A stretch of 62,825 nt of DNA, taken from NCBI GenBank assembly GCA_024639065.1, contig JAHEJC010000002.1:1-62825 (forward strand), written 5' to 3'. The position numbers and the translations under genes were made by a program. The notes beneath the pieces were generated by a model, which did not search any database, was not told the DNA's origin, and saw only the letters and a list, made by a program, of their open reading frames with translations. Each line of letters opens with the position of its first letter. The stretch's first letter is position 1. Below, one piece after another: positions 1-62,825 of this stretch. This stretch comes from Lewinellaceae bacterium (lineage in GTDB: Bacteria; Bacteroidota; Bacteroidia; Chitinophagales; Saprospiraceae).

Positions 1-11
1 CAACTTAGATT

Positions 12-1127
12 ATGAAATTCAGTGTTTCTTCGGCAACTCTTTTAAAATTTCTTCAGAAAGCAGGTGGTGCTATCGGTTCGAATCCTGTTCTACCTATTCT
101 AGAAGATTTTCTCTTTCAGGTGGAGGAAAACACTTTAATCATTTCTTCCACTGATTTAGAGACTTCAATTACTACTCAGCTTGATGTACAAGGAGAAGAA
201 AACGGAGCGGTAGCCATACCAGCAAAAATATTAATGGATACACTTAAGGCCCTTCCTGAACAACCAGTAACCTTACTGATTGATGATGAAGCTTTTGGTA
301 TAGAAATAACTTCTTCTTATGGCAAATATAAATTAGCTGGAGATAATCCTGAAGATTTTCCAAAAATCCCCGCAAGTGAAGAGGATGATACAGTGGAAAT
401 AGATGCCTCCGTGGTCCTGGAAGCGATTAGCAATACTTTATTTGCTACTAGTAATGATGAACTTCGACTTGCGATGACTGGTGTCTTGGTACAAGTAGAT
501 TTTAATAAATTAACTTTTGTCTCTACGGATGCGCATAAATTAGTCAAATATGCTGCGCATAACGTTAACAGCAATGTGTCCGCATCGTTTATTCTACCTA
601 AGAAAGCATGCACCCTTCTAAAAAGTGTATTACCTGCCACTGGTATGGTCATATTGAGATTTAATCGATCCAATGCATTTTTTGAATTTGATAATACCCA
701 ATTAGTTTGTCGACTTATCGATGCAAAATATCCCGATTATAATGCTGTAATACCAGCAGATAATCCTTATAGCCTTACTGTTGGCAGAGCTGATTTTCTA
801 AATTCATTAAAAAGGATCGTTATTTATTCAAATAAAACCACTAACCAGGTTATCTTAAAAATAAATGATGGAAGTCTGAATATTTCTGCACAAGATTTAG
901 ATTTTTCCAATGAAGCCGCTGAACAAATGACTTGTTCATATGATGGTGATCCTATCATTATTGGATTCAATGCAAAATTCCTGATCGAGATGCTTGGTGT
1001 ACTAAACTCAGATGAAGTTTTTGTGAAATTATCTACACCAAATAAAGCTGGTCTATTACTACCTACGGAACAAGTAGAAAACGAGGAAATAACCATGCTG
1101 GTCATGCCAGTAATGCTTAATCAATAA
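12..1127 (+). CDS. dnaN: DNA polymerase III beta subunit (sliding clamp)
   Basis: This is the ring-shaped processivity clamp that tethers DNA polymerase III to DNA and also serves as a docking platform for repair and replication factors. The 371-residue product has the usual length (about 366 to 380) and three consecutive clamp-fold domains of roughly 120 residues, beginning with the typical N-terminus (KFSVSSATLLKFLQKAGGAI) and ending in a clamp-type tail (LVMPVML). The ATG lies 11 bases from the window edge, so its promoter is not visible. nadD follows after 14 bases and rnhB after that, suggesting one transcription unit. dnaA is not in the window. Identification is secure. Confidence 0.97.
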   Translation: MKFSVSSATLLKFLQKAGGAIGSNPVLPILEDFLFQVEENTLIISSTDLETSITTQLDVQGEENGAVAIPAKILMDTLKALPEQPVTLLIDDEAFGIEITSSYGKYKLAGDNPEDFPKIPASEEDDTVEIDASVVLEAISNTLFATSNDELRLAMTGVLVQVDFNKLTFVSTDAHKLVKYAAHNVNSNVSASFILPKKACTLLKSVLPATGMVILRFNRSNAFFEFDNTQLVCRLIDAKYPDYNAVIPADNPYSLTVGRADFLNSLKRIVIYSNKTTNQVILKINDGSLNISAQDLDFSNEAAEQMTCSYDGDPIIIGFNAKFLIEMLGVLNSDEVFVKLSTPNKAGLLLPTEQVENEEITMLVMPVMLNQ

Positions 1128-1141
1128 TCTATCTACTCAAT

Positions 1142-1717
1142 ATGAGGGTCGGGCTTTTTTTTGGTTCATTCAACCCTGTACACACTGGTCACATGATCAT
1201 AGCCAATCACATGGTCGAATTCACAGATCTTGATCAAGTATGGTTGATTGTTTCCCCACATAATCCCCTTAAGGAAAAAAGAACCTTAGCAAATGATTAT
1301 GATCGACTACATTTGGTGAATTTGGCTATTGGCAATATGACAAAATTACGGTCTTCGAATATTGAATTCTCATTGCCTAAACCGTCGTATACTATCGACA
1401 CATTGACTTATCTCCACGAAAAACACCCTACGTATAATTTTGTGCTAATCATGGGAGGGGATAATGTACCCACGCTGCCTAAATGGAAAAACTACGAACA
1501 GCTAATCGCAAACTATAAATTTTATATATATCAGCGCCCTAAGTATGATATGGGATCTTTAGCCGGACACATTAATATTGAAGTCACTGATGCGCCTTTA
1601 TTAGATATCTCAGCAAGTTATATACGCAAATGTATTCAGCGAGGAAAATCCATTCGCTATTTAGTCCCTGATGCCGTTCATGAATATATTGAAGGTAGTA
1701 ACATGTATAAGCAATAG
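1142..1717 (+). CDS. nadD: Nicotinate-nucleotide adenylyltransferase
   Basis: The enzyme adenylates nicotinate mononucleotide to deamido-NAD in NAD synthesis. The nucleotidyltransferase signature GSFNPVHTGH is at residues 8-17, and the second phosphate-binding motif is seen as ISASYIRK near residue 160. At 191 residues it has the normal family length. It sits 14 bases behind dnaN and 5 bases ahead of rnhB, so co-transcription is likely. NAD kinase (nadK) is also in the window, about 48 kb away. Identification is secure. Confidence 0.95.
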   Translation: MRVGLFFGSFNPVHTGHMIIANHMVEFTDLDQVWLIVSPHNPLKEKRTLANDYDRLHLVNLAIGNMTKLRSSNIEFSLPKPSYTIDTLTYLHEKHPTYNFVLIMGGDNVPTLPKWKNYEQLIANYKFYIYQRPKYDMGSLAGHINIEVTDAPLLDISASYIRKCIQRGKSIRYLVPDAVHEYIEGSNMYKQ

Positions 1718-1722
1718 TCACC

Positions 1723-2334
1723 TTGGCCAGATTGAAGAGATACCATACAAAAGGAGCATTAGAGGCTGGCTGTGATGAAGCCGGGAGGGGCTGTCTGGCA
1801 GGTCCTGTGGTAGCCGCTGCAGTGATTTTACCTAAAACATGTTCATTGCGTGGTCTGAACGACTCTAAACAATTGACTAAAAAACAAAGAAATAAATTAA
1901 GGCCCCAAATAGAAACAAAAGCAATTGCCTGGGCTGTTGAATTTGTGGATCCTTGTGAAATAGATCAAATAAATATACTTCAAGCGAGCATCGTAGCAAT
2001 GAAAAGAGCTGTAGATGGATTATCTGTTAAGCCTTCTTTGCTATTAATTGATGGAAAATTTTTTAATCCACATGAGTCAATCCGCCATCATTGCATTATA
2101 AAGGGAGACAGTAAATATCGGTCTATTGCTGCCGCATCCATACTGGCAAAAACGTATAGGGATGATTTCATGATTAAACTTCATTCAAAATACCCACAAT
2201 ATCAATGGGATCAAAACAAAGGATATCCCACGCTGGATCATCGCCAAGCAATATTTGATTTAGGCCCATGTGAAATACACCGAAAATCTTTTAAGCTGTA
2301 TCCTGTTCCTGCACAATTAAGCTTATTTAAATAA
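1723..2334 (+). CDS. rnhB: Ribonuclease HII
   Basis: RNase HII nicks the RNA strand of RNA-DNA hybrids and starts removal of misincorporated ribonucleotides. The active-site motif CDEAGRG at residues 17-23 supplies the paired Asp18 and Glu19. It is followed by DSKQLT, a third Asp in LLLIDGKFF, and the KGDSKYRSIAAASILAK motif leading to the fourth acid. The start is TTG: the signature begins only 16 residues downstream and there is no ATG between the nadD stop and the motif. It lies 5 bases after nadD and converges on the metallo-hydrolase gene with 1 base between them. Confidence 0.95.
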   Translation: MARLKRYHTKGALEAGCDEAGRGCLAGPVVAAAVILPKTCSLRGLNDSKQLTKKQRNKLRPQIETKAIAWAVEFVDPCEIDQINILQASIVAMKRAVDGLSVKPSLLLIDGKFFNPHESIRHHCIIKGDSKYRSIAAASILAKTYRDDFMIKLHSKYPQYQWDQNKGYPTLDHRQAIFDLGPCEIHRKSFKLYPVPAQLSLFK

Positions 2335-2335
2335 C

Positions 2336-2986
2336 TCAAATGAAAGGGTTGTGCGTTTTCTCATAACCAATGGTCGTAGAAGGGCCATGTCCCGGGTGTA
2401 CTATTACATCATCCCCTAGAGTGAATAATTTGGAACGAATACTCTCTATCAGCGTATCAAAATTACCTCCCGGTAGATCTGTGCGTCCAATGCTTTCAAA
2501 GAATAATACATCTCCTGAAATCAGATTCTTGGATTCTCTATGAAAAAAAGATAAACTAGCTGGAGAATGGCCTGGTGTAAGAATACTAAGAAGCAATTGA
2601 TTACCGAAGGAAATAATTTCTCCATCCTCAATAAATTTCCCTGCATCAGGTGATTTTTCCAAATGAACTCCATACATATTACTGCTCAATGTTCCTGCTT
2701 CTAAAACTGGTATTTCTCCTGCATGGATTTCAAGGTCTATTCCATAGGTTTTATGAATAAAGGCATTACCAAAAATATGATCCAAATGACAGTGCGTGTT
2801 GATCAATCTAACCAGAGTAAGCTCTTTATCTTTAATAAAGGCTGTTACTTCATTTCTTTCTTCTTGAGAATACATGCCAGGGTCAATAATTATTGCTTCT
2901 TTGGTATCGTCATACAGGAGATAGGTGTTCTCTTGAAAGGGGTTAAAAGTAAACTTTTGAATTTTTAAGATGGTTTTTGTGTCCAT
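2336..2986 (-). CDS. Metallo-beta-lactamase-fold hydrolase (glyoxalase II-like)
   Basis: This is a 216-residue soluble hydrolase of the metallo-beta-lactamase superfamily, close to the short glyoxalase II-like (YcbL) group. The metal motif THCHLDH is near residue 64; further ligands appear as HSPAS (near 140), SGDVLF (about 157) and HPGHGP near the C-terminus. Members of this group hydrolyse thioesters such as S-lactoylglutathione, but substrates differ and the sequence does not fix one. It is a single gene convergent with rnhB and divergent from the following outer-membrane protein gene, with about 65 bases between the starts. Confidence 0.85.
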   Translation of the reverse strand: MDTKTILKIQKFTFNPFQENTYLLYDDTKEAIIIDPGMYSQEERNEVTAFIKDKELTLVRLINTHCHLDHIFGNAFIHKTYGIDLEIHAGEIPVLEAGTLSSNMYGVHLEKSPDAGKFIEDGEIISFGNQLLLSILTPGHSPASLSFFHRESKNLISGDVLFFESIGRTDLPGGNFDTLIESIRSKLFTLGDDVIVHPGHGPSTTIGYEKTHNPFI

Positions 2987-3051
2987 AGATTGAATTAAAT
3001 TACATCAATTAGCTCTATATTTCGTTATAAAATTACGCTATATTATTCAAG

Positions 3052-6000
3052 ATGCGGCATCTATCTTTTCATATAATCTTTTTGTTGTTCTGTTCAGGAG
3101 GTCTGAATGCCCAAAACTTACAGACTATCTTCGGAAAAAACCGGATTCAATTTCATGATGATTTTGACAAGTGGTGGCTTTATGAAACGGATAATTTTAT
3201 AACACATTGGTATGGAAAGTCTAGATATATCGGCCAAACTGTTATGCAGATGGCGGAGTATGACTACTATGAAATCCAGAATATTCTTGAACACCGGATC
3301 AATGATAAAATTGACATTATTGTTTTTGTGGACGAATCTGATGTCAAGCAGAGCAATATTGGGGATGAAGATGCTTTCATCAGTACCTCTGGTAAAACTA
3401 AGGTAAGCGGCAACAAAATATTTGTTTATTTTGACGGAAACCACCAGAATCTCCGAAAACAATTGAGAGAAGGTATTGCTCATGTATACCTCAACGCTAT
3501 TCTTTTCGGATCAAATCTGCAAGAATTAGTTCAAAATACTGTAAGCCTAAAAATTCCGGCCTGGTTTAAGGAGGGGTTGATCTCCTACATCGGCAAGGAT
3601 TGGAGTATCGAATTAGATGAGACTTTACGTTATGCTTTTAATCAAAAAAAATTTAAAAAATTTGATAAAGTTTCTAATTTCTATCCCACAGAAGTTGGAC
3701 ACGCATTCTGGGACTATATTGCTAAAAGCTACGGTAAGTCGACCATCGCAAACCTCCTGTATTTAACCCGAATAAATAAGAACCCCAAAAAGGCTTTTTT
3801 GTATGTATTGGGAATACCTTATAAGCAAATTACGCAAGAATGTTTCGATCATTACAAAAAGTTATACCAAGATGAGCATGATCTTCTGGTACAGCCAGAT
3901 ACCAAACAAAGTGTTAGAACAAGGGCAAAACGGTTTCAAAAAATTACCCAGGTGCGCTACAGCTCCGATAAGCGGTACTTGGCTTATGTAGTAAATGATA
4001 TTGGTAAGGCAAAAGTAATTCTCCTGGATACAGACAAAGGTACTCATAGAAAAATGATGGTAACTGGAAGTAGAAATGTGATTCAATCAACGGATACCAA
4101 CTATCCGATCCTTGCCTGGCATCATTCCAAACCAACCCTAATGGTTATCTATGAAGAAAGAGATATCCTTAAGAATCGACTTTTTAATTTATCAAATGGA
4201 ACTTATATTGATGACTTTATTGCTCCTGAATACCACCGTATATTTGCAGCAGATTTCATTTCAGATGATGAAATGATTTTGTCTGCTTCGACAGATGGTT
4301 ATGCAGATCTTTATCAATACTCATTGAAATATCGTGATTCAGAACGTATTACCAAAGATTTTTTTGATGATCTTGATGTCCGATACATCCAATCATCAAA
4401 GCATAATGGTGTATTCTTTAGTTCCAATCGCACGACAACTCTACCGAATGAAGGTGAAATAGACTCCGTTCTTCCGATTGATCAATTTGATATATATTAT
4501 TTGGATTTGACTGTTGATAGTATCTCTATAACACGAATAACCGAATCGTATCATGCAAATGAAACTCAACCTCAATTCATCGATCAAGAGCGTATTATGT
4601 TTTTGACTGATGAAAGCGGTGTACTTAATCAAAAAATATTTTCTCTTGACGATCAATCTTCTTACTATGTAACTAATAATGCTTTCAATATAAAAGCCTA
4701 TCATCTAAGCGGGCAAAATGTGGCTCAGGTGTTCGAAAAAGAAAATAAAAGTTATCTCTATATTAAATCGCTTCCAGAAATCTCATCGATAATTCCAACT
4801 ATTACTCAATATCAAAGAGCACTTTATCCTTGGTTGATGAGAAATGATTGGAATACGGTTAATACCGCACAACCTAAGGTAACCCATGTAATCGAAGATA
4901 CTGTATCTTATCTGTTTCAATCTGAATTCCAAGATCCAGAAGAAAGTGTATTTGATCAATTAGATTTAAAAGAGAATGTGGTTTCAGAAACCACATCTCA
5001 ACCAAAACCAGGAGGGCCATTAAAATTTAGGCCTTTGGAAAAATTTCAATTTTCAAAAATGATTGCCTCCAGGCTTAAGTTTAAATTTGATCGATTCTAT
5101 TCAAACTTAGACAATAGTATTTTATTTGATGGATTGGATTCTTACGCTGGTACAAAAAGAGGGTTTGAATATCCACCGATGGGTATTTTACTCAAAGCCT
5201 CAATAAATGATCTTTTTGAAGATTATGAATTTGAGGGTGGTGTGCGGATACCCACTTCTTTTAGTGGATCCGAGTATTTTTTGATTTTTGACAATAAAAA
5301 AAGAAGGATTGATAAACGTTACGCTTTATATAGAAAGTCTACATTAAGCGATGATAATGAATCAAACAATAATTCTCGAATTCATGATATTTCCTTTATT
5401 GGACTTACTCAATGGAGATATCCATTTGATGTATATTCTAGCGTTCGGGCTCAAGCTACTTTGCGTTTGGATAAGCGTATTCAGCTTGCTTCTGATCTCA
5501 ATACACTGCAATCTACAGATTTGGATGAACAAAGAATTGGTTTAAAACTCGAGTATGTATTTGACAATACGGTTGATGTAGATCTAAACATTAAAACAGG
5601 TTCTCGGGCAAAAGTATCCATTGAGGCTGTTAAGAAAATGAAAGTTCAATTATTCGATCCTTGGTCTTTCAAGTTTAACAAAGGCTTTATGACCGTAATT
5701 GGTCTCGATGCTAGACACTATCAAAAACTTGATCGCAACTCCATTTTTGCTACCAGATTGTCAGGCGCAACTTCATTCGGTTCAGAACAAATTGTATATT
5801 TTATGGGTGGTGTAGACAATTGGTTGTTTCCTCAATACAATGAACAAATACCTATTCCTCCTTCTGATACCTATGCATATAATGCATTAGCCGCAAACAT
5901 GCGAGGATTTAAGCAGAATATTCGAAATGGTACTTCTTATGCGCTATTTAATGCTGAATTAAGAGTCCCAATATTTAAATATTTATTACAAAGGAATCTA

Positions 6001-6291
6001 CACTCCTCCTTCCTGCGCAATTTTCAAATTACTGGCTTTTTTGATGCCGGTACCGCCTGGCATGGCAGTAGTCCTTTTTCCAAAGACAATCCGTTGAACA
6101 TAATTAGTGTATCCAATCCACTTGTTACCATTGATGTAAACTATTCGAGAGAACCGATCATATTTGGTTATGGTGGAGGCATAAGACTTTATTTGCTTGG
6201 ATATTTAATAAAGGCTGATTATGCTTGGGGAATAGAAAGTGGGCTTAGATTAAATCCTAGATTATATATTTCTCTAGGTACCGATTTTTAG
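3052..6291 (+). CDS. Large exported protein: peptidase-like N-domain, TolB-type propeller, C-terminal outer-membrane barrel
   Basis: The 1079-residue product starts with a signal peptide (cleavage probably after LNAQ, residues 18-21). Residues about 30-280 resemble the peptidase-MA/basic secretory peptidase fold (REGIAHVYLN and PAWFKEGLISYIG), but no intact HExxH is present. Residues about 290-620 carry repeated WD40-like strands of the TolB/PD40 kind (YLAYVVND, FFSSNRTT, RIMFLTDESG). The remaining C-terminal part of about 400 residues has alternating beta-barrel strands and ends in an aromatic residue (SLGTDF), as outer-membrane barrels do. Related bacteroidetal proteins are often labelled TolB. 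Its function is unknown; an outer-membrane location is inferred. Confidence 0.75.
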   Translation: MRHLSFHIIFLLFCSGGLNAQNLQTIFGKNRIQFHDDFDKWWLYETDNFITHWYGKSRYIGQTVMQMAEYDYYEIQNILEHRINDKIDIIVFVDESDVKQSNIGDEDAFISTSGKTKVSGNKIFVYFDGNHQNLRKQLREGIAHVYLNAILFGSNLQELVQNTVSLKIPAWFKEGLISYIGKDWSIELDETLRYAFNQKKFKKFDKVSNFYPTEVGHAFWDYIAKSYGKSTIANLLYLTRINKNPKKAFLYVLGIPYKQITQECFDHYKKLYQDEHDLLVQPDTKQSVRTRAKRFQKITQVRYSSDKRYLAYVVNDIGKAKVILLDTDKGTHRKMMVTGSRNVIQSTDTNYPILAWHHSKPTLMVIYEERDILKNRLFNLSNGTYIDDFIAPEYHRIFAADFISDDEMILSASTDGYADLYQYSLKYRDSERITKDFFDDLDVRYIQSSKHNGVFFSSNRTTTLPNEGEIDSVLPIDQFDIYYLDLTVDSISITRITESYHANETQPQFIDQERIMFLTDESGVLNQKIFSLDDQSSYYVTNNAFNIKAYHLSGQNVAQVFEKENKSYLYIKSLPEISSIIPTITQYQRALYPWLMRNDWNTVNTAQPKVTHVIEDTVSYLFQSEFQDPEESVFDQLDLKENVVSETTSQPKPGGPLKFRPLEKFQFSKMIASRLKFKFDRFYSNLDNSILFDGLDSYAGTKRGFEYPPMGILLKASINDLFEDYEFEGGVRIPTSFSGSEYFLIFDNKKRRIDKRYALYRKSTLSDDNESNNNSRIHDISFIGLTQWRYPFDVYSSVRAQATLRLDKRIQLASDLNTLQSTDLDEQRIGLKLEYVFDNTVDVDLNIKTGSRAKVSIEAVKKMKVQLFDPWSFKFNKGFMTVIGLDARHYQKLDRNSIFATRLSGATSFGSEQIVYFMGGVDNWLFPQYNEQIPIPPSDTYAYNALAANMRGFKQNIRNGTSYALFNAELRVPIFKYLLQRNLHSSFLRNFQITGFFDAGTAWHGSSPFSKDNPLNIISVSNPLVTIDVNYSREPIIFGYGGGIRLYLLGYLIKADYAWGIESGLRLNPRLYISLGTDF

Positions 6292-6333
6292 GAAGAATTA
6301 ATTAAATTGGTAATAGCCGCAGCACTAAAAAGT

Positions 6334-6927
6334 CTATAATTTAACTATCCTTCTTGTTGTTACTAATTGTTTTTTATCCCATAATTGCACCGTATAGATA
6401 TCCGCATTGACAATATTATCCAGTTCAAATTTAACTTTATTCCTAGGTAGTCTTTCTCGTATGATTTGCTGACCAATAGTATTATATACAATTATTTCGT
6501 AAACATGGTTTTCGCTACAATTGGAAGGTAAAAAGACGTAAGTTTCTCCTGGGCTTGGATTAGGGTATAGTTTAAATGTAATATTTTTTGGAGCGTACTC
6601 TAAAGATAGAACATCGGATTTCTCTATTGTTCCATCGCTATTGACAATTGTTAGTCTATAGTAATTGATTCCTTCTTGAGGGTTGTCATCTACTAGTAAG
6701 TACAATAGTTGATTTTCCGGACTAATCGTTTCAAAGACTTCAAAGGAGAATCCATCCAAAGATTTCTCAATCATCATTTTTGAAACTTTTTCAGGATTTA
6801 TTAAAGTCCATTCCAGGTGCATCAAACCTTCATGGGCAAAACCATTGAAGTATACACTTACAGCAGCAAAAGCTGATGAACCTAATGATAATAAAATAAA
6901 AACGCTTGTGACGGTCAACGTTTTCAT
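6334..6927 (-). CDS. Secreted protein with type IX secretion (type A) C-terminal sorting domain
   Basis: This is a small exported protein of about 197 residues. I place the start at the ATG at 6927, where MKTLTVTSVFILLSLGSSAFA gives a clean signal peptide; an upstream in-frame ATG at 6951 would add eight residues ahead of it. The last 75 or so residues match the type A sorting domain of the type IX secretion system: LYPNPSPGETYVFLP, then VYNTIGQQI and a final short strand ending in KL. The middle resembles a fibronectin-like fold (YYRLTIVNSDG). The domain implies export across the outer membrane by the gliding-associated secretion machine. The mature function is unknown. Confidence 0.8.
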   Translation of the reverse strand: MKTLTVTSVFILLSLGSSAFAAVSVYFNGFAHEGLMHLEWTLINPEKVSKMMIEKSLDGFSFEVFETISPENQLLYLLVDDNPQEGINYYRLTIVNSDGTIEKSDVLSLEYAPKNITFKLYPNPSPGETYVFLPSNCSENHVYEIIVYNTIGQQIIRERLPRNKVKFELDNIVNADIYTVQLWDKKQLVTTRRIVKL

Positions 6928-7076
6928 TGGAATTGGGTTTGTAATAATCAAATAAGCACTTCAGTAAATGTAATAAAATCAGCTTAATCAATTGCATGAG
7001 CAAAAATATATTTTAAACTATCATATATAAAATAAATCGTTTTGATAGAGGGGTAGTATATTTACATTTTCTTTAT

Positions 7077-9893
7077 ATGTCAGAGACCATCAAAATATCT
7101 GGAGCAAGGGAACATAATCTTAAAGACATCCATGTCGAAATTCCCAAAAACAAATTAGTTGTCTTTACCGGGATAAGTGGTAGTGGTAAATCTTCCTTAG
7201 CATTTGATACCATTTATGCTGAAGGCCAACGTCGATACATGGAAACATTTTCTGCTTACGCCAGACAATTTATTGGGAAAATGGAGCGCCCTGATGTTGA
7301 ACAGATAGATGGTCTGAGTCCGGTGATTTCGATCGAGCAGAAAACGACTGGATGGAATCCGAGATCCACCGTGGGCACCATTACTGAATTATATGATTTT
7401 ATTCGATTGCTTTATGCAAGAACAGCAGATGCATATTCCTACGTAACCGGAAAGAAAATGGTTCAATATAGTGAAGCTCAGATCATCGATGAATTATTGA
7501 ATCAATTTCAAGGAGAAAAAATAGTTTTGCTAGCACCGCTTGTAAGAGCCCGAAAAGGTCATTATCGAGAATTGTTTGACCAGATCAGGAAACAAGGATA
7601 TACTAAAGTAAGAGTAGATGGTGAAGTATTGGATCTAAAGCCTGGGTTGCAGCTAGATCGATATAAGACGCACGATATAGAAGTAGTTATCGACCGCTTA
7701 AAAGTAGAAATATCAAAAAGAGATAGACTAGCTTCTTCAATTCAAATTGCTTTGAAAATGGGTAATGAAATGATCTTTATCCAAAAAGACGAATCTACTG
7801 ATGTAATACCTTTCAGTAAACAATTAATGTGTCCTGATTCTGGGATTTCATATGAAGAACCCTCTCCAAACACTTTTTCCTTCAATTCGCCATATGGTTC
7901 TTGTCCTACCTGCAAAGGATTAGGTAAAATAAATCAGGTAGATTTAACCAAAGTTGTTCCAGACGATACTAAAAGTATTAACCAGGAAGGAATCAAGCCG
8001 TTTGGAGAAGTCAGGGAAAATATGACTTTTAAGCAATTGAGGGCTATTGCAAAACAATACAAGTTTTCATTTAGTACCCCAGTAAAAGATATTCCAGATG
8101 ATGCGTTGCAGACGATTTTATACGGTGGAGACGAATCCTATCAAATCAAAATAAATAATAAGCATGATTTTGTTTATGATTTAGCCTATGAGGGGATTGT
8201 AAACATGCTGGATCGCTGGTATAAAGATTCGACTTCAGAAAAAATCAGGAACTGGGCAGAAGATTATATGACCGTAAATATTTGTCCTGATTGTGATGGC
8301 TATCGCCTGAAAAAAGAGTCACTCCATTTTAAAATGCATGATAAAAATATAGGAGAACTGGCTCAAATGGATTTATCAGAATTATCGGATTGGTTCCAGG
8401 ATTTACCAGATCGTTTATCTACTCGACAAAACAAAATTGGTCAAGATGTCCTCAAAGAAATTCAGCTTAGACTACGATTCTTACTACATGTGGGTTTAGA
8501 TTATTTACATATGAATCGACCTGCCAACAGTTTAAGTGGAGGAGAAGCTCAAAGAACTCGATTAGCTACGCAGATAGGATCACAACTTACAGGTATAACC
8601 TATATACTGGATGAACCAAGCATCGGATTACATCCACGAGATAATGCCAGACTTATTGAGGCGCTCAAAGAACTAACGGAGATAGGCAATTCTGTCCTGG
8701 TAGTTGAACATGATAAAGAAATCATGATGGCTTCGGATTATTTGGTTGATCTTGGACCAGGAGCCGGATTACATGGAGGAGAATTAGTAGCACAAGGATC
8801 ACCTGAAGAGTTTTTAAAATCTGGGTCGATCACTGCAGAGTATCTAAATAATACTCGACAAATAATGATTCCACCCAAAAGAAGAAAGGGTTCAGGAAAT
8901 AAATTAATTTTAAAAGGTGCCATCGGACACAATTTACAAGATGTAACTTTAGCAATTCCTTTAGGAACACTGATCTGTGTGACAGGGGTTTCAGGTAGTG
9001 GAAAATCATCGCTGATTAATGAAACTCTCTATCCTATTTTGCGCAAACATTTTTACCGAAGTACCCAAAAGCCATTGAAATATAATTCAATCGTTGGTCT
9101 GAAGCATTTAGATAAGGTAATCGAAATAGATCAATCCCCAATAGGAAGAACTCCAAGATCCAATCCTGCGACCTATACTGGAGTGATGACAGATATCCGT
9201 TACCTATACGCCAATCTTCCTGAAGCAAAGATCCGGGGCTATAAACCTGGACGGTTTTCGTTTAATGTAAAAGGAGGGCGTTGTGAGACCTGTCAAGGTG
9301 GTGGTATGAGGGTAATTGAAATGAATTTTTTGCCTGACGTATCCGTTGAATGTGAAACTTGTTTAGGTAGAAGATACAACCGAGAAACACTTGAAATTTT
9401 ATATAAAGGAAAGTCAATCAGCGATGTGCTGAATATGACTGTCGAATTTGCCGCAGAATTTTTCCAACATATCCCTAAAATTTTTCGCCGCCTTAAAACG
9501 CTCAATGAGGTTGGGTTAGATTACATCAAACTAGGGCAACAAGCAACTACATTAAGCGGTGGCGAAGCGCAACGTGTAAAGTTGGCTGAGGAACTTAGCA
9601 AAAGAGACACAGGTAACACTCTATATATTTTAGATGAACCTACAACAGGACTCCATTTCGAAGATGTACAACATTTGATCGATGTATTAAATAAGTTGGT
9701 TAATAAAGGTAACACCGTCATCATTATTGAACACAATCTAGATGTCGTAAAAATTGCTGATCATATTGTAGACATCGGTCCTGGAGGGGGAAAATATGGT
9801 GGTAAAATTGTTGCCCAAGGAACACCTGAAAAATTAATCAAAAAAGATATTGGTCATACTGCCAAATATTTAGGTAAAGAGTTTTTGAATTAA
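7077..9893 (+). CDS. uvrA: Excinuclease ABC subunit A
   Basis: UvrA is the DNA damage sensor of nucleotide excision repair and a dimeric ABC-type ATPase. The 938-residue product has two ATP-binding modules: Walker A GISGSGKSS at residues 32-40 and GVSGSGKSS near 636. Each is paired with an ABC signature (LSGGEAQRTRLA; LSGGEAQRVKLA) and a Walker B (YILDEPSIGLHPRD; YILDEPTTGLH). Cysteine pairs of the zinc modules are intact (CPTCKG, CPDCDG, and the C-terminal CETCQGGG...CETCLGRRY). It is a monocistronic plus-strand gene flanked by minus-strand genes. Confidence 0.98.
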   Translation: MSETIKISGAREHNLKDIHVEIPKNKLVVFTGISGSGKSSLAFDTIYAEGQRRYMETFSAYARQFIGKMERPDVEQIDGLSPVISIEQKTTGWNPRSTVGTITELYDFIRLLYARTADAYSYVTGKKMVQYSEAQIIDELLNQFQGEKIVLLAPLVRARKGHYRELFDQIRKQGYTKVRVDGEVLDLKPGLQLDRYKTHDIEVVIDRLKVEISKRDRLASSIQIALKMGNEMIFIQKDESTDVIPFSKQLMCPDSGISYEEPSPNTFSFNSPYGSCPTCKGLGKINQVDLTKVVPDDTKSINQEGIKPFGEVRENMTFKQLRAIAKQYKFSFSTPVKDIPDDALQTILYGGDESYQIKINNKHDFVYDLAYEGIVNMLDRWYKDSTSEKIRNWAEDYMTVNICPDCDGYRLKKESLHFKMHDKNIGELAQMDLSELSDWFQDLPDRLSTRQNKIGQDVLKEIQLRLRFLLHVGLDYLHMNRPANSLSGGEAQRTRLATQIGSQLTGITYILDEPSIGLHPRDNARLIEALKELTEIGNSVLVVEHDKEIMMASDYLVDLGPGAGLHGGELVAQGSPEEFLKSGSITAEYLNNTRQIMIPPKRRKGSGNKLILKGAIGHNLQDVTLAIPLGTLICVTGVSGSGKSSLINETLYPILRKHFYRSTQKPLKYNSIVGLKHLDKVIEIDQSPIGRTPRSNPATYTGVMTDIRYLYANLPEAKIRGYKPGRFSFNVKGGRCETCQGGGMRVIEMNFLPDVSVECETCLGRRYNRETLEILYKGKSISDVLNMTVEFAAEFFQHIPKIFRRLKTLNEVGLDYIKLGQQATTLSGGEAQRVKLAEELSKRDTGNTLYILDEPTTGLHFEDVQHLIDVLNKLVNKGNTVIIIEHNLDVVKIADHIVDIGPGGGKYGGKIVAQGTPEKLIKKDIGHTAKYLGKEFLN

Positions 9894-9894
9894 T

Positions 9895-10350
9895 TCATTT
9901 TTGTAAAGAACGGGTTATTTGTTCTAAGTGGCCTTGGTTATGCTTAGCTACTTTTTCCATTTCATCTTTTACCGTCCTTAAACCAGATCTGCTATGGACG
10001 TACTCAAATTGTTCAGCATGGTCGTAATGAATTTCTACTAGTCTAATGATTGCTTTTCGAATCGAATCAAAAATGGACTTATTTATTTCTAACGGCATGC
10101 TCGTATACGATAGTCCTTTATGCCATGCGTCTTGATCAAATGCCCAAACAACTTGATTTGGTTTTGAAATACCTCTTTTTATTCGATCATACAAGACCGT
10201 TTCAGCATCTGCTATGTGATGTAATAATTCCTTAACTGTCCATTTACCTTCTTGATATGTTTTAATTTGATCTCCCTTTGGAAGTTCAAAGTATTTCATT
10301 GTTTGGATATGGGTAGCATTTAATTGGTCCAATAACTTTTGTTTGTCCAT
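9895..10350 (-). CDS. DinB-family protein
   Basis: This is a DinB/YfiT-type four-helix protein of about 151 residues. The fold usually carries three metal-binding histidines; candidates here are ELLHHIADAE, IHYDHAEQF and KHNQGHLEQI. DinB-like enzymes include bacillithiol- and mycothiol-dependent transferases, but the substrate here cannot be read from sequence. The start is set at the ATG at 10350 (MDKQKLLDQL). A longer reading frame to 10392 would overlap the preceding peptidase gene by 40 bases and adds non-homologous residues. The gene starts two bases after the stop of the DPP IV gene, so the two are probably co-transcribed. Confidence 0.85.
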   Translation of the reverse strand: MDKQKLLDQLNATHIQTMKYFELPKGDQIKTYQEGKWTVKELLHHIADAETVLYDRIKRGISKPNQVVWAFDQDAWHKGLSYTSMPLEINKSIFDSIRKAIIRLVEIHYDHAEQFEYVHSRSGLRTVKDEMEKVAKHNQGHLEQITRSLQK

Positions 10351-10352
10351 GC

Positions 10353-12623
10353 TTATGGTCTGATAATTTTTGTTTGCCCTCCTGGTGGACAATGATCGTG
10401 AAGATATTTATTCATCATCGTGTAAAGATGCCTTCTGGTATTAGCTCCTTCATAAATTCCATGAGAACGATTCGGGTAGGACATAAGGCTAAACATTTTA
10501 TTATGTTTTACCAATTCATTGATCAGCGCTTCTGAGTTTTGATAATGAACATTGTCATCAGCCGTTCCGTGAATGAGCAATAAATTTCCTTTTAGATCCT
10601 TTGCATAAGTCAAAGGTGATCCTTTTATGAAATCCTCTTCATTCTCTTGAGGTAAGCCCATATAACGCTCTTGATAGATATTATCGTAATACAATTGCCA
10701 TGCTACTGGTGCTACCGAGATACCTGTCTGATAAATTTCAGGATATTGAAACAGAAGGTTTAAAGTCATAGATCCTCCTCCACTCCAACCCCATACACTG
10801 ATTCTATCTTCATCGATAAAATCCCATTGTCTGATTTGTTTTGTGGCTTCAGCCTGATCACTTGCATTGAGAAGACCTATTTTTCTATAAATACTTTTTC
10901 TCCATTCAGCTCCTTTTAAACAAGGTGTACCTCGATTATCAATATTGATGACACAATACCCTTGCTGGGTAAGCAAAATATTGTAGAGCGAGCTCCAAGA
11001 GTTTGTTGCGGTTTGTCCCCAAGGTTCTCCATAGACATTAAATACAACCGGATACTTTTTTGTTGGATTAAAATCTGTAGGTTTAAATAGACGACCATCC
11101 ATAATTATCCCAGGCTCTATTTCTACTTTGAAAAATTCAATTTCTGGCCATTTCAATTTGCTAATTTTTGATTTGTAGGCTTCATTGTCCTCTAATATTT
11201 CGATAATTTGGTGCCTGGGCAGGTTTATCAAACTGATAGTGCTTGGTTCATTGACTGAGGAATGATCATGGACCGCATATTTACCGTTAGGTGAAATGTT
11301 GTAGCCGTTGACTCCTTTAAATACTTCCGGTGTCAATCTATTCTTATTTCCTGTTCCATCAAGTTTTACCCGATATAAATATCTTTCTGTAGAATTGTCT
11401 GGTGATGCATTAATATAGATATAGTCATCTCTAATAGTATAATACCTGGCTATATCATATGCTCCTTTGGTTATAAGTGTTTCTTCACCAGTGGATAAAT
11501 TTATGCTGAATATATGTCTCCATCCATCTTTTTCGCTTGACCTCAATACAGCTGATCCATCCTCTATGACTGGAAGATCCGTAACTGTAAAACTCATGGT
11601 CAGGTCAGGGTGATCAACGTCGATCCAAGTATCCGAAACTTCTTGGTATAGCAATTGCGGTGAATCAGACTGGATAGTTGACAAATACATTTTATATTGA
11701 TTTTGCTTTCTGTTTAGCTGCTGGATTAGTAATTTTTCTGAATCGACCCATTGCATCCTAGGTAAATAATGTTCTTTTGGATGTCCAGGAATCTTTACCC
11801 AATTGATACGCCCTTCCATGTCTACAATACCTATTTTACAAGCACTTGGTGGTTCTCCTACTTTAGGATATTGAATTGGAATGATTTGTGAATAAATCGA
11901 ATCGGTATTATTAATCATATAAAACTCTTTAGTCTCCGAAGCATCAACTTGCCAGAAAGCTAGGTTCTTTCCATCAGGGCTCCATCTGAATCCATCTCGA
12001 CAACTAAATTCTTCTTCATAAACCCAATCAAAGGTTCCATTTATGATCTTTCCATCTCCATCGTTGGTGAGTTGCTTTACTGTCCCCGAAGCTAATTCTT
12101 CAACGTAGAGATTAAAATTACTTACATAAGCAATTCTATTTCCAGCTGGATCAAATTTTGCAAACATCAATGATGAGGGATTAAATGGTTTTCCGACTTG
12201 GGATAGCTTTCTACTGGTTAAATCAAAAATCCAATAATCACCTTTGGTATTTGCTCTCCATACTCTACTTGAGTTTGTAAAGATTAACAGCTGGTCTTCT
12301 GTGGGATTCCAATCATAACTTTCGACCTGTAATGGATAGTCTGTTCCGGGAACTATTAATTCATTGGCTTTAATGAGTACGGTACGATCCATTGAATCAG
12401 ATGTATATTTCACTAAGTCCCTCCCATTTCCTTCTTCGTTTTGCTCTAAAGTTGTAAAGGCATTCCCCTGATCAAGCCATTGCAGAGGTCCATAGCCCAT
12501 CATAAAAAACTCACGGCTTCCGAAAATTCTATCTATCGAAAGTGTTGCCGAATCTTGGGTAAAGGAGGTGACTATAAAAGTGACCACAAGAAGGAAGCTT
12601 ACTAAAAATTTCATCTGTTTCAT
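10353..12623 (-). CDS. Dipeptidyl peptidase IV (S9 family serine peptidase)
   Basis: This exported prolyl dipeptidyl peptidase has 756 residues and a signal peptide (KFLVSFLLVVTFIVTSFT). An eight-bladed propeller of about 480 residues (FDWVYEEEFSCRDGFRWSPDG is characteristic of DPP IV) precedes the alpha/beta-hydrolase domain. The catalytic triad is visible: Ser in GWSGGGS (about residue 613), Asp in GTADDNVH (about 687) and His in RSHGIYEG (about 720). The Glu pair of the propeller loop (YEEEF) that binds the substrate N-terminus is present. It likely degrades peptides in the periplasm. DinB follows directly downstream. Confidence 0.95.
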   Translation of the reverse strand: MKQMKFLVSFLLVVTFIVTSFTQDSATLSIDRIFGSREFFMMGYGPLQWLDQGNAFTTLEQNEEGNGRDLVKYTSDSMDRTVLIKANELIVPGTDYPLQVESYDWNPTEDQLLIFTNSSRVWRANTKGDYWIFDLTSRKLSQVGKPFNPSSLMFAKFDPAGNRIAYVSNFNLYVEELASGTVKQLTNDGDGKIINGTFDWVYEEEFSCRDGFRWSPDGKNLAFWQVDASETKEFYMINNTDSIYSQIIPIQYPKVGEPPSACKIGIVDMEGRINWVKIPGHPKEHYLPRMQWVDSEKLLIQQLNRKQNQYKMYLSTIQSDSPQLLYQEVSDTWIDVDHPDLTMSFTVTDLPVIEDGSAVLRSSEKDGWRHIFSINLSTGEETLITKGAYDIARYYTIRDDYIYINASPDNSTERYLYRVKLDGTGNKNRLTPEVFKGVNGYNISPNGKYAVHDHSSVNEPSTISLINLPRHQIIEILEDNEAYKSKISKLKWPEIEFFKVEIEPGIIMDGRLFKPTDFNPTKKYPVVFNVYGEPWGQTATNSWSSLYNILLTQQGYCVINIDNRGTPCLKGAEWRKSIYRKIGLLNASDQAEATKQIRQWDFIDEDRISVWGWSGGGSMTLNLLFQYPEIYQTGISVAPVAWQLYYDNIYQERYMGLPQENEEDFIKGSPLTYAKDLKGNLLLIHGTADDNVHYQNSEALINELVKHNKMFSLMSYPNRSHGIYEGANTRRHLYTMMNKYLHDHCPPGGQTKIIRP

Positions 12624-12671
12624 TTATATTAATTTTATCCCCATTATTACTTAGTCTAAAATTAAACAAAC

Positions 12672-13235
12672 TTGAATCATTTAGGTATTGATTATGGTTC
12701 CAATCTTGCCGGGACTACAGCTATTTGCTATTATTCCAATGATAATCTTACTGTCATTTGTAGTAATAAGAATAAAAGTGCCGATAAGTTTATCAAGTCA
12801 TTTGTAGATGAACATGTCGTTAGTTCAATTTTTATGGATGCCCCGCTCTCTTTGCCCAAAGCTTATTATCAACTAGGTCATGATTACTTCTATCGGGATT
12901 GCGATCGTACACTGAAGGCTATGTCACCAATGTTTTTAGGAGGTCTGACTGCAAGAGCTATTAAATTAAAAAATGAATTAAGTCATATTACATTTTACGA
13001 AACTTATCCCAAACAATTAGTAAGGCTTCAATCAAAAACTTTGCAAAAATTTTACAAAAAAGATTTGAAAGAATTTGGAAAACTGCTTAGATCAAAGATT
13101 CCTTATTCTATCAATTCTGATTTCAAGACATGGCATCATATGGATTCCATTTTGGCTTGGTGGAGCGGTTATCGTCATTTCCATAAAAATGCCAATCGTT
13201 ATGGAAATGAAGATGAAGGGCTGATTATTGTCTAA
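12672..13235 (+). CDS. DUF429 family protein (predicted RNase H-fold nuclease)
   Basis: The 187-residue product begins straight into the DUF429 signature (LGIDYGSNLAGT), continues with IFMDAPLSLP and YRDCDRTLKAMSP, and ends in the family-typical D-x-LAWWSG...EDEGLIIV segment. DUF429 is predicted to adopt an RNase H-like fold with acidic active-site residues (Asp in GIDYG, Asp in MDAP, Asp in MDSILAW), but no reaction is established. The start is TTG at 12672, since the conserved first strand begins four residues later and no ATG is available. It is divergent from the DPP IV gene with 48 bases between them. Confidence 0.75.
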   Translation: MNHLGIDYGSNLAGTTAICYYSNDNLTVICSNKNKSADKFIKSFVDEHVVSSIFMDAPLSLPKAYYQLGHDYFYRDCDRTLKAMSPMFLGGLTARAIKLKNELSHITFYETYPKQLVRLQSKTLQKFYKKDLKEFGKLLRSKIPYSINSDFKTWHHMDSILAWWSGYRHFHKNANRYGNEDEGLIIV

Positions 13236-13299
13236 TAGGCATTTACTACTGGAGCTAAGGCTATAATCTAATAATAAAAGGTTTATTTTCGCCATATAT

Positions 13300-13935
13300 A
13301 TGGATACCAAAGAGTCAATAAAATATCTGTTTCCTGAGATTTCTGATATTCAGCTCAATCAATTTGAAGCGCTAGGCCCTCTATATGAAAGTTGGAATCA
13401 AAAGATAAACCTAATTTCCAGAAAAGACATTCAACATATTTATTTAAAGCATATTTGCCACAGCCTGATGATCGGCAAATGGATATCCTTTGCAGCAAAC
13501 AGCATAATACTAGACCTTGGCACAGGTGGAGGATTTCCAGGAATTCCATTGTCTATATTATTTCCGGAAGTCAAGTTTCATCTGGTCGATTCGATTAGGA
13601 AAAAAGTATTAGTTGTACAGGATATAGTAAATACACTCGGGCTTGATAATGTAAAGACCTCACACAGTCGAGTTGAGGATCTTGCTATTAAGTATGATTT
13701 TATTGTGGCGAGGGCTGTGGCTCCTGCTGTACAAATTATTGCTTGGACTAAAGCATTAATAAGAGATCAACACATTAATTCAATGCCAAACGGATGGATA
13801 TTACTGAAAGGCGGTCAATTAGATAATGAACTTAAAGCACTTTCGCCAGGAGCTTATTATGAGAAAAAATCAATTCGTGATTATCATCCAGATGCCTATT
13901 TTGCAGAGAAATATATTATATATATTCAGCGGTAA
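13300..13935 (+). CDS. rsmG: 16S rRNA (guanine527-N7)-methyltransferase
   Basis: RsmG methylates G527 of 16S rRNA using S-adenosylmethionine. The glycine-rich SAM-binding motif LDLGTGGGFPGIPL (about residues 70-83) and the following acidic strand FHLVDSIRKK are diagnostic, as is the N-terminal WNQKINLISRKD. At 211 residues it has normal length. rsmG is often near the replication origin in bacteria; here it is about 30 kb from the proposed oriC. The manC-like gene follows after 34 bases. Confidence 0.95.
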   Translation: MDTKESIKYLFPEISDIQLNQFEALGPLYESWNQKINLISRKDIQHIYLKHICHSLMIGKWISFAANSIILDLGTGGGFPGIPLSILFPEVKFHLVDSIRKKVLVVQDIVNTLGLDNVKTSHSRVEDLAIKYDFIVARAVAPAVQIIAWTKALIRDQHINSMPNGWILLKGGQLDNELKALSPGAYYEKKSIRDYHPDAYFAEKYIIYIQR

Positions 13936-13969
13936 TTTTTTGAAATAATAATTATAAAAAAAAGATAAG

Positions 13970-15046
13970 ATGAATAATTATTTGGTGATTATGGCGGGAG
14001 GTGTCGGTTCTCGGTTTTGGCCGGCTAGTCGAGAAGATAGACCTAAACAATTTTTAGACATTCTGGGTAATGGAAAATCATTATTGAGGTCTACCTTTGA
14101 ACGATTTTTACCCGTTGTGCTGACTGAAAATATTTATGTAGTTACGCACATAAAATACAAGCACCAGATCTTACAACAGGTTCCCGAGTTGAGCGATGAT
14201 CAGGTTATATGTGAACCTTCAAGGAACAACACAGCCCCTTGTGTAGCTTATGCAGCATTAAAAATACATTCTCTTAATCCAGAAGCCAATGTAATTGTTT
14301 CCCCTGCCGATCATGTGATTTTAAAAGAAGCTGAGTTTATTAAAGTAATTAATGATGCCTTAAAGTTTACAGCAGAAAATAAAGCTATTGTTACGCTGGG
14401 AATTACACCTTCAAGACCGGATACTGGATATGGATATATTGAGATGGAAAAGTTTGAAAATTTAGAAACTATAAGAAAAGCAGTAAGATTTACTGAAAAA
14501 CCAAAGCTGGAAGTTGCAAAAGAATATGTTCAAAAAGGATCTTATGTATGGAATTCCGGACTGTTTATATTTAAAACCAGGACTATTCTTTCGGCTTTTG
14601 ATCAGCATGCCCCAGAAATTACTGACTTGCTAAGAGATCATAATATAGGCTATAATTCCGCAACAGAAAAATCTAACATTGACCTTTATTACCCCAAAAC
14701 GCCTAAGATATCTATTGACTATGCTATAATGGAAAAAGCTGAAAACATTTATACCATACCTGCTGATATTGGATGGTCAGATCTAGGTACCTGGAAATCT
14801 CTTTTTGAAGAGTGCGAAAAGGATCAACATAATAATGTAATACAAGTTGATCAGTACCTTATAGAAAACACTTCAAATAGTTTAATAAGAGCTCCTAAAG
14901 GCAAACTTGTGGTGATCAATGGTTTAGATGATTTCATGATTATTGATCAAGATGACGTATTAGTTATTTATCCAAAGGAAAAGGAACAGGAAATTAAGTC
15001 GATAAGAGAAATGATTAAATCCAATTTTGGTGACAAGCTCTTGTAG
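13970..15046 (+). CDS. manC: Mannose-1-phosphate guanylyltransferase
   Basis: The enzyme makes GDP-mannose from mannose-1-phosphate and GTP for polysaccharide and glycoprotein synthesis. The nucleotidyltransferase P-loop-like motif MAGGVGSRFWPASREDRPKQF is at the N-terminus (about residues 8-28), followed by SPADH and FTEKP. DIGWSDLGTWKSL near residue 265 is the typical bacterial GMP signature. The 358-residue length matches single-domain enzymes without the phosphomannose isomerase domain. It may be co-transcribed with rsmG. The stop codon sits inside a short inverted repeat (CAAGCT/AGCTTG) without a T-tract. Confidence 0.92.
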   Translation: MNNYLVIMAGGVGSRFWPASREDRPKQFLDILGNGKSLLRSTFERFLPVVLTENIYVVTHIKYKHQILQQVPELSDDQVICEPSRNNTAPCVAYAALKIHSLNPEANVIVSPADHVILKEAEFIKVINDALKFTAENKAIVTLGITPSRPDTGYGYIEMEKFENLETIRKAVRFTEKPKLEVAKEYVQKGSYVWNSGLFIFKTRTILSAFDQHAPEITDLLRDHNIGYNSATEKSNIDLYYPKTPKISIDYAIMEKAENIYTIPADIGWSDLGTWKSLFEECEKDQHNNVIQVDQYLIENTSNSLIRAPKGKLVVINGLDDFMIIDQDDVLVIYPKEKEQEIKSIREMIKSNFGDKLL

Positions 15047-15247
15047 CTTGAATGGGTGCTACTGTTAATATCGATCTCTACTTCGGTTAATAATTCGTTA
15101 AATTTTCTGGTGTATGGATGTTTTTCTATTATATAAGTGTTTTGATTTCAAGACATTAGGTAGAAATAGTTCAAATATTGCTATTTAACGCTGTGTAACA
15201 AACAAGTTTGAGACCTAGTCTTAATACTGAAATACATCAATAAATAG

Positions 15248-15255
15248 TATTTTTG
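15248..15255 (+). promoter_or_regulatory. Bacteroidota -7 element before the first Skp gene
   Basis: TATTTTTG fits the TAnnTTTG -7 element of the Bacteroidota primary sigma factor and lies 43 bases before the chosen start. No TTG was found at the -33 spacing, so this is a partial match. The surrounding 15047-15298 gap shows no gene. Confidence 0.45.
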
Positions 15256-15298
15256 GACGCCTAAAAATTTTGATTCGCAAACTCATAATATATTGATA

Positions 15299-15799
15299 AT
15301 GAAAAAAATAACATTAGCTTTTCTTTTAACTTTTTCCATGTGGATGAGCACCTATGCACAGAAAACTGTGGTGATCGATGTCAATTATATTCTTGAAAAC
15401 ATGGATACATATCAGAAAGCTCAAAAACAACTGGATGAAGTTGCGGCGACCTGGAGGCAAGAGATTGCAGAAGAACACGACAAGATAAAATCCTTGTATA
15501 ATAAATATCAAGCTGAACAAGTCTTGCTCAGCGAAGAAATGAAGCAACAAAGAGAAGATGAAATTGTGACTCGAGAAAAAGGGGTTATGGATATGCAGAA
15601 AAAAAGATTTGGGCCAGAAGGGGAGTTATTCAGAAAACGACAAGAACTCGTTCAACCAATTCAGGAAAAAGTGTACGGCGTCATCGAAGAATATGCCACT
15701 CAAAGAGGTTATGATATGGTTTTTGATACCAATGGCACCTTGGTATATGTGAATCCTGAACATGATAAAACGGACGAAATTTTAAGAAGATTAAAATAA
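15299..15799 (+). CDS. OmpH/Skp-family periplasmic chaperone (copy 1)
   Basis: Skp-type chaperones hold unfolded outer-membrane proteins in the periplasm on the way to the BAM complex. The product (about 166 residues) has a signal peptide (KKITLAFLLTFSMWMSTYAQ), then the OmpH pattern: VVIDVNYILENM, a long charged coiled-coil region (about residues 40-120), and a return strand GYDMVFDTNGTLVYVNPE. I start at the ATG at 15299; a TTG two codons upstream is less likely. A second homologue follows 69 bases downstream. The two are similar in length and layout but clearly diverged. Confidence 0.88.
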   Translation: MKKITLAFLLTFSMWMSTYAQKTVVIDVNYILENMDTYQKAQKQLDEVAATWRQEIAEEHDKIKSLYNKYQAEQVLLSEEMKQQREDEIVTREKGVMDMQKKRFGPEGELFRKRQELVQPIQEKVYGVIEEYATQRGYDMVFDTNGTLVYVNPEHDKTDEILRRLK

Positions 15800-15823
15800 A
15801 TATTAAACAAAAAAAATAAAAGG

Positions 15824-15831
15824 TATTTTTG
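15824..15831 (+). promoter_or_regulatory. Bacteroidota -7 element before the second Skp gene
   Basis: TATTTTTG followed by C matches the TAnnTTTG -7 element, 37 bases before the ATG at 15869. It suggests that copy 2 has its own promoter besides read-through from copy 1. No TTG at the right distance was found. Confidence 0.45.
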
Positions 15832-15868
15832 CACCTCTTTTTTAAACAATTAATTAAAAGTACTAATA

Positions 15869-16375
15869 ATGAGAAAATATTTGACCTTGATGATCCTGGC
15901 AGCATTCATAGGAATTGCATCAACTGTAACTGCTCAAAAGATTGCCTTTGTAAATTCTTCCCTTTTGCTACAAGATATGCCTCAAGTGAAACAAGCTGAG
16001 TCTGAAATACAAGTGCTAAGAACACAATTACAAAAAGCGTATCAAAATGATGTAACTAAATGGCAAGGAAAACTGCAGGATCTTCAGCGTAAAGAAAAAC
16101 AAGGTGAAATATCACCCAAGATGCTGCAGGACGAAGCTAAAGTGCTTGAAGATGAGCAGCAAGGGTTGATAAAGAAAGAACAAGAAATGATGGGTCAACT
16201 ACAAGAAAAAGAAAATGAATTGTTGCAACCTATACTGAATAAAGTCAATGATGCAATTAAGAAGGTAGCTGAGGCTAATGGTTACCAAGCTGTTTTTGAC
16301 GCTACTCCAGCACTATTATACATAGATCCGGTTATTGATATCAGCGAGCTAGTAAGAAATGAACTAGGATTATAA
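15869..16375 (+). CDS. OmpH/Skp-family periplasmic chaperone (copy 2)
   Basis: This is a second Skp-like protein of 168 residues with a signal peptide (MRKYLTLMILAAFIGIASTVTAQ). It has the family opening KIAFVNSSLLLQDMPQVKQAE, a Lys/Glu/Gln-rich coiled coil over about residues 45-125, and the closing strands YQAVFDATPALLYIDP. It probably works with copy 1 in outer-membrane protein biogenesis; hetero-oligomers are possible but not shown. A strong intrinsic terminator follows 22 bases after the stop, ending this unit. Confidence 0.9.
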   Translation: MRKYLTLMILAAFIGIASTVTAQKIAFVNSSLLLQDMPQVKQAESEIQVLRTQLQKAYQNDVTKWQGKLQDLQRKEKQGEISPKMLQDEAKVLEDEQQGLIKKEQEMMGQLQEKENELLQPILNKVNDAIKKVAEANGYQAVFDATPALLYIDPVIDISELVRNELGL

Positions 16376-16397
16376 CGGATATTTAAAAATATATGCT

Positions 16398-16434
16398 AAA
16401 GCACTTCCGGAAACCGGGAGTGCTTTTTTATTTT
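16398..16434 (+). terminator. Rho-independent terminator after the Skp genes
   Basis: An 11-base-pair stem (AGCACTTCCGG / CCGGGAGTGCT, one G-U pair) encloses an AAA loop and is followed directly by TTTTTATTTT. It ends the Skp transcription unit. It also lies inside the longest reading frame of the deformylase, which shows that the upstream ATG at 16393 is not the true start. Confidence 0.85.
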
Positions 16435-16440
16435 GTGCTT

Positions 16441-16935
16441 ATGCTTAATCTTTCTGATATAATAAAGCTGGGAGATCCACGATTAAGAGAAAAGTGTGAT
16501 CCGGTAATTTTTCAAGAAGTTGAAACATTAGAATCTATCATTCAAGAGATGTTTAACTTGATTATTCAATTCAGGACCAAATGGGGAGCGGGAAGAGCCA
16601 TTGCAGCACCTCAGATTGGTTGCTTGAAAAGATTCATATGCCTTAATATAGATACGCCCCGGGTTTTTTTCAATCCTCAGTTATTAAATAAAAGTGAGGA
16701 AAAGATTGAGCTGTGGGATGATTGTATGTCATTTCCCAATTTAATAGTCAAGTTAAAACGCCATAAAAAATGTACATTATTTTATAAAGATGAAAATTGG
16801 ATAGATCAAAAATGGGAGATTGAAGATGACCTTTCCGAACTCATGCAACATGAAGTAGATCATCTCAATGGTGTCCTAGCGATCGATCGTGCCTTGGATA
16901 AATATGCTTTTAAGTGGAGAGACTTAAAATCATGA
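16441..16935 (+). CDS. def: Peptide deformylase, divergent
   Basis: Deformylase removes the N-formyl group from nascent proteins using a metal ion. The three motifs are recognisable but altered. Motif 1 is GAGRAIAAPQIG instead of GxGLAAPQ. Motif 2 is DDCMS instead of EGCLS, keeping the Cys ligand. Motif 3 is the intact HEVDH. The product from the ATG at 16441 has about 164 residues; the longer frame from 16393 runs through a terminator and adds a hydrophobic non-family extension. It may be a second, specialised deformylase with a canonical copy elsewhere, which cannot be judged here. It is convergent with lspA, with zero bases between stops. Confidence 0.8.
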   Translation: MLNLSDIIKLGDPRLREKCDPVIFQEVETLESIIQEMFNLIIQFRTKWGAGRAIAAPQIGCLKRFICLNIDTPRVFFNPQLLNKSEEKIELWDDCMSFPNLIVKLKRHKKCTLFYKDENWIDQKWEIEDDLSELMQHEVDHLNGVLAIDRALDKYAFKWRDLKS

Positions 16936-17646
16936 CTATTCTTCTTCCACTTTATCTCTGCTTGGTTGTTCTTTGCTCTGATCTGACTCCAATTGCTTTT
17001 TAAAAATATCTCGATGGAAAACCAATATGCTAATAACGCCTGTAGAAATGGCTGCGTCAGCAATATTAAATACCGGTCCAAAAAACTCAAAACGTCTTCC
17101 TCCAAAATAGGGAACCCATTCAGGCCAATTTGTTTTAAACATAGGAAAGTAAAACATATCCACTACTTTCCCCATTAGAAATCCATTGTATCCACCATTT
17201 TCAGGAAATAGCTCAGCTACCCCTCCGTGATAATTGGATTCAGAAAAAATAAGTCCATAAACTGCACTATCCAGAATATTTCCGATGGCGCCTGCGAAAA
17301 TCAACGAAAAACATAGGATTAGCCCAAATGAGGTAGAAGTCTTTATAAGCCAACGAAGTACAAAAAATAAGAATCCGATTGCAACCAATCTAAATAGTCC
17401 CAGAGCAATCTTACCTATTTTGCCACCAAACAATTTCCACCCGAAGGCCATTCCATCGTTTTCAACAAAATGTAATTTTGCCCATTCAAGACCGAGTATA
17501 TTGATTTCTTCTCCTAATTCAAAGTTAGTTTTTATCCAAAACTTTAGTACTTGATCTGCAATTAAGATAATCGTTACCAGAATTAATACCCAAATAGTAC
17601 GCTTTGAAATAACCTCCTTGCTTTGCTCTAATGTAATCGTGGACAT
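16936..17646 (-). CDS. lspA: Lipoprotein signal peptidase (signal peptidase II)
   Basis: LspA cleaves prolipoprotein signal peptides in the inner membrane. Four hydrophobic segments are visible (ILVTIILIADQVLKFWI; GLFRLVAIGFLFFVL; FGLILCFSLIFAGAIGN; FNIADAAISTGVISILVF). The motifs are DQVLKFW, FVENDGMAFG, GNILDSAVYG and the catalytic aspartates in GKVVDMFYFP and FNIADAAIS. At 236 residues it is longer than the E. coli enzyme (164), as is usual in Bacteroidota, with an extra loop before the first catalytic Asp and an acidic C-tail. It lies 13 bases after the DksA-like gene and is likely co-transcribed with it. The lipoproteins in this window (M1 peptidase, GldD) would be its substrates. Confidence 0.95.
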   Translation of the reverse strand: MSTITLEQSKEVISKRTIWVLILVTIILIADQVLKFWIKTNFELGEEINILGLEWAKLHFVENDGMAFGWKLFGGKIGKIALGLFRLVAIGFLFFVLRWLIKTSTSFGLILCFSLIFAGAIGNILDSAVYGLIFSESNYHGGVAELFPENGGYNGFLMGKVVDMFYFPMFKTNWPEWVPYFGGRRFEFFGPVFNIADAAISTGVISILVFHRDIFKKQLESDQSKEQPSRDKVEEE

Positions 17647-17659
17647 AAATTAAAATCCT

Positions 17660-18037
17660 CTATCTCTGTTTTTGTTTGGCTTCTATGCTTAAGGTAGCAT
17701 GAGGAACAGCTTTAAGTCTTTCTTTAGAAATAAGTTTTCCTGTTACTCTGCAGATACCATAAGCTTTATTCTTGATTCTAATTTTTGCGTTTTCAAGATG
17801 CTGGATATGTTTTTGAAGTCTACCTGCGAGGGTTGTAATTTGCTCATTTTGCAAAGAACCTAAGCCGTCATCTAATCCTTTTACTTTCGAATCCGGGTTA
17901 TCAGCCATTTCGCCTAATTGGTTTAAATAAAACTGAAGTTGTTCTTTGGCCACTTCCAGTTTCTTATCGATAATACTTTCAAACTCTTTTAGTTCTTTAG
18001 CATTGTATCTGTTTTTCTCTCTTTTTTTCCTAGCCAT
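17660..18037 (-). CDS. TraR/DksA-family RNA polymerase-binding protein
   Basis: This is a 125-residue DksA-like protein, predicted to enter the RNA polymerase secondary channel and modulate transcription with ppGpp. A basic N-terminus (ARKKREKNRYN) leads to a coiled coil (about residues 15-95) and a C-terminal zinc-finger-like fold (YGICRVTGKLISKERLKAVP). Only one of the four zinc cysteines of the classical CxxC...CxxC finger remains (CRVTG; the later pair reads SIEA). This degenerate form seems usual in Bacteroidota. It precedes lspA in the same unit. Confidence 0.85.
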   Translation of the reverse strand: MARKKREKNRYNAKELKEFESIIDKKLEVAKEQLQFYLNQLGEMADNPDSKVKGLDDGLGSLQNEQITTLAGRLQKHIQHLENAKIRIKNKAYGICRVTGKLISKERLKAVPHATLSIEAKQKQR

Positions 18038-18064
18038 AAAAATTTAGCTTTAAAATTATGCCTG

Positions 18065-18072
18065 CAAAAATA
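18065..18072 (-). promoter_or_regulatory. Bacteroidota -7 element for the dksA-like/lspA unit
   Basis: On the minus strand the sequence reads TATTTTTG followed by CA, matching TAnnTTTG, 27 bases before the DksA-like start codon. No TTG at 19-21 bases was found upstream, so only half of the promoter pattern is supported. Confidence 0.45.
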
Positions 18073-18186
18073 ATATATTTTCCAACAGCAATGTTTCTTT
18101 ATATTTTACGATGTATCTTTAGAATACCATAATGGTAATTCCAAAGCTATCAAGATCATAAACCAATCTGATTTAAAGATGATGAA

Positions 18187-19251
18187 TCAAGATGATACTT
18201 GTTCTTCTTCGGATAGCTTTGGTTTTTTTGCCAAAGTATTACTTCGCATTTCCTCGTATTCCTTTCGATTTTTCACGGTATCAATAGCTAAAAACAATGC
18301 ATTTGTAAAAGAAGTTGCATTTGCTTCATTTTTTCCAGCTATTTCAAACGCTGTTCCGTGACTAGGTGATGTTCTAATTACAGGAAGACCCGCAGTAAAA
18401 TTAACTCCTGAATCAAAGGCCAATGTTTTAAATGGTATAAGTCCCTGATCATGATACATAGCTAAAATACCGTCAACTTTTGCAAATTTACCCGAACCAA
18501 AAAATCCATCTGCCGGAAAAGGACCCATAACAATATGCCCTTTCTTTTTCGCCTCAATAATGATAGGCCTGATAATTTCATCTTCTTCTGTACCTATTAG
18601 TCCATCATCGCTGGCATGAGGATTAAGACCTAAAACCGCTAAAATAGGGCGATCAATACCGAAGTCCACCTTGAGGGTTTTCAACATAGTATTGAGTTTA
18701 TCTGAAACCAGTTCTTTGGTTATTTTTTCTGCAACCATAGCCAAGGGAATATGGTCTGTTACCATTCCAATTCTAAGGTTATCATTAACCATGAGCATTA
18801 ACGATTCACGGCCTTCAAACTGAGCCGATAAATAATCGGTGTGACCTTTAAAAGGGAAATTAGCTAATGACATGGCTTTTTTATGGATAGGTGCTGTAAC
18901 CAGTGCATCAATTTTTCCTTCTTTCAAATCCCTAACTGCCGAATCCATAGATATATATGCATATTTTCCACCCGTTTCACTAATACTTCCCAGGCTAATG
19001 TTTACATTATCCATCCAGCAGTTGATTACATTGATTTTTCCTTTGGAAAGTTGATCAGCACTGCTGTGACTAACAAAGGATAACTCTTGTTGCTTAACTA
19101 TATTCTTATGATAAGAAACCACCTTTGAAGAAGAGTAAATTACGGGCGTACAACGCTCTAATATATATTTGTTTGATAAAGATTTTAATATAACTTCTGG
19201 GCCGATTCCATTAATATCTCCAATAGAGATCCCTATTTTTATTGAATTCAT
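18187..19251 (-). CDS. pdxA: 4-hydroxythreonine-4-phosphate dehydrogenase
   Basis: PdxA oxidises 4-phosphohydroxy-threonine in the DXP-dependent route of pyridoxal phosphate synthesis. The 354-residue product shows the family start IGISIGDINGIGPEVILK, the metal-binding histidine segments (APIHKKAM, FPFKGHTDYL, LAMYHDQGLIPFK), and the substrate loop ASDDGLIGTEE. The typical C-terminal TSPSHGTAFEIAGK is also present. The C-terminus has a short charged extension. Its start lies 59 bases from rsmA on the other strand, a pairing also common in proteobacteria, where pdxA and rsmA are adjacent. Confidence 0.95.
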   Translation of the reverse strand: MNSIKIGISIGDINGIGPEVILKSLSNKYILERCTPVIYSSSKVVSYHKNIVKQQELSFVSHSSADQLSKGKINVINCWMDNVNISLGSISETGGKYAYISMDSAVRDLKEGKIDALVTAPIHKKAMSLANFPFKGHTDYLSAQFEGRESLMLMVNDNLRIGMVTDHIPLAMVAEKITKELVSDKLNTMLKTLKVDFGIDRPILAVLGLNPHASDDGLIGTEEDEIIRPIIIEAKKKGHIVMGPFPADGFFGSGKFAKVDGILAMYHDQGLIPFKTLAFDSGVNFTAGLPVIRTSPSHGTAFEIAGKNEANATSFTNALFLAIDTVKNRKEYEEMRSNTLAKKPKLSEEEQVSS

Positions 19252-19310
19252 ACCTTTAAATCATTTGTATTTAATTAGTGTGCGAAGATAATTAAAAAAA
19301 TTACGAGATT

Positions 19311-20075
19311 TTGAAGGCTAAAAAATCCCTCGGTCAGCATTTCTTATCGGACAAGGAGATCTGTCAACGAATCGTTGAAGAAATACCCATAGAACTAGCC
19401 GATCAATATATCGAAGTGGGACCTGGACGTGGTGCATTAACCGATTTTTTAGTGAACAAAATGTTGCCATCTCTGATTTTAGTCGAGACTGATCGAGACT
19501 TGATTCCAATGTTGGTCAAAAAATATCCAACAACAAAAGTAATCCACGCTAATTTTTTAAAACTTGACCTAAAAAGCGTTTTAGCTGAAAAACAAACATT
19601 AATCATTGGCAATTTTCCCTATAATATATCTTCTCAAATTGTATTTAAGGCCCTGGCCAACTTTTCGCTAGTTCCAGGCCTCATCGGTATGTTTCAAAAA
19701 GAAATGGCGCTAAGAATATGTGCTAACCCTGGAAATAAAAGTTATGGAATCATTAGTGTCCTTGCACAATCATTATATAATTGCAATCATTTATTTGATG
19801 TAGATCGATATTTATTTGTTCCTCCGCCCAACGTAGATTCATCAGTCATAAAAATGGTAAGAAAAGAAAATCCCCACCCTGTAGTTCTTGATCCTTTGTT
19901 TAAACAAGTAATAAAGACCACTTTTGGACAAAGAAGAAAAATGTTGAGGAATACTTTGAAACCTTTAGTCGAAAAAGAACATTTAAGAAGTGAGTTTTTC
20001 CTTCAAAGACCGGAACAACTCTTCCTTAATGATTTTATATATATTACTGAATACATCCATAAACATAAAAAATGA
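19311..20075 (+). CDS. rsmA: 16S rRNA (adenine1518-N6/adenine1519-N6)-dimethyltransferase
   Basis: RsmA (KsgA) dimethylates two adjacent adenosines at the 3' end of 16S rRNA. The start region KAKKSLGQHFLSDKEICQRI, the SAM motif EVGPGRGALTDFLV, the catalytic NFPYNISSQIV and the C-terminal FGQRRKMLRNTLKP are all present in 254 residues. The start is TTG at 19311; the conserved KKSLGQHFL follows three residues later, so no other start fits. It overlaps yqeY by four bases (ATGA), showing translational coupling. Confidence 0.96.
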   Translation: MKAKKSLGQHFLSDKEICQRIVEEIPIELADQYIEVGPGRGALTDFLVNKMLPSLILVETDRDLIPMLVKKYPTTKVIHANFLKLDLKSVLAEKQTLIIGNFPYNISSQIVFKALANFSLVPGLIGMFQKEMALRICANPGNKSYGIISVLAQSLYNCNHLFDVDRYLFVPPPNVDSSVIKMVRKENPHPVVLDPLFKQVIKTTFGQRRKMLRNTLKPLVEKEHLRSEFFLQRPEQLFLNDFIYITEYIHKHKK

Positions 20076-20521
20076 GCTTAGAACAAAAAGTAAATGATTC
20101 CATAAAGGACGCAATGAAAGCAAGGGATCAAGTGGCTTTAAGGGCACTTCGAGCCATTAAATCTGAAATCCTTCTATTTAATACTAGTGGTTCTGGTAAA
20201 ACATTGGATCAAGCAGGCGAGATTAAGATCCTGCAAAAAATGATAAAACAAAGAGCAGACTCTCTTGCCTTATATGAACAAGAAGGACGAGAGGATTTGG
20301 CTTCAAAAGAAAGGGAAGAAATAGAAGTAATTAAACCATTTTTGCCTACTCAATTATCTGAAGATGACTTGAAAGAAATAATTCAAGGTGTAATTTTCAA
20401 AACTGGAGCTCAAAGTATGAAGGACATGGGGAAGGTTATGGGTATGGCCAGCAAGGAGGTTCAGGGAAAAGCTGATAATAAAAAAATTGCTGAAATAGTT
20501 AAAATATTACTTCAGACATAG
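20072..20521 (+). CDS. GatB/YqeY domain-containing protein
   Basis: This small helical protein of 149 residues has the YqeY fold, related to the tail of the GatB amidotransferase subunit. Typical motifs are MKARDQVALRALRAIKSEI, a Lys/Glu-rich middle, LPTQLSEDDL and the C-terminal KDMGKVMGMASKEVQGKAD. A role in tRNA handling is assumed from the domain but not established. It is coupled to rsmA by a four-base overlap, and its 3' end overlaps the convergent TrpF-like gene by 10 bases. Confidence 0.9.
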   Translation: MSLEQKVNDSIKDAMKARDQVALRALRAIKSEILLFNTSGSGKTLDQAGEIKILQKMIKQRADSLALYEQEGREDLASKEREEIEVIKPFLPTQLSEDDLKEIIQGVIFKTGAQSMKDMGKVMGMASKEVQGKADNKKIAEIVKILLQT

Positions 20522-21036
20522 TTTACTTTTTCTATTTCATCAAGTAATTTGTCATGTAAATCATAGTTTTTTAAGCCTGGCTTATTTTCCTCTGATCCTG
20601 AAATAACAATCCCCGCCAGCTTTAACTGATTCATGCTTTTAATTTCTTGATCAGTCCAACTCTTTTTATATAAGTAGCTTTCAGGTTTGATCGTATTCAA
20701 CTTTTCCGTTATCAAAACAATTGCTGCGTCTTCATTTATTTGATTATCAGGATTTGAAGTTAAAATAAAATTTTTAGCCTTCTTCCAACAAATCGGATCA
20801 TTTGACATGATCCCGATGGGGTCTAATTCTTTTAATATCAAATCTTTGTGTTCCAGACTTGATTCTTGTATCAGAGAAATACCCAGATATGGACCATCTA
20901 CCCATTCCTGAATTGCCTTAATTTTGGGAATATCCTCTATATCTTTAACTGTATAAAATATCCATTTGGCCCCTCGGGCCGCAAAATATCTAGCGTCAGT
21001 CAGATTTGTTATATTTATTGCGATTATTTCAATCAT
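20512..21036 (-). CDS. TrpF-like (phosphoribosylanthranilate isomerase-fold) protein, probably non-catalytic
   Basis: The 174-residue product resembles the TIM-barrel TrpF: the opening IIAINITNLTDARYFAARGAKWIFY parallels KICGITNLEDA...GAD, and the end PGLKNYDLHDKLLDEIEK parallels the phosphate-binding C-terminal part of TrpF. The catalytic Cys of the first strand (KICG) is Ala here, and the protein is about 30 residues shorter than TrpF. No tryptophan gene is nearby. It is more likely a repurposed relative than the biosynthetic enzyme. It is flanked by convergent yqeY and, 18 bases away, the divergent alkyltransferase-like gene. Confidence 0.6.
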   Translation of the reverse strand: MIEIIAINITNLTDARYFAARGAKWIFYTVKDIEDIPKIKAIQEWVDGPYLGISLIQESSLEHKDLILKELDPIGIMSNDPICWKKAKNFILTSNPDNQINEDAAIVLITEKLNTIKPESYLYKKSWTDQEIKSMNQLKLAGIVISGSEENKPGLKNYDLHDKLLDEIEKVNYV

Positions 21037-21054
21037 AAATTAATCATTGATTTC

Positions 21055-21378
21055 ATGCCTGTAAATTATCAGGAGCAAGTATACGAAGTAACTAAAAAAA
21101 TTCCTTTTGGAAGAGTAAGTACTTATGGAGCCATTGCGGACTTTTTGTGTCTCGGATCAGCTCGAATGGTGGGTTGGGCACTCAATAAAACTTATCATGG
21201 TGATGATTTTATTCCTGCTCATCGAGTGGTCAATCGCAAGGGAGAATTAAGTGGGAGAAACCATTTTGCTACCCCGACTATGATGCAAGAATTACTCGAG
21301 AATGAGGGAATCGTTATTGAAGAACACGCTATTATTGAATTTGATAAAATATTTTGGCATCCCCAAGAGATGGTATAA
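21055..21378 (+). CDS. Alkyltransferase-like (ATL) protein, MGMT family
   Basis: This is a 107-residue protein with the DNA-binding domain of O6-methylguanine-DNA methyltransferase: FGRVSTYGAIADFLCLGSARMVGWAL is the helix-turn-helix and arginine-finger region. The acceptor motif PCHRV reads PAHRVVN, with Ala for the alkyl-accepting Cys. Such ATL proteins bind alkylated bases without repairing them and pass the lesion to nucleotide excision repair; uvrA lies about 12 kb upstream. The start is the ATG at 21055; a longer frame from 20866 overlaps the TrpF-like gene and adds unrelated sequence. Confidence 0.88.
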   Translation: MPVNYQEQVYEVTKKIPFGRVSTYGAIADFLCLGSARMVGWALNKTYHGDDFIPAHRVVNRKGELSGRNHFATPTMMQELLENEGIVIEEHAIIEFDKIFWHPQEMV

Positions 21379-21385
21379 TAGAAAA

Positions 21386-21913
21386 TTACCATTGTTTTTC
21401 CACTTTCGTCTCATCTACCCACTTACTCCATTTACGGTTGAAGGTATGTAACTTTTTAGTTGGGTTTCCATCTTCATCAATCAATGGATAGCCTTGGTTG
21501 GCCCATTCAAAAATACTCCCGTACAAGTTAAATACTTGACTATAGCCCAGGTTTTGTAATTTTTCTCCAATTTTTTCACTTCTATAGCCAATCGAACAAT
21601 AGACAACAATCTTTGCATCTTTATCAATACCATCAAGGTTCTTTTTGTTAAAGTTATTATAGCCAATATATTTAGCTCCTGGGATGTGGCTTATTTTATA
21701 TTCATTGAGCTCACGAGCATCTAGTAGAATCACCTCTTCATTATCTGAGGCTAGTGAATTTGCACTGATAATCGGTACTGAGAAATCAATCCATGATCGA
21801 ATTTCTTGATCGAATTCATCGCTATTACATAATTTTTGGACTACTGGTTGAGCCAAACACAATGAAAGACTTAAACTTGAAATAATGAAAAAGGAAATGC
21901 GATTAACCATCAA
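21386..21913 (-). CDS. Exported rhodanese-like domain protein
   Basis: The 175-residue product has a signal peptide (VNRISFFIISSLSLSLCLAQ) and one rhodanese domain: EVILLDARELNEYKISHIPGA, then the active loop VVYCSIGYRSEK with the catalytic Cys. The C-terminal KWSKWVDETKVEKQW is a non-domain tail. It is predicted to be a periplasmic sulfurtransferase or thiol-handling protein; the acceptor is unknown. It starts inside the last four bases of mvaD, so the two are translationally coupled, though no functional link is obvious. Confidence 0.85.
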   Translation of the reverse strand: MMVNRISFFIISSLSLSLCLAQPVVQKLCNSDEFDQEIRSWIDFSVPIISANSLASDNEEVILLDARELNEYKISHIPGAKYIGYNNFNKKNLDGIDKDAKIVVYCSIGYRSEKIGEKLQNLGYSQVFNLYGSIFEWANQGYPLIDEDGNPTKKLHTFNRKWSKWVDETKVEKQW

Positions 21914-22950
21914 TTTATTTTTTTCGGCCCCTCCCCGATTTGGTCGTCAATCCAATAATTTCCATCACACAAAGGGGCAAGTTCTGATTCAATAAACGCT
22001 TTTACAGGCTCTCGAATTTCACCCGGGTAAATTAAATGAATATTTGGACCTGCATCTAAAGTAAAATAAACAGGAAGTCCTTGATCCTTTCTAAATTTTC
22101 TAATCTTATCTATGGCAATTAATGAATTGGGTTGCATCAGGATAAAACTTGGTGAGGAACACATCATAAGGGCATGTAATTGCAAGGCTTCTTCCTCAAG
22201 AGTATTTCCAAATTTTTCAAAATCACCTGTCACCAATGCGTTATACACTTTTAGGCAATTTTCTTTTGCCACTTGATATCGGCTAGTAGCATAAGGATTG
22301 GTTTGCATGAGCTCGTGTCCCAATGAACTAGAAACAGATTTTTCAGTACTATTGATTATTAAGATGCTATCATTAACTTTTTGAAATGCACTATTTAGTT
22401 CATTACCTAATCCTATAGCATATAGGTCACTTGATAATGTATGAATGTTGGATTTACCCCATAAGGCTAATTTTGGGAATATACTCCTGCAGGCACTCCC
22501 GGAACCCAGCCTACTAATAAAAGATGCACGATTGAAAAAATCATTCGCCTCGAAAGGACTACTATTTATCTGAGATTCAAGATCGCAAAGACACAATGCT
22601 AAGGCGCTCATGCTGGATGCAGAAGAGGCAATCCCTGCGGAATGAGGGAAAGAATTTTTTGAATGAATTAAAAAATGACCCGATTTGATCCATGGCATGT
22701 ATTTATCTAATTCAAAAAGATGTTTTTCAATTCGCCGAGCAAAAGATTTGTTTGGTTTATCCTCAAAATAGAATTCAAGTTGAAATTTTTCAGCTTGAGT
22801 AAAAGAAACATGCATTTCTGTAAAACTCTTGTCCAGGGTAAAACTTATAGATGGATTACAAGGGACTTGAACTGACTTTTTACCCCAGTATTTTACTATA
22901 GCAATATTGGAAGGACTCTTCCATGCAACGTTGATATGTTTTGAGTTCAA
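21910..22950 (-). CDS. mvaD: Diphosphomevalonate decarboxylase
   Basis: The enzyme converts mevalonate diphosphate to isopentenyl diphosphate with ATP, the last step of the mevalonate route. Signatures are the N-terminal SPSNIAIVKYWGKKS, the GHMP ATP loop SAGIASSASSMSALAL, the segment RLGSGSACRSIFPKLALWG and the C-terminal TLDAGPNIHLIYP with the catalytic Asp. At 346 residues it has family length. The other mevalonate genes are not in the window. It shows that isoprenoids are made by the mevalonate route, as in several Bacteroidota lineages. It is preceded by the DUF4294 gene after 9 bases. Confidence 0.93.
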   Translation of the reverse strand: MNSKHINVAWKSPSNIAIVKYWGKKSVQVPCNPSISFTLDKSFTEMHVSFTQAEKFQLEFYFEDKPNKSFARRIEKHLFELDKYMPWIKSGHFLIHSKNSFPHSAGIASSASSMSALALCLCDLESQINSSPFEANDFFNRASFISRLGSGSACRSIFPKLALWGKSNIHTLSSDLYAIGLGNELNSAFQKVNDSILIINSTEKSVSSSLGHELMQTNPYATSRYQVAKENCLKVYNALVTGDFEKFGNTLEEEALQLHALMMCSSPSFILMQPNSLIAIDKIRKFRKDQGLPVYFTLDAGPNIHLIYPGEIREPVKAFIESELAPLCDGNYWIDDQIGEGPKKIN

Positions 22951-22959
22951 TGTTAATTT

Positions 22960-23541
22960 TTAAAGGGAAATATCAAAATCTTCTAAAACAGAATCTAAAA
23001 TAATATCCTCTCCTGGACTGTACTTATCCTTGAGCTTGTAACCATAAAGCCTTGACATAGTATTCCAATAAGATGCGGTGGTCCCACCTCTCAATCTCTT
23101 AATTAATATATACATCGGAATGTCTAATTCTCTTTCTATCATTTTCACCAAAATTTTACCTTGTGTTTTAGTAAGTTTCTTTAAGGGGTCCATAAATTCT
23201 TCTTTCAATTCCTTGTGCACTTTTTTTGCATGTTTTTTCCGTTTTCTTCTCTTCATCTCCACCGTTTCCTCTACCACATCATTATGAATTTGAATTGCTT
23301 TTATTGCATATGGATAAACTTTGGCCGCATATCTTCGGTAAAGTAAATATCTTCTATACTCTTCTTGATTTTCAAATATGCGTGGCGCTGTAACCGAAAT
23401 ACTTTCTAAACTAGATATATACAATGTGTCGTTTCCTTCAGTCACATAATTCTTATTCATATCTATGTCAGGCCTTTCTGCCACTTGGCTGAAGGAATTA
23501 ATATAAAAAAGTATAGACAATACGAAGATCAGTTTTTGCAT
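22960..23541 (-). CDS. DUF4294 domain-containing exported protein
   Basis: This is a 193-residue protein with a signal peptide (MQKLIFVLSILFYINSFSQ). The DUF4294 core is visible: an acidic strand region, EEYRRYLLYRRYAAKVYPYAIKA, a Lys/Arg-rich helix (ETVEMKRRKRKKHAKKVHKELKEEF), then LTKTQGKILVKMIERE and RGGTTASYWNTMSRLYGYKLK. The family is restricted to Bacteroidota and has no known function. It is the first gene of a mvaD-rhodanese unit. Confidence 0.85.
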   Translation of the reverse strand: MQKLIFVLSILFYINSFSQVAERPDIDMNKNYVTEGNDTLYISSLESISVTAPRIFENQEEYRRYLLYRRYAAKVYPYAIKAIQIHNDVVEETVEMKRRKRKKHAKKVHKELKEEFMDPLKKLTKTQGKILVKMIERELDIPMYILIKRLRGGTTASYWNTMSRLYGYKLKDKYSPGEDIILDSVLEDFDISL

Positions 23542-23719
23542 AATATAATATAGCTACTTCATCAAACGATTTGAGCTATCATCTTGTTTTGTTAAATAAA
23601 CCTATTAACGCTAAGGTTAAGTTTCTGAATTGCGTAATATTGTGACCTGGAAAGACGAAAATAACATATTAGTTATATTTTTAATAAATAAGTGCTTATT
23701 TTTGAGGGTAATCTGCCAA

Positions 23720-25474
23720 ATGAAAGATTTTATTAATATTTGTTTAATCGGTATGCTATTATTTGTGAGTAAGAGCTTAAGTGCTCAATACTCATTAGAA
23801 AAACTAGGCGATCAAATAAATACCGAATACGATGAGATTTCTCCAATTGTAATGGAAGATGGCAAAACGCTCTTCTTCACCAGGCTTGGATCTCCAGATT
23901 TCCAAAAGACACTTTTTCAAAATGATGAAGACCTGTCTACTTCTTTAAGTAGTAAGGATTATGCAAAGCTTTTAAGGGATGTTTATTCTGAAATAGCGAA
24001 CAAGCCAATAAACAAGCCAATAGATTCAAAATTTAATCAAGATGTTTGGATAGCCGTTTCTGAGCGGGGTGATTTTGATAAAATCCTGCACCCTGGATTT
24101 CCAATCAATAATGCACTTCCTAATAGCATCTGTGCCTATTCTTTTAAAGATTATGCTTTGATGGTAATTAATCAATTCGGAAAAGATGGCAGTCTTTATC
24201 ATGGTTTTTCAAAAACCAGGCAGCTAAGTGTAGATCAATTTGCTTTTCCAGAACCTATATATATTCATGACTTCTATTCTCAAAAGTCGGAAGTTAGTGC
24301 TACAATTAGCTACGACGGGGATGTGATCATTCTTTCATTAGACAGACCAGATTCACATGGAGGTTTGGATCTTTATGCATCTTTTAAAGTAAAAGAAAAC
24401 CTATGGAGTGTTCCTACAAATCTAGGTCCAGATATTAATACTGACCACCGGGAGATTACTCCATTTTTAGCTAAAGATAAAAGACGATTATTTTTTGCCT
24501 CCAATCGCATAGGTAGTAATGGTGGCATGGATATTTTTGTGTCTCGTAGGTTGGATATTCACTGGAAAAAATGGACTAAGCCCAGGAAATTAATGCCCCC
24601 CATAAATTCGGTTTCAGACGATACGCAACCTTTCTATGATGAGTTTAATCATTTTTTTTACTTCACCTCAAAACGAGACGGATCTAGTGACATATTTAGG
24701 GTAAACTTAAATCCAGATATATCAAAACTTCGTCCGGTTACAATTGTGGGGACCGTAAAAAATAAAAAGAATAATCAGCTGATCCCTGCTGAAATTATTT
24801 ATAAGTCATCGGGTCCAATGGGTAAGTCCAGTTATTACCGTACCTATGATGGCCGATTTGAATTGCAAGTAGATTTTTCTTATCCTATTTCTTTCCATCC
24901 TCAAAAAAATGGATTTAAATCAAAGGTTTATGAGTTAGATCCTGAAAATATTGTGATCGGTGAAGACCAAAGAGTAGAACTTAAAATAGAAATGGATCCC
25001 CTCGGTTCAATTCCTGTTCCTGCTGATATTGTTGCCCAAGAATTGCCTCCAGAACCGATAAAACTTGAGCCTGAGCAGCCAATAAGAAAAGAAATTCCCA
25101 TAAAACCAGCAGAACAATTCACACCTGAAAAACAAAATATACAATTAGGTAATATCATGTTTGTGCAATCTAAACCTCAAATTTTGGCTTCATCATTTCC
25201 TCAATTGAATAAATTGGTCAAGATATTAAGGGAAAACAAATCCATGGAGATTTTGGTAGAAGGGCATACCGATAATATTGGAGATCCTGATGATCTGATT
25301 ACTTTATCCGAACAAAGAGCCAAAGGAATTAAGGAATATCTCGTCTATAAAGGAATCAACGAAAATCGAGTTGATGTAAAAGGGTTTGGTGCTTCCGTTC
25401 CTCTAAACGATAACGCCTCCGAAAATAAGCGGAAAGAAAACCGAAGGGTAGAGATAAGAATAATCAAGGAATGA
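23720..25474 (+). CDS. OmpA-family protein with PD40 propeller repeats
   Basis: This is a cell-envelope protein of about 584 residues. I use the ATG at 23720, which opens a signal peptide (KDFINICLIGMLLFVSKSLSAQ); the longer frame from 23630 adds 30 residues in front of it. The middle contains PD40/WD40-like repeats (VIILSLDRPDSHGGLDLYAS, LFFASNRIGSNGGMDIFVS, FYFTSKRDGSSDIFRV). A short carboxypeptidase-regulatory-like beta domain and a Pro/Glu-rich linker follow. The C-terminus is an OmpA peptidoglycan-binding domain (VEGHTDNIG...LSEQRAKGIKEYL...NRRVEIRI). This resembles proteins linked to type IX secretion and gliding (PorE/SprF-like context), but no specific role can be assigned. Confidence 0.85.
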   Translation: MKDFINICLIGMLLFVSKSLSAQYSLEKLGDQINTEYDEISPIVMEDGKTLFFTRLGSPDFQKTLFQNDEDLSTSLSSKDYAKLLRDVYSEIANKPINKPIDSKFNQDVWIAVSERGDFDKILHPGFPINNALPNSICAYSFKDYALMVINQFGKDGSLYHGFSKTRQLSVDQFAFPEPIYIHDFYSQKSEVSATISYDGDVIILSLDRPDSHGGLDLYASFKVKENLWSVPTNLGPDINTDHREITPFLAKDKRRLFFASNRIGSNGGMDIFVSRRLDIHWKKWTKPRKLMPPINSVSDDTQPFYDEFNHFFYFTSKRDGSSDIFRVNLNPDISKLRPVTIVGTVKNKKNNQLIPAEIIYKSSGPMGKSSYYRTYDGRFELQVDFSYPISFHPQKNGFKSKVYELDPENIVIGEDQRVELKIEMDPLGSIPVPADIVAQELPPEPIKLEPEQPIRKEIPIKPAEQFTPEKQNIQLGNIMFVQSKPQILASSFPQLNKLVKILRENKSMEILVEGHTDNIGDPDDLITLSEQRAKGIKEYLVYKGINENRVDVKGFGASVPLNDNASENKRKENRRVEIRIIKE

Positions 25475-25487
25475 TTTAATACGATTG

Positions 25488-26120
25488 ATGAAACTATTTT
25501 TTAATGTTATCTCTACCATCTTTCACCCGCTTCTTTATGCATTTTATGTTTTAATATTGATCTTATTAGTGAATCCGTATATATTTGGATTCAATCATAT
25601 TTCCAAAGCTGGTGTTATTCTTATATACTCATTTGTTCTTTCCTTTTTTATCCCGATAATAGGGATCCTATTATTGAAGGGTACGGGCCTAATCAGTTCT
25701 ATTAAAATGGACAAAAAAATGGAACGCATAGGTCCCTTAATCGTTACAACGATCTTTTATCTCTGGTTTTTTATTAATTGTAAAAACAATACTTCGATTC
25801 CCTTGATATACTCACTTTTCGTTTTTGGGGCATTGATTTCTATTATCCTGAGCTTTGTAATTAATCTGGTTATTAAACTCAGTCTTCATACAATGTCCAT
25901 TGCTGGCTGGTGCACCTATTTATTTATTTTGTTTTTTAATTTTAGCGATTATGTTTTTCCTGCTCCTTTGCTTTATCGTTTGATTTTGGTTTCTACAATA
26001 TTATTGGGAGTCATTGCGATGGGAAGATTATATTTGCGGGCCCATATACCAAAAGAAATATATTTAGGCCTATTCATAGGCGTTATTGCCCAAGCTATTT
26101 CATATTTTATTTTATACTGA
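25488..26120 (+). CDS. PAP2-like integral membrane protein
   Basis: This is a membrane protein of about 210 residues with six hydrophobic segments. Traces of the PAP2 phosphatase motifs remain. KMDKKMERIGPL recalls motif 1 (Kx6RP) and SLHTMSIAGW recalls motif 2 (PSGH). GRLYLRAHIPKEIYLG recalls motif 3 (SRx5Hx3D), with Glu for the final Asp. It may act on lipid-linked pyrophosphates or be a non-catalytic relative. The start is set at ATG 25488; a TTG one codon upstream is possible. It lies 13 bases after the OmpA-like gene and 16 bases before dapD. Confidence 0.6.
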   Translation: MKLFFNVISTIFHPLLYAFYVLILILLVNPYIFGFNHISKAGVILIYSFVLSFFIPIIGILLLKGTGLISSIKMDKKMERIGPLIVTTIFYLWFFINCKNNTSIPLIYSLFVFGALISIILSFVINLVIKLSLHTMSIAGWCTYLFILFFNFSDYVFPAPLLYRLILVSTILLGVIAMGRLYLRAHIPKEIYLGLFIGVIAQAISYFILY

Positions 26121-26136
26121 GACAAACATCAAACAC

Positions 26137-26955
26137 ATGAATCAATTAAAACAAATCATAGAAAAATCTTGGGAAAATCGTCAATTGCTAAATGAAGCTT
26201 CTACTCAAGAAGCAATAAGAAGTTTGATCGATCTTTTGGATCAAGGTAAAATAAGGGTCTCTGATCCACAAGATGATGGATCATGGAAGGTAAATGATTG
26301 GGTGAAAAAAGGTGTTATATTGTATTTTCCTATCCAGCAAATGCGTACCATCGAAGTAGGCCCATTCGAGTTTCACGATAAAATTCCCCTAAAAAAAGGT
26401 TATGCCCAGCGAGGCGTGAGAGTAGTTCCTCATGCTATTGCCCGTCATGGATCTTATATTGAACCTGGCGCTATATTAATGCCAAGTTATGTCAATATTG
26501 GAGCTTATGTTGGGACTGGATCAATGGTCGACACCTGGGCAACGGTAGGATCATGTGCTCAGATTGGAAAAAATGTTCATTTAAGTGGCGGCGTGGGCAT
26601 CGGAGGTGTTTTGGAACCCCTTCAAGCTTCTCCGACCATAATTGAAGATAATTGCTTTATTGGTTCCAGATGCATTATTGTAGAAGGCGTTCATGTGGAA
26701 AAGGAAGCAGTTCTTGGAGCAAATGTCGTCCTTACTAAATCTACTCGCATCATAGATGTTACCGGTGATGATGCAAAAACTTTAAAAGGAAGAGTTCCTT
26801 CTAGATCAGTGGTGATTCCCGGATCTTACACAAAATCTTTTCCTGCTGGCAATTACCAGGTATCCTGTGCGTTGATCATAGGTAAACGAAAAGAGAGTAC
26901 AGATAAAAAAGTCTCATTGAATGAAGCATTGCGAGATTACAGTGTTTCAGCATAA
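26137..26955 (+). CDS. dapD: 2,3,4,5-tetrahydropyridine-2,6-dicarboxylate N-succinyltransferase
   Basis: DapD succinylates tetrahydrodipicolinate in the succinylase branch of the diaminopimelate/lysine pathway. From the ATG at 26137 the product has 272 residues, as in E. coli (274). An N-terminal helical domain is followed by the left-handed beta-helix (hexapeptide repeats, e.g. GAYVGTGSMVDTWATVGSCAQIGKNVHLSGG). The C-terminal segment contains GRVPSRSVVIPGSY. The longer frame from 26086 overlaps the membrane-protein gene. Aspartokinase for the same pathway is encoded by thrA about 7 kb downstream. Confidence 0.95.
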   Translation: MNQLKQIIEKSWENRQLLNEASTQEAIRSLIDLLDQGKIRVSDPQDDGSWKVNDWVKKGVILYFPIQQMRTIEVGPFEFHDKIPLKKGYAQRGVRVVPHAIARHGSYIEPGAILMPSYVNIGAYVGTGSMVDTWATVGSCAQIGKNVHLSGGVGIGGVLEPLQASPTIIEDNCFIGSRCIIVEGVHVEKEAVLGANVVLTKSTRIIDVTGDDAKTLKGRVPSRSVVIPGSYTKSFPAGNYQVSCALIIGKRKESTDKKVSLNEALRDYSVSA

Positions 26956-26979
26956 TTGATTAAAATAATAAATATTTAT

Positions 26980-29607
26980 ATGGGTTTTTTAAAGAACTAT
27001 CTATTAGGGTTAAGCTTACTAATATTTTTTAGTTGCAAGACAACCAAAAATATTGTGGATGCACCGGTAAAAATTCAGGAAGAGTTTTTAGATACTTTAG
27101 TCATATCTGCACCAGCAATTGATACGAGTATTAATGAAGAAGAGACCGCATCATACTCATTACCAGTCTACCATCCCAGTTATTTACGGAAAAATGATCT
27201 CATCCATACCAAGTTGGATTTATCTTTTGATTGGAATAAACAATATGTATTCGGTAAGGCTGAGTTATCTATTAAGCCGCTATTTTATCCAATTGATCAG
27301 GTAATTCTCGATGCTAAAAATTTTGACATTCATAAAGTTTCTCTTTTTTCTAAAGAAGTGGATTACCAATACGATGGCACAAAATTGAATATAACACTTG
27401 ATCGAGCCTATGCTGCTGATGAAGTTTATGTTTTATTTATTGAATATACTGCCAAGCCAAATGAAGGTCCTCAAGGAGGAAGCCAAGCTATTACTTCCGA
27501 TAAGGGTTTGTTTTTTATAAATCCTCTTGGTGATGATCCTTCTAAACCCCAACAAATATGGACTCAAGGAGAAACCGAAAATAATTCTCGGTGGTTTCCT
27601 ACCATTGATAAACCCATTGAGCGATGCTCGCAAGAAATCAGCCTTACCGTAGAGAACCGATTCGTTACCTTGTCAAATGGTCTCATGATATCTTCCCAAA
27701 GAAATGCTGATAATACGCGTACTGACACCTGGAGGCAAGATAAACCACATGCTCCTTATCTATTTATGTTAGCAGTTGGCGAATTTGCTGTAGTGAAGGA
27801 GCAATGGAATAATATATCGGTGGATTATTATGTAGAGCCTGAATATGCTGATTATGCTAAGAAAATATTTAATCACACGCCTGAGATGCTGCAATTCTTC
27901 TCTGATAAACTGAATATGGAATATCCCTGGGATAAATATGCTCAGGTTGCTGTAAGAGATTATGTCTCAGGAGCTATGGAAAATACGAGTGCGGTTATTT
28001 TTGGAGAGTTTGTTCAAAAAACTGAAGAAGAATTAGTGGATAATCATAATGATTTTATTGTAGCCCATGAAATGATTCATCATTGGTTTGGCGATTTGGT
28101 TACTTGTGAAAGTTGGGCCAATTTAACCATGAATGAAGGCTTTGCCAATTATGGTGAATATCTATGGTTTGAACATAAGTATGGAAAAGATGAAGCTGAC
28201 TTTCATAGACAGAATGAATTATTTGGCTATCTAAATCAGGTTCAATCTGGAAACATCCATCCATTAATACATTTTGGGTATACTGATAAAGAAGAAATGT
28301 TTGATGGGCATAGTTATAATAAAGGAGGATTGGTATTACATATGTTGCGAAAATATATGGGAGATGAGGCATTTTATGCCGGACTAAAGAAATATTTAAC
28401 CGATAATGCCTTTTCTGCGGTAGAAGCTCATCATTTACGCTTAGCCATGGAGTCAATCATTGGAGAGGACCTCAATTGGTTTTTTAATCAATGGTTTTTT
28501 AATCAAGGCCACCCAATATTGTCCTACGAAACCGCTTTCGATGAAGACAATAAAGAACTTACTTTAATCATATTTCAGGAACAAGACCCTGAGTATAATC
28601 CGGCAATATTCATATTGCCCATGGAGGTCGCTGTTTATTATGAGGATGGTTCTTATGAATCCTTCTCTATCAAAATAGATGAAAGGGAGCAAATATTTAA
28701 GTTTAACCTTAAAAATGATTTTGCTAATGTGATTCTCGATCACCATGATGAATTATTATGCATCATCAATGAAGATAAAAGTGACTTAGCCTATAAAAAT
28801 CAATACCTTTTTGCGCCAAACTATATTCATCGGTTGAAGGCCTTACAATATTTTATTTCTAATGAAAGTCCATTAGAAGAAGCTGTAATTGGTAAAGCAA
28901 TTGAGGACAGTCATTGGTCAATCCGAGCTGGAGCATTAAGCAGTTTGGCCATTTCTGATGATTCCAGAAACAAAATAATTACTCTTGCTACTGCAGATCT
29001 CAACTCTAATGTCAGGGCAAGTGCAATTCAATTGTTAGCTTCCGATGCGGAACACGATCATGAAAACATTATTACAACTGCCATTACACAAGAAAAAGCC
29101 CTCGTTGTTAAGTCGGAAGCTTTAAAGGCTCTAAGTCAAATAAAACCTGAAGTCGCCTTGAAAATGGCAAATGAAATGAGCGGTGAGGTAAAAGGGCCTA
29201 TGCTCGATGCTGTTGCTGAAATATTAGCTTCTTCAGCGGATCGAGATTATATCCCATTTTTTGAAGAAAAAATTCATGAAACCAATGATTTCAATGTAAT
29301 GGGGTTGATGAATCATTATACACATTTGTTACAAGCACAAAATATAGAGGTTATTTCCGAAAAAACAACCAAATTAAAAGACCTGGCTACCGATATGGAA
29401 ATTTCCATGTTTAAACGATATGCATCAGCAAAAGCTATTAACGATCTCAAGATTAATTTATCCGATCGTAGATTAGATAACCGTCTTTCTGAAGGAGATC
29501 GAAAAACAGTAAATGAGGAGTATCAAAAACTTATTGAGTATTTAGTAGTTATTAAATCTACAGAATCTAACCCTCAACTTAAAAATGCCTATATGTTTTT
29601 CAACTGA
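26980..29607 (+). CDS. M1-family aminopeptidase, lipoprotein, with HEAT-like C-terminus
   Basis: This gluzincin aminopeptidase has about 875 residues. The ATG at 26980 gives a lipoprotein signal (LLGLSLLIFFSCK, lipobox Cys); the frame to 26956 uses TTG and is less likely. The M1 motifs are intact: GAMENTSAVIFGE (substrate N-terminus), HEMIHHWFGDL near residue 363 and NEGFANYGEYLW with the third zinc ligand. After the catalytic half come HEAT-like helical repeats (WSIRAGALSSLA, NVRASAIQLLA). It probably trims peptides in the periplasm or at the outer membrane. A second M1 protein is at 38.8 kb. Confidence 0.93.
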   Translation: MGFLKNYLLGLSLLIFFSCKTTKNIVDAPVKIQEEFLDTLVISAPAIDTSINEEETASYSLPVYHPSYLRKNDLIHTKLDLSFDWNKQYVFGKAELSIKPLFYPIDQVILDAKNFDIHKVSLFSKEVDYQYDGTKLNITLDRAYAADEVYVLFIEYTAKPNEGPQGGSQAITSDKGLFFINPLGDDPSKPQQIWTQGETENNSRWFPTIDKPIERCSQEISLTVENRFVTLSNGLMISSQRNADNTRTDTWRQDKPHAPYLFMLAVGEFAVVKEQWNNISVDYYVEPEYADYAKKIFNHTPEMLQFFSDKLNMEYPWDKYAQVAVRDYVSGAMENTSAVIFGEFVQKTEEELVDNHNDFIVAHEMIHHWFGDLVTCESWANLTMNEGFANYGEYLWFEHKYGKDEADFHRQNELFGYLNQVQSGNIHPLIHFGYTDKEEMFDGHSYNKGGLVLHMLRKYMGDEAFYAGLKKYLTDNAFSAVEAHHLRLAMESIIGEDLNWFFNQWFFNQGHPILSYETAFDEDNKELTLIIFQEQDPEYNPAIFILPMEVAVYYEDGSYESFSIKIDEREQIFKFNLKNDFANVILDHHDELLCIINEDKSDLAYKNQYLFAPNYIHRLKALQYFISNESPLEEAVIGKAIEDSHWSIRAGALSSLAISDDSRNKIITLATADLNSNVRASAIQLLASDAEHDHENIITTAITQEKALVVKSEALKALSQIKPEVALKMANEMSGEVKGPMLDAVAEILASSADRDYIPFFEEKIHETNDFNVMGLMNHYTHLLQAQNIEVISEKTTKLKDLATDMEISMFKRYASAKAINDLKINLSDRRLDNRLSEGDRKTVNEEYQKLIEYLVVIKSTESNPQLKNAYMFFN

Positions 29608-29754
29608 TATGTAGATGGAATCTATAAAGTATTATTAGGTTAAGGTATTGACAATTTGACAATTAGGTAGTATATTGACCCCTTTGGGCCAAATGTATAT
29701 AGGAATTTATTATTATTTTTTATTGTTCACTTACTAAACCGGCGCGTCAGAATA

Positions 29755-32700
29755 ATGGGTAATAATCAAGGAAGCTATCAACTGTTGATAGAAAAGTTAG
29801 ATCATTTTATTCGGAAATACTATCTCAATCAATTTATAAGAGGACTATTATTCAGTATTGGTTTTGTATTCCTTTTTTTCTTGATAATAAATGTGTTAGA
29901 ACATTATTTTTATTTTGGAAAAGCTCCAAGAAAAATTCTCTTTTTCTCATTTCTACTTTCGTCAATTACTGCCCTGGGTTATTGGGTATTCACCCCATTG
30001 CTTCATTTCTTCCGGCTGGGTAAAATCATTTCACATGATCAAGCAGCTCAAATTATTGGTGACCATTTTGAAGATGTAAAGGATAAACTGATTAATATTC
30101 TTCAATTAAAGAGACAAACTGATGATTTAAACAGTAAGGATTTGGTTCTAGCAAGTATTGATCAAAAGTCTAATGAAATTAAAGTCGTTCCTTTTAAAAA
30201 AGCAATCGATCTTAATAAGAATCGTAAACATTTGAAATACTCGCTTCCGCCATTATTAATTTTATTAGTACTGCTTTTTGCAGCACCTAGTGTGATTACA
30301 AAAAGTACGCATCGGCTTGTTCATAACAATGTTGAATTTGAAAAAGAAGCACCATTCTCCTTTGCAGTGTCCAATGAAGACCTGCGAGTGGTTCAATATG
30401 ATGATTATACACTAGATATTCAGGTTAATGGGGAGGTATTGCCTAATGACGCTTTTATCAAAATAGAAGATTACGTATATCGACTTCAAAAAAATAGTGC
30501 TCAAAACTATACCTATACATTTAATAATGTCCAAAAAAATACCCCTTTCTTAGTTTTTTCCGGAGAAGTTAAATCTAAACCATACGAATTAAATATTATT
30601 AAAAAGCCAGTTATTATTGATTTTCAATTGTCTCTTGATTACCCTGCCTATACCAAAAGAACTGATAAAATGTTGGAAAATATCGGTGATGTGGTTGTTC
30701 CTGTTGGTACCAAGATAAATTGGCGATTTAACACCTTAAACACAGAACAAATAGATATTAAGCTTCAAGGAAATCTAAAAAAAGAGTTGGAGCGAAAATC
30801 TAATACCCTTTTTGATTATACCTCCAGAGTCTATAAGCCGGGCCCCTATCAATTGTATGTTTCAAATGATCAACTCGCCACCTCGGATTCGGTACAATAT
30901 TCTATCCAAATTATTCCTGACCAATATCCATCTATTGATGTAGAAACATTCATAGATAGTGCAGATACTGAAATGATTTATTTTATTGGAAATGCTTCTG
31001 ATGACTACGGAATCAAAACAATTACATTCAATTATAGATTAACCTCTAATCATTCAAAAAGCATTCCTTTAGTAAGCATTCCTGTACTGGAACCAATTGC
31101 TCGAAATACACAATATCAATATACCTGGGATAAGGCAGCCTTAGATTTAAAAGCGGGTGATCAATTATCATATTATTTTGAGGTTTTTGATAATGATGGA
31201 ATCAATGGAAGCAAATCAAGTAAAACAGAAATATTTGAAATCAATAAACCAACCGAAGAGGAGTACGAGCAAAAAGCTGAAGCTAATAATGAAGATATTA
31301 AGGAAGAATTGTTAAAATCTCTCTTGGAATCAAAAAAACTGAAAGAGGATATTAAAAAACTGAAAGAAAAATTATTACAAAAGAAGGAGTTAAGTTGGGA
31401 AGAAAAAAAAGAGATCGAAAAGCTTTTGGAAAGACAGAAAGATCTTGAAAAGATGATCGAAGAAGCAAAAGAAAAGTTCAAGGAAAATAAAGAAAATCAA
31501 GAAGAATATACACAACCCAATGAAGATATTCTTGAGAAACAAGAAAAGATTGAAGAGATGTTTGATGACCTCATGAGTGAAGAAATGAAAAGCCTGATGG
31601 AAGAAATTCAAAATTTATTACAAGAACTTCAAAAAGACGAAGCACTTGAAATGATGCAACAGTTTGAATTTAGTGACCAAGAACTTGAAATGGATTTAGA
31701 CAGGATGCTTGAGTTGTTTAAACATCTGGAAATTGAGCAAGAGATGGAACAAGAAATAAACAAATTAGAAGAACTCGCTGAAGAACAAGAGAAGCTAAGT
31801 GAAGAAACAGAGAACAATGAAAAAAGTAATGAAAAGTTACAGGAGGAGCAAGATGATATTAATGAAAAATTTGAGGAGATCAAGGAAAAATTAGAAGAGA
31901 TCGAAGAAAAAAATGAAGATTTGGAAAGGCCCAAAGAGTTAGGTGATTTTGAAGAACAAAAAGAAGAAATATCTGAAGAATTAGAGAATAGCTCTGAAAA
32001 TCTTGAACAACAACAAAACAAAAAAGCTTCTGAGTCTCAAAAAAAGGCTTCTGATAAAATGAAAGAAATGGCCAGCAATATGTCCAATCAAATGGAATCT
32101 GCCGAGATGGAACAGCTGCAAGAAGATATGAAAGCTTTACGGCAATTGTTGGAAAATTTAGTCGGTCTTTCTTTCGATCAAGAAGATTTAATCAGGAGTT
32201 TGGCAAGGGCACGAATTAATACTCCACGATATATATCATTGGTTCAGGACCAACATAAACTTAAAGGTGATTTTCAATTAATTCAAGACAGCTTGCTTGC
32301 ATTAAGCAAAAGAGTCATGCAAATTGAGTCTTTTGTTACTGAAAAAATTGCAGCTGTAAATGAAAATATGGAAGTGGGATTGAAAAGGTTGGAGGAAAGA
32401 CAAAAAAGTCAGTCGGCAGATAACCAACAACGGGTCATGACGAATGTTAATGACTTAGCACTCATGCTCAATGAAGCCATGGAACAGATGCAACAACAAA
32501 TGTCAGGTATGATGGCTGGATCTCAGATGTGCGACAATCCTGGTAATAAACCTGGAAAATCACCTTCAGATAAAATGACCAAGGCAAACCAACAAATGGG
32601 TGAGCAAATGAAAAAAATGCAAGAGGGTCTCAAACAAGGTGAAGGTAAAGCTACCTCTGAACAATTTGCAAAAATGGCGGCTCGCCAATCTGCATTAAGA

Positions 32701-33081
32701 AAATTATTAAGGGAGCTTCAACAAGAAAAAAGTGAAAAAGGTCAGGGTAGTAAGGAACTAGAAGACCTACAAAATGAGTTAAATAAGATTGAGATTGATT
32801 TGGTTAATAAACAATTAACCAACGAGATGCTGAAGAGACAGCAAGAAATTCAGACTAGGATGCTAGAAGCAGAAAAGGCGGAAAGAATCAGAGGTGAAGA
32901 GGAAAAAAGAAAAGCAGAAGTAGGATCAGAAAAAAATCGAGAATTACCTCCTTCGCTTCAAGAGTATATTAAAAATCGAGAAGCAGAAATTGAAAACTTT
33001 AAGTTAGTTTCTCCCGATGTTAAACCGTATTATAAGCACCTTATAGACGAATATGTCAAATCTTTAAATAGCAACAAGTAA
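29755..33081 (+). CDS. DUF4175-family membrane protein with long coiled coil
   Basis: The 1108-residue protein has two N-terminal transmembrane segments (about residues 25-50 and 55-80), a third near residue 165, and beta-rich Ig-like domains to about residue 500. A very long Glu/Lys/Gln-rich coiled coil (about 500-1050) follows, with Met/Gln-rich stretches (MEQMQQQMSGMMAG). This is the layout of DUF4175 proteins of Bacteroidota, whose role is unknown. The reverse strand carries long Ser/Phe-rich shadow frames caused by the codon pattern. The 29608-29754 gap before it contains a tandem TTGACAATT repeat (29648-29664). The kinase-like gene follows after 9 bases. Confidence 0.8.
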   Translation: MGNNQGSYQLLIEKLDHFIRKYYLNQFIRGLLFSIGFVFLFFLIINVLEHYFYFGKAPRKILFFSFLLSSITALGYWVFTPLLHFFRLGKIISHDQAAQIIGDHFEDVKDKLINILQLKRQTDDLNSKDLVLASIDQKSNEIKVVPFKKAIDLNKNRKHLKYSLPPLLILLVLLFAAPSVITKSTHRLVHNNVEFEKEAPFSFAVSNEDLRVVQYDDYTLDIQVNGEVLPNDAFIKIEDYVYRLQKNSAQNYTYTFNNVQKNTPFLVFSGEVKSKPYELNIIKKPVIIDFQLSLDYPAYTKRTDKMLENIGDVVVPVGTKINWRFNTLNTEQIDIKLQGNLKKELERKSNTLFDYTSRVYKPGPYQLYVSNDQLATSDSVQYSIQIIPDQYPSIDVETFIDSADTEMIYFIGNASDDYGIKTITFNYRLTSNHSKSIPLVSIPVLEPIARNTQYQYTWDKAALDLKAGDQLSYYFEVFDNDGINGSKSSKTEIFEINKPTEEEYEQKAEANNEDIKEELLKSLLESKKLKEDIKKLKEKLLQKKELSWEEKKEIEKLLERQKDLEKMIEEAKEKFKENKENQEEYTQPNEDILEKQEKIEEMFDDLMSEEMKSLMEEIQNLLQELQKDEALEMMQQFEFSDQELEMDLDRMLELFKHLEIEQEMEQEINKLEELAEEQEKLSEETENNEKSNEKLQEEQDDINEKFEEIKEKLEEIEEKNEDLERPKELGDFEEQKEEISEELENSSENLEQQQNKKASESQKKASDKMKEMASNMSNQMESAEMEQLQEDMKALRQLLENLVGLSFDQEDLIRSLARARINTPRYISLVQDQHKLKGDFQLIQDSLLALSKRVMQIESFVTEKIAAVNENMEVGLKRLEERQKSQSADNQQRVMTNVNDLALMLNEAMEQMQQQMSGMMAGSQMCDNPGNKPGKSPSDKMTKANQQMGEQMKKMQEGLKQGEGKATSEQFAKMAARQSALRKLLRELQQEKSEKGQGSKELEDLQNELNKIEIDLVNKQLTNEMLKRQQEIQTRMLEAEKAERIRGEEEKRKAEVGSEKNRELPPSLQEYIKNREAEIENFKLVSPDVKPYYKHLIDEYVKSLNSNK

Positions 33082-33090
33082 TCTATATAC

Positions 33091-33477
33091 ATGTTAAAAC
33101 TTAGATCTAATCCACAGAACATATTAGAAGTCGAGCAATTTGTAACTGAATTAATGGCTAGGTATGAGATTCGTTCCGATCTCCATCCGAACATTTTAAT
33201 TAGTTTAACCGAGGCCGTTAACAACGCAATCCGACATGGTAACTTGGAAGATGAAAACAAGATTGTCTCTGTTGACCTTAAAAAGAACAACGGAACACTT
33301 CATTTCAGGATTTGTGATGAAGGTCCTGGTTTTGATCCTGCTCGAGTGCCTGATCCAACGTGCCCTGAAAATCTTCAAAAAATTGGAGGGCGTGGTGTTT
33401 ATATCATGCAACAATTATGTGATAAATTGTGCTATAAAAGCAATGGCTCCATTGTCGAACTGGAATTTAAATTATAA
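33091..33477 (+). CDS. RsbW-like serine kinase / anti-sigma regulatory ATPase
   Basis: This is a 128-residue GHKL ATPase of the anti-sigma factor type. Box N is LTEAVNNAIRHGN, box G1 is FRICDEGPGFDP and box G2 is KIGGRGVYIMQQL. Proteins of this type phosphorylate an anti-sigma antagonist or sequester a sigma factor in partner-switching systems. The usual neighbours (STAS antagonist, sigma factor) are not adjacent. A SpoIIE-type phosphatase, the opposing activity in such systems, is encoded at 45.0 kb. It sits between the DUF4175 and ybeY genes in what looks like one unit. Confidence 0.85.
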   Translation: MLKLRSNPQNILEVEQFVTELMARYEIRSDLHPNILISLTEAVNNAIRHGNLEDENKIVSVDLKKNNGTLHFRICDEGPGFDPARVPDPTCPENLQKIGGRGVYIMQQLCDKLCYKSNGSIVELEFKL

Positions 33478-33500
33478 TCTAGGTTACTCTTTCTAAAGCT

Positions 33501-33914
33501 ATGAGCATTCGTTTTTATACGGAAGATTATCCTTTCCGTCCGAACCAAAAACGAAAACACTACGCATGGTTGAAAAAGGTTATCGCGTTTGAAAACAAAG
33601 AGCTGGATAAAATCAATGTAATCTTTTGCTCAGATCAATATCTTTTAAATCTGAATACAACTTTTTTAAATCATGATTATTTGACAGATGTTATAACTTT
33701 TCAATATGAGTCGGATCCTATCCTTGGGGATATCTATATTTCTATTGACCGGGTTAAAGAAAATGCGGTAATTTTTAAAAACTCATTTTTACAAGAACTT
33801 CGTAGAGTTATCGTGCATGGAATCCTACATCTTTGTGGATACCAAGACAAAAGTAAACAGCAGAAAGAAATAATGAGGTCTCTGGAATCAAAATATATTG
33901 AGCTATTCAATTAA
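33501..33914 (+). CDS. ybeY: Endoribonuclease YbeY (rRNA maturation)
   Basis: YbeY is a metal-dependent RNase for 16S rRNA 3'-end maturation and ribosome quality control. The 137-residue protein has NTTFLNHDYLTDVITFQYE and the metal motif HGILHLCGYQDKS. The first two histidines of the classical H-x3-H-x5-H motif are kept; the third position is Asp, a variant also usual in Bacteroidota. It follows the RsbW-like gene after 23 bases. Confidence 0.92.
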   Translation: MSIRFYTEDYPFRPNQKRKHYAWLKKVIAFENKELDKINVIFCSDQYLLNLNTTFLNHDYLTDVITFQYESDPILGDIYISIDRVKENAVIFKNSFLQELRRVIVHGILHLCGYQDKSKQQKEIMRSLESKYIELFN

Positions 33915-33951
33915 CTTCAAAGAAAAATATTCTTGTTTTTTCTATAAAAGA

Positions 33952-33982
33952 TTGACCTATTATCTACTTCCTATTACTTTTG
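33952..33982 (+). promoter_or_regulatory. Promoter of the thrABC operon
   Basis: TTG at 33952-33954 and TACTTTTG at 33975-33982 are separated by 20 bases, close to the Bacteroidota pattern TTG-N19-TAnnTTTG. Transcription would start near 33990, leaving about 20 bases before the thrA ATG. There is therefore no room for a leader-peptide attenuator. Confidence 0.65.
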
Positions 33983-34009
33983 CAGCTTCAAATTTTTAGA
34001 TAATCTATT

Positions 34010-36478
34010 ATGGTAGTACTTAAATTCGGGGGTTCTTCTATTGCAAATGCAGAAAGAATCAAGAATGTTGTCAGTACAATAAGGGAAAAATATGTTTCGC
34101 CTTTTACGGTAGTCTTTTCAGCTTTTGGTGGTATTACGGATTTGTTAGTTCAAATGAGTCAAGAAGCAGAAGTTGGAAATAAAAAGTATTTTGAGCAATT
34201 CGAAGCATACTGTATACGTCATCGTGAAATAATAGAAAATCTTTTCTCCAAACCAAACACTGGTTTGGATGTCACTCAAAAGATTCAAGATTGGCACAAT
34301 GTATTAAGACATGTGTTACAAGGTGTTTACCTAGTAAGAGAAGCTTCCGCTAGAACTACAGATTATATCTTGAGCTTCGGAGAACGCAACGCTTCATATA
34401 TTATTTGCGCATATATGAGAAGTCAAGGAATTGATGCTGAATTCTTAGACGCAAGAAATATTATTAAAACAAATAGAGCTTTTGGTTCTGCTATTGTAGA
34501 TTCAACGCTAACTTACCAAAATATTCAAACTCATTATAGCCAACATTCAGATAAAATTCAGGTTGTTACCGGTTTTATTAGTTCGGCAAAAGGTGGTTTA
34601 ACAACTACTCTGGGGAGAGGAGGATCCGATTATACAGCTGCTCTTTTAGCTGCTGGTTTAAATGCTGCACGACTTGAAATATGGACAGATGTAAATGGTG
34701 TCCTTACTTCTGATCCAAGAAAAGTCAAAAAGGCATTCACTATTCCTAAGCTTTCTTTTCAAGAAGCTATGGAAATGTCACATTTTGGTGCTAAAGTTAT
34801 TTACCCGCCGACCATCCAACCAATCTTAAACAAGGAAATTCCGCTGATTATTAAGAATTCTTTCAATCCTAATTTCAAAGGAACGCTAATTGAAAAAAAG
34901 AACGATCCACGAAGCCCCGCTGTAAAAGGTATATCATCAATTTCAAATATTGCCCTACTCACACTTCAAGGAAGTGGCCTTTTTGGAGTTCCTGGTATAG
35001 CGGCTAGATTATTCAGTGCCCTCGCCAAAAGAAAAATTAATGTAATATTAATAACTCAGGGATCTTCTGAGCACTCAATAAGTTTTGCTGTAAATCCAAA
35101 AGATGCATCAAAAGCCAAAGTAAGTATCGTTAAAGAATTTGCTTTGGAACTTGAAAAAGGTCTTGTTGAGCCTATTAAAATAGAATCCGATCTTGCCGTA
35201 GTTGCGATCATAGGTGAAAACATGCGCTATAGACCAGGTATAGCCGGTAGATTATTCACCTCACTAGGAAGAAATGGAATTAATGTCATTGCGATTGCTC
35301 AGGGTTCTTCCGAATTAAATATTTCGGTGGTCATAAATTCCCATAATGAGGCTAAAGCCTTGAATACGCTCCATGAAGCATTTTTCTTAAGTGACACGAA
35401 CGTGTTGAACTTATTTATTATTGGAATTGGATTGATAGGAGGAACATTAATCAACCAAATAAGTAATCAAGCAAAGCAATTATTAGATAATCAATCCCTA
35501 GAAATTAATGTAGTAGGTATTGCAAACACGCAGAAAATGCTTTTTGCGAAAGATGGCGTTAATCTACAGAACTGGAGAGAAGATTTAATGAAAGATGGCG
35601 TTAAAACCAATTTGGTTGAATTTGTAAAGCAAGTTAAAAAGTTGAACTTATCAAATTCCATTTTTGTGGATAATACCTCTTCTACTGAAGTAACTGACTT
35701 ATATAAAGATATATTAGATGCTTCTATCTCAATCTCTACTCCAAATAAATTAGCCACATCTTCTTCCCTTTCAAATTATTTCGCCTTAAAAGAACTCGCG
35801 ACAAAAAAAGGCGTTTTATTCCGTTATGAAACGAATGTGGGTGCTGGCCTTCCTGTAATTACCACATTGAACGACTTAATGAATAGTGGTGATGAAATAT
35901 TATCAATTGAAGGTGTCTTTTCTGGATCTCTATCCTATATCTTCAACTCATTTACCAGTAGTCAATCATTTAGCGAAGTAGTGCTAGAGGCTAAAAACCT
36001 AGGACTAACTGAACCTGACCCAAGGCAAGACTTATCTCTGATGGACTTTAAGCGAAAATTAGTGATTCTTGCTCGTGAAGTTGGCTTTAAATTGGAAACT
36101 GAAAATATTACTTCCGATAATTTGCTAAATGACGATTTAATAGCTGCTGAATCAGTTGAAGTATTCATGGAGAACCTATTATCTATTGACCCTATTTACA
36201 GCCAACTTATTTTAGATGCTGAGGCTAAGGGTAATAAATTAAGGGTGGTAGGTAGCATTTCTCCGGATACATCAGAGATTAGGCTTAAACAAGTGGATCA
36301 GCGCAATCCTTTTTACAATTTAGACGGTAGTGACAATATGATTGTTATTACTACAAAAAGGTATGCAAAGAGACCTTTAGTAATCAAAGGGCCTGGTGCT
36401 GGTGCTGAAGTAACAGCAGCAGGTGTATTTGCAGAAATTATTTATATTGGCAATCGTTTGGCTAAATCATATAAGTAG
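34010..36478 (+). CDS. thrA: Bifunctional aspartokinase / homoserine dehydrogenase
   Basis: This fused enzyme performs the first and third steps from aspartate to threonine and methionine. The 822-residue protein opens with the aspartokinase P-loop-like KFGGSS (residues 5-10) and has GRGGSDYTAALLAAGL. Two ACT domains follow (about 310-460), where allosteric feedback by threonine is expected. The NAD(P)-binding homoserine dehydrogenase begins near residue 465 (LFIIGIGLIGGTL) and includes YETNVGAGLPVITTL and GLTEPDPRQDLSLMDFKRKL. It is the first gene of a compact thrA-thrB-thrC operon. Confidence 0.97.
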   Translation: MVVLKFGGSSIANAERIKNVVSTIREKYVSPFTVVFSAFGGITDLLVQMSQEAEVGNKKYFEQFEAYCIRHREIIENLFSKPNTGLDVTQKIQDWHNVLRHVLQGVYLVREASARTTDYILSFGERNASYIICAYMRSQGIDAEFLDARNIIKTNRAFGSAIVDSTLTYQNIQTHYSQHSDKIQVVTGFISSAKGGLTTTLGRGGSDYTAALLAAGLNAARLEIWTDVNGVLTSDPRKVKKAFTIPKLSFQEAMEMSHFGAKVIYPPTIQPILNKEIPLIIKNSFNPNFKGTLIEKKNDPRSPAVKGISSISNIALLTLQGSGLFGVPGIAARLFSALAKRKINVILITQGSSEHSISFAVNPKDASKAKVSIVKEFALELEKGLVEPIKIESDLAVVAIIGENMRYRPGIAGRLFTSLGRNGINVIAIAQGSSELNISVVINSHNEAKALNTLHEAFFLSDTNVLNLFIIGIGLIGGTLINQISNQAKQLLDNQSLEINVVGIANTQKMLFAKDGVNLQNWREDLMKDGVKTNLVEFVKQVKKLNLSNSIFVDNTSSTEVTDLYKDILDASISISTPNKLATSSSLSNYFALKELATKKGVLFRYETNVGAGLPVITTLNDLMNSGDEILSIEGVFSGSLSYIFNSFTSSQSFSEVVLEAKNLGLTEPDPRQDLSLMDFKRKLVILAREVGFKLETENITSDNLLNDDLIAAESVEVFMENLLSIDPIYSQLILDAEAKGNKLRVVGSISPDTSEIRLKQVDQRNPFYNLDGSDNMIVITTKRYAKRPLVIKGPGAGAEVTAAGVFAEIIYIGNRLAKSYK

Positions 36479-36495
36479 TTGATAATCAATAATAT

Positions 36496-37428
36496 ATGAA
36501 TGATTTTGTAAAGGTGTTTGCTCCAGCTAGTGTTGCTAATTTGGCTTGTGGTTTTGATATTTTGGGTTTAGCGATTGAGCATCCAGGCGATGAAATAATA
36601 GCTCGAAAAAGTAATCATTCAGGGCTGAGAATTTCAAAAATTACTGGCGATAATGGATTACTTCCCTTGGATATAGAAAAAAATACAGCAGGTTATGCGG
36701 CAAAACAATTAATGATTACTCATGGTTGTCAAAATGTAGGGGTGGAGTTAGAAATCCATAAAAAAATGCCTTTTGGTAGTGGACTGGGTTCTAGTGCTGC
36801 AAGTGCTGCAGGGGCCGTTTTCGCAATAAGCGAACTACTATCACTTGAAATTTCAAAACGTGAAATGCTTGCTTCAGCAGTCTTGGGTGAACAAAGAGCG
36901 GATGGAGCATATCATGCAGACAATGTAGCGCCAGCTTTATTAGGTGGTATTGTATTAATTAGGGATAATACCACTTTGGATATTATTGAACTCCCAGTCC
37001 CTGAACAACTTTATGTATCTGTTGCTCACCCTGAAATTGAAATTCTTACTAAAGAGGCAAGAAACATATTATCTTCTGTGGTTCTGTTAAATCAACATGT
37101 AAAGCAAAACGGAAACCTGGGAGCATTTGTTGCCGGACTATATAAAAATGACTATGAGTTAATCTCGAGATCAATGAATGATCATATCATAGAGCCTCAA
37201 AGAAAAAAATTAATCCCCTGGTTTGATGATTTAAAATCAACATTGATAAAAACTGAATGCCTGGGTACAAGTATCTCGGGTTCAGGCCCATCTATCTTTG
37301 CTTTATCCAAAGGAGCTGCCAAAGCTGAAAAAGTTCATCAGATTATGGAATCGTTTTTTCAAAACCTTGTTATAGAACATCAAGTTTATACTTCAAAGAT
37401 TAATTGCAAAGGAGCCCATAGAATATGA
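36496..37428 (+). CDS. thrB: Homoserine kinase
   Basis: This GHMP kinase phosphorylates homoserine. APASVANLACGFDILGLAI opens the protein, the ATP loop is PFGSGLGSSAASAAGAV (about residues 92-108), and SISGSGPSIFAL is the C-terminal GHMP motif. At 310 residues it has family length. It lies 17 bases after thrA and overlaps thrC by four bases (ATGA), so the operon is translationally coupled. Confidence 0.96.
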   Translation: MNDFVKVFAPASVANLACGFDILGLAIEHPGDEIIARKSNHSGLRISKITGDNGLLPLDIEKNTAGYAAKQLMITHGCQNVGVELEIHKKMPFGSGLGSSAASAAGAVFAISELLSLEISKREMLASAVLGEQRADGAYHADNVAPALLGGIVLIRDNTTLDIIELPVPEQLYVSVAHPEIEILTKEARNILSSVVLLNQHVKQNGNLGAFVAGLYKNDYELISRSMNDHIIEPQRKKLIPWFDDLKSTLIKTECLGTSISGSGPSIFALSKGAAKAEKVHQIMESFFQNLVIEHQVYTSKINCKGAHRI

Positions 37429-38723
37429 ATTGCTACTCAACACTTAATCCTGCTTTGCGGGTACCTATTTCAAAAGCGATTTTGGATGGATTGGCAGATG
37501 ATGGAAGTCTTTATATGCCAGAAAATATTCCAAGATTACCAGATGAATTTTTAAAAAATTTGAGTGATATTCCTTTTGAAACCATCGCCTTCGAAATTAC
37601 AACCGCATTTCTCCAGAATCAGATTCCAAGAGAAGTATTATTATCCTTAATTAATGATGCAATCAATTTCCCTGCCCCTGTTTTTGAATTGGAAGAAAAC
37701 CTCGGTGTTTTAGAGTTGTTTCACGGTCCTACCCTTGCTTTTAAGGATTTTGGTGCACGATTTATGTCCAGAATCATGAGTTACCTAAATAAGGAAAAAC
37801 CTGATCTAACTATTCTTGTAGCTACTTCAGGAGATACTGGTGGTGCTGTTGCTTCTGGATTTTTTAATGTTCCTGGTATTCGTGTAATTATTTTATATCC
37901 TAAAGGCGGAGTAAGTTTTTTGCAAGAAAAACAATTGACAACATTAGGACGGAATATTACTGCACTTGAAATAGACGGAACTTTTGACGATTGTCAGACT
38001 CTAGTTAAGAAAGCCTTTGTAGATATTGAATGTAAAGATCGATTAAACCTCAGTTCCGCAAATTCAATAAATTTAGCCCGTCTGATTCCTCAGACTTTCT
38101 ATTATTTTGAAGGGGTCAAACAAATTAAGACTAATAAAAACATCGTATGCATTGTACCCAGTGGTAATTTTGGAAATCTAACTGCTGGAGTTATGGCTAA
38201 AAGAATGGGATTAAATATTTCTCGTTTTATTGCTGCAACTAATATTAATGATGTAGTCCCTGCCTACCTTACGAATTCCATATACAAGCCGAAACCCTCC
38301 ATTTCAACTGTGTCCAATGCCATGGATGTTGGAAATCCCTCAAATTTCGATCGTCTAATGGATCTGTATGGTTCCACGTGGAACCGTATCATCAAAGAGA
38401 TTACTGGCTACCATTTTTCGGATGAAAAGACGCTGCAAACTATTGAAAAATGTTTTAAAGAACATGGTTATTTGCTTGATCCACACACTGCAGTAGGTTA
38501 CCTTGCTTATTTAGCTGATCAGAGTCGATATGGTAATATTCATTATCTTCTTCTAGCAACTGCTCACCCTTCAAAATTTCTCGAAACTGTTGAAAAACAA
38601 ATTGGGCAGAAGGTTAATATTCCTGCTCGTTTGGTTAATTTAAAAGATCTACCTAAAAAGAGTATTCTTCTTTCCAATAATTATTATTCATTTAAAGAGT
38701 ATTTATTCAAGACTTTCTTTTAA
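37425..38723 (+). CDS. thrC: Threonine synthase
   Basis: This PLP enzyme converts O-phosphohomoserine to threonine. The 432-residue protein shows the cofactor-lysine motif HGPTLAFKDFGARFM (Lys near residue 107), the phosphate-binding ATSGDTGGAVASGF, and SSANSINLARLIPQ. It ends the thr operon. Two palindromes with the ParB-site core are embedded here: one in the coding sequence (38370-38385, read as Gly-Ser-Thr-Trp-Asn) and one starting at the last base of the stop codon (38723). Confidence 0.96.
   Translation: MNCYSTLNPALRVPISKAILDGLADDGSLYMPENIPRLPDEFLKNLSDIPFETIAFEITTAFLQNQIPREVLLSLINDAINFPAPVFELEENLGVLELFHGPTLAFKDFGARFMSRIMSYLNKEKPDLTILVATSGDTGGAVASGFFNVPGIRVIILYPKGGVSFLQEKQLTTLGRNITALEIDGTFDDCQTLVKKAFVDIECKDRLNLSSANSINLARLIPQTFYYFEGVKQIKTNKNIVCIVPSGNFGNLTAGVMAKRMGLNISRFIAATNINDVVPAYLTNSIYKPKPSISTVSNAMDVGNPSNFDRLMDLYGSTWNRIIKEITGYHFSDEKTLQTIEKCFKEHGYLLDPHTAVGYLAYLADQSRYGNIHYLLLATAHPSKFLETVEKQIGQKVNIPARLVNLKDLPKKSILLSNNYYSFKEYLFKTFF
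38370..38385. promoter_or_regulatory. Putative parS (ParB-binding) site inside thrC
   Basis: GGTTCCACGTGGAACC is a perfect 16-base palindrome matching the bacterial parS consensus TGTTnCACGTGnAACA at all but the outermost base pair. It lies within thrC codons, 338 bases before a second, better site. Confidence 0.75.
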
Positions 38724-38740
38724 TGTTCCACGTGGAACAT
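38723..38740. promoter_or_regulatory. Putative parS (ParB-binding) site at the thrC end
   Basis: ATGTTCCACGTGGAACAT is a perfect 18-base palindrome whose inner 16 bases match the parS consensus TGTTnCACGTGnAACA at every position. It begins at the last base of the thrC stop. Read as protein it gives MFHVEH, the artefactual N-terminus of the long frame of the next gene. About 4.5 kb downstream is the proposed oriC. Confidence 0.88.
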
Positions 38741-38791
38741 TGCATCAATTCTTCTTATATTTATCCCTCTTTAAAACTAAAACTTATTAAA

Positions 38792-41131
38792 ATGAATTTT
38801 AGAGTATCGATGTTCATACTAAGTGTGTTCTCAAGTTTCATGCTTTTTGGACAAAGTGAAAATATCAATAAGGATCCTTTTAAACAGTTTGGAAGTGAAC
38901 TTCCCACTCCCAATGTTTATAGAACTGCTGCAGGTGCTCCTGGTCATCAATATTGGCAACAAAAAGCCGATTATAAAATCAATCTAGAGTTAGACGATGA
39001 TAATCAAAAGATATCCGGGAGCGAAACCATTACCTATCATAATAATTCTCCAGATCAATTAGAATATTTATGGTTGCAATTGGATCAAAATATGCGTGCA
39101 AAGGACAGTGATTCCTATAAAATTACGGGAAGCAGTATACAGGATAAAGTATCCGACCGACAATTAAAGTCTTTAGAACCACAATTTGATGGCGGATTTA
39201 AGATCGAAAAAGTTGTCGATAATAATGGTAAAAACTTGATCTATAAAATTGTCAAAACGATGATGCGCATAGATCTACCTAAGCCTTTACTTCCTGGAGA
39301 AAGCACCATTTTTAATGTTGGATGGTGGTATAATATTAATAACCATCGAGTAGATAGAGGTAGATCCGGATATGAGCATTTTGATGAAGATGGTAATAAT
39401 GTCTATGTAATAGCCCAATTCTTTCCTCGTATGTGTGTCTATAACGAAGTAGATGGATGGCAAAACAAACAATTTCTAGGCCGAGGTGAGTTCACCCTTA
39501 CCTTTGGTGACTATGAAGTAAACATCACCGTGCCTGCTGATCACTTAGTAGCATCTACGGGAGAATTACAAAATCCCAAAGATGTACTGACCAAAAAACA
39601 AATAAATGCTTTAGCTAAAGCCGAAGAAGAGTTTGAACAACCAGTGATAATAGCTTCTCAAGAAGAAGCCAATGAAAAAATCAAGTCCAAATCAACCAAG
39701 AAAAAAACTTGGACTTTTAAAGCTGAAAATGTAAGAGATTTTGCTTTTGCTTCTTCCAGGCGGTTTATTTGGGATGCCATGGGTGTAAAAATGAGTGATG
39801 GCCGGGTGGTTAAAGCTATGTCCATGTATGTAAAAGAAGGAAATCCATTATGGGAAAAATATTCTACCAAAGCGGTGGCGCATACAATCAAATGGTATTC
39901 CCATTATACTTTCGATTATCCTTACCCTGTAGCTTGGTCTATTGATGGAAGCATGGGCATGGAGTACCCTATGATTTGCTTTAATTTTGGTCGATGTGAA
40001 GAAGATGGTACTTATACCCAACGGACCAAATACGGCCATATTGGAGTCATTATTCACGAAGTAGGACACAATTGGTTTCCCATGATTGTAAACTCAGATG
40101 AACGACAATGGACTTGGATGGATGAAGGTTTAAACTCTTTCGTACAATACTTAGCTCAGCAACAATGGGAACGAAATTATCCACATAGAAGAGGTCCTGC
40201 CGACAAGATTACGTCATATATGGATAATGATAAAAAATATTTGACTCCAATCATGTCGAATTCAGAATCACTTTATGAATTTGGAAATAATGCATATGCT
40301 AAACCAGCTACCGCTTTGAATATTTTAAGAGAAACTATACTAGGTAGAGATCTTTTTGATTACGCCTTTAAAACATATGCAAATAGATGGAAATTTAAAC
40401 AACCTACACCCGCTGATTTATTTAGAACTATGGAAGATGCATCAGGCGTAGATCTTGATTGGTTCTGGAGAGGTTGGTTTTATACAACTGATCATTGTGA
40501 TATGACAATTAAAAATGTGAACCATTATAAGATCGATCCAAAAAATCCAGAAATCGTTAAACTTCAACAAAAAGAAAGAAGGGAAGAGGCTCCTAAATAC
40601 ATTACCGAGATTAGAAATGAAACAGAAATTGAAAAAACTTATTCGGAAATTGATGAGTCAATCATTGATTTTTATTCAACATATGATCCACTTAAAATAG
40701 ATAATCTGGATAAGGAAGAGTATAATAAATATCTAAACAATCTGGATTCTGAAATGAAAGAACAACTCTCTTCTCAAAAAAATTATTATGAAATTGAAAT
40801 TGAAAAATTAGGTGGATTAGTAATGCCAGTAATATTACAATTTGAATATGTGGATGGTACAAAAGAAGATATTCGCATTCCTGCAGAAATATGGAAATTA
40901 AAACCGGATAATCTGGTGACCAAAGTTTTTCCAACAGACAAAGAAATTAAACAAATAACTTTGGATCCCTATTTAGAAACAGCAGATACTGATACTGGGA
41001 ATAATTATTTTCCTCCTCGTCCTAAAGAAGCTAGTCGATTTGAATTGTTTAAGGGTAGACAACGATTTGGTCCTGGAGGTGAGAATCCTATGCAACGAGC
41101 CAATCGGGCAAAGCAAATTATAAAACCTTGA
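38792..41131 (+). CDS. M1-family metallopeptidase, exported
   Basis: The product has about 779 residues and a signal peptide (NFRVSMFILSVFSSFMLFGQ). The start is the ATG at 38792; the longer frame beginning at 38723 merely translates the parS site and spacer. The gluzincin motif is HEVGHNWFPMIVNSDERQW near residue 422 with the third zinc ligand in WMDEGLNSFVQYL, and GMEYPMICF replaces the usual GAMEN. Residues about 600-680 are acidic and low in complexity (TEIRNETEIEKTYSEIDES). The basic tail ends in RAKQIIKP. It is probably a periplasmic peptidase distinct from the lipoprotein M1 at 27 kb. Confidence 0.9.
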   Translation: MNFRVSMFILSVFSSFMLFGQSENINKDPFKQFGSELPTPNVYRTAAGAPGHQYWQQKADYKINLELDDDNQKISGSETITYHNNSPDQLEYLWLQLDQNMRAKDSDSYKITGSSIQDKVSDRQLKSLEPQFDGGFKIEKVVDNNGKNLIYKIVKTMMRIDLPKPLLPGESTIFNVGWWYNINNHRVDRGRSGYEHFDEDGNNVYVIAQFFPRMCVYNEVDGWQNKQFLGRGEFTLTFGDYEVNITVPADHLVASTGELQNPKDVLTKKQINALAKAEEEFEQPVIIASQEEANEKIKSKSTKKKTWTFKAENVRDFAFASSRRFIWDAMGVKMSDGRVVKAMSMYVKEGNPLWEKYSTKAVAHTIKWYSHYTFDYPYPVAWSIDGSMGMEYPMICFNFGRCEEDGTYTQRTKYGHIGVIIHEVGHNWFPMIVNSDERQWTWMDEGLNSFVQYLAQQQWERNYPHRRGPADKITSYMDNDKKYLTPIMSNSESLYEFGNNAYAKPATALNILRETILGRDLFDYAFKTYANRWKFKQPTPADLFRTMEDASGVDLDWFWRGWFYTTDHCDMTIKNVNHYKIDPKNPEIVKLQQKERREEAPKYITEIRNETEIEKTYSEIDESIIDFYSTYDPLKIDNLDKEEYNKYLNNLDSEMKEQLSSQKNYYEIEIEKLGGLVMPVILQFEYVDGTKEDIRIPAEIWKLKPDNLVTKVFPTDKEIKQITLDPYLETADTDTGNNYFPPRPKEASRFELFKGRQRFGPGGENPMQRANRAKQIIKP

Positions 41132-41155
41132 AATAAAGAAACTTGGAACAGTAAT

Positions 41156-41926
41156 TTATTTAAGATTATTTTTTTCCAAAAAGGTACTTAATATCTCATT
41201 AAATTGTTGTGGATGCTCCATCATTGGAGCGTGTCCACACTTATCAACAAATTCCAGTACTGAATTATTAATGAGCTCATTAAACTTTTCCGCAACAAAA
41301 GGAGGAGTAACTTCATCCTGTTTTCCCCATACCAATAGAGTAGGCGAGTGAATGGCTGATAACTTGTTTTCGAGGTTATGTCTAATGGCAGATTTTGCTG
41401 TGGATATTATGCGGATAGCTTTATTACGGTCATTTACTATATCAAAAATATCATCAACTAATTTTTTAGTTGCAACATCAGGATCATAAAATGTTTTCTT
41501 AGTCACATTTTCTATATACTCATAATTGCTTCTCTTTGGAAAAGTCGATCCCATTGCACTTTCAAATAATCCAGAGCTACCAGTGAGTATAATGCTTGCA
41601 ATCTTTTCAGGTTTTTCCAACGCAAATAGCAAAGCTATATGTCCTCCAAGTGAATTTCCCAATACGTTTATTTGACTGTATTCTTTTTCTTCAACAAAAT
41701 CGGTTACGTATTTAAGCAAGCCGGATAAAGATGCTTTCCGAAGGGGTAAATCAAATATTGGTAACACCGGCACAACCACGTTCATTTTCTTACTGAAGTG
41801 CTCCACCAATCCTTCAAAATTGCTTAACGAACCGAATAACCCATGTAGTAATAATAATACCTTATCCTTTGACTTTCCTGATTCCAGATACTTAAATTGG
41901 CCTTCCTCTTTAATTTGATAATTCAT
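41156..41926 (-). CDS. Alpha/beta-fold hydrolase
   Basis: This is a 256-residue cytosolic alpha/beta hydrolase. The oxyanion region is LLLHGLFGSLSNFEGL, the nucleophile elbow is GNSLGGH (Ser near residue 93), the acid lies in VWGKQDEVTPP (near 210) and the His in CGHAPMMEHP (near 236). The layout matches the MhpC/BioH group of esterases and C-C hydrolases; the substrate is unknown. It lies 28 bases after the heme A synthase gene on the minus strand and is probably in its unit. Confidence 0.85.
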   Translation of the reverse strand: MNYQIKEEGQFKYLESGKSKDKVLLLLHGLFGSLSNFEGLVEHFSKKMNVVVPVLPIFDLPLRKASLSGLLKYVTDFVEEKEYSQINVLGNSLGGHIALLFALEKPEKIASIILTGSSGLFESAMGSTFPKRSNYEYIENVTKKTFYDPDVATKKLVDDIFDIVNDRNKAIRIISTAKSAIRHNLENKLSAIHSPTLLVWGKQDEVTPPFVAEKFNELINNSVLEFVDKCGHAPMMEHPQQFNEILSTFLEKNNLK

Positions 41927-41954
41927 TTCCCTTTCTCTTCAATCGCCAAAGATA

Positions 41955-42998
41955 CTATTTCTCAGGGCGTATTTGAAAATTAATCAATAACACAGAAGCT
42001 AAAAGAAAAATCGCAAACGCCTGATGAAACACTCCGTACCAAAGTGGAATATTTCCTTTACAATTTATTACAGTTAAAATGCCCAAGATAATTTGCGCAA
42101 ATGTTAATCCAAGCATCCACTTTGTGGATTTTGTAAAAAATAAATTCTCTATACGCCTAGAAATAAAAAAATAATATATGACCACAGTACCAAACAAATA
42201 AGCTGTCATTCTATGAAAAAATTGCACAATCATAGCCATGAAATGGTTTTCATCATAATTAATAAATGTTGATGCATTCCAGACCGCGGCCTTAAATAGA
42301 TCTTTTGGTACCATATATCCATTCATATCCGGCCAGGTCGGATAGGCCAAACCGGCTTTCATTCCAGACATAATTCCTCCAAGAAAAATCTGCAATGCCA
42401 ATATGGCTAATAAAAATCTGGCCCATCTTTGCAATGAAGCTGGTAGAACAGTTCTCTTCTTCCCAAAAACTTCTTCAAAATATACCCACCATAAATAACC
42501 AAACAATAATAAGGCAAAACAAAGGTGTAGCGTCAATTTATAAGCATTCACCCATGGTCTGTTTACCAGACCAGAAGCCACCATTATCCATCCAAATGAA
42601 GCCACTAATACGGCTAGTAAAATTACATTCAAAAGCCGCCGCATCAACATCCTATTTATCAATCCTTTCTTCCAAAAAATTATAAAAGGAATCAGAAAAA
42701 CAAAACCCATGAGCCTGGCCCATAAACGATGGAAATATTCCCAGAAGTAGATAAACTTAAATTCAGATAAGGTCATCCCCTCATTAATCTTTTCATATTG
42801 AGGCGTTTTTTTGTATTTGCTAAATTCAGTTTGCCATTTATTATTATTCATTGGAGGAAGAGATCCTGTAATGATTTCCCACTTAGTAATTGATAAACCA
42901 GATCCTGTAAGCCTAGTGACACCTCCTATAAAGATTTGAAAAAAAATCATAATCAGCCCAACCAACAACCAAATTTGTACATATACTTTACTATTCAT
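41955..42998 (-). CDS. ctaA: Heme A synthase (COX15/CtaA family)
   Basis: This integral membrane enzyme oxidises heme O to heme A for cytochrome oxidase. The 347-residue protein has eight hydrophobic helices. The first ends in GGVTRLTGSGLSITKWEIITGSLPP, the family hallmark, followed by FIYFWEYFHRLWARLMG with heme-ligand histidines. A second half of similar layout has SGLVNRPWVNAYKLTLHL, FFHRMTAYLFG and FHQAFAIFLLAS. It implies an aa3-type oxidase and aerobic respiration. It points away from the proposed origin. Confidence 0.93.
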   Translation of the reverse strand: MNSKVYVQIWLLVGLIMIFFQIFIGGVTRLTGSGLSITKWEIITGSLPPMNNNKWQTEFSKYKKTPQYEKINEGMTLSEFKFIYFWEYFHRLWARLMGFVFLIPFIIFWKKGLINRMLMRRLLNVILLAVLVASFGWIMVASGLVNRPWVNAYKLTLHLCFALLLFGYLWWVYFEEVFGKKRTVLPASLQRWARFLLAILALQIFLGGIMSGMKAGLAYPTWPDMNGYMVPKDLFKAAVWNASTFINYDENHFMAMIVQFFHRMTAYLFGTVVIYYFFISRRIENLFFTKSTKWMLGLTFAQIILGILTVINCKGNIPLWYGVFHQAFAIFLLASVLLINFQIRPEK

Positions 42999-43205
42999 TA
43001 ACCTATCTTATTTCGATCAACAATTCTATTCGTTATAATAATATTTTCTTTTTTATTAAATACAAACACTATTATTATTACTTATGTTGATTTGTTAACA
43101 ACTTGAAGTTAAATAAATAGGTAAATTAAGATTGCACAATTTTATCTATTTTATTCTACTTATTACCAACACACTAAATATTTTATTGTCAATGGATTAT
43201 ATTAT

Positions 43206-43214
43206 TTATCCACA
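43206..43214 (+). promoter_or_regulatory. DnaA box, perfect consensus
   Basis: TTATCCACA matches the consensus TTATnCACA exactly. It is the leftmost of the clustered boxes in the gap. Confidence 0.8.
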
Positions 43215-43233
43215 CTCTTACAAGTTTGGATAT

Positions 43234-43242
43234 TGTTGATAA
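43234..43242 (-). promoter_or_regulatory. DnaA box, near consensus
   Basis: TGTTGATAA on the plus strand is TTATCAACA on the minus strand, one mismatch from TTATnCACA, 19 bases after the perfect box. Confidence 0.6.
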
Positions 43243-43279
43243 CTTAATTATTCTAAACTATAAATTAATCCATTAATGT

Positions 43280-43288
43280 TGTTGATAA
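43280..43288 (-). promoter_or_regulatory. DnaA box, near consensus
   Basis: This is a second inverted TTATCAACA (plus strand TGTTGATAA), one mismatch from consensus, in the same cluster and orientation as the preceding one. Confidence 0.6.
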
Positions 43289-43347
43289 ATAATTTGATTT
43301 TGTTGAATTAATAAAAGGATGTACTAAATTGGTTACCTATCTGGATG

Positions 43348-43356
43348 TTATCGACA
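43348..43356 (+). promoter_or_regulatory. DnaA box, weak
   Basis: TTATCGACA has one mismatch from TTATnCACA and lies between the inverted boxes and the last direct one. Confidence 0.5.
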
Positions 43357-43368
43357 TAACTGAAAAAC

Positions 43369-43377
43369 TTATCAACA
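43369..43377 (+). promoter_or_regulatory. DnaA box, near consensus
   Basis: This direct TTATCAACA has one mismatch from consensus and is followed immediately by a long A/T-only stretch that could unwind. Confidence 0.6.
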
Positions 43378-43458
43378 CATATAGAAAATATTTATATTAT
43401 ATATCTAAATATTAATGAACATCTAATAAATATTAATTAAAATGAATGTTAATAATAT

Positions 43459-43911
43459 ATGCGCGTATTAATACAAAGATGCAAACAAGCCAAAGTAGAA
43501 ATTAATCATAAAGAAGAGAAAAATATTTCTGAAGGAATGGTGGTGCTTCTAGGAATTGAAATCAAAGATACAGAAGAGGATATATATTGGTTAATAAATA
43601 AAATTAAGAACCTAAGAATTTTCAATGACGAAGATTCAATAATGAATAAATCGGTCATAGATATTAAAGGTGAACTTCTCATAGTCAGTCAATTTACGTT
43701 GCATGCTAGTACGAAAAAAGGAAACCGTCCATCATATATAAGAGCAGCTAAAGCGCCTGTTTCCATACCGTTATATAACATGTTTGTAAATGAATTGAAG
43801 AAAGAAACGGGATTAAAGATTGAAACGGGAAAATTTGGAGCTGACATGCAAGTACATTTAATAAATGATGGACCGGTTACAATTTTTATTGATTCAAAAA
43901 TTCGAGAATAA
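43459..43911 (+). CDS. dtd: D-aminoacyl-tRNA deacylase
   Basis: Dtd hydrolyses D-amino acids wrongly attached to tRNA. The 150-residue protein has the start MRVLIQRCKQAKVEI, the catalytic-site segment LLIVSQFTLHAST (the SQFTL motif) with GNRPSYIRAAKAP, and the C-terminal cis Gly-Pro region as NDGPVTIFIDS. It is the first gene right of the proposed oriC and overlaps mazG by one base (TAATG). Confidence 0.95.
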   Translation: MRVLIQRCKQAKVEINHKEEKNISEGMVVLLGIEIKDTEEDIYWLINKIKNLRIFNDEDSIMNKSVIDIKGELLIVSQFTLHASTKKGNRPSYIRAAKAPVSIPLYNMFVNELKKETGLKIETGKFGADMQVHLINDGPVTIFIDSKIRE

Positions 43912-44249
43912 TGACCCTTAACGAAATGCAGTCAACTATTGATAATTGGATTAAAACATATGGCGTAAGGTATTTTCATCAATTGACCAATTTAGGAATT
44001 ATGAGTGAAGAGGTAGGTGAAATGTCAAGGTATATTGTTCGAATATATGGTGAACAATCATTTAAAAACCCTGCTGATGAAAAAGAGGCTCATGCTCGCC
44101 TAGCCGAAGAAATGGGGGATGTTCTATTTGTACTCACTTGTTTAGCTAATCAATGCGACATAAATCTTGAAGAAACACTAAAAAAAAATCTTAAAAAAAA
44201 ATCTAACCGAGACGCGATCAGACATAAGGAAAATCAAAAGCTCAAGTAA
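43911..44249 (+). CDS. MazG-like nucleotide pyrophosphohydrolase
   Basis: This is a single-domain, 112-residue member of the all-alpha NTP pyrophosphatase superfamily. The metal-binding helices show EEVGEMSRYIV (ExxE) and EEMGDVLFVLTCLANQ (ExxxD), the standard MazG motifs. It probably hydrolyses non-canonical or excess nucleotides; the substrate is not predictable. It is translationally coupled to dtd and its 3' end overlaps the convergent prsW-like gene by 8 bases. Confidence 0.9.
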   Translation: MTLNEMQSTIDNWIKTYGVRYFHQLTNLGIMSEEVGEMSRYIVRIYGEQSFKNPADEKEAHARLAEEMGDVLFVLTCLANQCDINLEETLKKNLKKKSNRDAIRHKENQKLK

Positions 44250-44925
44250 TCAGTTTTGAAGCTCTAATCTTTTTCAACCAGTAAATAGAAGCAATAATAT
44301 AAATAATTAAGCAGATGAGACTCCCCACTAAAAGATTTTCTGAATAATCTTGTAGGATAAAAAAATCATATATTCCGTGGATAATAACTACGAAAAATAC
44401 GGCAAATAATATGATCACCCACTTTCTATATTTTGTTATTCGAAAATGATAAGCAGCAAAAATAATCCCCATGAAAATACCAAAGGTTGCGTGAGCAGGA
44501 ATTGCTGTAAATGCTCTTATTAAAGATGTTTCGATTCCATAAACATATCCATATAAAACATTTTCAATAGTTGCAAAACCCATCGAAATAAACAAACTAT
44601 ATAAAATTACATCGGATGGTCTATCTAAAGATTTTGAAAAGTAACAGATAAAAAAAAGGGCAATAAACTTAAGAAGTTCTTCCGGCAACGCCACCCATAA
44701 AAATGCTTCTTTTGAGACAGTAAAAAAGTTACTTGTCGATGAAAAATCGCTTTCAAAAAGAAACTGCTCAAAATAAAAAGCAATAAAAGAAATAACCACC
44801 CCGACTAAAAAGGAAATAATTATTGTAATTAATGATTCTTTTGTCTTTTTCTCAATGAATAAGTAACCAAGCAGACAAATAATTAAACCGGGAATAAAAC
44901 TTACTATCAAAACAAGATCCTGCAT
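44242..44925 (-). CDS. PrsW-family intramembrane metalloprotease
   Basis: This is a 227-residue membrane protein with about seven hydrophobic segments. The putative metal motifs of the PrsW/CPBP-like group are seen as ALPEELLKF (Glu-Glu), AIPAHATFG (His) and IIHGIYDFF (His). In Bacillus, PrsW cleaves the anti-sigma factor RsiW; no anti-sigma factor is adjacent here, so its target is unknown. It is the only complete minus-strand gene to the right of the proposed oriC. Confidence 0.8.
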   Translation of the reverse strand: MQDLVLIVSFIPGLIICLLGYLFIEKKTKESLITIIISFLVGVVISFIAFYFEQFLFESDFSSTSNFFTVSKEAFLWVALPEELLKFIALFFICYFSKSLDRPSDVILYSLFISMGFATIENVLYGYVYGIETSLIRAFTAIPAHATFGIFMGIIFAAYHFRITKYRKWVIILFAVFFVVIIHGIYDFFILQDYSENLLVGSLICLIIYIIASIYWLKKIRASKLIT

Positions 44926-45032
44926 AATAACTGCTAAAATATTTTAGTTTCTCTAAAGATCTAAGCAAATAGTGGCAAACATGAAATATTTCGGGTAATA
45001 AGTAATATTTTAGTATTTCACTTGAACAAATA

Positions 45033-46265
45033 ATGAGGAGTCAAATAGCAGAAAGGGAAAAATTAGAAAAAGAATTGCATTTGAAACAATTGCAAATCAA
45101 AAGTTTGTTGACAATAACTCAAGCAATTAATGACAATGTAAGTGCTCAAGGATTATATAATATGTACAAGTCTTTTCTGAACTGGGAAATGGGGGTGAAA
45201 AAAATGGCTTTATTTATTAAATCCAATGGTAGTTGGAATTGTACAAGCAGTATAAATATTGAATCCGTTTATCTTACTAGCAAATTTGGAGAAAAACTAA
45301 CTAAATATCAAAGACTTCATAAAATAAATAATCAAGATGAAATTTCGCTACAAGTTTTTGACATTGTTATACCTGTATATCACAAAGAACAACCAATAGC
45401 CTATTCATTAATTGGTGAATGCGGAGAGAATGAAGATATCTATTCTAAGATTCAATTTATTACCACGATAACCAATATCGTAGCAGTGGCAATAGAAAAC
45501 AAAAGATTGTTCAAACAACAATTAGAAAGAGAGCGACTAAAAAAAGAGATAGAGTTAGCTAGTGAAGTCCAAAAAATGCTTATTCCAAACGTACTTCCTA
45601 AAGGTAAAGGATTTGATTTGGCTAGCATTTATAAACCGCACTTTAATATTGGAGGTGATTATTTTGACTATATTTTCATCAATGATCACAAATTTGTTTT
45701 GTGCATTGCAGACATATCAGGTAAAGGAGTAGCGGCTGCACTTTTAATGTCCAATATACAAGCGACAATAAGAAATTTAGTTCAAGATGAACTTCCGCTA
45801 ATTTCGATAGTTAGGCAACTCAACCGACGAGTTTTTGAGCTTACTAAAAGCGATAAATTTCTCACGTTCTTTATTGCTCAAATTTGCATGAAAGAAAAGC
45901 AACTTAATTATATTAATGCCGGACATTTTCCTCCACTTTTTTTTCAGGACCAAAAGATCCAATTCTTGAGAAAAGGATGTACGATCATTGGTGCATTTGA
46001 GGAATTGAAAGATATAGAAGAAGGCAGGTTACCGATTGACAAGGAAACGTTATTGCTTACATTTACTGATGGATTAACAGACCTTCAAGATGAACAGGGA
46101 AATTATTTTGATGAAGATCGATTATCTGGATTTATGCAAAAAAATCATTATCTAAATGCTTCTCAATTTAACAATGAATTGATGAGTGAAGTCACATCTT
46201 TTAGTAATGGAAATATGTTTCCAGATGATATTGCCGTATTAACTTGTAAACTTTTTGGCGAATAA
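45033..46265 (+). CDS. PP2C-type SpoIIE serine phosphatase with N-terminal GAF-like domain
   Basis: This 410-residue regulator begins with a charged coiled coil (residues 1-30), followed by a GAF-like sensor (about 35-160) and a linker helix (QLERERLKKEIELASEVQKMLIP, as in RsbU/RsbP). The SpoIIE phosphatase has the metal aspartates in NIGGDYFDYI and CIADISGKGVAAALLMS. Further motifs are NAGHFPPL, LLTFTDGLTDLQD and PDDIAVLTCK. It would dephosphorylate an anti-sigma antagonist in a partner switch. The RsbW-like kinase at 33.1 kb is a candidate opponent, on the other side of the origin. Confidence 0.9.
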   Translation: MRSQIAEREKLEKELHLKQLQIKSLLTITQAINDNVSAQGLYNMYKSFLNWEMGVKKMALFIKSNGSWNCTSSINIESVYLTSKFGEKLTKYQRLHKINNQDEISLQVFDIVIPVYHKEQPIAYSLIGECGENEDIYSKIQFITTITNIVAVAIENKRLFKQQLERERLKKEIELASEVQKMLIPNVLPKGKGFDLASIYKPHFNIGGDYFDYIFINDHKFVLCIADISGKGVAAALLMSNIQATIRNLVQDELPLISIVRQLNRRVFELTKSDKFLTFFIAQICMKEKQLNYINAGHFPPLFFQDQKIQFLRKGCTIIGAFEELKDIEEGRLPIDKETLLLTFTDGLTDLQDEQGNYFDEDRLSGFMQKNHYLNASQFNNELMSEVTSFSNGNMFPDDIAVLTCKLFGE

Positions 46266-46285
46266 AGGAATTGATAATAATAACT

Positions 46286-47158
46286 ATGGCTAGAAAAGAT
46301 AAAAATACAGCAGCATTTATCTCATTGGTTTTTGGGTGGTTTGGAATGCATCAGATATACCTAAAAAAGCCTGGACGGGCGATATTTTTTATTGCTGCTC
46401 TCTTATTAGTTAAACCTGCCCTTTTAGGATTTTTCGTTGCAGCCATGATGGGATTCGTAAATGCGCTTGTGCTTATGATGATGCCGCAACAAAGGTTTGA
46501 TCAAGTCTATAACAGCGGTACCAGTTCAAAGCGGCCTTGGGATCAGAGACGGGATTATTCCCGAAGGGATTATGATCGAGAACAACGCTGGGAACGAAGA
46601 CAACAATCCAGGACGAATTCTCCCAGACAAAGTAGTTCCGGACCGTCACCTGTTAGAAGACCAGGAAATACACAGCGACCAATCAGAAATGTAAGACCTG
46701 CTCAACCTAGAAAACCTAACCCTTTTAAAATTTCCGGTGTAAAAAGATATAAGGATTACGATTACGAAGAGGCTATAAAGGATTTCAATAAAGCCCTGGA
46801 GATAGAACCTAAAGATATTGCCACACATTTTAATATTGCATGTGCTTATTCCTTAACAGAGCAACCATCACTTTCATTTCAACATTTACACAAAGCAGTA
46901 GTTTTAGGATTCAATGATTTTGAAAAAATCAAAACTCATGATGATCTAGCTTTTTTACGAATCCAACCAGAGTTTGAAAAATTTAAAGAGAACAATTTTC
47001 TATTGTCTGAACAAGAAGCACCTAAAGTGATTCCCGAAAAAGATAAAGCGCAAGATGATGTTTTTTTAGGGCAGCTTAAAAAATTAGCTGAATTAAGAGA
47101 AAAAGGATTAATTACGGAAGAAGAATATGTTCAAGAAAAAAGAAAATTAACCAATTAA
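46286..47158 (+). CDS. TM2 domain protein with TPR-like and SHOCT segments
   Basis: The product has about 290 residues. From the ATG at 46286, ARKDKNTAAFISLVFGWFGMHQIYL starts a TM2 domain of two membrane helices (to about residue 70). A basic Arg/Gln/Pro-rich linker (about 75-145) follows, then TPR-like helices (YEEAIKDFNKALEIEPKDIATHFNIACAY) and a C-terminal SHOCT motif (FLGQLKKLAELREKGLITEEEY). The combination points to an inner-membrane scaffold; its function is unknown. The CBS gene follows after five bases. Confidence 0.75.
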   Translation: MARKDKNTAAFISLVFGWFGMHQIYLKKPGRAIFFIAALLLVKPALLGFFVAAMMGFVNALVLMMMPQQRFDQVYNSGTSSKRPWDQRRDYSRRDYDREQRWERRQQSRTNSPRQSSSGPSPVRRPGNTQRPIRNVRPAQPRKPNPFKISGVKRYKDYDYEEAIKDFNKALEIEPKDIATHFNIACAYSLTEQPSLSFQHLHKAVVLGFNDFEKIKTHDDLAFLRIQPEFEKFKENNFLLSEQEAPKVIPEKDKAQDDVFLGQLKKLAELREKGLITEEEYVQEKRKLTN

Positions 47159-47163
47159 TAGTG

Positions 47164-47823
47164 ATGCAAGCAAAGGATTTAATATCAAATGAGGTTATGC
47201 CTATTCAGACTTCGGATACTGGAAGAGCGGCTCTACTGGTGATGAATGACCATTATGTTAAACATCTACCTGTTTTAAAGGATGATGAATATATTGGGAT
47301 GATTTCGGAGGATGACCTTTTGGATCATTCACTAGATTTGCCTATACAAGAAATCGTAAGGGGGGATATTAAATTTTCGGTATTTCAATCAGATCATTTA
47401 TTTATGGTTTTAACCAAAATGGCTGAATTACATCTTACGGTTCTTCCTGTATTAGATGAAGATAGAAACTATCTAGGAGCCATCAAACAAGAAGAAGTTC
47501 TTCACTATTACTTAAAAACCTTTTCATTTATTGAACCGGGAAGTATTTTGGTAATGGAAATGAATAAACGAGATTATTCCCTTTCAGCTATAAGCCGTAT
47601 TATAGAATCAGAGAACGCTCATATATTGAGTTCATTTCTTTCAAAAAGTCAAGATGCGGAAAAAATAAATCTAACACTAAAATTAAATATTCTAGAAATA
47701 AACAACCTCAAGGCTACCATGGAACGCATGGGATATACTATTTATGCTAGCTACCAAGAAGCTGAATACTTCAACACGTTGCAAGAAAGATATGATGCTT
47801 TTATGCACTATCTTAATATGTGA
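47164..47823 (+). CDS. CBS-domain protein
   Basis: The product has about 219 residues: two CBS motifs (about residues 5-60 and 70-120) followed by a C-terminal ACT-like half (ILVMEMNKRDYSLSAISRIIESENAHILSS). CBS pairs bind adenosine nucleotides and regulate partner proteins. The ATG at 47164 is preferred over the GTG just before it. It lies just upstream of a barrel protein and nadK, a neighbourhood seen in Bacteroidota. Confidence 0.85.
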   Translation: MQAKDLISNEVMPIQTSDTGRAALLVMNDHYVKHLPVLKDDEYIGMISEDDLLDHSLDLPIQEIVRGDIKFSVFQSDHLFMVLTKMAELHLTVLPVLDEDRNYLGAIKQEEVLHYYLKTFSFIEPGSILVMEMNKRDYSLSAISRIIESENAHILSSFLSKSQDAEKINLTLKLNILEINNLKATMERMGYTIYASYQEAEYFNTLQERYDAFMHYLNM

Positions 47824-47824
47824 C

Positions 47825-49231
47825 ATGTGCACACGATTACGAATAAGATTTTCAATCACTTTTATTTTCTTATCCATAGTACTTATTCATGCCCAAAATG
47901 AATACATAATTGTTGACAGTATTGCCATTGAAGGCAATAAAAGAACGAAAGGATCCATACTATTCAGGGAATTATTGTTTAGTGCTGGAGATACAATTTC
48001 TCTTTTACAATTACCGCAAAAAATAAATTCAAGCAAGCAGAATCTATTAAATACTCAACTATTCAATTTAGCAGAAATTAATATAAAAAAATGGAAATCA
48101 GATAACAGAGTCAATATCCTTGTCACGGTATCAGAATCATGGTATTTTTTTCCTGCACCAATTTTTGAATTGGCGGATCGCAACTTCAATGTATGGTGGG
48201 AAGAACAAAATAAATCTTTGAAAAGAATTAATCTAGGTGCCCGACTGAAATACTTAAACATGAGTGGGCATAGAGATGAATTGAAGGCAATTTTACAAAC
48301 GGGATATACAGAGAAATACGAATTGGAATATACTTTTCCGTATTTAAACAAAGCAAAAACCATTGGGGCTTTTGGAAACGTTGTATTCTCAAAGAATAAG
48401 GAGGTAAACTATATAAATGCTGAAAACAAACAACTTTTTCATTCCGAGAATGATATAGATCTTTTTAAAAGATTTCGCGCAAAATTCGGTATTTCTTATA
48501 GACCTAATTTTTATTCAACTCATTTTTTAAGATATGAATTCCATTCAAATATCGTTGATACTTTAATCATAAATAGATTTAATTCAGGGTACTTTGGAAA
48601 TTCTCAGAACAAGCAATCGTATGGATTAATTGAATATGCTTTCGAATATGATGAACGTGATCTAAGAATATACCCTAGGAAAGGCTATTTTATACAGGGA
48701 AAACTCAGGAAAATTGGTTTATTCGGTAAAGACCAAAATCATCTGAACGTACGATTTCTTTTTCAGTTTAGCCTTCCCTTATTAAAAAGAAGCGCGTTCA
48801 CAAACCAGTCGATTGTTCAGACTATAATTGAGTTTGATAAAATTTCTTTTAATTTATCCCAGGGCCATGGATATGGCGATGATTATTTACGTGGATTCGA
48901 ATTTTATGTGATTGATGCCCAAAGGTTTTTTATAAATAAAAGCAAAGGGAAATGGTCAATACTACAAAAGACCATTAATTTTAAAAAATGGATGCCAATT
49001 AAACCTTTAAAAATTATGCCTTTACAAATCTATTTAAGTGGGAATTTTGATTTTGGATATTTTAAGGATGAGTATTATAGTGAATTGAGTCCTTTAGCCA
49101 ATAAATGGATACACAGTTATGGCCTTGGCATTGATTTAGTACTATATAATAACTATGCTTATACCGTTGAATATAGTATTAATCAATTTCAGGAGAAAGG
49201 TATATTTTTACACCTTAATGTAGGATTATAA
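47825..49231 (+). CDS. BamA-like outer-membrane protein with one POTRA-like domain
   Basis: The product has about 468 residues. I start at the ATG at 47825, one base after the CBS stop, where CTRLRIRFSITFIFLSIVLIHAQ makes a signal peptide. The frame back to 47744 overlaps the CBS gene. Residues about 30-110 form a POTRA-like domain (YIIVDSIAIEGNKRTKGSILFRELLF). The rest has alternating strands of a surface-antigen barrel (FEYDERDLRIYPRKGYFIQGKL, a BamA/TamA motif) and ends in HLNVGL. It is much shorter than BamA (usually five POTRAs), so it is a relative rather than BamA itself. Confidence 0.8.
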   Translation: MCTRLRIRFSITFIFLSIVLIHAQNEYIIVDSIAIEGNKRTKGSILFRELLFSAGDTISLLQLPQKINSSKQNLLNTQLFNLAEINIKKWKSDNRVNILVTVSESWYFFPAPIFELADRNFNVWWEEQNKSLKRINLGARLKYLNMSGHRDELKAILQTGYTEKYELEYTFPYLNKAKTIGAFGNVVFSKNKEVNYINAENKQLFHSENDIDLFKRFRAKFGISYRPNFYSTHFLRYEFHSNIVDTLIINRFNSGYFGNSQNKQSYGLIEYAFEYDERDLRIYPRKGYFIQGKLRKIGLFGKDQNHLNVRFLFQFSLPLLKRSAFTNQSIVQTIIEFDKISFNLSQGHGYGDDYLRGFEFYVIDAQRFFINKSKGKWSILQKTINFKKWMPIKPLKIMPLQIYLSGNFDFGYFKDEYYSELSPLANKWIHSYGLGIDLVLYNNYAYTVEYSINQFQEKGIFLHLNVGL

Positions 49232-49232
49232 A

Positions 49233-50114
49233 ATGAAGGTATTACTTTATGGACATAAGGTTAATGATGCCGATATTAAATATATAGCTGATTTATACCA
49301 AACTATCTTTGACGCAAACCACCAATTATACATATATGAACCATATTTTGCTCAAATAAATAGAAAATTTGAGATCAGTCAGAAGATAAAACTTGTTGAA
49401 TCATATGATTCTTTAAAAAGAGAACACTGTGATATATTAATCTCATTAGGAGGGGACGGGACCATTTTAAGAGCGGCAACATTAATTAGGGAATTGAATA
49501 TTCCTATTTTAGGTATAAACCTAGGAAGATTAGGATTTTTATCAAACCTTGATAAAACTAAAACTGTAAATGTTTTAAGCCTGATCGAAGAAAAGAATTA
49601 TGAATTAGATAGCCGTTCATTACTAACCTTAGAAACCAAATCTCCAATTTTTGGTAAAACAAAATTTGCGCTCAATGATTTCACCTTATTGAAGCGTGAC
49701 ACATCATCCATGATAACCATCCATGCCTATGTTAACGATCAATTTCTGAACACGTATTGGGCAGATGGGCTCATAATTTCTACACCTACTGGTTCTACAG
49801 GTTATTCTTTAAGTTGTGGAGGACCCATTATTTTTCCATCATCAAAAAATTTTGTTATTACCCCGGTAGCTCCTCACACGCTTACCGCCAGACCTATTAT
49901 TATTCCGGATGATAGCAAAATTCGATTGCATGCTGAAGGAAGAACCGATAACTTTCTTTGTACACTTGATGCAAGAGCAGAATTCATTGATTCTTCCGTT
50001 GACTTACTGCTAAAAAAGTGCGATTTTATGATTAATTTAATTCGGTTTCAGGAACAAACTTTTTCGCAGACAATTAGGGAAAAATTGAATTGGGGAATCG
50101 ATTCAAGAAACTAG
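49233..50114 (+). CDS. nadK: NAD kinase
   Basis: NadK phosphorylates NAD to NADP. The 293-residue protein shows the diacylglycerol-kinase-like GGDGTILRAA (about residues 73-82), GINLGRLGFLSN, ADGLIISTPTGSTGYSLSCGGPI and the NE/D-like ALNDFTLLKRD. It starts one base after the barrel-protein stop and is probably in the CBS-barrel-nadK unit. Confidence 0.96.
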   Translation: MKVLLYGHKVNDADIKYIADLYQTIFDANHQLYIYEPYFAQINRKFEISQKIKLVESYDSLKREHCDILISLGGDGTILRAATLIRELNIPILGINLGRLGFLSNLDKTKTVNVLSLIEEKNYELDSRSLLTLETKSPIFGKTKFALNDFTLLKRDTSSMITIHAYVNDQFLNTYWADGLIISTPTGSTGYSLSCGGPIIFPSSKNFVITPVAPHTLTARPIIIPDDSKIRLHAEGRTDNFLCTLDARAEFIDSSVDLLLKKCDFMINLIRFQEQTFSQTIREKLNWGIDSRN

Positions 50115-50126
50115 ATTTAAAATTAA

Positions 50127-50783
50127 ATGTTTGATCAAAACACATATCAATTACATTCTCGGATCTATAATAGTTTTTGTTCTATACCAAATGAAAAATA
50201 TTTGCAAAAGATCCATTATTTCGAAAAGAATGAAAAACTAATTGATAATCTTCTGGAGCAAGAAAAATATTTCATTTACTGCGAATATGCGCATGCGCTC
50301 TTTAGTCTGGGTGTATACAATAAGTTTATTCCATATTGCAATCAGGTTTTAGCCATGTCACTTGAACCTACAATGGAAGAAAATTGCAAAATGTTTAGAA
50401 AACTACTAGCTAGAAAAGCGTCCGCGTTATATAAAGTTGGATCTTACCTCGAATCAATCCATATATGCAAGGAACTCTTAAAGATGAAGCAAACGGAGGA
50501 AGGTACTCAATCAATTTATATTAAATCTCAAAAACGAATTGAAAGAAATCATAGTCGAATATTTAAAGGAATATTAATCATTACGATATCCACGTTGTTA
50601 ATTATATATTTTATAAAGTCCATTTTTCTGGCGTCATTTTATCCTAATTTGGAACCTTATATTGATTATCTTCTTTTATGTATTTTACTTGCTATTTTCG
50701 TTCAAATTATATGGAATGAACGATTAGTCCATAAAAGAGCTAAAAAAAATCTTCTTGATTTTCTGACAGAGTTGCAGAAATAA
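50127..50783 (+). CDS. Hypothetical protein with helical repeats and two membrane segments
   Basis: I do not recognise this 218-residue protein. The first about 140 residues are helical and look like weak tetratricopeptide repeats (YFIYCEYAHALFSLGVYNKFIPYCNQVLAM; ALYKVGSYLESIHICKELLKM). Two hydrophobic segments follow (GILIITISTLLIIYFIKSIF and YIDYLLLCILLAIFVQIIW) and then a short basic tail. The likely topology puts the helical domain in the cytosol. It lies 12 bases after nadK and 124 bases before secA. Confidence 0.6.
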   Translation: MFDQNTYQLHSRIYNSFCSIPNEKYLQKIHYFEKNEKLIDNLLEQEKYFIYCEYAHALFSLGVYNKFIPYCNQVLAMSLEPTMEENCKMFRKLLARKASALYKVGSYLESIHICKELLKMKQTEEGTQSIYIKSQKRIERNHSRIFKGILIITISTLLIIYFIKSIFLASFYPNLEPYIDYLLLCILLAIFVQIIWNERLVHKRAKKNLLDFLTELQK

Positions 50784-50907
50784 ATTCGATTACTCTGTAA
50801 AAAGGCTTTTGTAAATATGATCAAGCCATTATGGCAGTAAAAAATTAATAATAACGAGGTGGTACGAAATCTGCTCTATTCATTTATTTATTAATAGAAA
50901 AATCAAA

Positions 50908-53900
50908 ATGTCGAATCTTTTCACAAATACCCTAAAAAAAGTCTTCGGGACTAAACAAGATAAAGACGTAAGCAAATATATGCCACGAGTACATGAGGTT
51001 AATGAATGGTATGAAAAATTCAATTCATTACCGGATGAGGAGCTAAGGAATAAAACAATTGAATTCAGAGGACGTATAAATGAACATCTTCAAGGAATTG
51101 ATGAAGATATAGAAGCCCTGAAAAATGAATCGGAAGAAGAAAAAGATCAGTTGGCAAAAGAAGATTTATTTAAACAAATCGATAAACTGATTAAAGAAAA
51201 AGATAAGCACCTAGAAGATATATTAAATGAAATTTTACCGGAAGCATTTGCTGTTGTTAAGCAAACGGCAAATCGATTTAAGAATGCAGATTCTATTGAA
51301 GTCACAGCAACAGATTTTGATAAAGATATAGCAGCAAAGGGTTCTTATGTTAAGATTAAAGGAGATAAAGCTGTATGGAGCTCTTCTTGGGTAGCTGCAG
51401 GAGGAGAGGTTGATTGGAACATGGTTCACTATGATGTTCAGTTGATTGGTGGGATGGTACTCCATGATGGAAAGATTGCAGAAATGGCTACAGGCGAAGG
51501 CAAAACATTAGTCGCTACACTACCAGCTTATTTAAATGGACTTTCGGGACTAGGTGTGCATGTGATCACGGTGAATGATTACCTGGCTCGAAGAGATAGT
51601 GAGTGGATAGGACCAATTTTTGAATTTTTGTTCCTCACTGTAGATTGTATAGACAAGTATAAACCTCACACTGAACAAAGGAAAAAAGCATATCAGTGTG
51701 ATATTACCTATGGAACGAACAATGAATATGGATTTGACTATTTACGGGATAATATGGTTAGGTCTCCGGAAGAACTAGTACAAGGCAAGCACCATTTTGT
51801 AATGATAGATGAAGTGGATTCTGTCCTAGTGGACGATGCTCGCACACCATTAATCATTTCAGGACCTGTACCAGAAGGATCTGAAGAACAAGAATACAAC
51901 TCACTCAAACCAAAAGTCGAATCGCTAATCGCAGCACAGCGGAAATTGACGACGGATTTTTTAGCGAAAGCTAAAAAACTATTTAGTAATGGAAACACAG
52001 GATATGAAGAAGATGATTCGGGAATGGCCCTATTGAGAGCCCATCGCGGACTGCCCAAATATAGACCGTTAATAAAATTTTTAAGTCAAGATGGAGTAAG
52101 AATAACCTTGCAGAAGGCGGAGAATTTCTATATGCAAGAACAAGAAAAAAATATGCATATCGCAGATGAACCATTGTTATTCACCATTGATGAAAAAAAC
52201 AGGAATGTAGAATTAACGGAGAAAGGGGTTGAGTTTCTTTCCAAAGGGGAGAACGAACCAACTTTTTTTGTCATGCCTGACATCGCTTCGGAAATGCAAG
52301 CAATAGAGTCAGATGAAAATTTAGACAATAATAGTAAACTTGAAAAAAGGCAAACGCTTATACAAGACTATTCCTTAAAGTCAAGAAGATTACACAGTGT
52401 TTCTCAACTATTAAAAGCGTATACGTTATTTGAAAAAGATGAAGAATATGTAGTCCTGGATGGACAAGTTAAAATTGTAGATGAGCAGACCGGTAGAATG
52501 ATGGAGGGTAGGCGCTATTCAGATGGACTACACCAGGCCTTGGAAGCCAAGGAAAGTGTAAAAGTAGGTGATATCACTCAGACGTATGCAACCATTACAC
52601 TCCAGAACTATTTCAGAATGTATCACAAACTTTCCGGAATGACAGGAACAGCGGAAACAGAAGCGGGAGAGTTTTGGGAAATTTACAAATTGGATGTAGT
52701 CGTTATTCCAACGAACAGGCCTATTGTGAGAGATGATCGAGAAGACCTAGTCTTTAAAACAGCCCGTGAAAAGTATAATGCAGTTATTGATGAGATTGTA
52801 AATCTCAGTAATGCAGGTAGACCGATTTTGGTGGGAACAACTTCTGTAGATATTTCGGAAAAGCTTAGCAGAATGCTTCAGCTAAGAGGAATCAAGCATA
52901 ATGTATTGAACGCAAAACAACATCAAAGAGAAGCTGAAATTGTTGCTGAAGCAGGAAAACCAGGTAACGTCACTATCGCTACAAATATGGCCGGTCGAGG
53001 AACAGATATTAAGATTAATGATCAGGTCAAAGCAGCAGGGGGGCTGGCAATAGTTGGGACTGAACGACATGATTCGAGAAGAGTGGATCGACAGCTTCGA
53101 GGTCGAGCTGGCAGGCAAGGAGATCCAGGATCTAGTCAGTTTTACGTATCGTTGGAAGATAATTTGATGCGGCTTTTCAGATCAGAAAGAATCGCAAAGG
53201 TTATGGATAAAATGGGCCATAAAGATGGTGAAGTCATTCAGCACTCCATGATTTCAAAATCTATTGAACGGGCTCAGAAAAAAGTTGAAGAAAACAATTT
53301 TGGGATACGGAAGAGGTTATTGGAATATGATGATGTAATGAACATTCAGCGAGAGGCTATTTATAAAAGAAGAAATCATGCCCTTCAAGGAGAACGACTT
53401 TCAGTGGATTTACACGCGATGTTTAGTGGCCTGACCGAAACATTAGTAGAGGAAGGAAAATCATATGGCGATTATGATGCTTTTAGGAATAGGTCCATTG
53501 CCGTTTTGGGTTTAGATCCAACCATTGATCCCGTAGCATTTAAAGAAGCTTCAACTGAAGAATCAACCAATAAACTTCAAGAGCAACTGTTTGAGCAATA
53601 TGACAAAAAGATGTTCCAAATAAAGGAAGTGATAATGCCTATAATCAAAAATGTTTACGAAAACGAAGGGCATCGCTTTAAACGGATTGCCATCCCTTTT
53701 TCCGATGGTAGGGCGAAAGCATTACCAATATCTGCAAGTTTAGAGGAGGCCGTCAAGTCCAAAGGAGAGTCTATACAAACAGATATTGAAAAGGCTTTGG
53801 CGCTTGCTTTGATTGATGATTCTTGGAAGGAACATTTGCGAGGAATGGATGAATTAAAAGAATCTGTTCAAGCAGCTTCTTTTGAGCAAAAAGATCCTTT

Positions 53901-54231
53901 GGTTGTTTATAAGATGGAAGCCTACGATCTTTTCGAAACCTTGATTTATAAAATTAATGAGGAGGTAGTCTCCTATTTGATGCAAGGCAAGCTATTGATT
54001 GACCGAGGAGATCAAGTACAAGAGGCAAGACAGCAAAAAACAGATTTAAGCAGAGTAAGAACTAATCGCAGTCCTGAAGAGGAAGCGAGAAGAAGAGCTG
54101 CTGCAAGTGCAGGAAGGGAAGAAAGAAAAAAAGTTGAAACCTTCAGAAGAGTTGAAAAGAAAGTGGGCAGAAACGAGCCTTGTCCTTGTGGAAGCGGTAA
54201 GAAATTCAAACATTGCCATGGTAAAAAATAG
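50908..54231 (+). CDS. secA: Preprotein translocase ATPase SecA
   Basis: SecA drives export of unfolded proteins through SecYEG. At 1107 residues it is longer than E. coli SecA (901), as is usual in Bacteroidota, through an insertion around residues 330-480 before the motif VVLDGQVKIVDEQTGRMMEGRRYSDG. Walker A is ATGEGKTLVA (about 193-202), the DEAD-like box is MIDEVDSVLVDDART, and helicase motifs NMAGRGTDIKI and GRAGRQGDPGSSQFYVSLED are present. The C-terminal zinc motif is intact (GRNEPCPCGSGKKFKHCHG). It was chosen as ATG at 50908 since MSNLFTNTLKKVFG is the standard opening. Confidence 0.97.
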   Translation: MSNLFTNTLKKVFGTKQDKDVSKYMPRVHEVNEWYEKFNSLPDEELRNKTIEFRGRINEHLQGIDEDIEALKNESEEEKDQLAKEDLFKQIDKLIKEKDKHLEDILNEILPEAFAVVKQTANRFKNADSIEVTATDFDKDIAAKGSYVKIKGDKAVWSSSWVAAGGEVDWNMVHYDVQLIGGMVLHDGKIAEMATGEGKTLVATLPAYLNGLSGLGVHVITVNDYLARRDSEWIGPIFEFLFLTVDCIDKYKPHTEQRKKAYQCDITYGTNNEYGFDYLRDNMVRSPEELVQGKHHFVMIDEVDSVLVDDARTPLIISGPVPEGSEEQEYNSLKPKVESLIAAQRKLTTDFLAKAKKLFSNGNTGYEEDDSGMALLRAHRGLPKYRPLIKFLSQDGVRITLQKAENFYMQEQEKNMHIADEPLLFTIDEKNRNVELTEKGVEFLSKGENEPTFFVMPDIASEMQAIESDENLDNNSKLEKRQTLIQDYSLKSRRLHSVSQLLKAYTLFEKDEEYVVLDGQVKIVDEQTGRMMEGRRYSDGLHQALEAKESVKVGDITQTYATITLQNYFRMYHKLSGMTGTAETEAGEFWEIYKLDVVVIPTNRPIVRDDREDLVFKTAREKYNAVIDEIVNLSNAGRPILVGTTSVDISEKLSRMLQLRGIKHNVLNAKQHQREAEIVAEAGKPGNVTIATNMAGRGTDIKINDQVKAAGGLAIVGTERHDSRRVDRQLRGRAGRQGDPGSSQFYVSLEDNLMRLFRSERIAKVMDKMGHKDGEVIQHSMISKSIERAQKKVEENNFGIRKRLLEYDDVMNIQREAIYKRRNHALQGERLSVDLHAMFSGLTETLVEEGKSYGDYDAFRNRSIAVLGLDPTIDPVAFKEASTEESTNKLQEQLFEQYDKKMFQIKEVIMPIIKNVYENEGHRFKRIAIPFSDGRAKALPISASLEEAVKSKGESIQTDIEKALALALIDDSWKEHLRGMDELKESVQAASFEQKDPLVVYKMEAYDLFETLIYKINEEVVSYLMQGKLLIDRGDQVQEARQQKTDLSRVRTNRSPEEEARRRAAASAGREERKKVETFRRVEKKVGRNEPCPCGSGKKFKHCHGKK

Positions 54232-54256
54232 GCTATATTTGTATTAAATAATTAAT

Positions 54257-54646
54257 ATGTTATTGGGTTTAAGAATTTTGACTATCGGTGTATTTTTCAT
54301 GCCAGTTTTGAATTATGCTCAAGTTCAGGTAAATGAAGATGCAAATGTACAGAAGGTGGTAGGTTGGTATAAAAATTTAAAAGCAAATCAAAGTAAAATA
54401 GATGGATGGTCCGTTCAGATAATTTCAACTCGAGACCGAAGAAAAATGGAAGAAACCAAATCCATGTTTCAATTACGATATCCACAATACGCTATTGATA
54501 CAGATTATCTTGAGCCACTTTATCGCTTACGAGTTGGCAGCTTCATGAATAAATTGGACGCATTATCATTGAGAAATGATCTCCGAAGTCAATTTCGTTC
54601 TGCCCTTTTAATCAAACAAGAATTTACAAAATCTGACTTTTATTAA
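54257..54646 (+). CDS. SPOR-domain protein
   Basis: This 129-residue exported protein has an N-terminal signal-like segment (GLRILTIGVFFMPVLNYAQ) and a C-terminal SPOR-like repeat (about residues 48-128): WSVQIISTRDRRKMEETKSMFQ...YRLRVGSFMNKLDALSLRNDLRSQF. SPOR domains bind denuded peptidoglycan glycans at division sites. It is only 3 bases ahead of the rodA-like gene, which supports a cell-wall role. Confidence 0.85.
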   Translation: MLLGLRILTIGVFFMPVLNYAQVQVNEDANVQKVVGWYKNLKANQSKIDGWSVQIISTRDRRKMEETKSMFQLRYPQYAIDTDYLEPLYRLRVGSFMNKLDALSLRNDLRSQFRSALLIKQEFTKSDFY

Positions 54647-54649
54647 TCC

Positions 54650-56059
54650 ATGGCCAAGCCAATAGCGCATGTAAAAAGTTTTGATTGGCTCACGTTGGTC
54701 TTGTACCTCAGTTTAGTAGCAATTGGAGGTCTGATGATATATGCCGCCGAATACAAGGTAGACGATTCAGGAATCTTTCATTTTACTTGGTCTTCAGCAA
54801 TTGGTAAGCAAATAATGTGGACCGCTATTTCCCTTGCGGTTTTTGTGGTTACGTATTTCATCGATAGCAAATTTTGGAGCACATTCGCCTATCCAATTTA
54901 TTTTATTGCGATGGTATTATTGGTCCTGGTATTATTGGTGGGCTCTACTATTAAAGGGTCAACATCTTGGTTTTCTTTCTTTGGTTTTTCTTTTCAGCCC
55001 GCTGAATTTGGAAAGGTCGGTGCTGCATTGGCACTTGCAAGTTATCTGAGTTATCATAAAACTTCTTTAAAAGTAACTAAACACATTTTAATAAGCTGCG
55101 CCATTTTCTTTTTTCCGGCTATGCTCATTTTGCTTCAGCCAGATGCGGGATCCGCCTTGGTTTTTATGTCTTTCTTCATTATAATGTTCAGAGAAGGTCT
55201 TTCTCCGTATTTATATTTAATTATGTTTTGTCTTATTGGATTATTTTTGGGATCACTGGTTATACCCATATTTTCTGTCTTTCTAATTCTTTTATTAATA
55301 GCCAACGCTTTTTTAATCACCTTATTAAAAGATAATAGCACCCCCATCTTACTTACTTTTGGAGCTGTTTTAATTGTTTCTCTGATAGCATTATTTACAA
55401 ACCTGGCATTTGAGTTGTTGATAGTGAACATTCTAATATTCATTGCCTTCGGAGGTATGCTCTTAAGACAAGGAAAATTCAAACCGCTATTTATCATTAT
55501 ACCCACCTTATTATTCGCCGGAGGATTGGCCTTTTCTTCTTTATATATGTTTGAAAATGTATTGGAGCCCCATCAGCAAGATCGTATCAATGTTTGGCTA
55601 AGACCAAATTTATCCGACCCTCAAGGTTCGCTTTATAATGTAAGACAGTCAAAACTTGCTATTGTTTCTGGAGGATTAAAAGGTAAAGGCTTTCTAAATG
55701 GGACACTTACTAAATTGAATTACGTACCAGAGCAATCTACCGATTTCATATTTAGTACAATAGGAGAAGAACAAGGCCTATTAGGTGCATTCGGGATTAT
55801 TGTAATTTTTGTATTACTTATGTTAAGGATTACTGTGATCGCAGAACGGTCAAGGCTCCCATTTGGCAGAATATTTTCGTATGGAGTAGCGGGTATCCTA
55901 TTTTTTCATTTTTTTATAAATATTGGAATGACCATGGGATTGGTCCCTGTCATTGGAATTCCACTTCCTTTTATCAGTAAAGGAGGAACATCATTATTAG
56001 CTTTTAGTATATTAATTGCCATCATATTAAGACTAGATAGTCAACGATTTTCTCTATAA
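54650..56059 (+). CDS. rodA: FtsW/RodA-family peptidoglycan polymerase (RodA-like)
   Basis: This SEDS-family membrane protein of 469 residues has about ten to twelve helices and acts as a glycan polymerase with a partner penicillin-binding protein. Family motifs are STSWFSFFGFSFQPAEFGKVG, the catalytic-Asp region QPDAGSALVFMSFF, QSTDFIFSTIGEEQGLLG and PLPFISKGGTSLL. An extra central stretch of several hydrophobic segments (about residues 200-300) makes it longer than E. coli RodA (370). RodA is more likely than FtsW because of the C-terminal RLDSQRF ending, but a call between them is not certain. Confidence 0.85.
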   Translation: MAKPIAHVKSFDWLTLVLYLSLVAIGGLMIYAAEYKVDDSGIFHFTWSSAIGKQIMWTAISLAVFVVTYFIDSKFWSTFAYPIYFIAMVLLVLVLLVGSTIKGSTSWFSFFGFSFQPAEFGKVGAALALASYLSYHKTSLKVTKHILISCAIFFFPAMLILLQPDAGSALVFMSFFIIMFREGLSPYLYLIMFCLIGLFLGSLVIPIFSVFLILLLIANAFLITLLKDNSTPILLTFGAVLIVSLIALFTNLAFELLIVNILIFIAFGGMLLRQGKFKPLFIIIPTLLFAGGLAFSSLYMFENVLEPHQQDRINVWLRPNLSDPQGSLYNVRQSKLAIVSGGLKGKGFLNGTLTKLNYVPEQSTDFIFSTIGEEQGLLGAFGIIVIFVLLMLRITVIAERSRLPFGRIFSYGVAGILFFHFFINIGMTMGLVPVIGIPLPFISKGGTSLLAFSILIAIILRLDSQRFSL

Positions 56060-56060
56060 G

Positions 56061-57197
56061 ATGAAAAAATGGTTTGAATTACAATATCAAGACTCAAAAT
56101 CAAATGCCAGGGCAGGTATAATTAATACGGATCATGGTCAAGTACTCACTCCAGTTTTTATGCCAGTGGGTACATTGGGTTCTGTAAAATCAATTAATCA
56201 GAATCAATTAAATCAAGAAATTGGCGCACAAATAATACTTGGAAATACGTATCATCTCTACTTAAGGCCAGGAAAAGATATTATTAGATCAGCAGGAGGA
56301 CTTCATAAATATATAAGTTGGAACGGCCCCATGCTAACAGATAGCGGTGGATACCAAATATTTTCTCTTTCCCAAAATAGAAAAATTGAAGAAGAAGGAG
56401 CAGTTTTCACCTCACATATTGATGGCTCTAAACATTTGTTTACCCCAGAAAACAATATTGAAGTTCAACGAGCAATTGGTGCGGACTTCATTATGGCTTT
56501 TGACGAATGTACTCCTTACCCTTGCGAGTATGCTTATGCTCTAAAGTCACTAGAGCTTACACACCATTGGTTGGATCGAGGAATTAAAAAACACCAAAAT
56601 ACATCCCTTGATCATCCATACGAACAATTGTTTTTGCCAATTATTCAAGGATCTGTTTATCCTAACTTACGGGAAAAATCTACGCAAATTACATTAAGCT
56701 ATGAATGTCCAATTGTAGCAATCGGAGGACTTAGTGTAGGTGAGCCTGAGGCTGATCTGTATGCATTAACAGATCAAATATGTGAGATAATTCCGGATTC
56801 GGTTGGACGCTATTTAATGGGAGTAGGTACTCCCTGGAATTTATTGGAATGCATAGAAAGAGGAATCGATATGTTTGATTGTGTGCTCCCGTCAAGAAAT
56901 GCACGTCATGGATTAATTTACACACCAAACGGCATGATTCAGATAAAAAATGCGAAATGGAAAAATGATTTCTCTCCACTAGATGCGCAAAGTCCAATAG
57001 TCAGTTCAAGGAACTATTCAAAAGCTTATGTAAGCCATTTAGTTCGAAACAAAGAAATGCTTGGTGCACAGATAGCCACATTACAAAACCTTTCTTTTTA
57101 TGCGAAACTTATGGAAGAAGCGCGGCACCAAATTATAATTGGATCGTTTAGTAAGTGGAAAGAAAATATCACATCATCAATAACTAGACGTCTTTGA
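56061..57197 (+). CDS. tgt: tRNA-guanine transglycosylase without zinc ligands
   Basis: Tgt exchanges guanine 34 of certain tRNAs for the queuine precursor preQ1. The 378-residue protein keeps the active-site pieces: TPVFMPVGTLGSVKS, GNTYHL, LTDSGGYQIFSLSQ (catalytic Asp), GGLSVGEPEADL, GVGTPWNLLECIERGIDMFDCVLPSRNARHG (nucleophilic Asp). The zinc site is gone: where other bacterial enzymes have CxCxxC before RNYSRAYLHHL, this one reads SPIVSS before RNYSKAYVSHL, and the downstream His position (IHNL) is Gln (LQNL). One base separates it from the rodA-like gene. Confidence 0.93.
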   Translation: MKKWFELQYQDSKSNARAGIINTDHGQVLTPVFMPVGTLGSVKSINQNQLNQEIGAQIILGNTYHLYLRPGKDIIRSAGGLHKYISWNGPMLTDSGGYQIFSLSQNRKIEEEGAVFTSHIDGSKHLFTPENNIEVQRAIGADFIMAFDECTPYPCEYAYALKSLELTHHWLDRGIKKHQNTSLDHPYEQLFLPIIQGSVYPNLREKSTQITLSYECPIVAIGGLSVGEPEADLYALTDQICEIIPDSVGRYLMGVGTPWNLLECIERGIDMFDCVLPSRNARHGLIYTPNGMIQIKNAKWKNDFSPLDAQSPIVSSRNYSKAYVSHLVRNKEMLGAQIATLQNLSFYAKLMEEARHQIIIGSFSKWKENITSSITRRL

Positions 57198-57204
57198 AAG
57201 ATTT

Positions 57205-58290
57205 ATGAAGAAACTTGATCGCTATCTAATCCGGAAGTATTTAAAATCATTTTTCTTTACTGCTCTCCTCTTTACGCTTATCGCGATTGTTATTGATTTT
57301 AGTGAAAAAGTAAATAAATTTTTTTCAGGAAATGTCCCTACTGATGAAATTTTACTAAACTATTATTTAACCTACATTCCTGATATAAATGCAATTTTAT
57401 GGCCTTTGTTTGCATTGATTGCGGTAATATTTTTCTGTTCTAGAATGGCAAAAAATTCTGAATTTATTGCCATGATTAGTGGTGGTATGAGCTTTTATCG
57501 GATTAGTAAACCATTCTTGATAGCCGGAGCAATAATAGCTACTTTACTTTTTGTAGGGAATCATTTTGTACTACCTAGGACCAATAAGATTAAGTTAGAT
57601 TTTCTGGAAAATTATGTGGACAAGCCCAAAAAGAATGAAAATTCAAGAAATCGACATATGTTTTTAACCCCAGAGACTAAACTATATGTACGTTACTATA
57701 ATGCTTATGATAGTGTGGCAAATGGTATACGGATTGAAACATTTGAGGATAATAAACTTCAACAAGTAGTAAAAGCTCAAAGAATGAAATTAATTCAGCT
57801 CCCCAATACATGGCAACTAAAGAAATTGGAAAAAAGGACTTTTAATCAATTGAATGAGACCTTTGATCAAAAATTTGCAGAAGAACTGGATACTGTTTTG
57901 AATGTAATTCCCAATGACTTTATTAGTTGGAGAAATGATGAAAAAAGACTGACAAGTCCGGAAATAGTAAGATTTATTAATCGAGAAAAACAAAGAGGAT
58001 CATCTAATCTTAAATCATTTCAAATTGAGCTTCAAAAAAGATCGGCAGATCCAATCTCGATTTTTATTTTAACCATAATCGGGGTTGCCGTTGCGACAAG
58101 AAAGGCTCGAGGAGGCATAGGATTACATCTTGCAATCGGAATTGGTATTGGCGCAATATTCGTCTTTTTGTCAAGATTTTCCTCAACGATTGCCTTGAAT
58201 CCAAATATTTCTCCAACATTTGGCGTGTGGGTTCCAAACCTGGTTTTTCTCTTGGTTGCGGCTTTTTTAGTGATGAAAGCCCAGAAATAA
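57205..58290 (+). CDS. LptF/LptG-family LPS export permease
   Basis: This is a 361-residue inner-membrane permease of the lipopolysaccharide transport complex, with six helices. Three are N-terminal (FFFTALLFTLIAIVIDFSEKV; AILWPLFALIAVIFFCSRMA; FLIAGAIIATLLFVGNHFVLP), then comes a periplasmic domain (about 130-270) and three C-terminal helices (DPISIFILTIIGVAVATRKARGG onward). The motifs DFSEKVNKFF and NSEFIAMISGGMS are typical. LptF and LptG cannot be separated by eye. It lies 7 bases after tgt. Confidence 0.88.
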   Translation: MKKLDRYLIRKYLKSFFFTALLFTLIAIVIDFSEKVNKFFSGNVPTDEILLNYYLTYIPDINAILWPLFALIAVIFFCSRMAKNSEFIAMISGGMSFYRISKPFLIAGAIIATLLFVGNHFVLPRTNKIKLDFLENYVDKPKKNENSRNRHMFLTPETKLYVRYYNAYDSVANGIRIETFEDNKLQQVVKAQRMKLIQLPNTWQLKKLEKRTFNQLNETFDQKFAEELDTVLNVIPNDFISWRNDEKRLTSPEIVRFINREKQRGSSNLKSFQIELQKRSADPISIFILTIIGVAVATRKARGGIGLHLAIGIGIGAIFVFLSRFSSTIALNPNISPTFGVWVPNLVFLLVAAFLVMKAQK

Positions 58291-58415
58291 TGTTATTTAA
58301 ATGTTAAAAAAATTATTTAAAAGTTAATTCATTTCAGTTTAATTTGAAAGATAAAGAATAGAAAATTTCATAAACAAATACACAATTAATTGAAAATCAA
58401 GTCTTTAAAAATTAT

Positions 58416-58430
58416 TGTATATACATGTAT
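58416..58430. repeat. Overlapping palindromes upstream of the ECF sigma promoter
   Basis: TGTATATACA (58416-58425) and ATACATGTAT (58421-58430) are two perfect 10-base palindromes sharing five bases. They end one base before the -33 TTG of the promoter, which would suit an activator or repressor site. A chance origin in such AT-rich DNA cannot be excluded. Confidence 0.4.
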
Positions 58431-58431
58431 T

Positions 58432-58461
58432 TTGGAAGACAATGTTAATGAAATATTTTTG
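58432..58461 (+). promoter_or_regulatory. Promoter of the ECF sigma factor gene
   Basis: TTG (58432-58434) and TATTTTTG (58454-58461) are exactly 19 bases apart, a full match to the Bacteroidota housekeeping promoter TTG-N19-TAnnTTTG. Transcription would begin near 58468, giving a leader of roughly 85 bases. No gene or stable hairpin is seen elsewhere in the 58291-58554 gap. Confidence 0.7.
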
Positions 58462-58554
58462 TTTAACTTAGATCATGATTTTGAATAACTATATCTTGCT
58501 TTTTGTTAATCATTTATTTAGATTTGTTAAACAAAAACAAAAAAACTAATAATT

Positions 58555-59088
58555 ATGTCAACCGTAGAATTCAATCTTAATCTGATAAAGTTTACCAACA
58601 TTCTTCATTCCTTTGCTTATAATTTGACCAAAGACGCTGAAGAATCTCAAGATCTTTTCCAAGAAACAGCATTTAGGGCACTTAAAAATAAGGATAAGTT
58701 TAAAGTAGGGACTAATTTCAAAGCCTGGATTATGACCATAATGAAGAATATTTTCATTAATAATTACAGGAAAAAGGTGAAAGCAAACACTATCATAGAT
58801 ACTACTGATAATATGTATTACATTAATTCAGGTAGTTCAGTTATCTATAATAACGCCGAATCTCGGATTATGATGGATGAGCTTAGTGCTATGGTGGAGA
58901 ATTTAGAAGACTCTATCCGAATTCCATTTGAAAAGCATTATCTCGGGTTTAAATATCAAGAAATTGCCGATGAATTGGATCTCCCATTAGGAACGGTAAA
59001 AAGTAGGATATTTTTTGCTAGAAAAGCACTCAAGGATTTAATTAAGAACAGATATCCTAAAGTATTTGATACAAGACTAAAGGTTTAA
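58555..59088 (+). CDS. RNA polymerase sigma factor, ECF (sigma-70 family)
   Basis: This 177-residue ECF sigma factor has region 2 as AEESQDLFQETAFRALKNKDKF and TNFKAWIMTIMKNIFINNYRKK (residues about 25-80) and region 4 as YQEIADELDLPLGTVKSRIFFARKALKDLI (about 135-165). No anti-sigma factor is adjacent, so control probably acts on its own promoter, which is well formed and carries upstream palindromes. mutY follows after 7 bases and may be co-transcribed. Confidence 0.92.
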   Translation: MSTVEFNLNLIKFTNILHSFAYNLTKDAEESQDLFQETAFRALKNKDKFKVGTNFKAWIMTIMKNIFINNYRKKVKANTIIDTTDNMYYINSGSSVIYNNAESRIMMDELSAMVENLEDSIRIPFEKHYLGFKYQEIADELDLPLGTVKSRIFFARKALKDLIKNRYPKVFDTRLKV

Positions 59089-59095
59089 AATAATC

Positions 59096-60181
59096 TTGTC
59101 TGGGATATCCAAGAAAATTTTTTTCACCGAGCAAATTATTTCTTACTCTTATTTAGTTGATCGTGATTTGCCATGGAAAAAGGATAACAATCCATACTTT
59201 ATCTGGATAAGCGAAATTATTCTTCAGCAGACCCGGGTACAACAAGGTATTCCATATTTTAAAAGATTTGTAGAGCGATTTCCAAGCTTAAATATTCTTG
59301 CCGAAGCTTCTGAAGATGAAGTGATTAAGTTATGGCAAGGTCTGGGTTATTATTCTAGGGCCAGAAATCTTCACGCCACGGCAAAGGAAATTAAAGCTAA
59401 TTATTCAAGTCAATTTCCTGAAGACTTCAGCGAACTAATAAAGCTTAAAGGAATAGGAAATTACACTGCTGCTGCAATAAGTTCGTTTGCTTTTAATAAA
59501 CCCTATGCTGTGGTGGATGGAAATGTGTATCGCGTTCTTTCCAGATATTTCGCGTTGGAGGAAAATTATCATTCATCAAAAGGTAAAAGTTTTTATCAAA
59601 ATTTAGCCCAAACTCTAATCGACCATAATAATCCTGGGCGGTATAATCAGGCCATTATGGATTTTGGTGCACTAGTCTGTAAACCTCAATCACCATTGTG
59701 CCATGAATGTTCAATTAAGATTCATTGTAAGGCTTATGCCAGGAAAGCCATTGCTAATTATCCCTTAACCAAAACCAAGACTAAAAAGAAACAAAGGTTC
59801 TTTAACTACTTTGTTATTGAAGATGATCACAATCAACTAATATTAAGGAGGAGAAATAAAGAAGATATTTGGAAAAGTTTATTTGATTTTCCTGGATTAG
59901 AATCTTCTATTGATTCTATCCTTACACACCAGGAAATAAAAAGGTTTGTACTAGAAGAATTTAATATTAAACAATTTAGTTCGATGGTTTCTTCTAAAGA
60001 ATATAAGCAAACCTTAAGTCACCAAATCATTCAAAGTAAATTTTTTCATTTGAAGATTCAACAACATTTTGAACAACAAACCCCATATGTCCTTACAAAT
60101 ACTAAAAAACTAATTAACTTTGCCTTCCCTAAAACAATAGATTGTTATTTAAGGGATAATTATATAAATTTATATATGTAA
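59096..60181 (+). CDS. mutY: A/G-specific adenine glycosylase
   Basis: MutY removes adenine mispaired with 8-oxoguanine. Of the 361 residues, the first part is the helix-hairpin-helix glycosylase: EIILQQTRVQQGIPYF with the catalytic Glu, LKGIGNYTAAAISSFAF, and VVDGNVYRVLSRYF with the catalytic Asp. The [4Fe-4S] cluster motif is intact: C-x6-C-x2-C-x5-C in CKPQSPLCHECSIKIHC. The C-terminal MutT-like domain recognises 8-oxoG. The start is TTG at 59096; no ATG precedes the conserved region. ssb, gldE and gldD follow in the order common in Bacteroidota. Confidence 0.95.
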   Translation: MSGISKKIFFTEQIISYSYLVDRDLPWKKDNNPYFIWISEIILQQTRVQQGIPYFKRFVERFPSLNILAEASEDEVIKLWQGLGYYSRARNLHATAKEIKANYSSQFPEDFSELIKLKGIGNYTAAAISSFAFNKPYAVVDGNVYRVLSRYFALEENYHSSKGKSFYQNLAQTLIDHNNPGRYNQAIMDFGALVCKPQSPLCHECSIKIHCKAYARKAIANYPLTKTKTKKKQRFFNYFVIEDDHNQLILRRRNKEDIWKSLFDFPGLESSIDSILTHQEIKRFVLEEFNIKQFSSMVSSKEYKQTLSHQIIQSKFFHLKIQQHFEQQTPYVLTNTKKLINFAFPKTIDCYLRDNYINLYM

Positions 60182-60194
60182 ATAATTAAGTCAC

Positions 60195-60641
60195 ATGGTA
60201 AATAAAGTTATTCTTATAGGTAATTTGGGCAGAGATCCTGAGGTAAGACATTTAGAAAGCGGTGCGGTTGTTGCTAAGTTTTCAGTTGCTACTAACGAAA
60301 GTTATCGAGATAAAAACGGTGATTGGCAAAAACTCACTGAATGGCATGATGTGGTATTGTGGCGTTCATTAGCAGAACGTGCTGAAAGAGATTTAAAAAA
60401 AGGTAAAATGGTTTATATTGAGGGTAAACTCACTCATCGTAAATGGCAAGATAAGGATGGAATTGATAGATATACTACAGAGGTGGTTGCTAACACATTT
60501 AGATTATTGGATCGAAGAGAAAACACTGGAGGTTTTACCGATAACTTTCCTTCAGAAGAACCGATCGCTTCTCAACCACAAAAAGCAGAACCTCTAGCAC
60601 AAGAAGTCACTGATTTAAAAGAAGATGATTTACCTTTTTAA
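60195..60641 (+). CDS. ssb: Single-stranded DNA-binding protein
   Basis: SSB coats single-stranded DNA in replication and repair. The 148-residue protein starts NKVILIGNLGRDPEVRHLESG, continues with the OB-fold (SYRDKNGDWQKLTEWHDVVLW, YIEGKLTHRKWQDKDG), and ends in the acidic tip EDDLPF that binds partner proteins. The linker is Pro/Gln/Glu-rich. It lies 13 bases after mutY. Confidence 0.96.
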   Translation: MVNKVILIGNLGRDPEVRHLESGAVVAKFSVATNESYRDKNGDWQKLTEWHDVVLWRSLAERAERDLKKGKMVYIEGKLTHRKWQDKDGIDRYTTEVVANTFRLLDRRENTGGFTDNFPSEEPIASQPQKAEPLAQEVTDLKEDDLPF

Positions 60642-60674
60642 GAATTGTTCCTTATATAACGAAGCATAATTTCC

Positions 60675-62066
60675 TTGGCAACTGACCTGAGTGATCCCTA
60701 TTTGTTGTTTATCCTGGCTAGTTTCCCATCTAACATAGTTTTTATTTTCGTTATTATATTGATATTACTGCTATGTTCTGCCCTCATATCTGGATCGGAA
60801 ATCGCTTTCTTTTCCTTAGACCCAAATGATATAAAATCATTGCAAGAGGAGGGCTCTTCGAAAAGTAGAAAAATTCTTACTCTTAAGCAAAAACCGAGAA
60901 GGCTCCTTGCAACCATATTGATTGCAAATAATTTCATCAATATTGCCATTGTATTATTATCAAACAGTGTTTCGGCAATCATTTTCCCCAAAAAAATATT
61001 TGTAATACTTGCAGAAAGTATTGATGATATTTCATCCATTTTCAATTGGCGAATAAATATTGATGGAACTGCCGACGTAATACAGTTCTTGATAACCGTA
61101 ATTGGGGTAACTTTTTTCTTAGTTGTTTTTGGGGAAATTGTGCCAAAGATCTATGCGAATATCAATAATATTAAGCTCGCAAAGTTGATGTCCAGGCCCC
61201 TGACATTTCTATCGATTATATTTGCACCCATCAATAACTTACTGGTGAATTGGTCGATAAAAATGGAAAGCAAATTAGTTAAAGATAGGAGTGCAGCTAT
61301 CAAAGAAGACATTGACCATGCGATAGAATTAACGGTAAGAAATGATGAAAGTACTGAAGAGGAAGTGGATATTCTTAAAAGTATTGTAAAGTTTAGTGAT
61401 GTTACTGTCAAGCAAGTAATGCGTTCCAGAACAGATGTTATCGCAGTAGAAGATAATACAAACTATGAAGAACTACTTAATTTGGTTAAGAAGAGTGGTT
61501 TTTCCAGAATTCCAGTTTACCACGAAGACTTTGACAATTTAGTCGGAATCTTATACATTAAGGATTTATTAGGACATCTTAACGAAAATCCAGATTTCAA
61601 ATGGCAAGAATTTTTACATAATGAAATTCTTTATACACCAGAATCGAAAAAAATTAACGAATTACTTAAAGAAATTCAGTTAAAGAGAACCCACATGGCA
61701 ATTGTTGTGGATGAATATGGTGGAAGCGCTGGCATTATTACGTTAGAAGATATCATGGAAGAGGTCATTGGTGACATTAAAGATGAATTTGATGAAGAAG
61801 AAGTTGATTATATAAAAATTGATGCCCGTAATTACATATTTGACGGCAAAATACTCTTAAATGACGTTTCAAGAATTGTTGGCATTGATATTGAAAGTTT
61901 AGATAACCTAAGAGGTGATGCGGATTCCTTGGCTGGACTAATACTTGAACAAACAGGAGTTATTCCCCGAGTAAATCGCTTAATTAAACTACCAAATGTC
62001 ACCCTAAAAATACTCTCGGTTAACAAGAGAAGAATTGAAAAAATTCAACTTATACATGAGGAATAA
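60675..62066 (+). CDS. gldE: Gliding motility-associated protein GldE
   Basis: GldE is a CorC/HlyC-type membrane protein with CBS domains. It has four hydrophobic segments in the CNNM-like domain (about residues 10-200; LCSALISGSEIAFFSLDPNDIKSLQ is typical). A CBS pair follows (about 240-360; VMRSRTDVIAVEDNTNYEELL and MAIVVDEYGGSAGIITLEDIMEEVIGDIKDEFD), then a C-terminal CorC_HlyC domain (NYIFDGKILLNDV). In Flavobacterium, gldE lies next to gldD and assists it in gliding. The start is TTG at 60675, the only start that leaves the first helix intact. It overlaps gldD by 11 bases. Confidence 0.92.
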   Translation: MATDLSDPYLLFILASFPSNIVFIFVIILILLLCSALISGSEIAFFSLDPNDIKSLQEEGSSKSRKILTLKQKPRRLLATILIANNFINIAIVLLSNSVSAIIFPKKIFVILAESIDDISSIFNWRINIDGTADVIQFLITVIGVTFFLVVFGEIVPKIYANINNIKLAKLMSRPLTFLSIIFAPINNLLVNWSIKMESKLVKDRSAAIKEDIDHAIELTVRNDESTEEEVDILKSIVKFSDVTVKQVMRSRTDVIAVEDNTNYEELLNLVKKSGFSRIPVYHEDFDNLVGILYIKDLLGHLNENPDFKWQEFLHNEILYTPESKKINELLKEIQLKRTHMAIVVDEYGGSAGIITLEDIMEEVIGDIKDEFDEEEVDYIKIDARNYIFDGKILLNDVSRIVGIDIESLDNLRGDADSLAGLILEQTGVIPRVNRLIKLPNVTLKILSVNKRRIEKIQLIHEE

Positions 62067-62640
62067 ATCCTATTTAATAATATGTATAATACTTTTCGTG
62101 GCTTGCAAGGACCAGGAAGTTTTGGTACCTAAACCACGAGCATATCCCAAAATTGAATATCCCGAAAAGAAATATGAGCAATTCTCATGGCTCGATTGTG
62201 AACTCACCTTTCAAAAACCAGTATATGCCAAAATTGTAAAAGATTCATCCAACCAATTGAAGGAAGACATTCATCCTTGCTGGTTTGATATTTATTTCGA
62301 TAAGTTTAATGGCAGCATTCATTGCAGTTACATTCCGATCACTGAAGATAATAATTTCGAAAAATTGGTAAAAGAATCATTTCGGGTAGTTGATCAGGTA
62401 AATAAAAGGTCCAATTATGTGGAAGAAACAGTAATCAGTAAAGAGAATATGGGAGGAATATATTTCACTTTTGAAGGCCCTGCTGCTTCACAGGCCCAAT
62501 TTTTTTTGACGGATAGCACGGATCATTTTTTTAAAGCCTCACTTTATTTTTATTCTAAAGTGAGACCTGACTCTATCGCTCCCATCGCCGCATTTATCAA
62601 AAAAGACATCGAAAAAATGATTGAAACCTTCAATTGGTAA
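62056..62640 (+). CDS. gldD: Gliding motility lipoprotein GldD
   Basis: GldD is a lipoprotein required for gliding in Flavobacterium. The product of about 194 residues begins with a lipoprotein signal (RNKSYLIICIILFVACK, lipobox Cys). PKPRAYPKIEYPEKKYEQF, the segment CWFDIYFDKFNGSIHCSY and the final DSIAPIAAFIKKDIEKMIETF agree with the family. The ATG at 62056 is preferred over TTG at 62035 because it opens the signal peptide. It overlaps the end of gldE, indicating coupling, and faces recA. Confidence 0.9.
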   Translation: MRNKSYLIICIILFVACKDQEVLVPKPRAYPKIEYPEKKYEQFSWLDCELTFQKPVYAKIVKDSSNQLKEDIHPCWFDIYFDKFNGSIHCSYIPITEDNNFEKLVKESFRVVDQVNKRSNYVEETVISKENMGGIYFTFEGPAASQAQFFLTDSTDHFFKASLYFYSKVRPDSIAPIAAFIKKDIEKMIETFNW

Positions 62641-62649
62641 TTCTAGTGG

Positions 62650-62825
62650 TTAAGTTTCTTTGGTTTTCTTCTTGTCTTCTAAGGTTTCAGGTTCTACCTG
62701 AGGAGAAAACTTTAACTTAATTTTTTGTTCAATTTCATCGGATACTTCTGGATTATCTTGTAAGAATTGCTTAGCACTTTCACGGCCTTGGGCAATTTTG
62801 GTTCCATCATAACTAAACCAGGACC
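62650..62825 (-). CDS. recA: RecA recombinase, C-terminal part (truncated by window edge)
   Basis: The reverse strand encodes SWFSYDGTKIAQGRESAKQF followed by LQDNPEVSDEIEQKIK and an acidic/Lys-rich tail ending in KKTKET before the TAA stop. This matches the C-terminal domain of RecA (SWFSYGDTKLGQGRDNAK type). Only about 57 residues are inside the window. The gene reads from beyond the right edge and converges on gldD with 9 bases between. Confidence 0.92.
   Translation of the reverse strand, partial: SWFSYDGTKIAQGRESAKQFLQDNPEVSDEIEQKIKLKFSPQVEPETLEDKKKTKET

Follow-up and report, generated by a model that had tools for sequence, protein, structure and literature searches.

The gap upstream of ctaA as the probable chromosomal replication origin of a Saprospiraceae bacterium

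The non-coding gap between ctaA and dtd is, with a probability that we put at roughly 94%, the chromosomal origin of replication (oriC) of this Saprospiraceae bacterium, a reading that rests on sequence and on comparison with related genomes. The same role had been proposed for the gap in a preliminary description of this DNA, and it is supported here by conserved DnaA boxes, by an element linked to ctaA across the family, and by switches in strand composition. The window, i.e., the whole stretch of 62,825 nucleotides that was analysed, is contig C481 of a draft assembly of 616 contigs and 6.77 Mb.

DnaA boxes in the ctaA/dtd gap

The candidate oriC is an AT-rich gap of 460 bp (42999..43458), delimited from its G+C content, its box cluster, its conservation in the family and a breakpoint in composition. 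Its G+C content is 19.6%, vs. 35% in the flanks. As previously described, it separates two divergent genes, ctaA on the left (COX15/CtaA family; 41955..42998, minus strand), which is the gene to which the putative origin is tied across the Saprospiraceae, and dtd on the right (D-aminoacyl-tRNA deacylase; 43459..43911, plus strand). The named matches to the CtaA of the window are mostly from Saprospiraceae.

All five DnaA boxes listed in the preliminary description were recovered at their places, namely the exact TTATCCACA (43206..43214, plus strand), TTATCAACA in three copies (43234..43242 and 43280..43288 on the minus strand, 43369..43377 on the plus strand) and TTATCGACA (43348..43356, plus strand). 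A sixth, box-like site, TTATTAACA, is found directly before dtd (43447..43455, minus strand), and a TGTTnATAA site recurs at the same place in relatives. The A/T-only runs said to flank the boxes are also present (43033-43047, 43385-43404, and 43424-43443), though similar runs are frequent elsewhere in the window.

The gap contains six TTATNNACA boxes where 0.52 are expected, and five TTATCNACA sites where 0.05 are expected; among 5000 Markov shuffles of the gap, none reached either count. In a scan of DnaA-box density, one of the checks suggested beforehand, the highest density of the window over 250 bp was located in the gap. Across the window as a whole, one-mismatch matches to TTATNCACA show no enrichment (93 observed vs. 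88 expected), and therefore single boxes carry no meaning. Unlike such single boxes, the local clustering of boxes in the gap is meaningful.

An unwinding-type element and its linkage to ctaA

An element on the minus strand, TTGTTAACA-AATCAACA-TAAG-TAATAATAATAG (43069-43101), sits approximately 105 bp to the left of the first of these boxes (43206). From its sequence, it appears to be laid out as a basal unwinding system (BUS), with tandem DnaA boxes, a short spacer, and candidate DnaA-trios. Toward ctaA, the order is a DnaA box, a tandem second box, a short and usually G+C-rich spacer, and trinucleotide repeats, and the family consensus is approximately TTNTCCACA-AAYYMACA-NSSC-TRATRATRA. Box 1 (TTGTTAACA, 43093..43101, minus strand), which is the top weight-matrix match of the window, and box 2 (AATCAACA, 43085..43092, minus strand) were assigned by their place in a family-wide 30-bp motif, and the spacer (43082..43084, minus strand), which is TAA here and G+C-rich in most relatives, by the motif alignment. 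The candidate trios (43070..43081, plus strand), read from the box as 3'-CAT TAT TAT TAT-5', were recognized by a three-base periodicity that is conserved in the family. As DnaA-trios are described as a 5' tail (PMC8287927), they were assigned to the plus strand here, as the single-stranded tail. In the same study, BUS elements were searched as a DnaA box at most 16 bp from at least three trios of the form 3'-NAN-5', with a middle adenine (PMC8287927); in the window, AATCAACA and TTGTTAACA are located 3 bp and 11 bp, respectively, from four such trios.

With a weight matrix of 30 columns, the element is the best site in the window (20.8 bits vs. 7.6 for the next one). When the window was left out of the training, it still scored 19.5 bits (vs. 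7.6), a leave-one-out value that was reached by none of 3000 shuffled gaps. A second motif-like site in the draft genome of the window (G000, C452:7428) has only 11.1 bits. The motif of the window is among the weaker members of the family, with an imperfect box 2 and a spacer that is not G+C-rich.

The preliminary description had located the core of the origin among the boxes on the right, whereas the conserved unwinding element is on the left, adjoining ctaA. We place the putative core of the origin in this element (43069-43101) and regard the right-hand boxes as presumed accessory sites. The AT-rich DNA that separates the trios from ctaA (42999..43069), which contains the A/T-only run 43033-43047, would be the unwound region. 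If the DnaA/BUS system of other bacteria serves as a guide, DnaA would bind to the box cluster (43206-43377) and to the tandem boxes (43085-43101), and from the latter it would polymerise leftward onto the trinucleotide repeats of one strand (43070-43081). The AT-rich DNA would then open toward ctaA, leading to helicase loading, after which two forks would depart in opposite directions.

Among 198 genomes of the family, Dtd was found in 188 and CtaA in 166. The two genes share a contig in 64 of the 115 genomes for which both gene positions are listed, and in 55 of these 64 they are divergent and within 5 kb of each other, with a gap of 267-612 bp in 26 of the 55. The gap sequence diverges fast, and therefore a DNA search with it in the family retrieved only short and weak matches; orthologous gaps were located through dtd and ctaA. 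In 21 such gaps (window included), 70 boxes were counted vs. 8.5 expected, so that the comparison with relatives envisaged in the preliminary description speaks for conservation of both the gap and its boxes. The alignment of the gaps displays a conserved block close to ctaA, and in 18 of the 21 the flanking 9 kb have a higher skew on the side of dtd than on that of ctaA.

For 62 of the 75 named loci, the top motif match of the whole locus falls at most 900 bp upstream of ctaA, a count that is partly circular, since those very regions had served to build the motif. A whole-genome search, not restricted to the regions upstream of ctaA and allowing three mismatches, gave a match in 133 of the 198 family genomes, nearly always one or two, and no match at this threshold in the other 65; a control with the reversed motif gave few matches. 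Among the 150 matches listed, 93 are within 700 bp upstream of ctaA and on its strand, at distances of 33-389 bp (median 167 bp), and 10 further ones are upstream of dtd, with ctaA located elsewhere. Relocation of dtd does not separate the element from ctaA. In all, about a hundred relatives carry the element at ctaA.

A search for (TAR)n repeats alone missed most relatives, which carry TGATGATGA. In at least one relative with a longer distance between ctaA and dtd, L018, a SRAP-type (HMCES/YedK-like) gene (783-1493) is located between the putative origin gap and dtd; the longer gaps of the family measure 0.9-2.5 kb. In the single-contig relative G173, the ctaA match (C1:3678420-3679433) has one in-frame TGA, and no BUS match was retrieved at three mismatches.

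Strand composition and the position of dnaA

In the 7.31-Mb contig of the relative G126, the skew in sampled stretches is above zero between about 0.4 and 4.2 Mb and below zero elsewhere. Read from contiguous 20-kb stretches, the skew at four-fold sites of plus/minus genes jumps from -0.32/-0.10 (358-378 kb) to +0.07/+0.38 (378-398 kb). This flip at 378 kb coincides with the element, at 378,297, and the raw cumulative-skew minimum (363,715) is 15 kb off the element. The cumulative-skew minima of G070 (118,649) and G082 (199,260) are inside the respective ctaA/dtd gaps (118,215-118,739 and 199,013-199,439). In G062, a single contig, the sign of the skew switches between 2.25 and 2.6 Mb and switches back between 6.0 and 6.5 Mb; there, ctaA is located at 2,347,714-2,348,736 and the element at about 2,348,919 (2.349 Mb, locus L253). 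In the near-complete relatives G057 and G124, no clear skew switch was observed in the sampled stretches (L146-L165 and L186-L205), which may reflect rearrangement or weak asymmetry.

The cumulative GC skew of the window, in its raw form, does not reach a minimum at the gap. This signal is masked by the strand of the genes, and therefore four-fold sites split into leading and lagging were used. After correcting for gene strand, the best composition breakpoint among all gene boundaries is at 43,228, in the gap, although the peak is broad (a fit of 22.7 vs. 21.5 for the next gene boundary); the switch is visible only after this correction, in a window whose own genome is a draft of 616 contigs. 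Around 43,228, the contrast in composition between leading and lagging genes has the direction that is seen in the relatives, too (permutation tests, p = 0.0002 for T/A and p = 0.036 for G/C). In the GC-skew analysis advocated in the preliminary description, a switch is seen at the element or the gap in G126, G070, G082, and G062, and at the gap in the window after the correction; none is seen in G057, G124, or the raw skew of the window.

The origin had also been described as unlinked to dnaA, which holds for the relatives in which both were located on one contig, where the two are at least about 0.9 Mb apart, and has no counterpart in the window's own draft, where dnaA was found neither with TIGR00362 nor with the DnaA protein of a relative. 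In near-complete relatives with both genes on one contig, the distance from dnaA to ctaA is about 0.9 to 3.8 Mb; in G126, dnaA is at 6.49 Mb, inside one replication arm. The gene is present in all eight relatives checked, and its absence from the draft is probably an assembly gap. In three near-complete genomes of the set, dnaA marks the start of the numbering (G062:C1, G057:C1, and G124:C1, at bases 25, 209, and 130, respectively), following the usual rotation convention; in G062, this start is more than 2 Mb away from the skew switch.

Alternative readings and relation to known systems

The gap also holds the promoters of two divergent genes, and DnaA boxes occur in regulated promoters, so DnaA could act here as a transcription regulator, with the origin elsewhere. 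We consider this very unlikely: a shared promoter region does not account for the element remaining at ctaA where dtd has moved, tandem boxes followed in fixed phase by trinucleotide repeats do not belong to promoters, and the switch in composition at this very place speaks for replication. An even smaller probability is given to a DnaA-titrating or secondary site (datA-like), or to the origin of a second replicon. Clusters of DnaA boxes indeed titrate DnaA in other bacteria, but this gap carries an unwinding element, it has conserved chromosomal genes on both flanks, and the corresponding site lies on the boundary between the replichores of the main chromosome in both G126 and G062. The least probable reading is a chance clustering in a very AT-rich gap. 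It could invoke the AT-richness of TTATCAACA and the frequent A/T runs of the window, but the shuffled gaps never attained the box count, and the conservation in relatives of differing base composition already refutes it.

Among 295 genomes sampled from the class, 6 that are outside the family have the motif at two mismatches. In the same order, L266:1501-1530 and L268:1501-1530 carry the same 30-bp element with two mismatches, between nadA and a PpiD/SurA-like gene. Unlike the element of the window, these copies are not at ctaA, and their sequence suggests that they are likely an origin in a different gene neighbourhood. BUS-type elements are also present in f21, a family of the class that is more distant, at L270:1501-1530 and L271:1501-1530; the one in L270 is between an RpiB-like gene and a large open frame, which it precedes and slightly overlaps, the frame beginning within the motif. 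The chances seem about even for a broader scenario, in which the origin of Saprospiraceae is fixed to ctaA, DnaA reads variant trios, 3'-GAY-(TAY)n-5', from the tandem boxes, and this cassette is a portable core of the origin that has changed its gene neighbourhood within the order, sitting at ctaA in one family and at nadA/ppiD in another.

The origin reading would locate the origin in a large and mostly uncultured family, where the rule that places it next to dnaA fails. The motif would locate it from one contig, which could serve coverage-based estimates of growth rate in draft genomes, and the tight link to ctaA together with the variant trios offers a clean test of the generality of the BUS in Bacteroidota. 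No description of a ctaA-linked origin in Saprospiraceae was found in the open-licence literature, and an earlier description may exist elsewhere.

The proposed origin resembles an ordinary dnaA-adjacent oriC of the Bacillus subtilis type in its DnaA-box cluster, its AT-rich putative unwinding region, and its composition switch. In contrast to it, the origin of Saprospiraceae appears to be tied to ctaA, with dnaA far off in the near-complete relatives. The element itself is similar to the B. subtilis-type BUS (PMC6669920; PMC8287927), with tandem DnaA boxes, a short spacer, and at least three trinucleotide repeats whose adenine is fixed, the order and phase of all these parts being fixed as well, and with a first repeat that is usually 3'-GAY-5' in Saprospiraceae. 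It differs from the BUS of B. subtilis and its relatives in the later repeats, which are 3'-TAY-5' here instead of the usual 3'-GAT-5', in the first trio of this particular genome, 3'-CAT-5', where most of its relatives have 3'-GAY-5', and in not adjoining dnaA.
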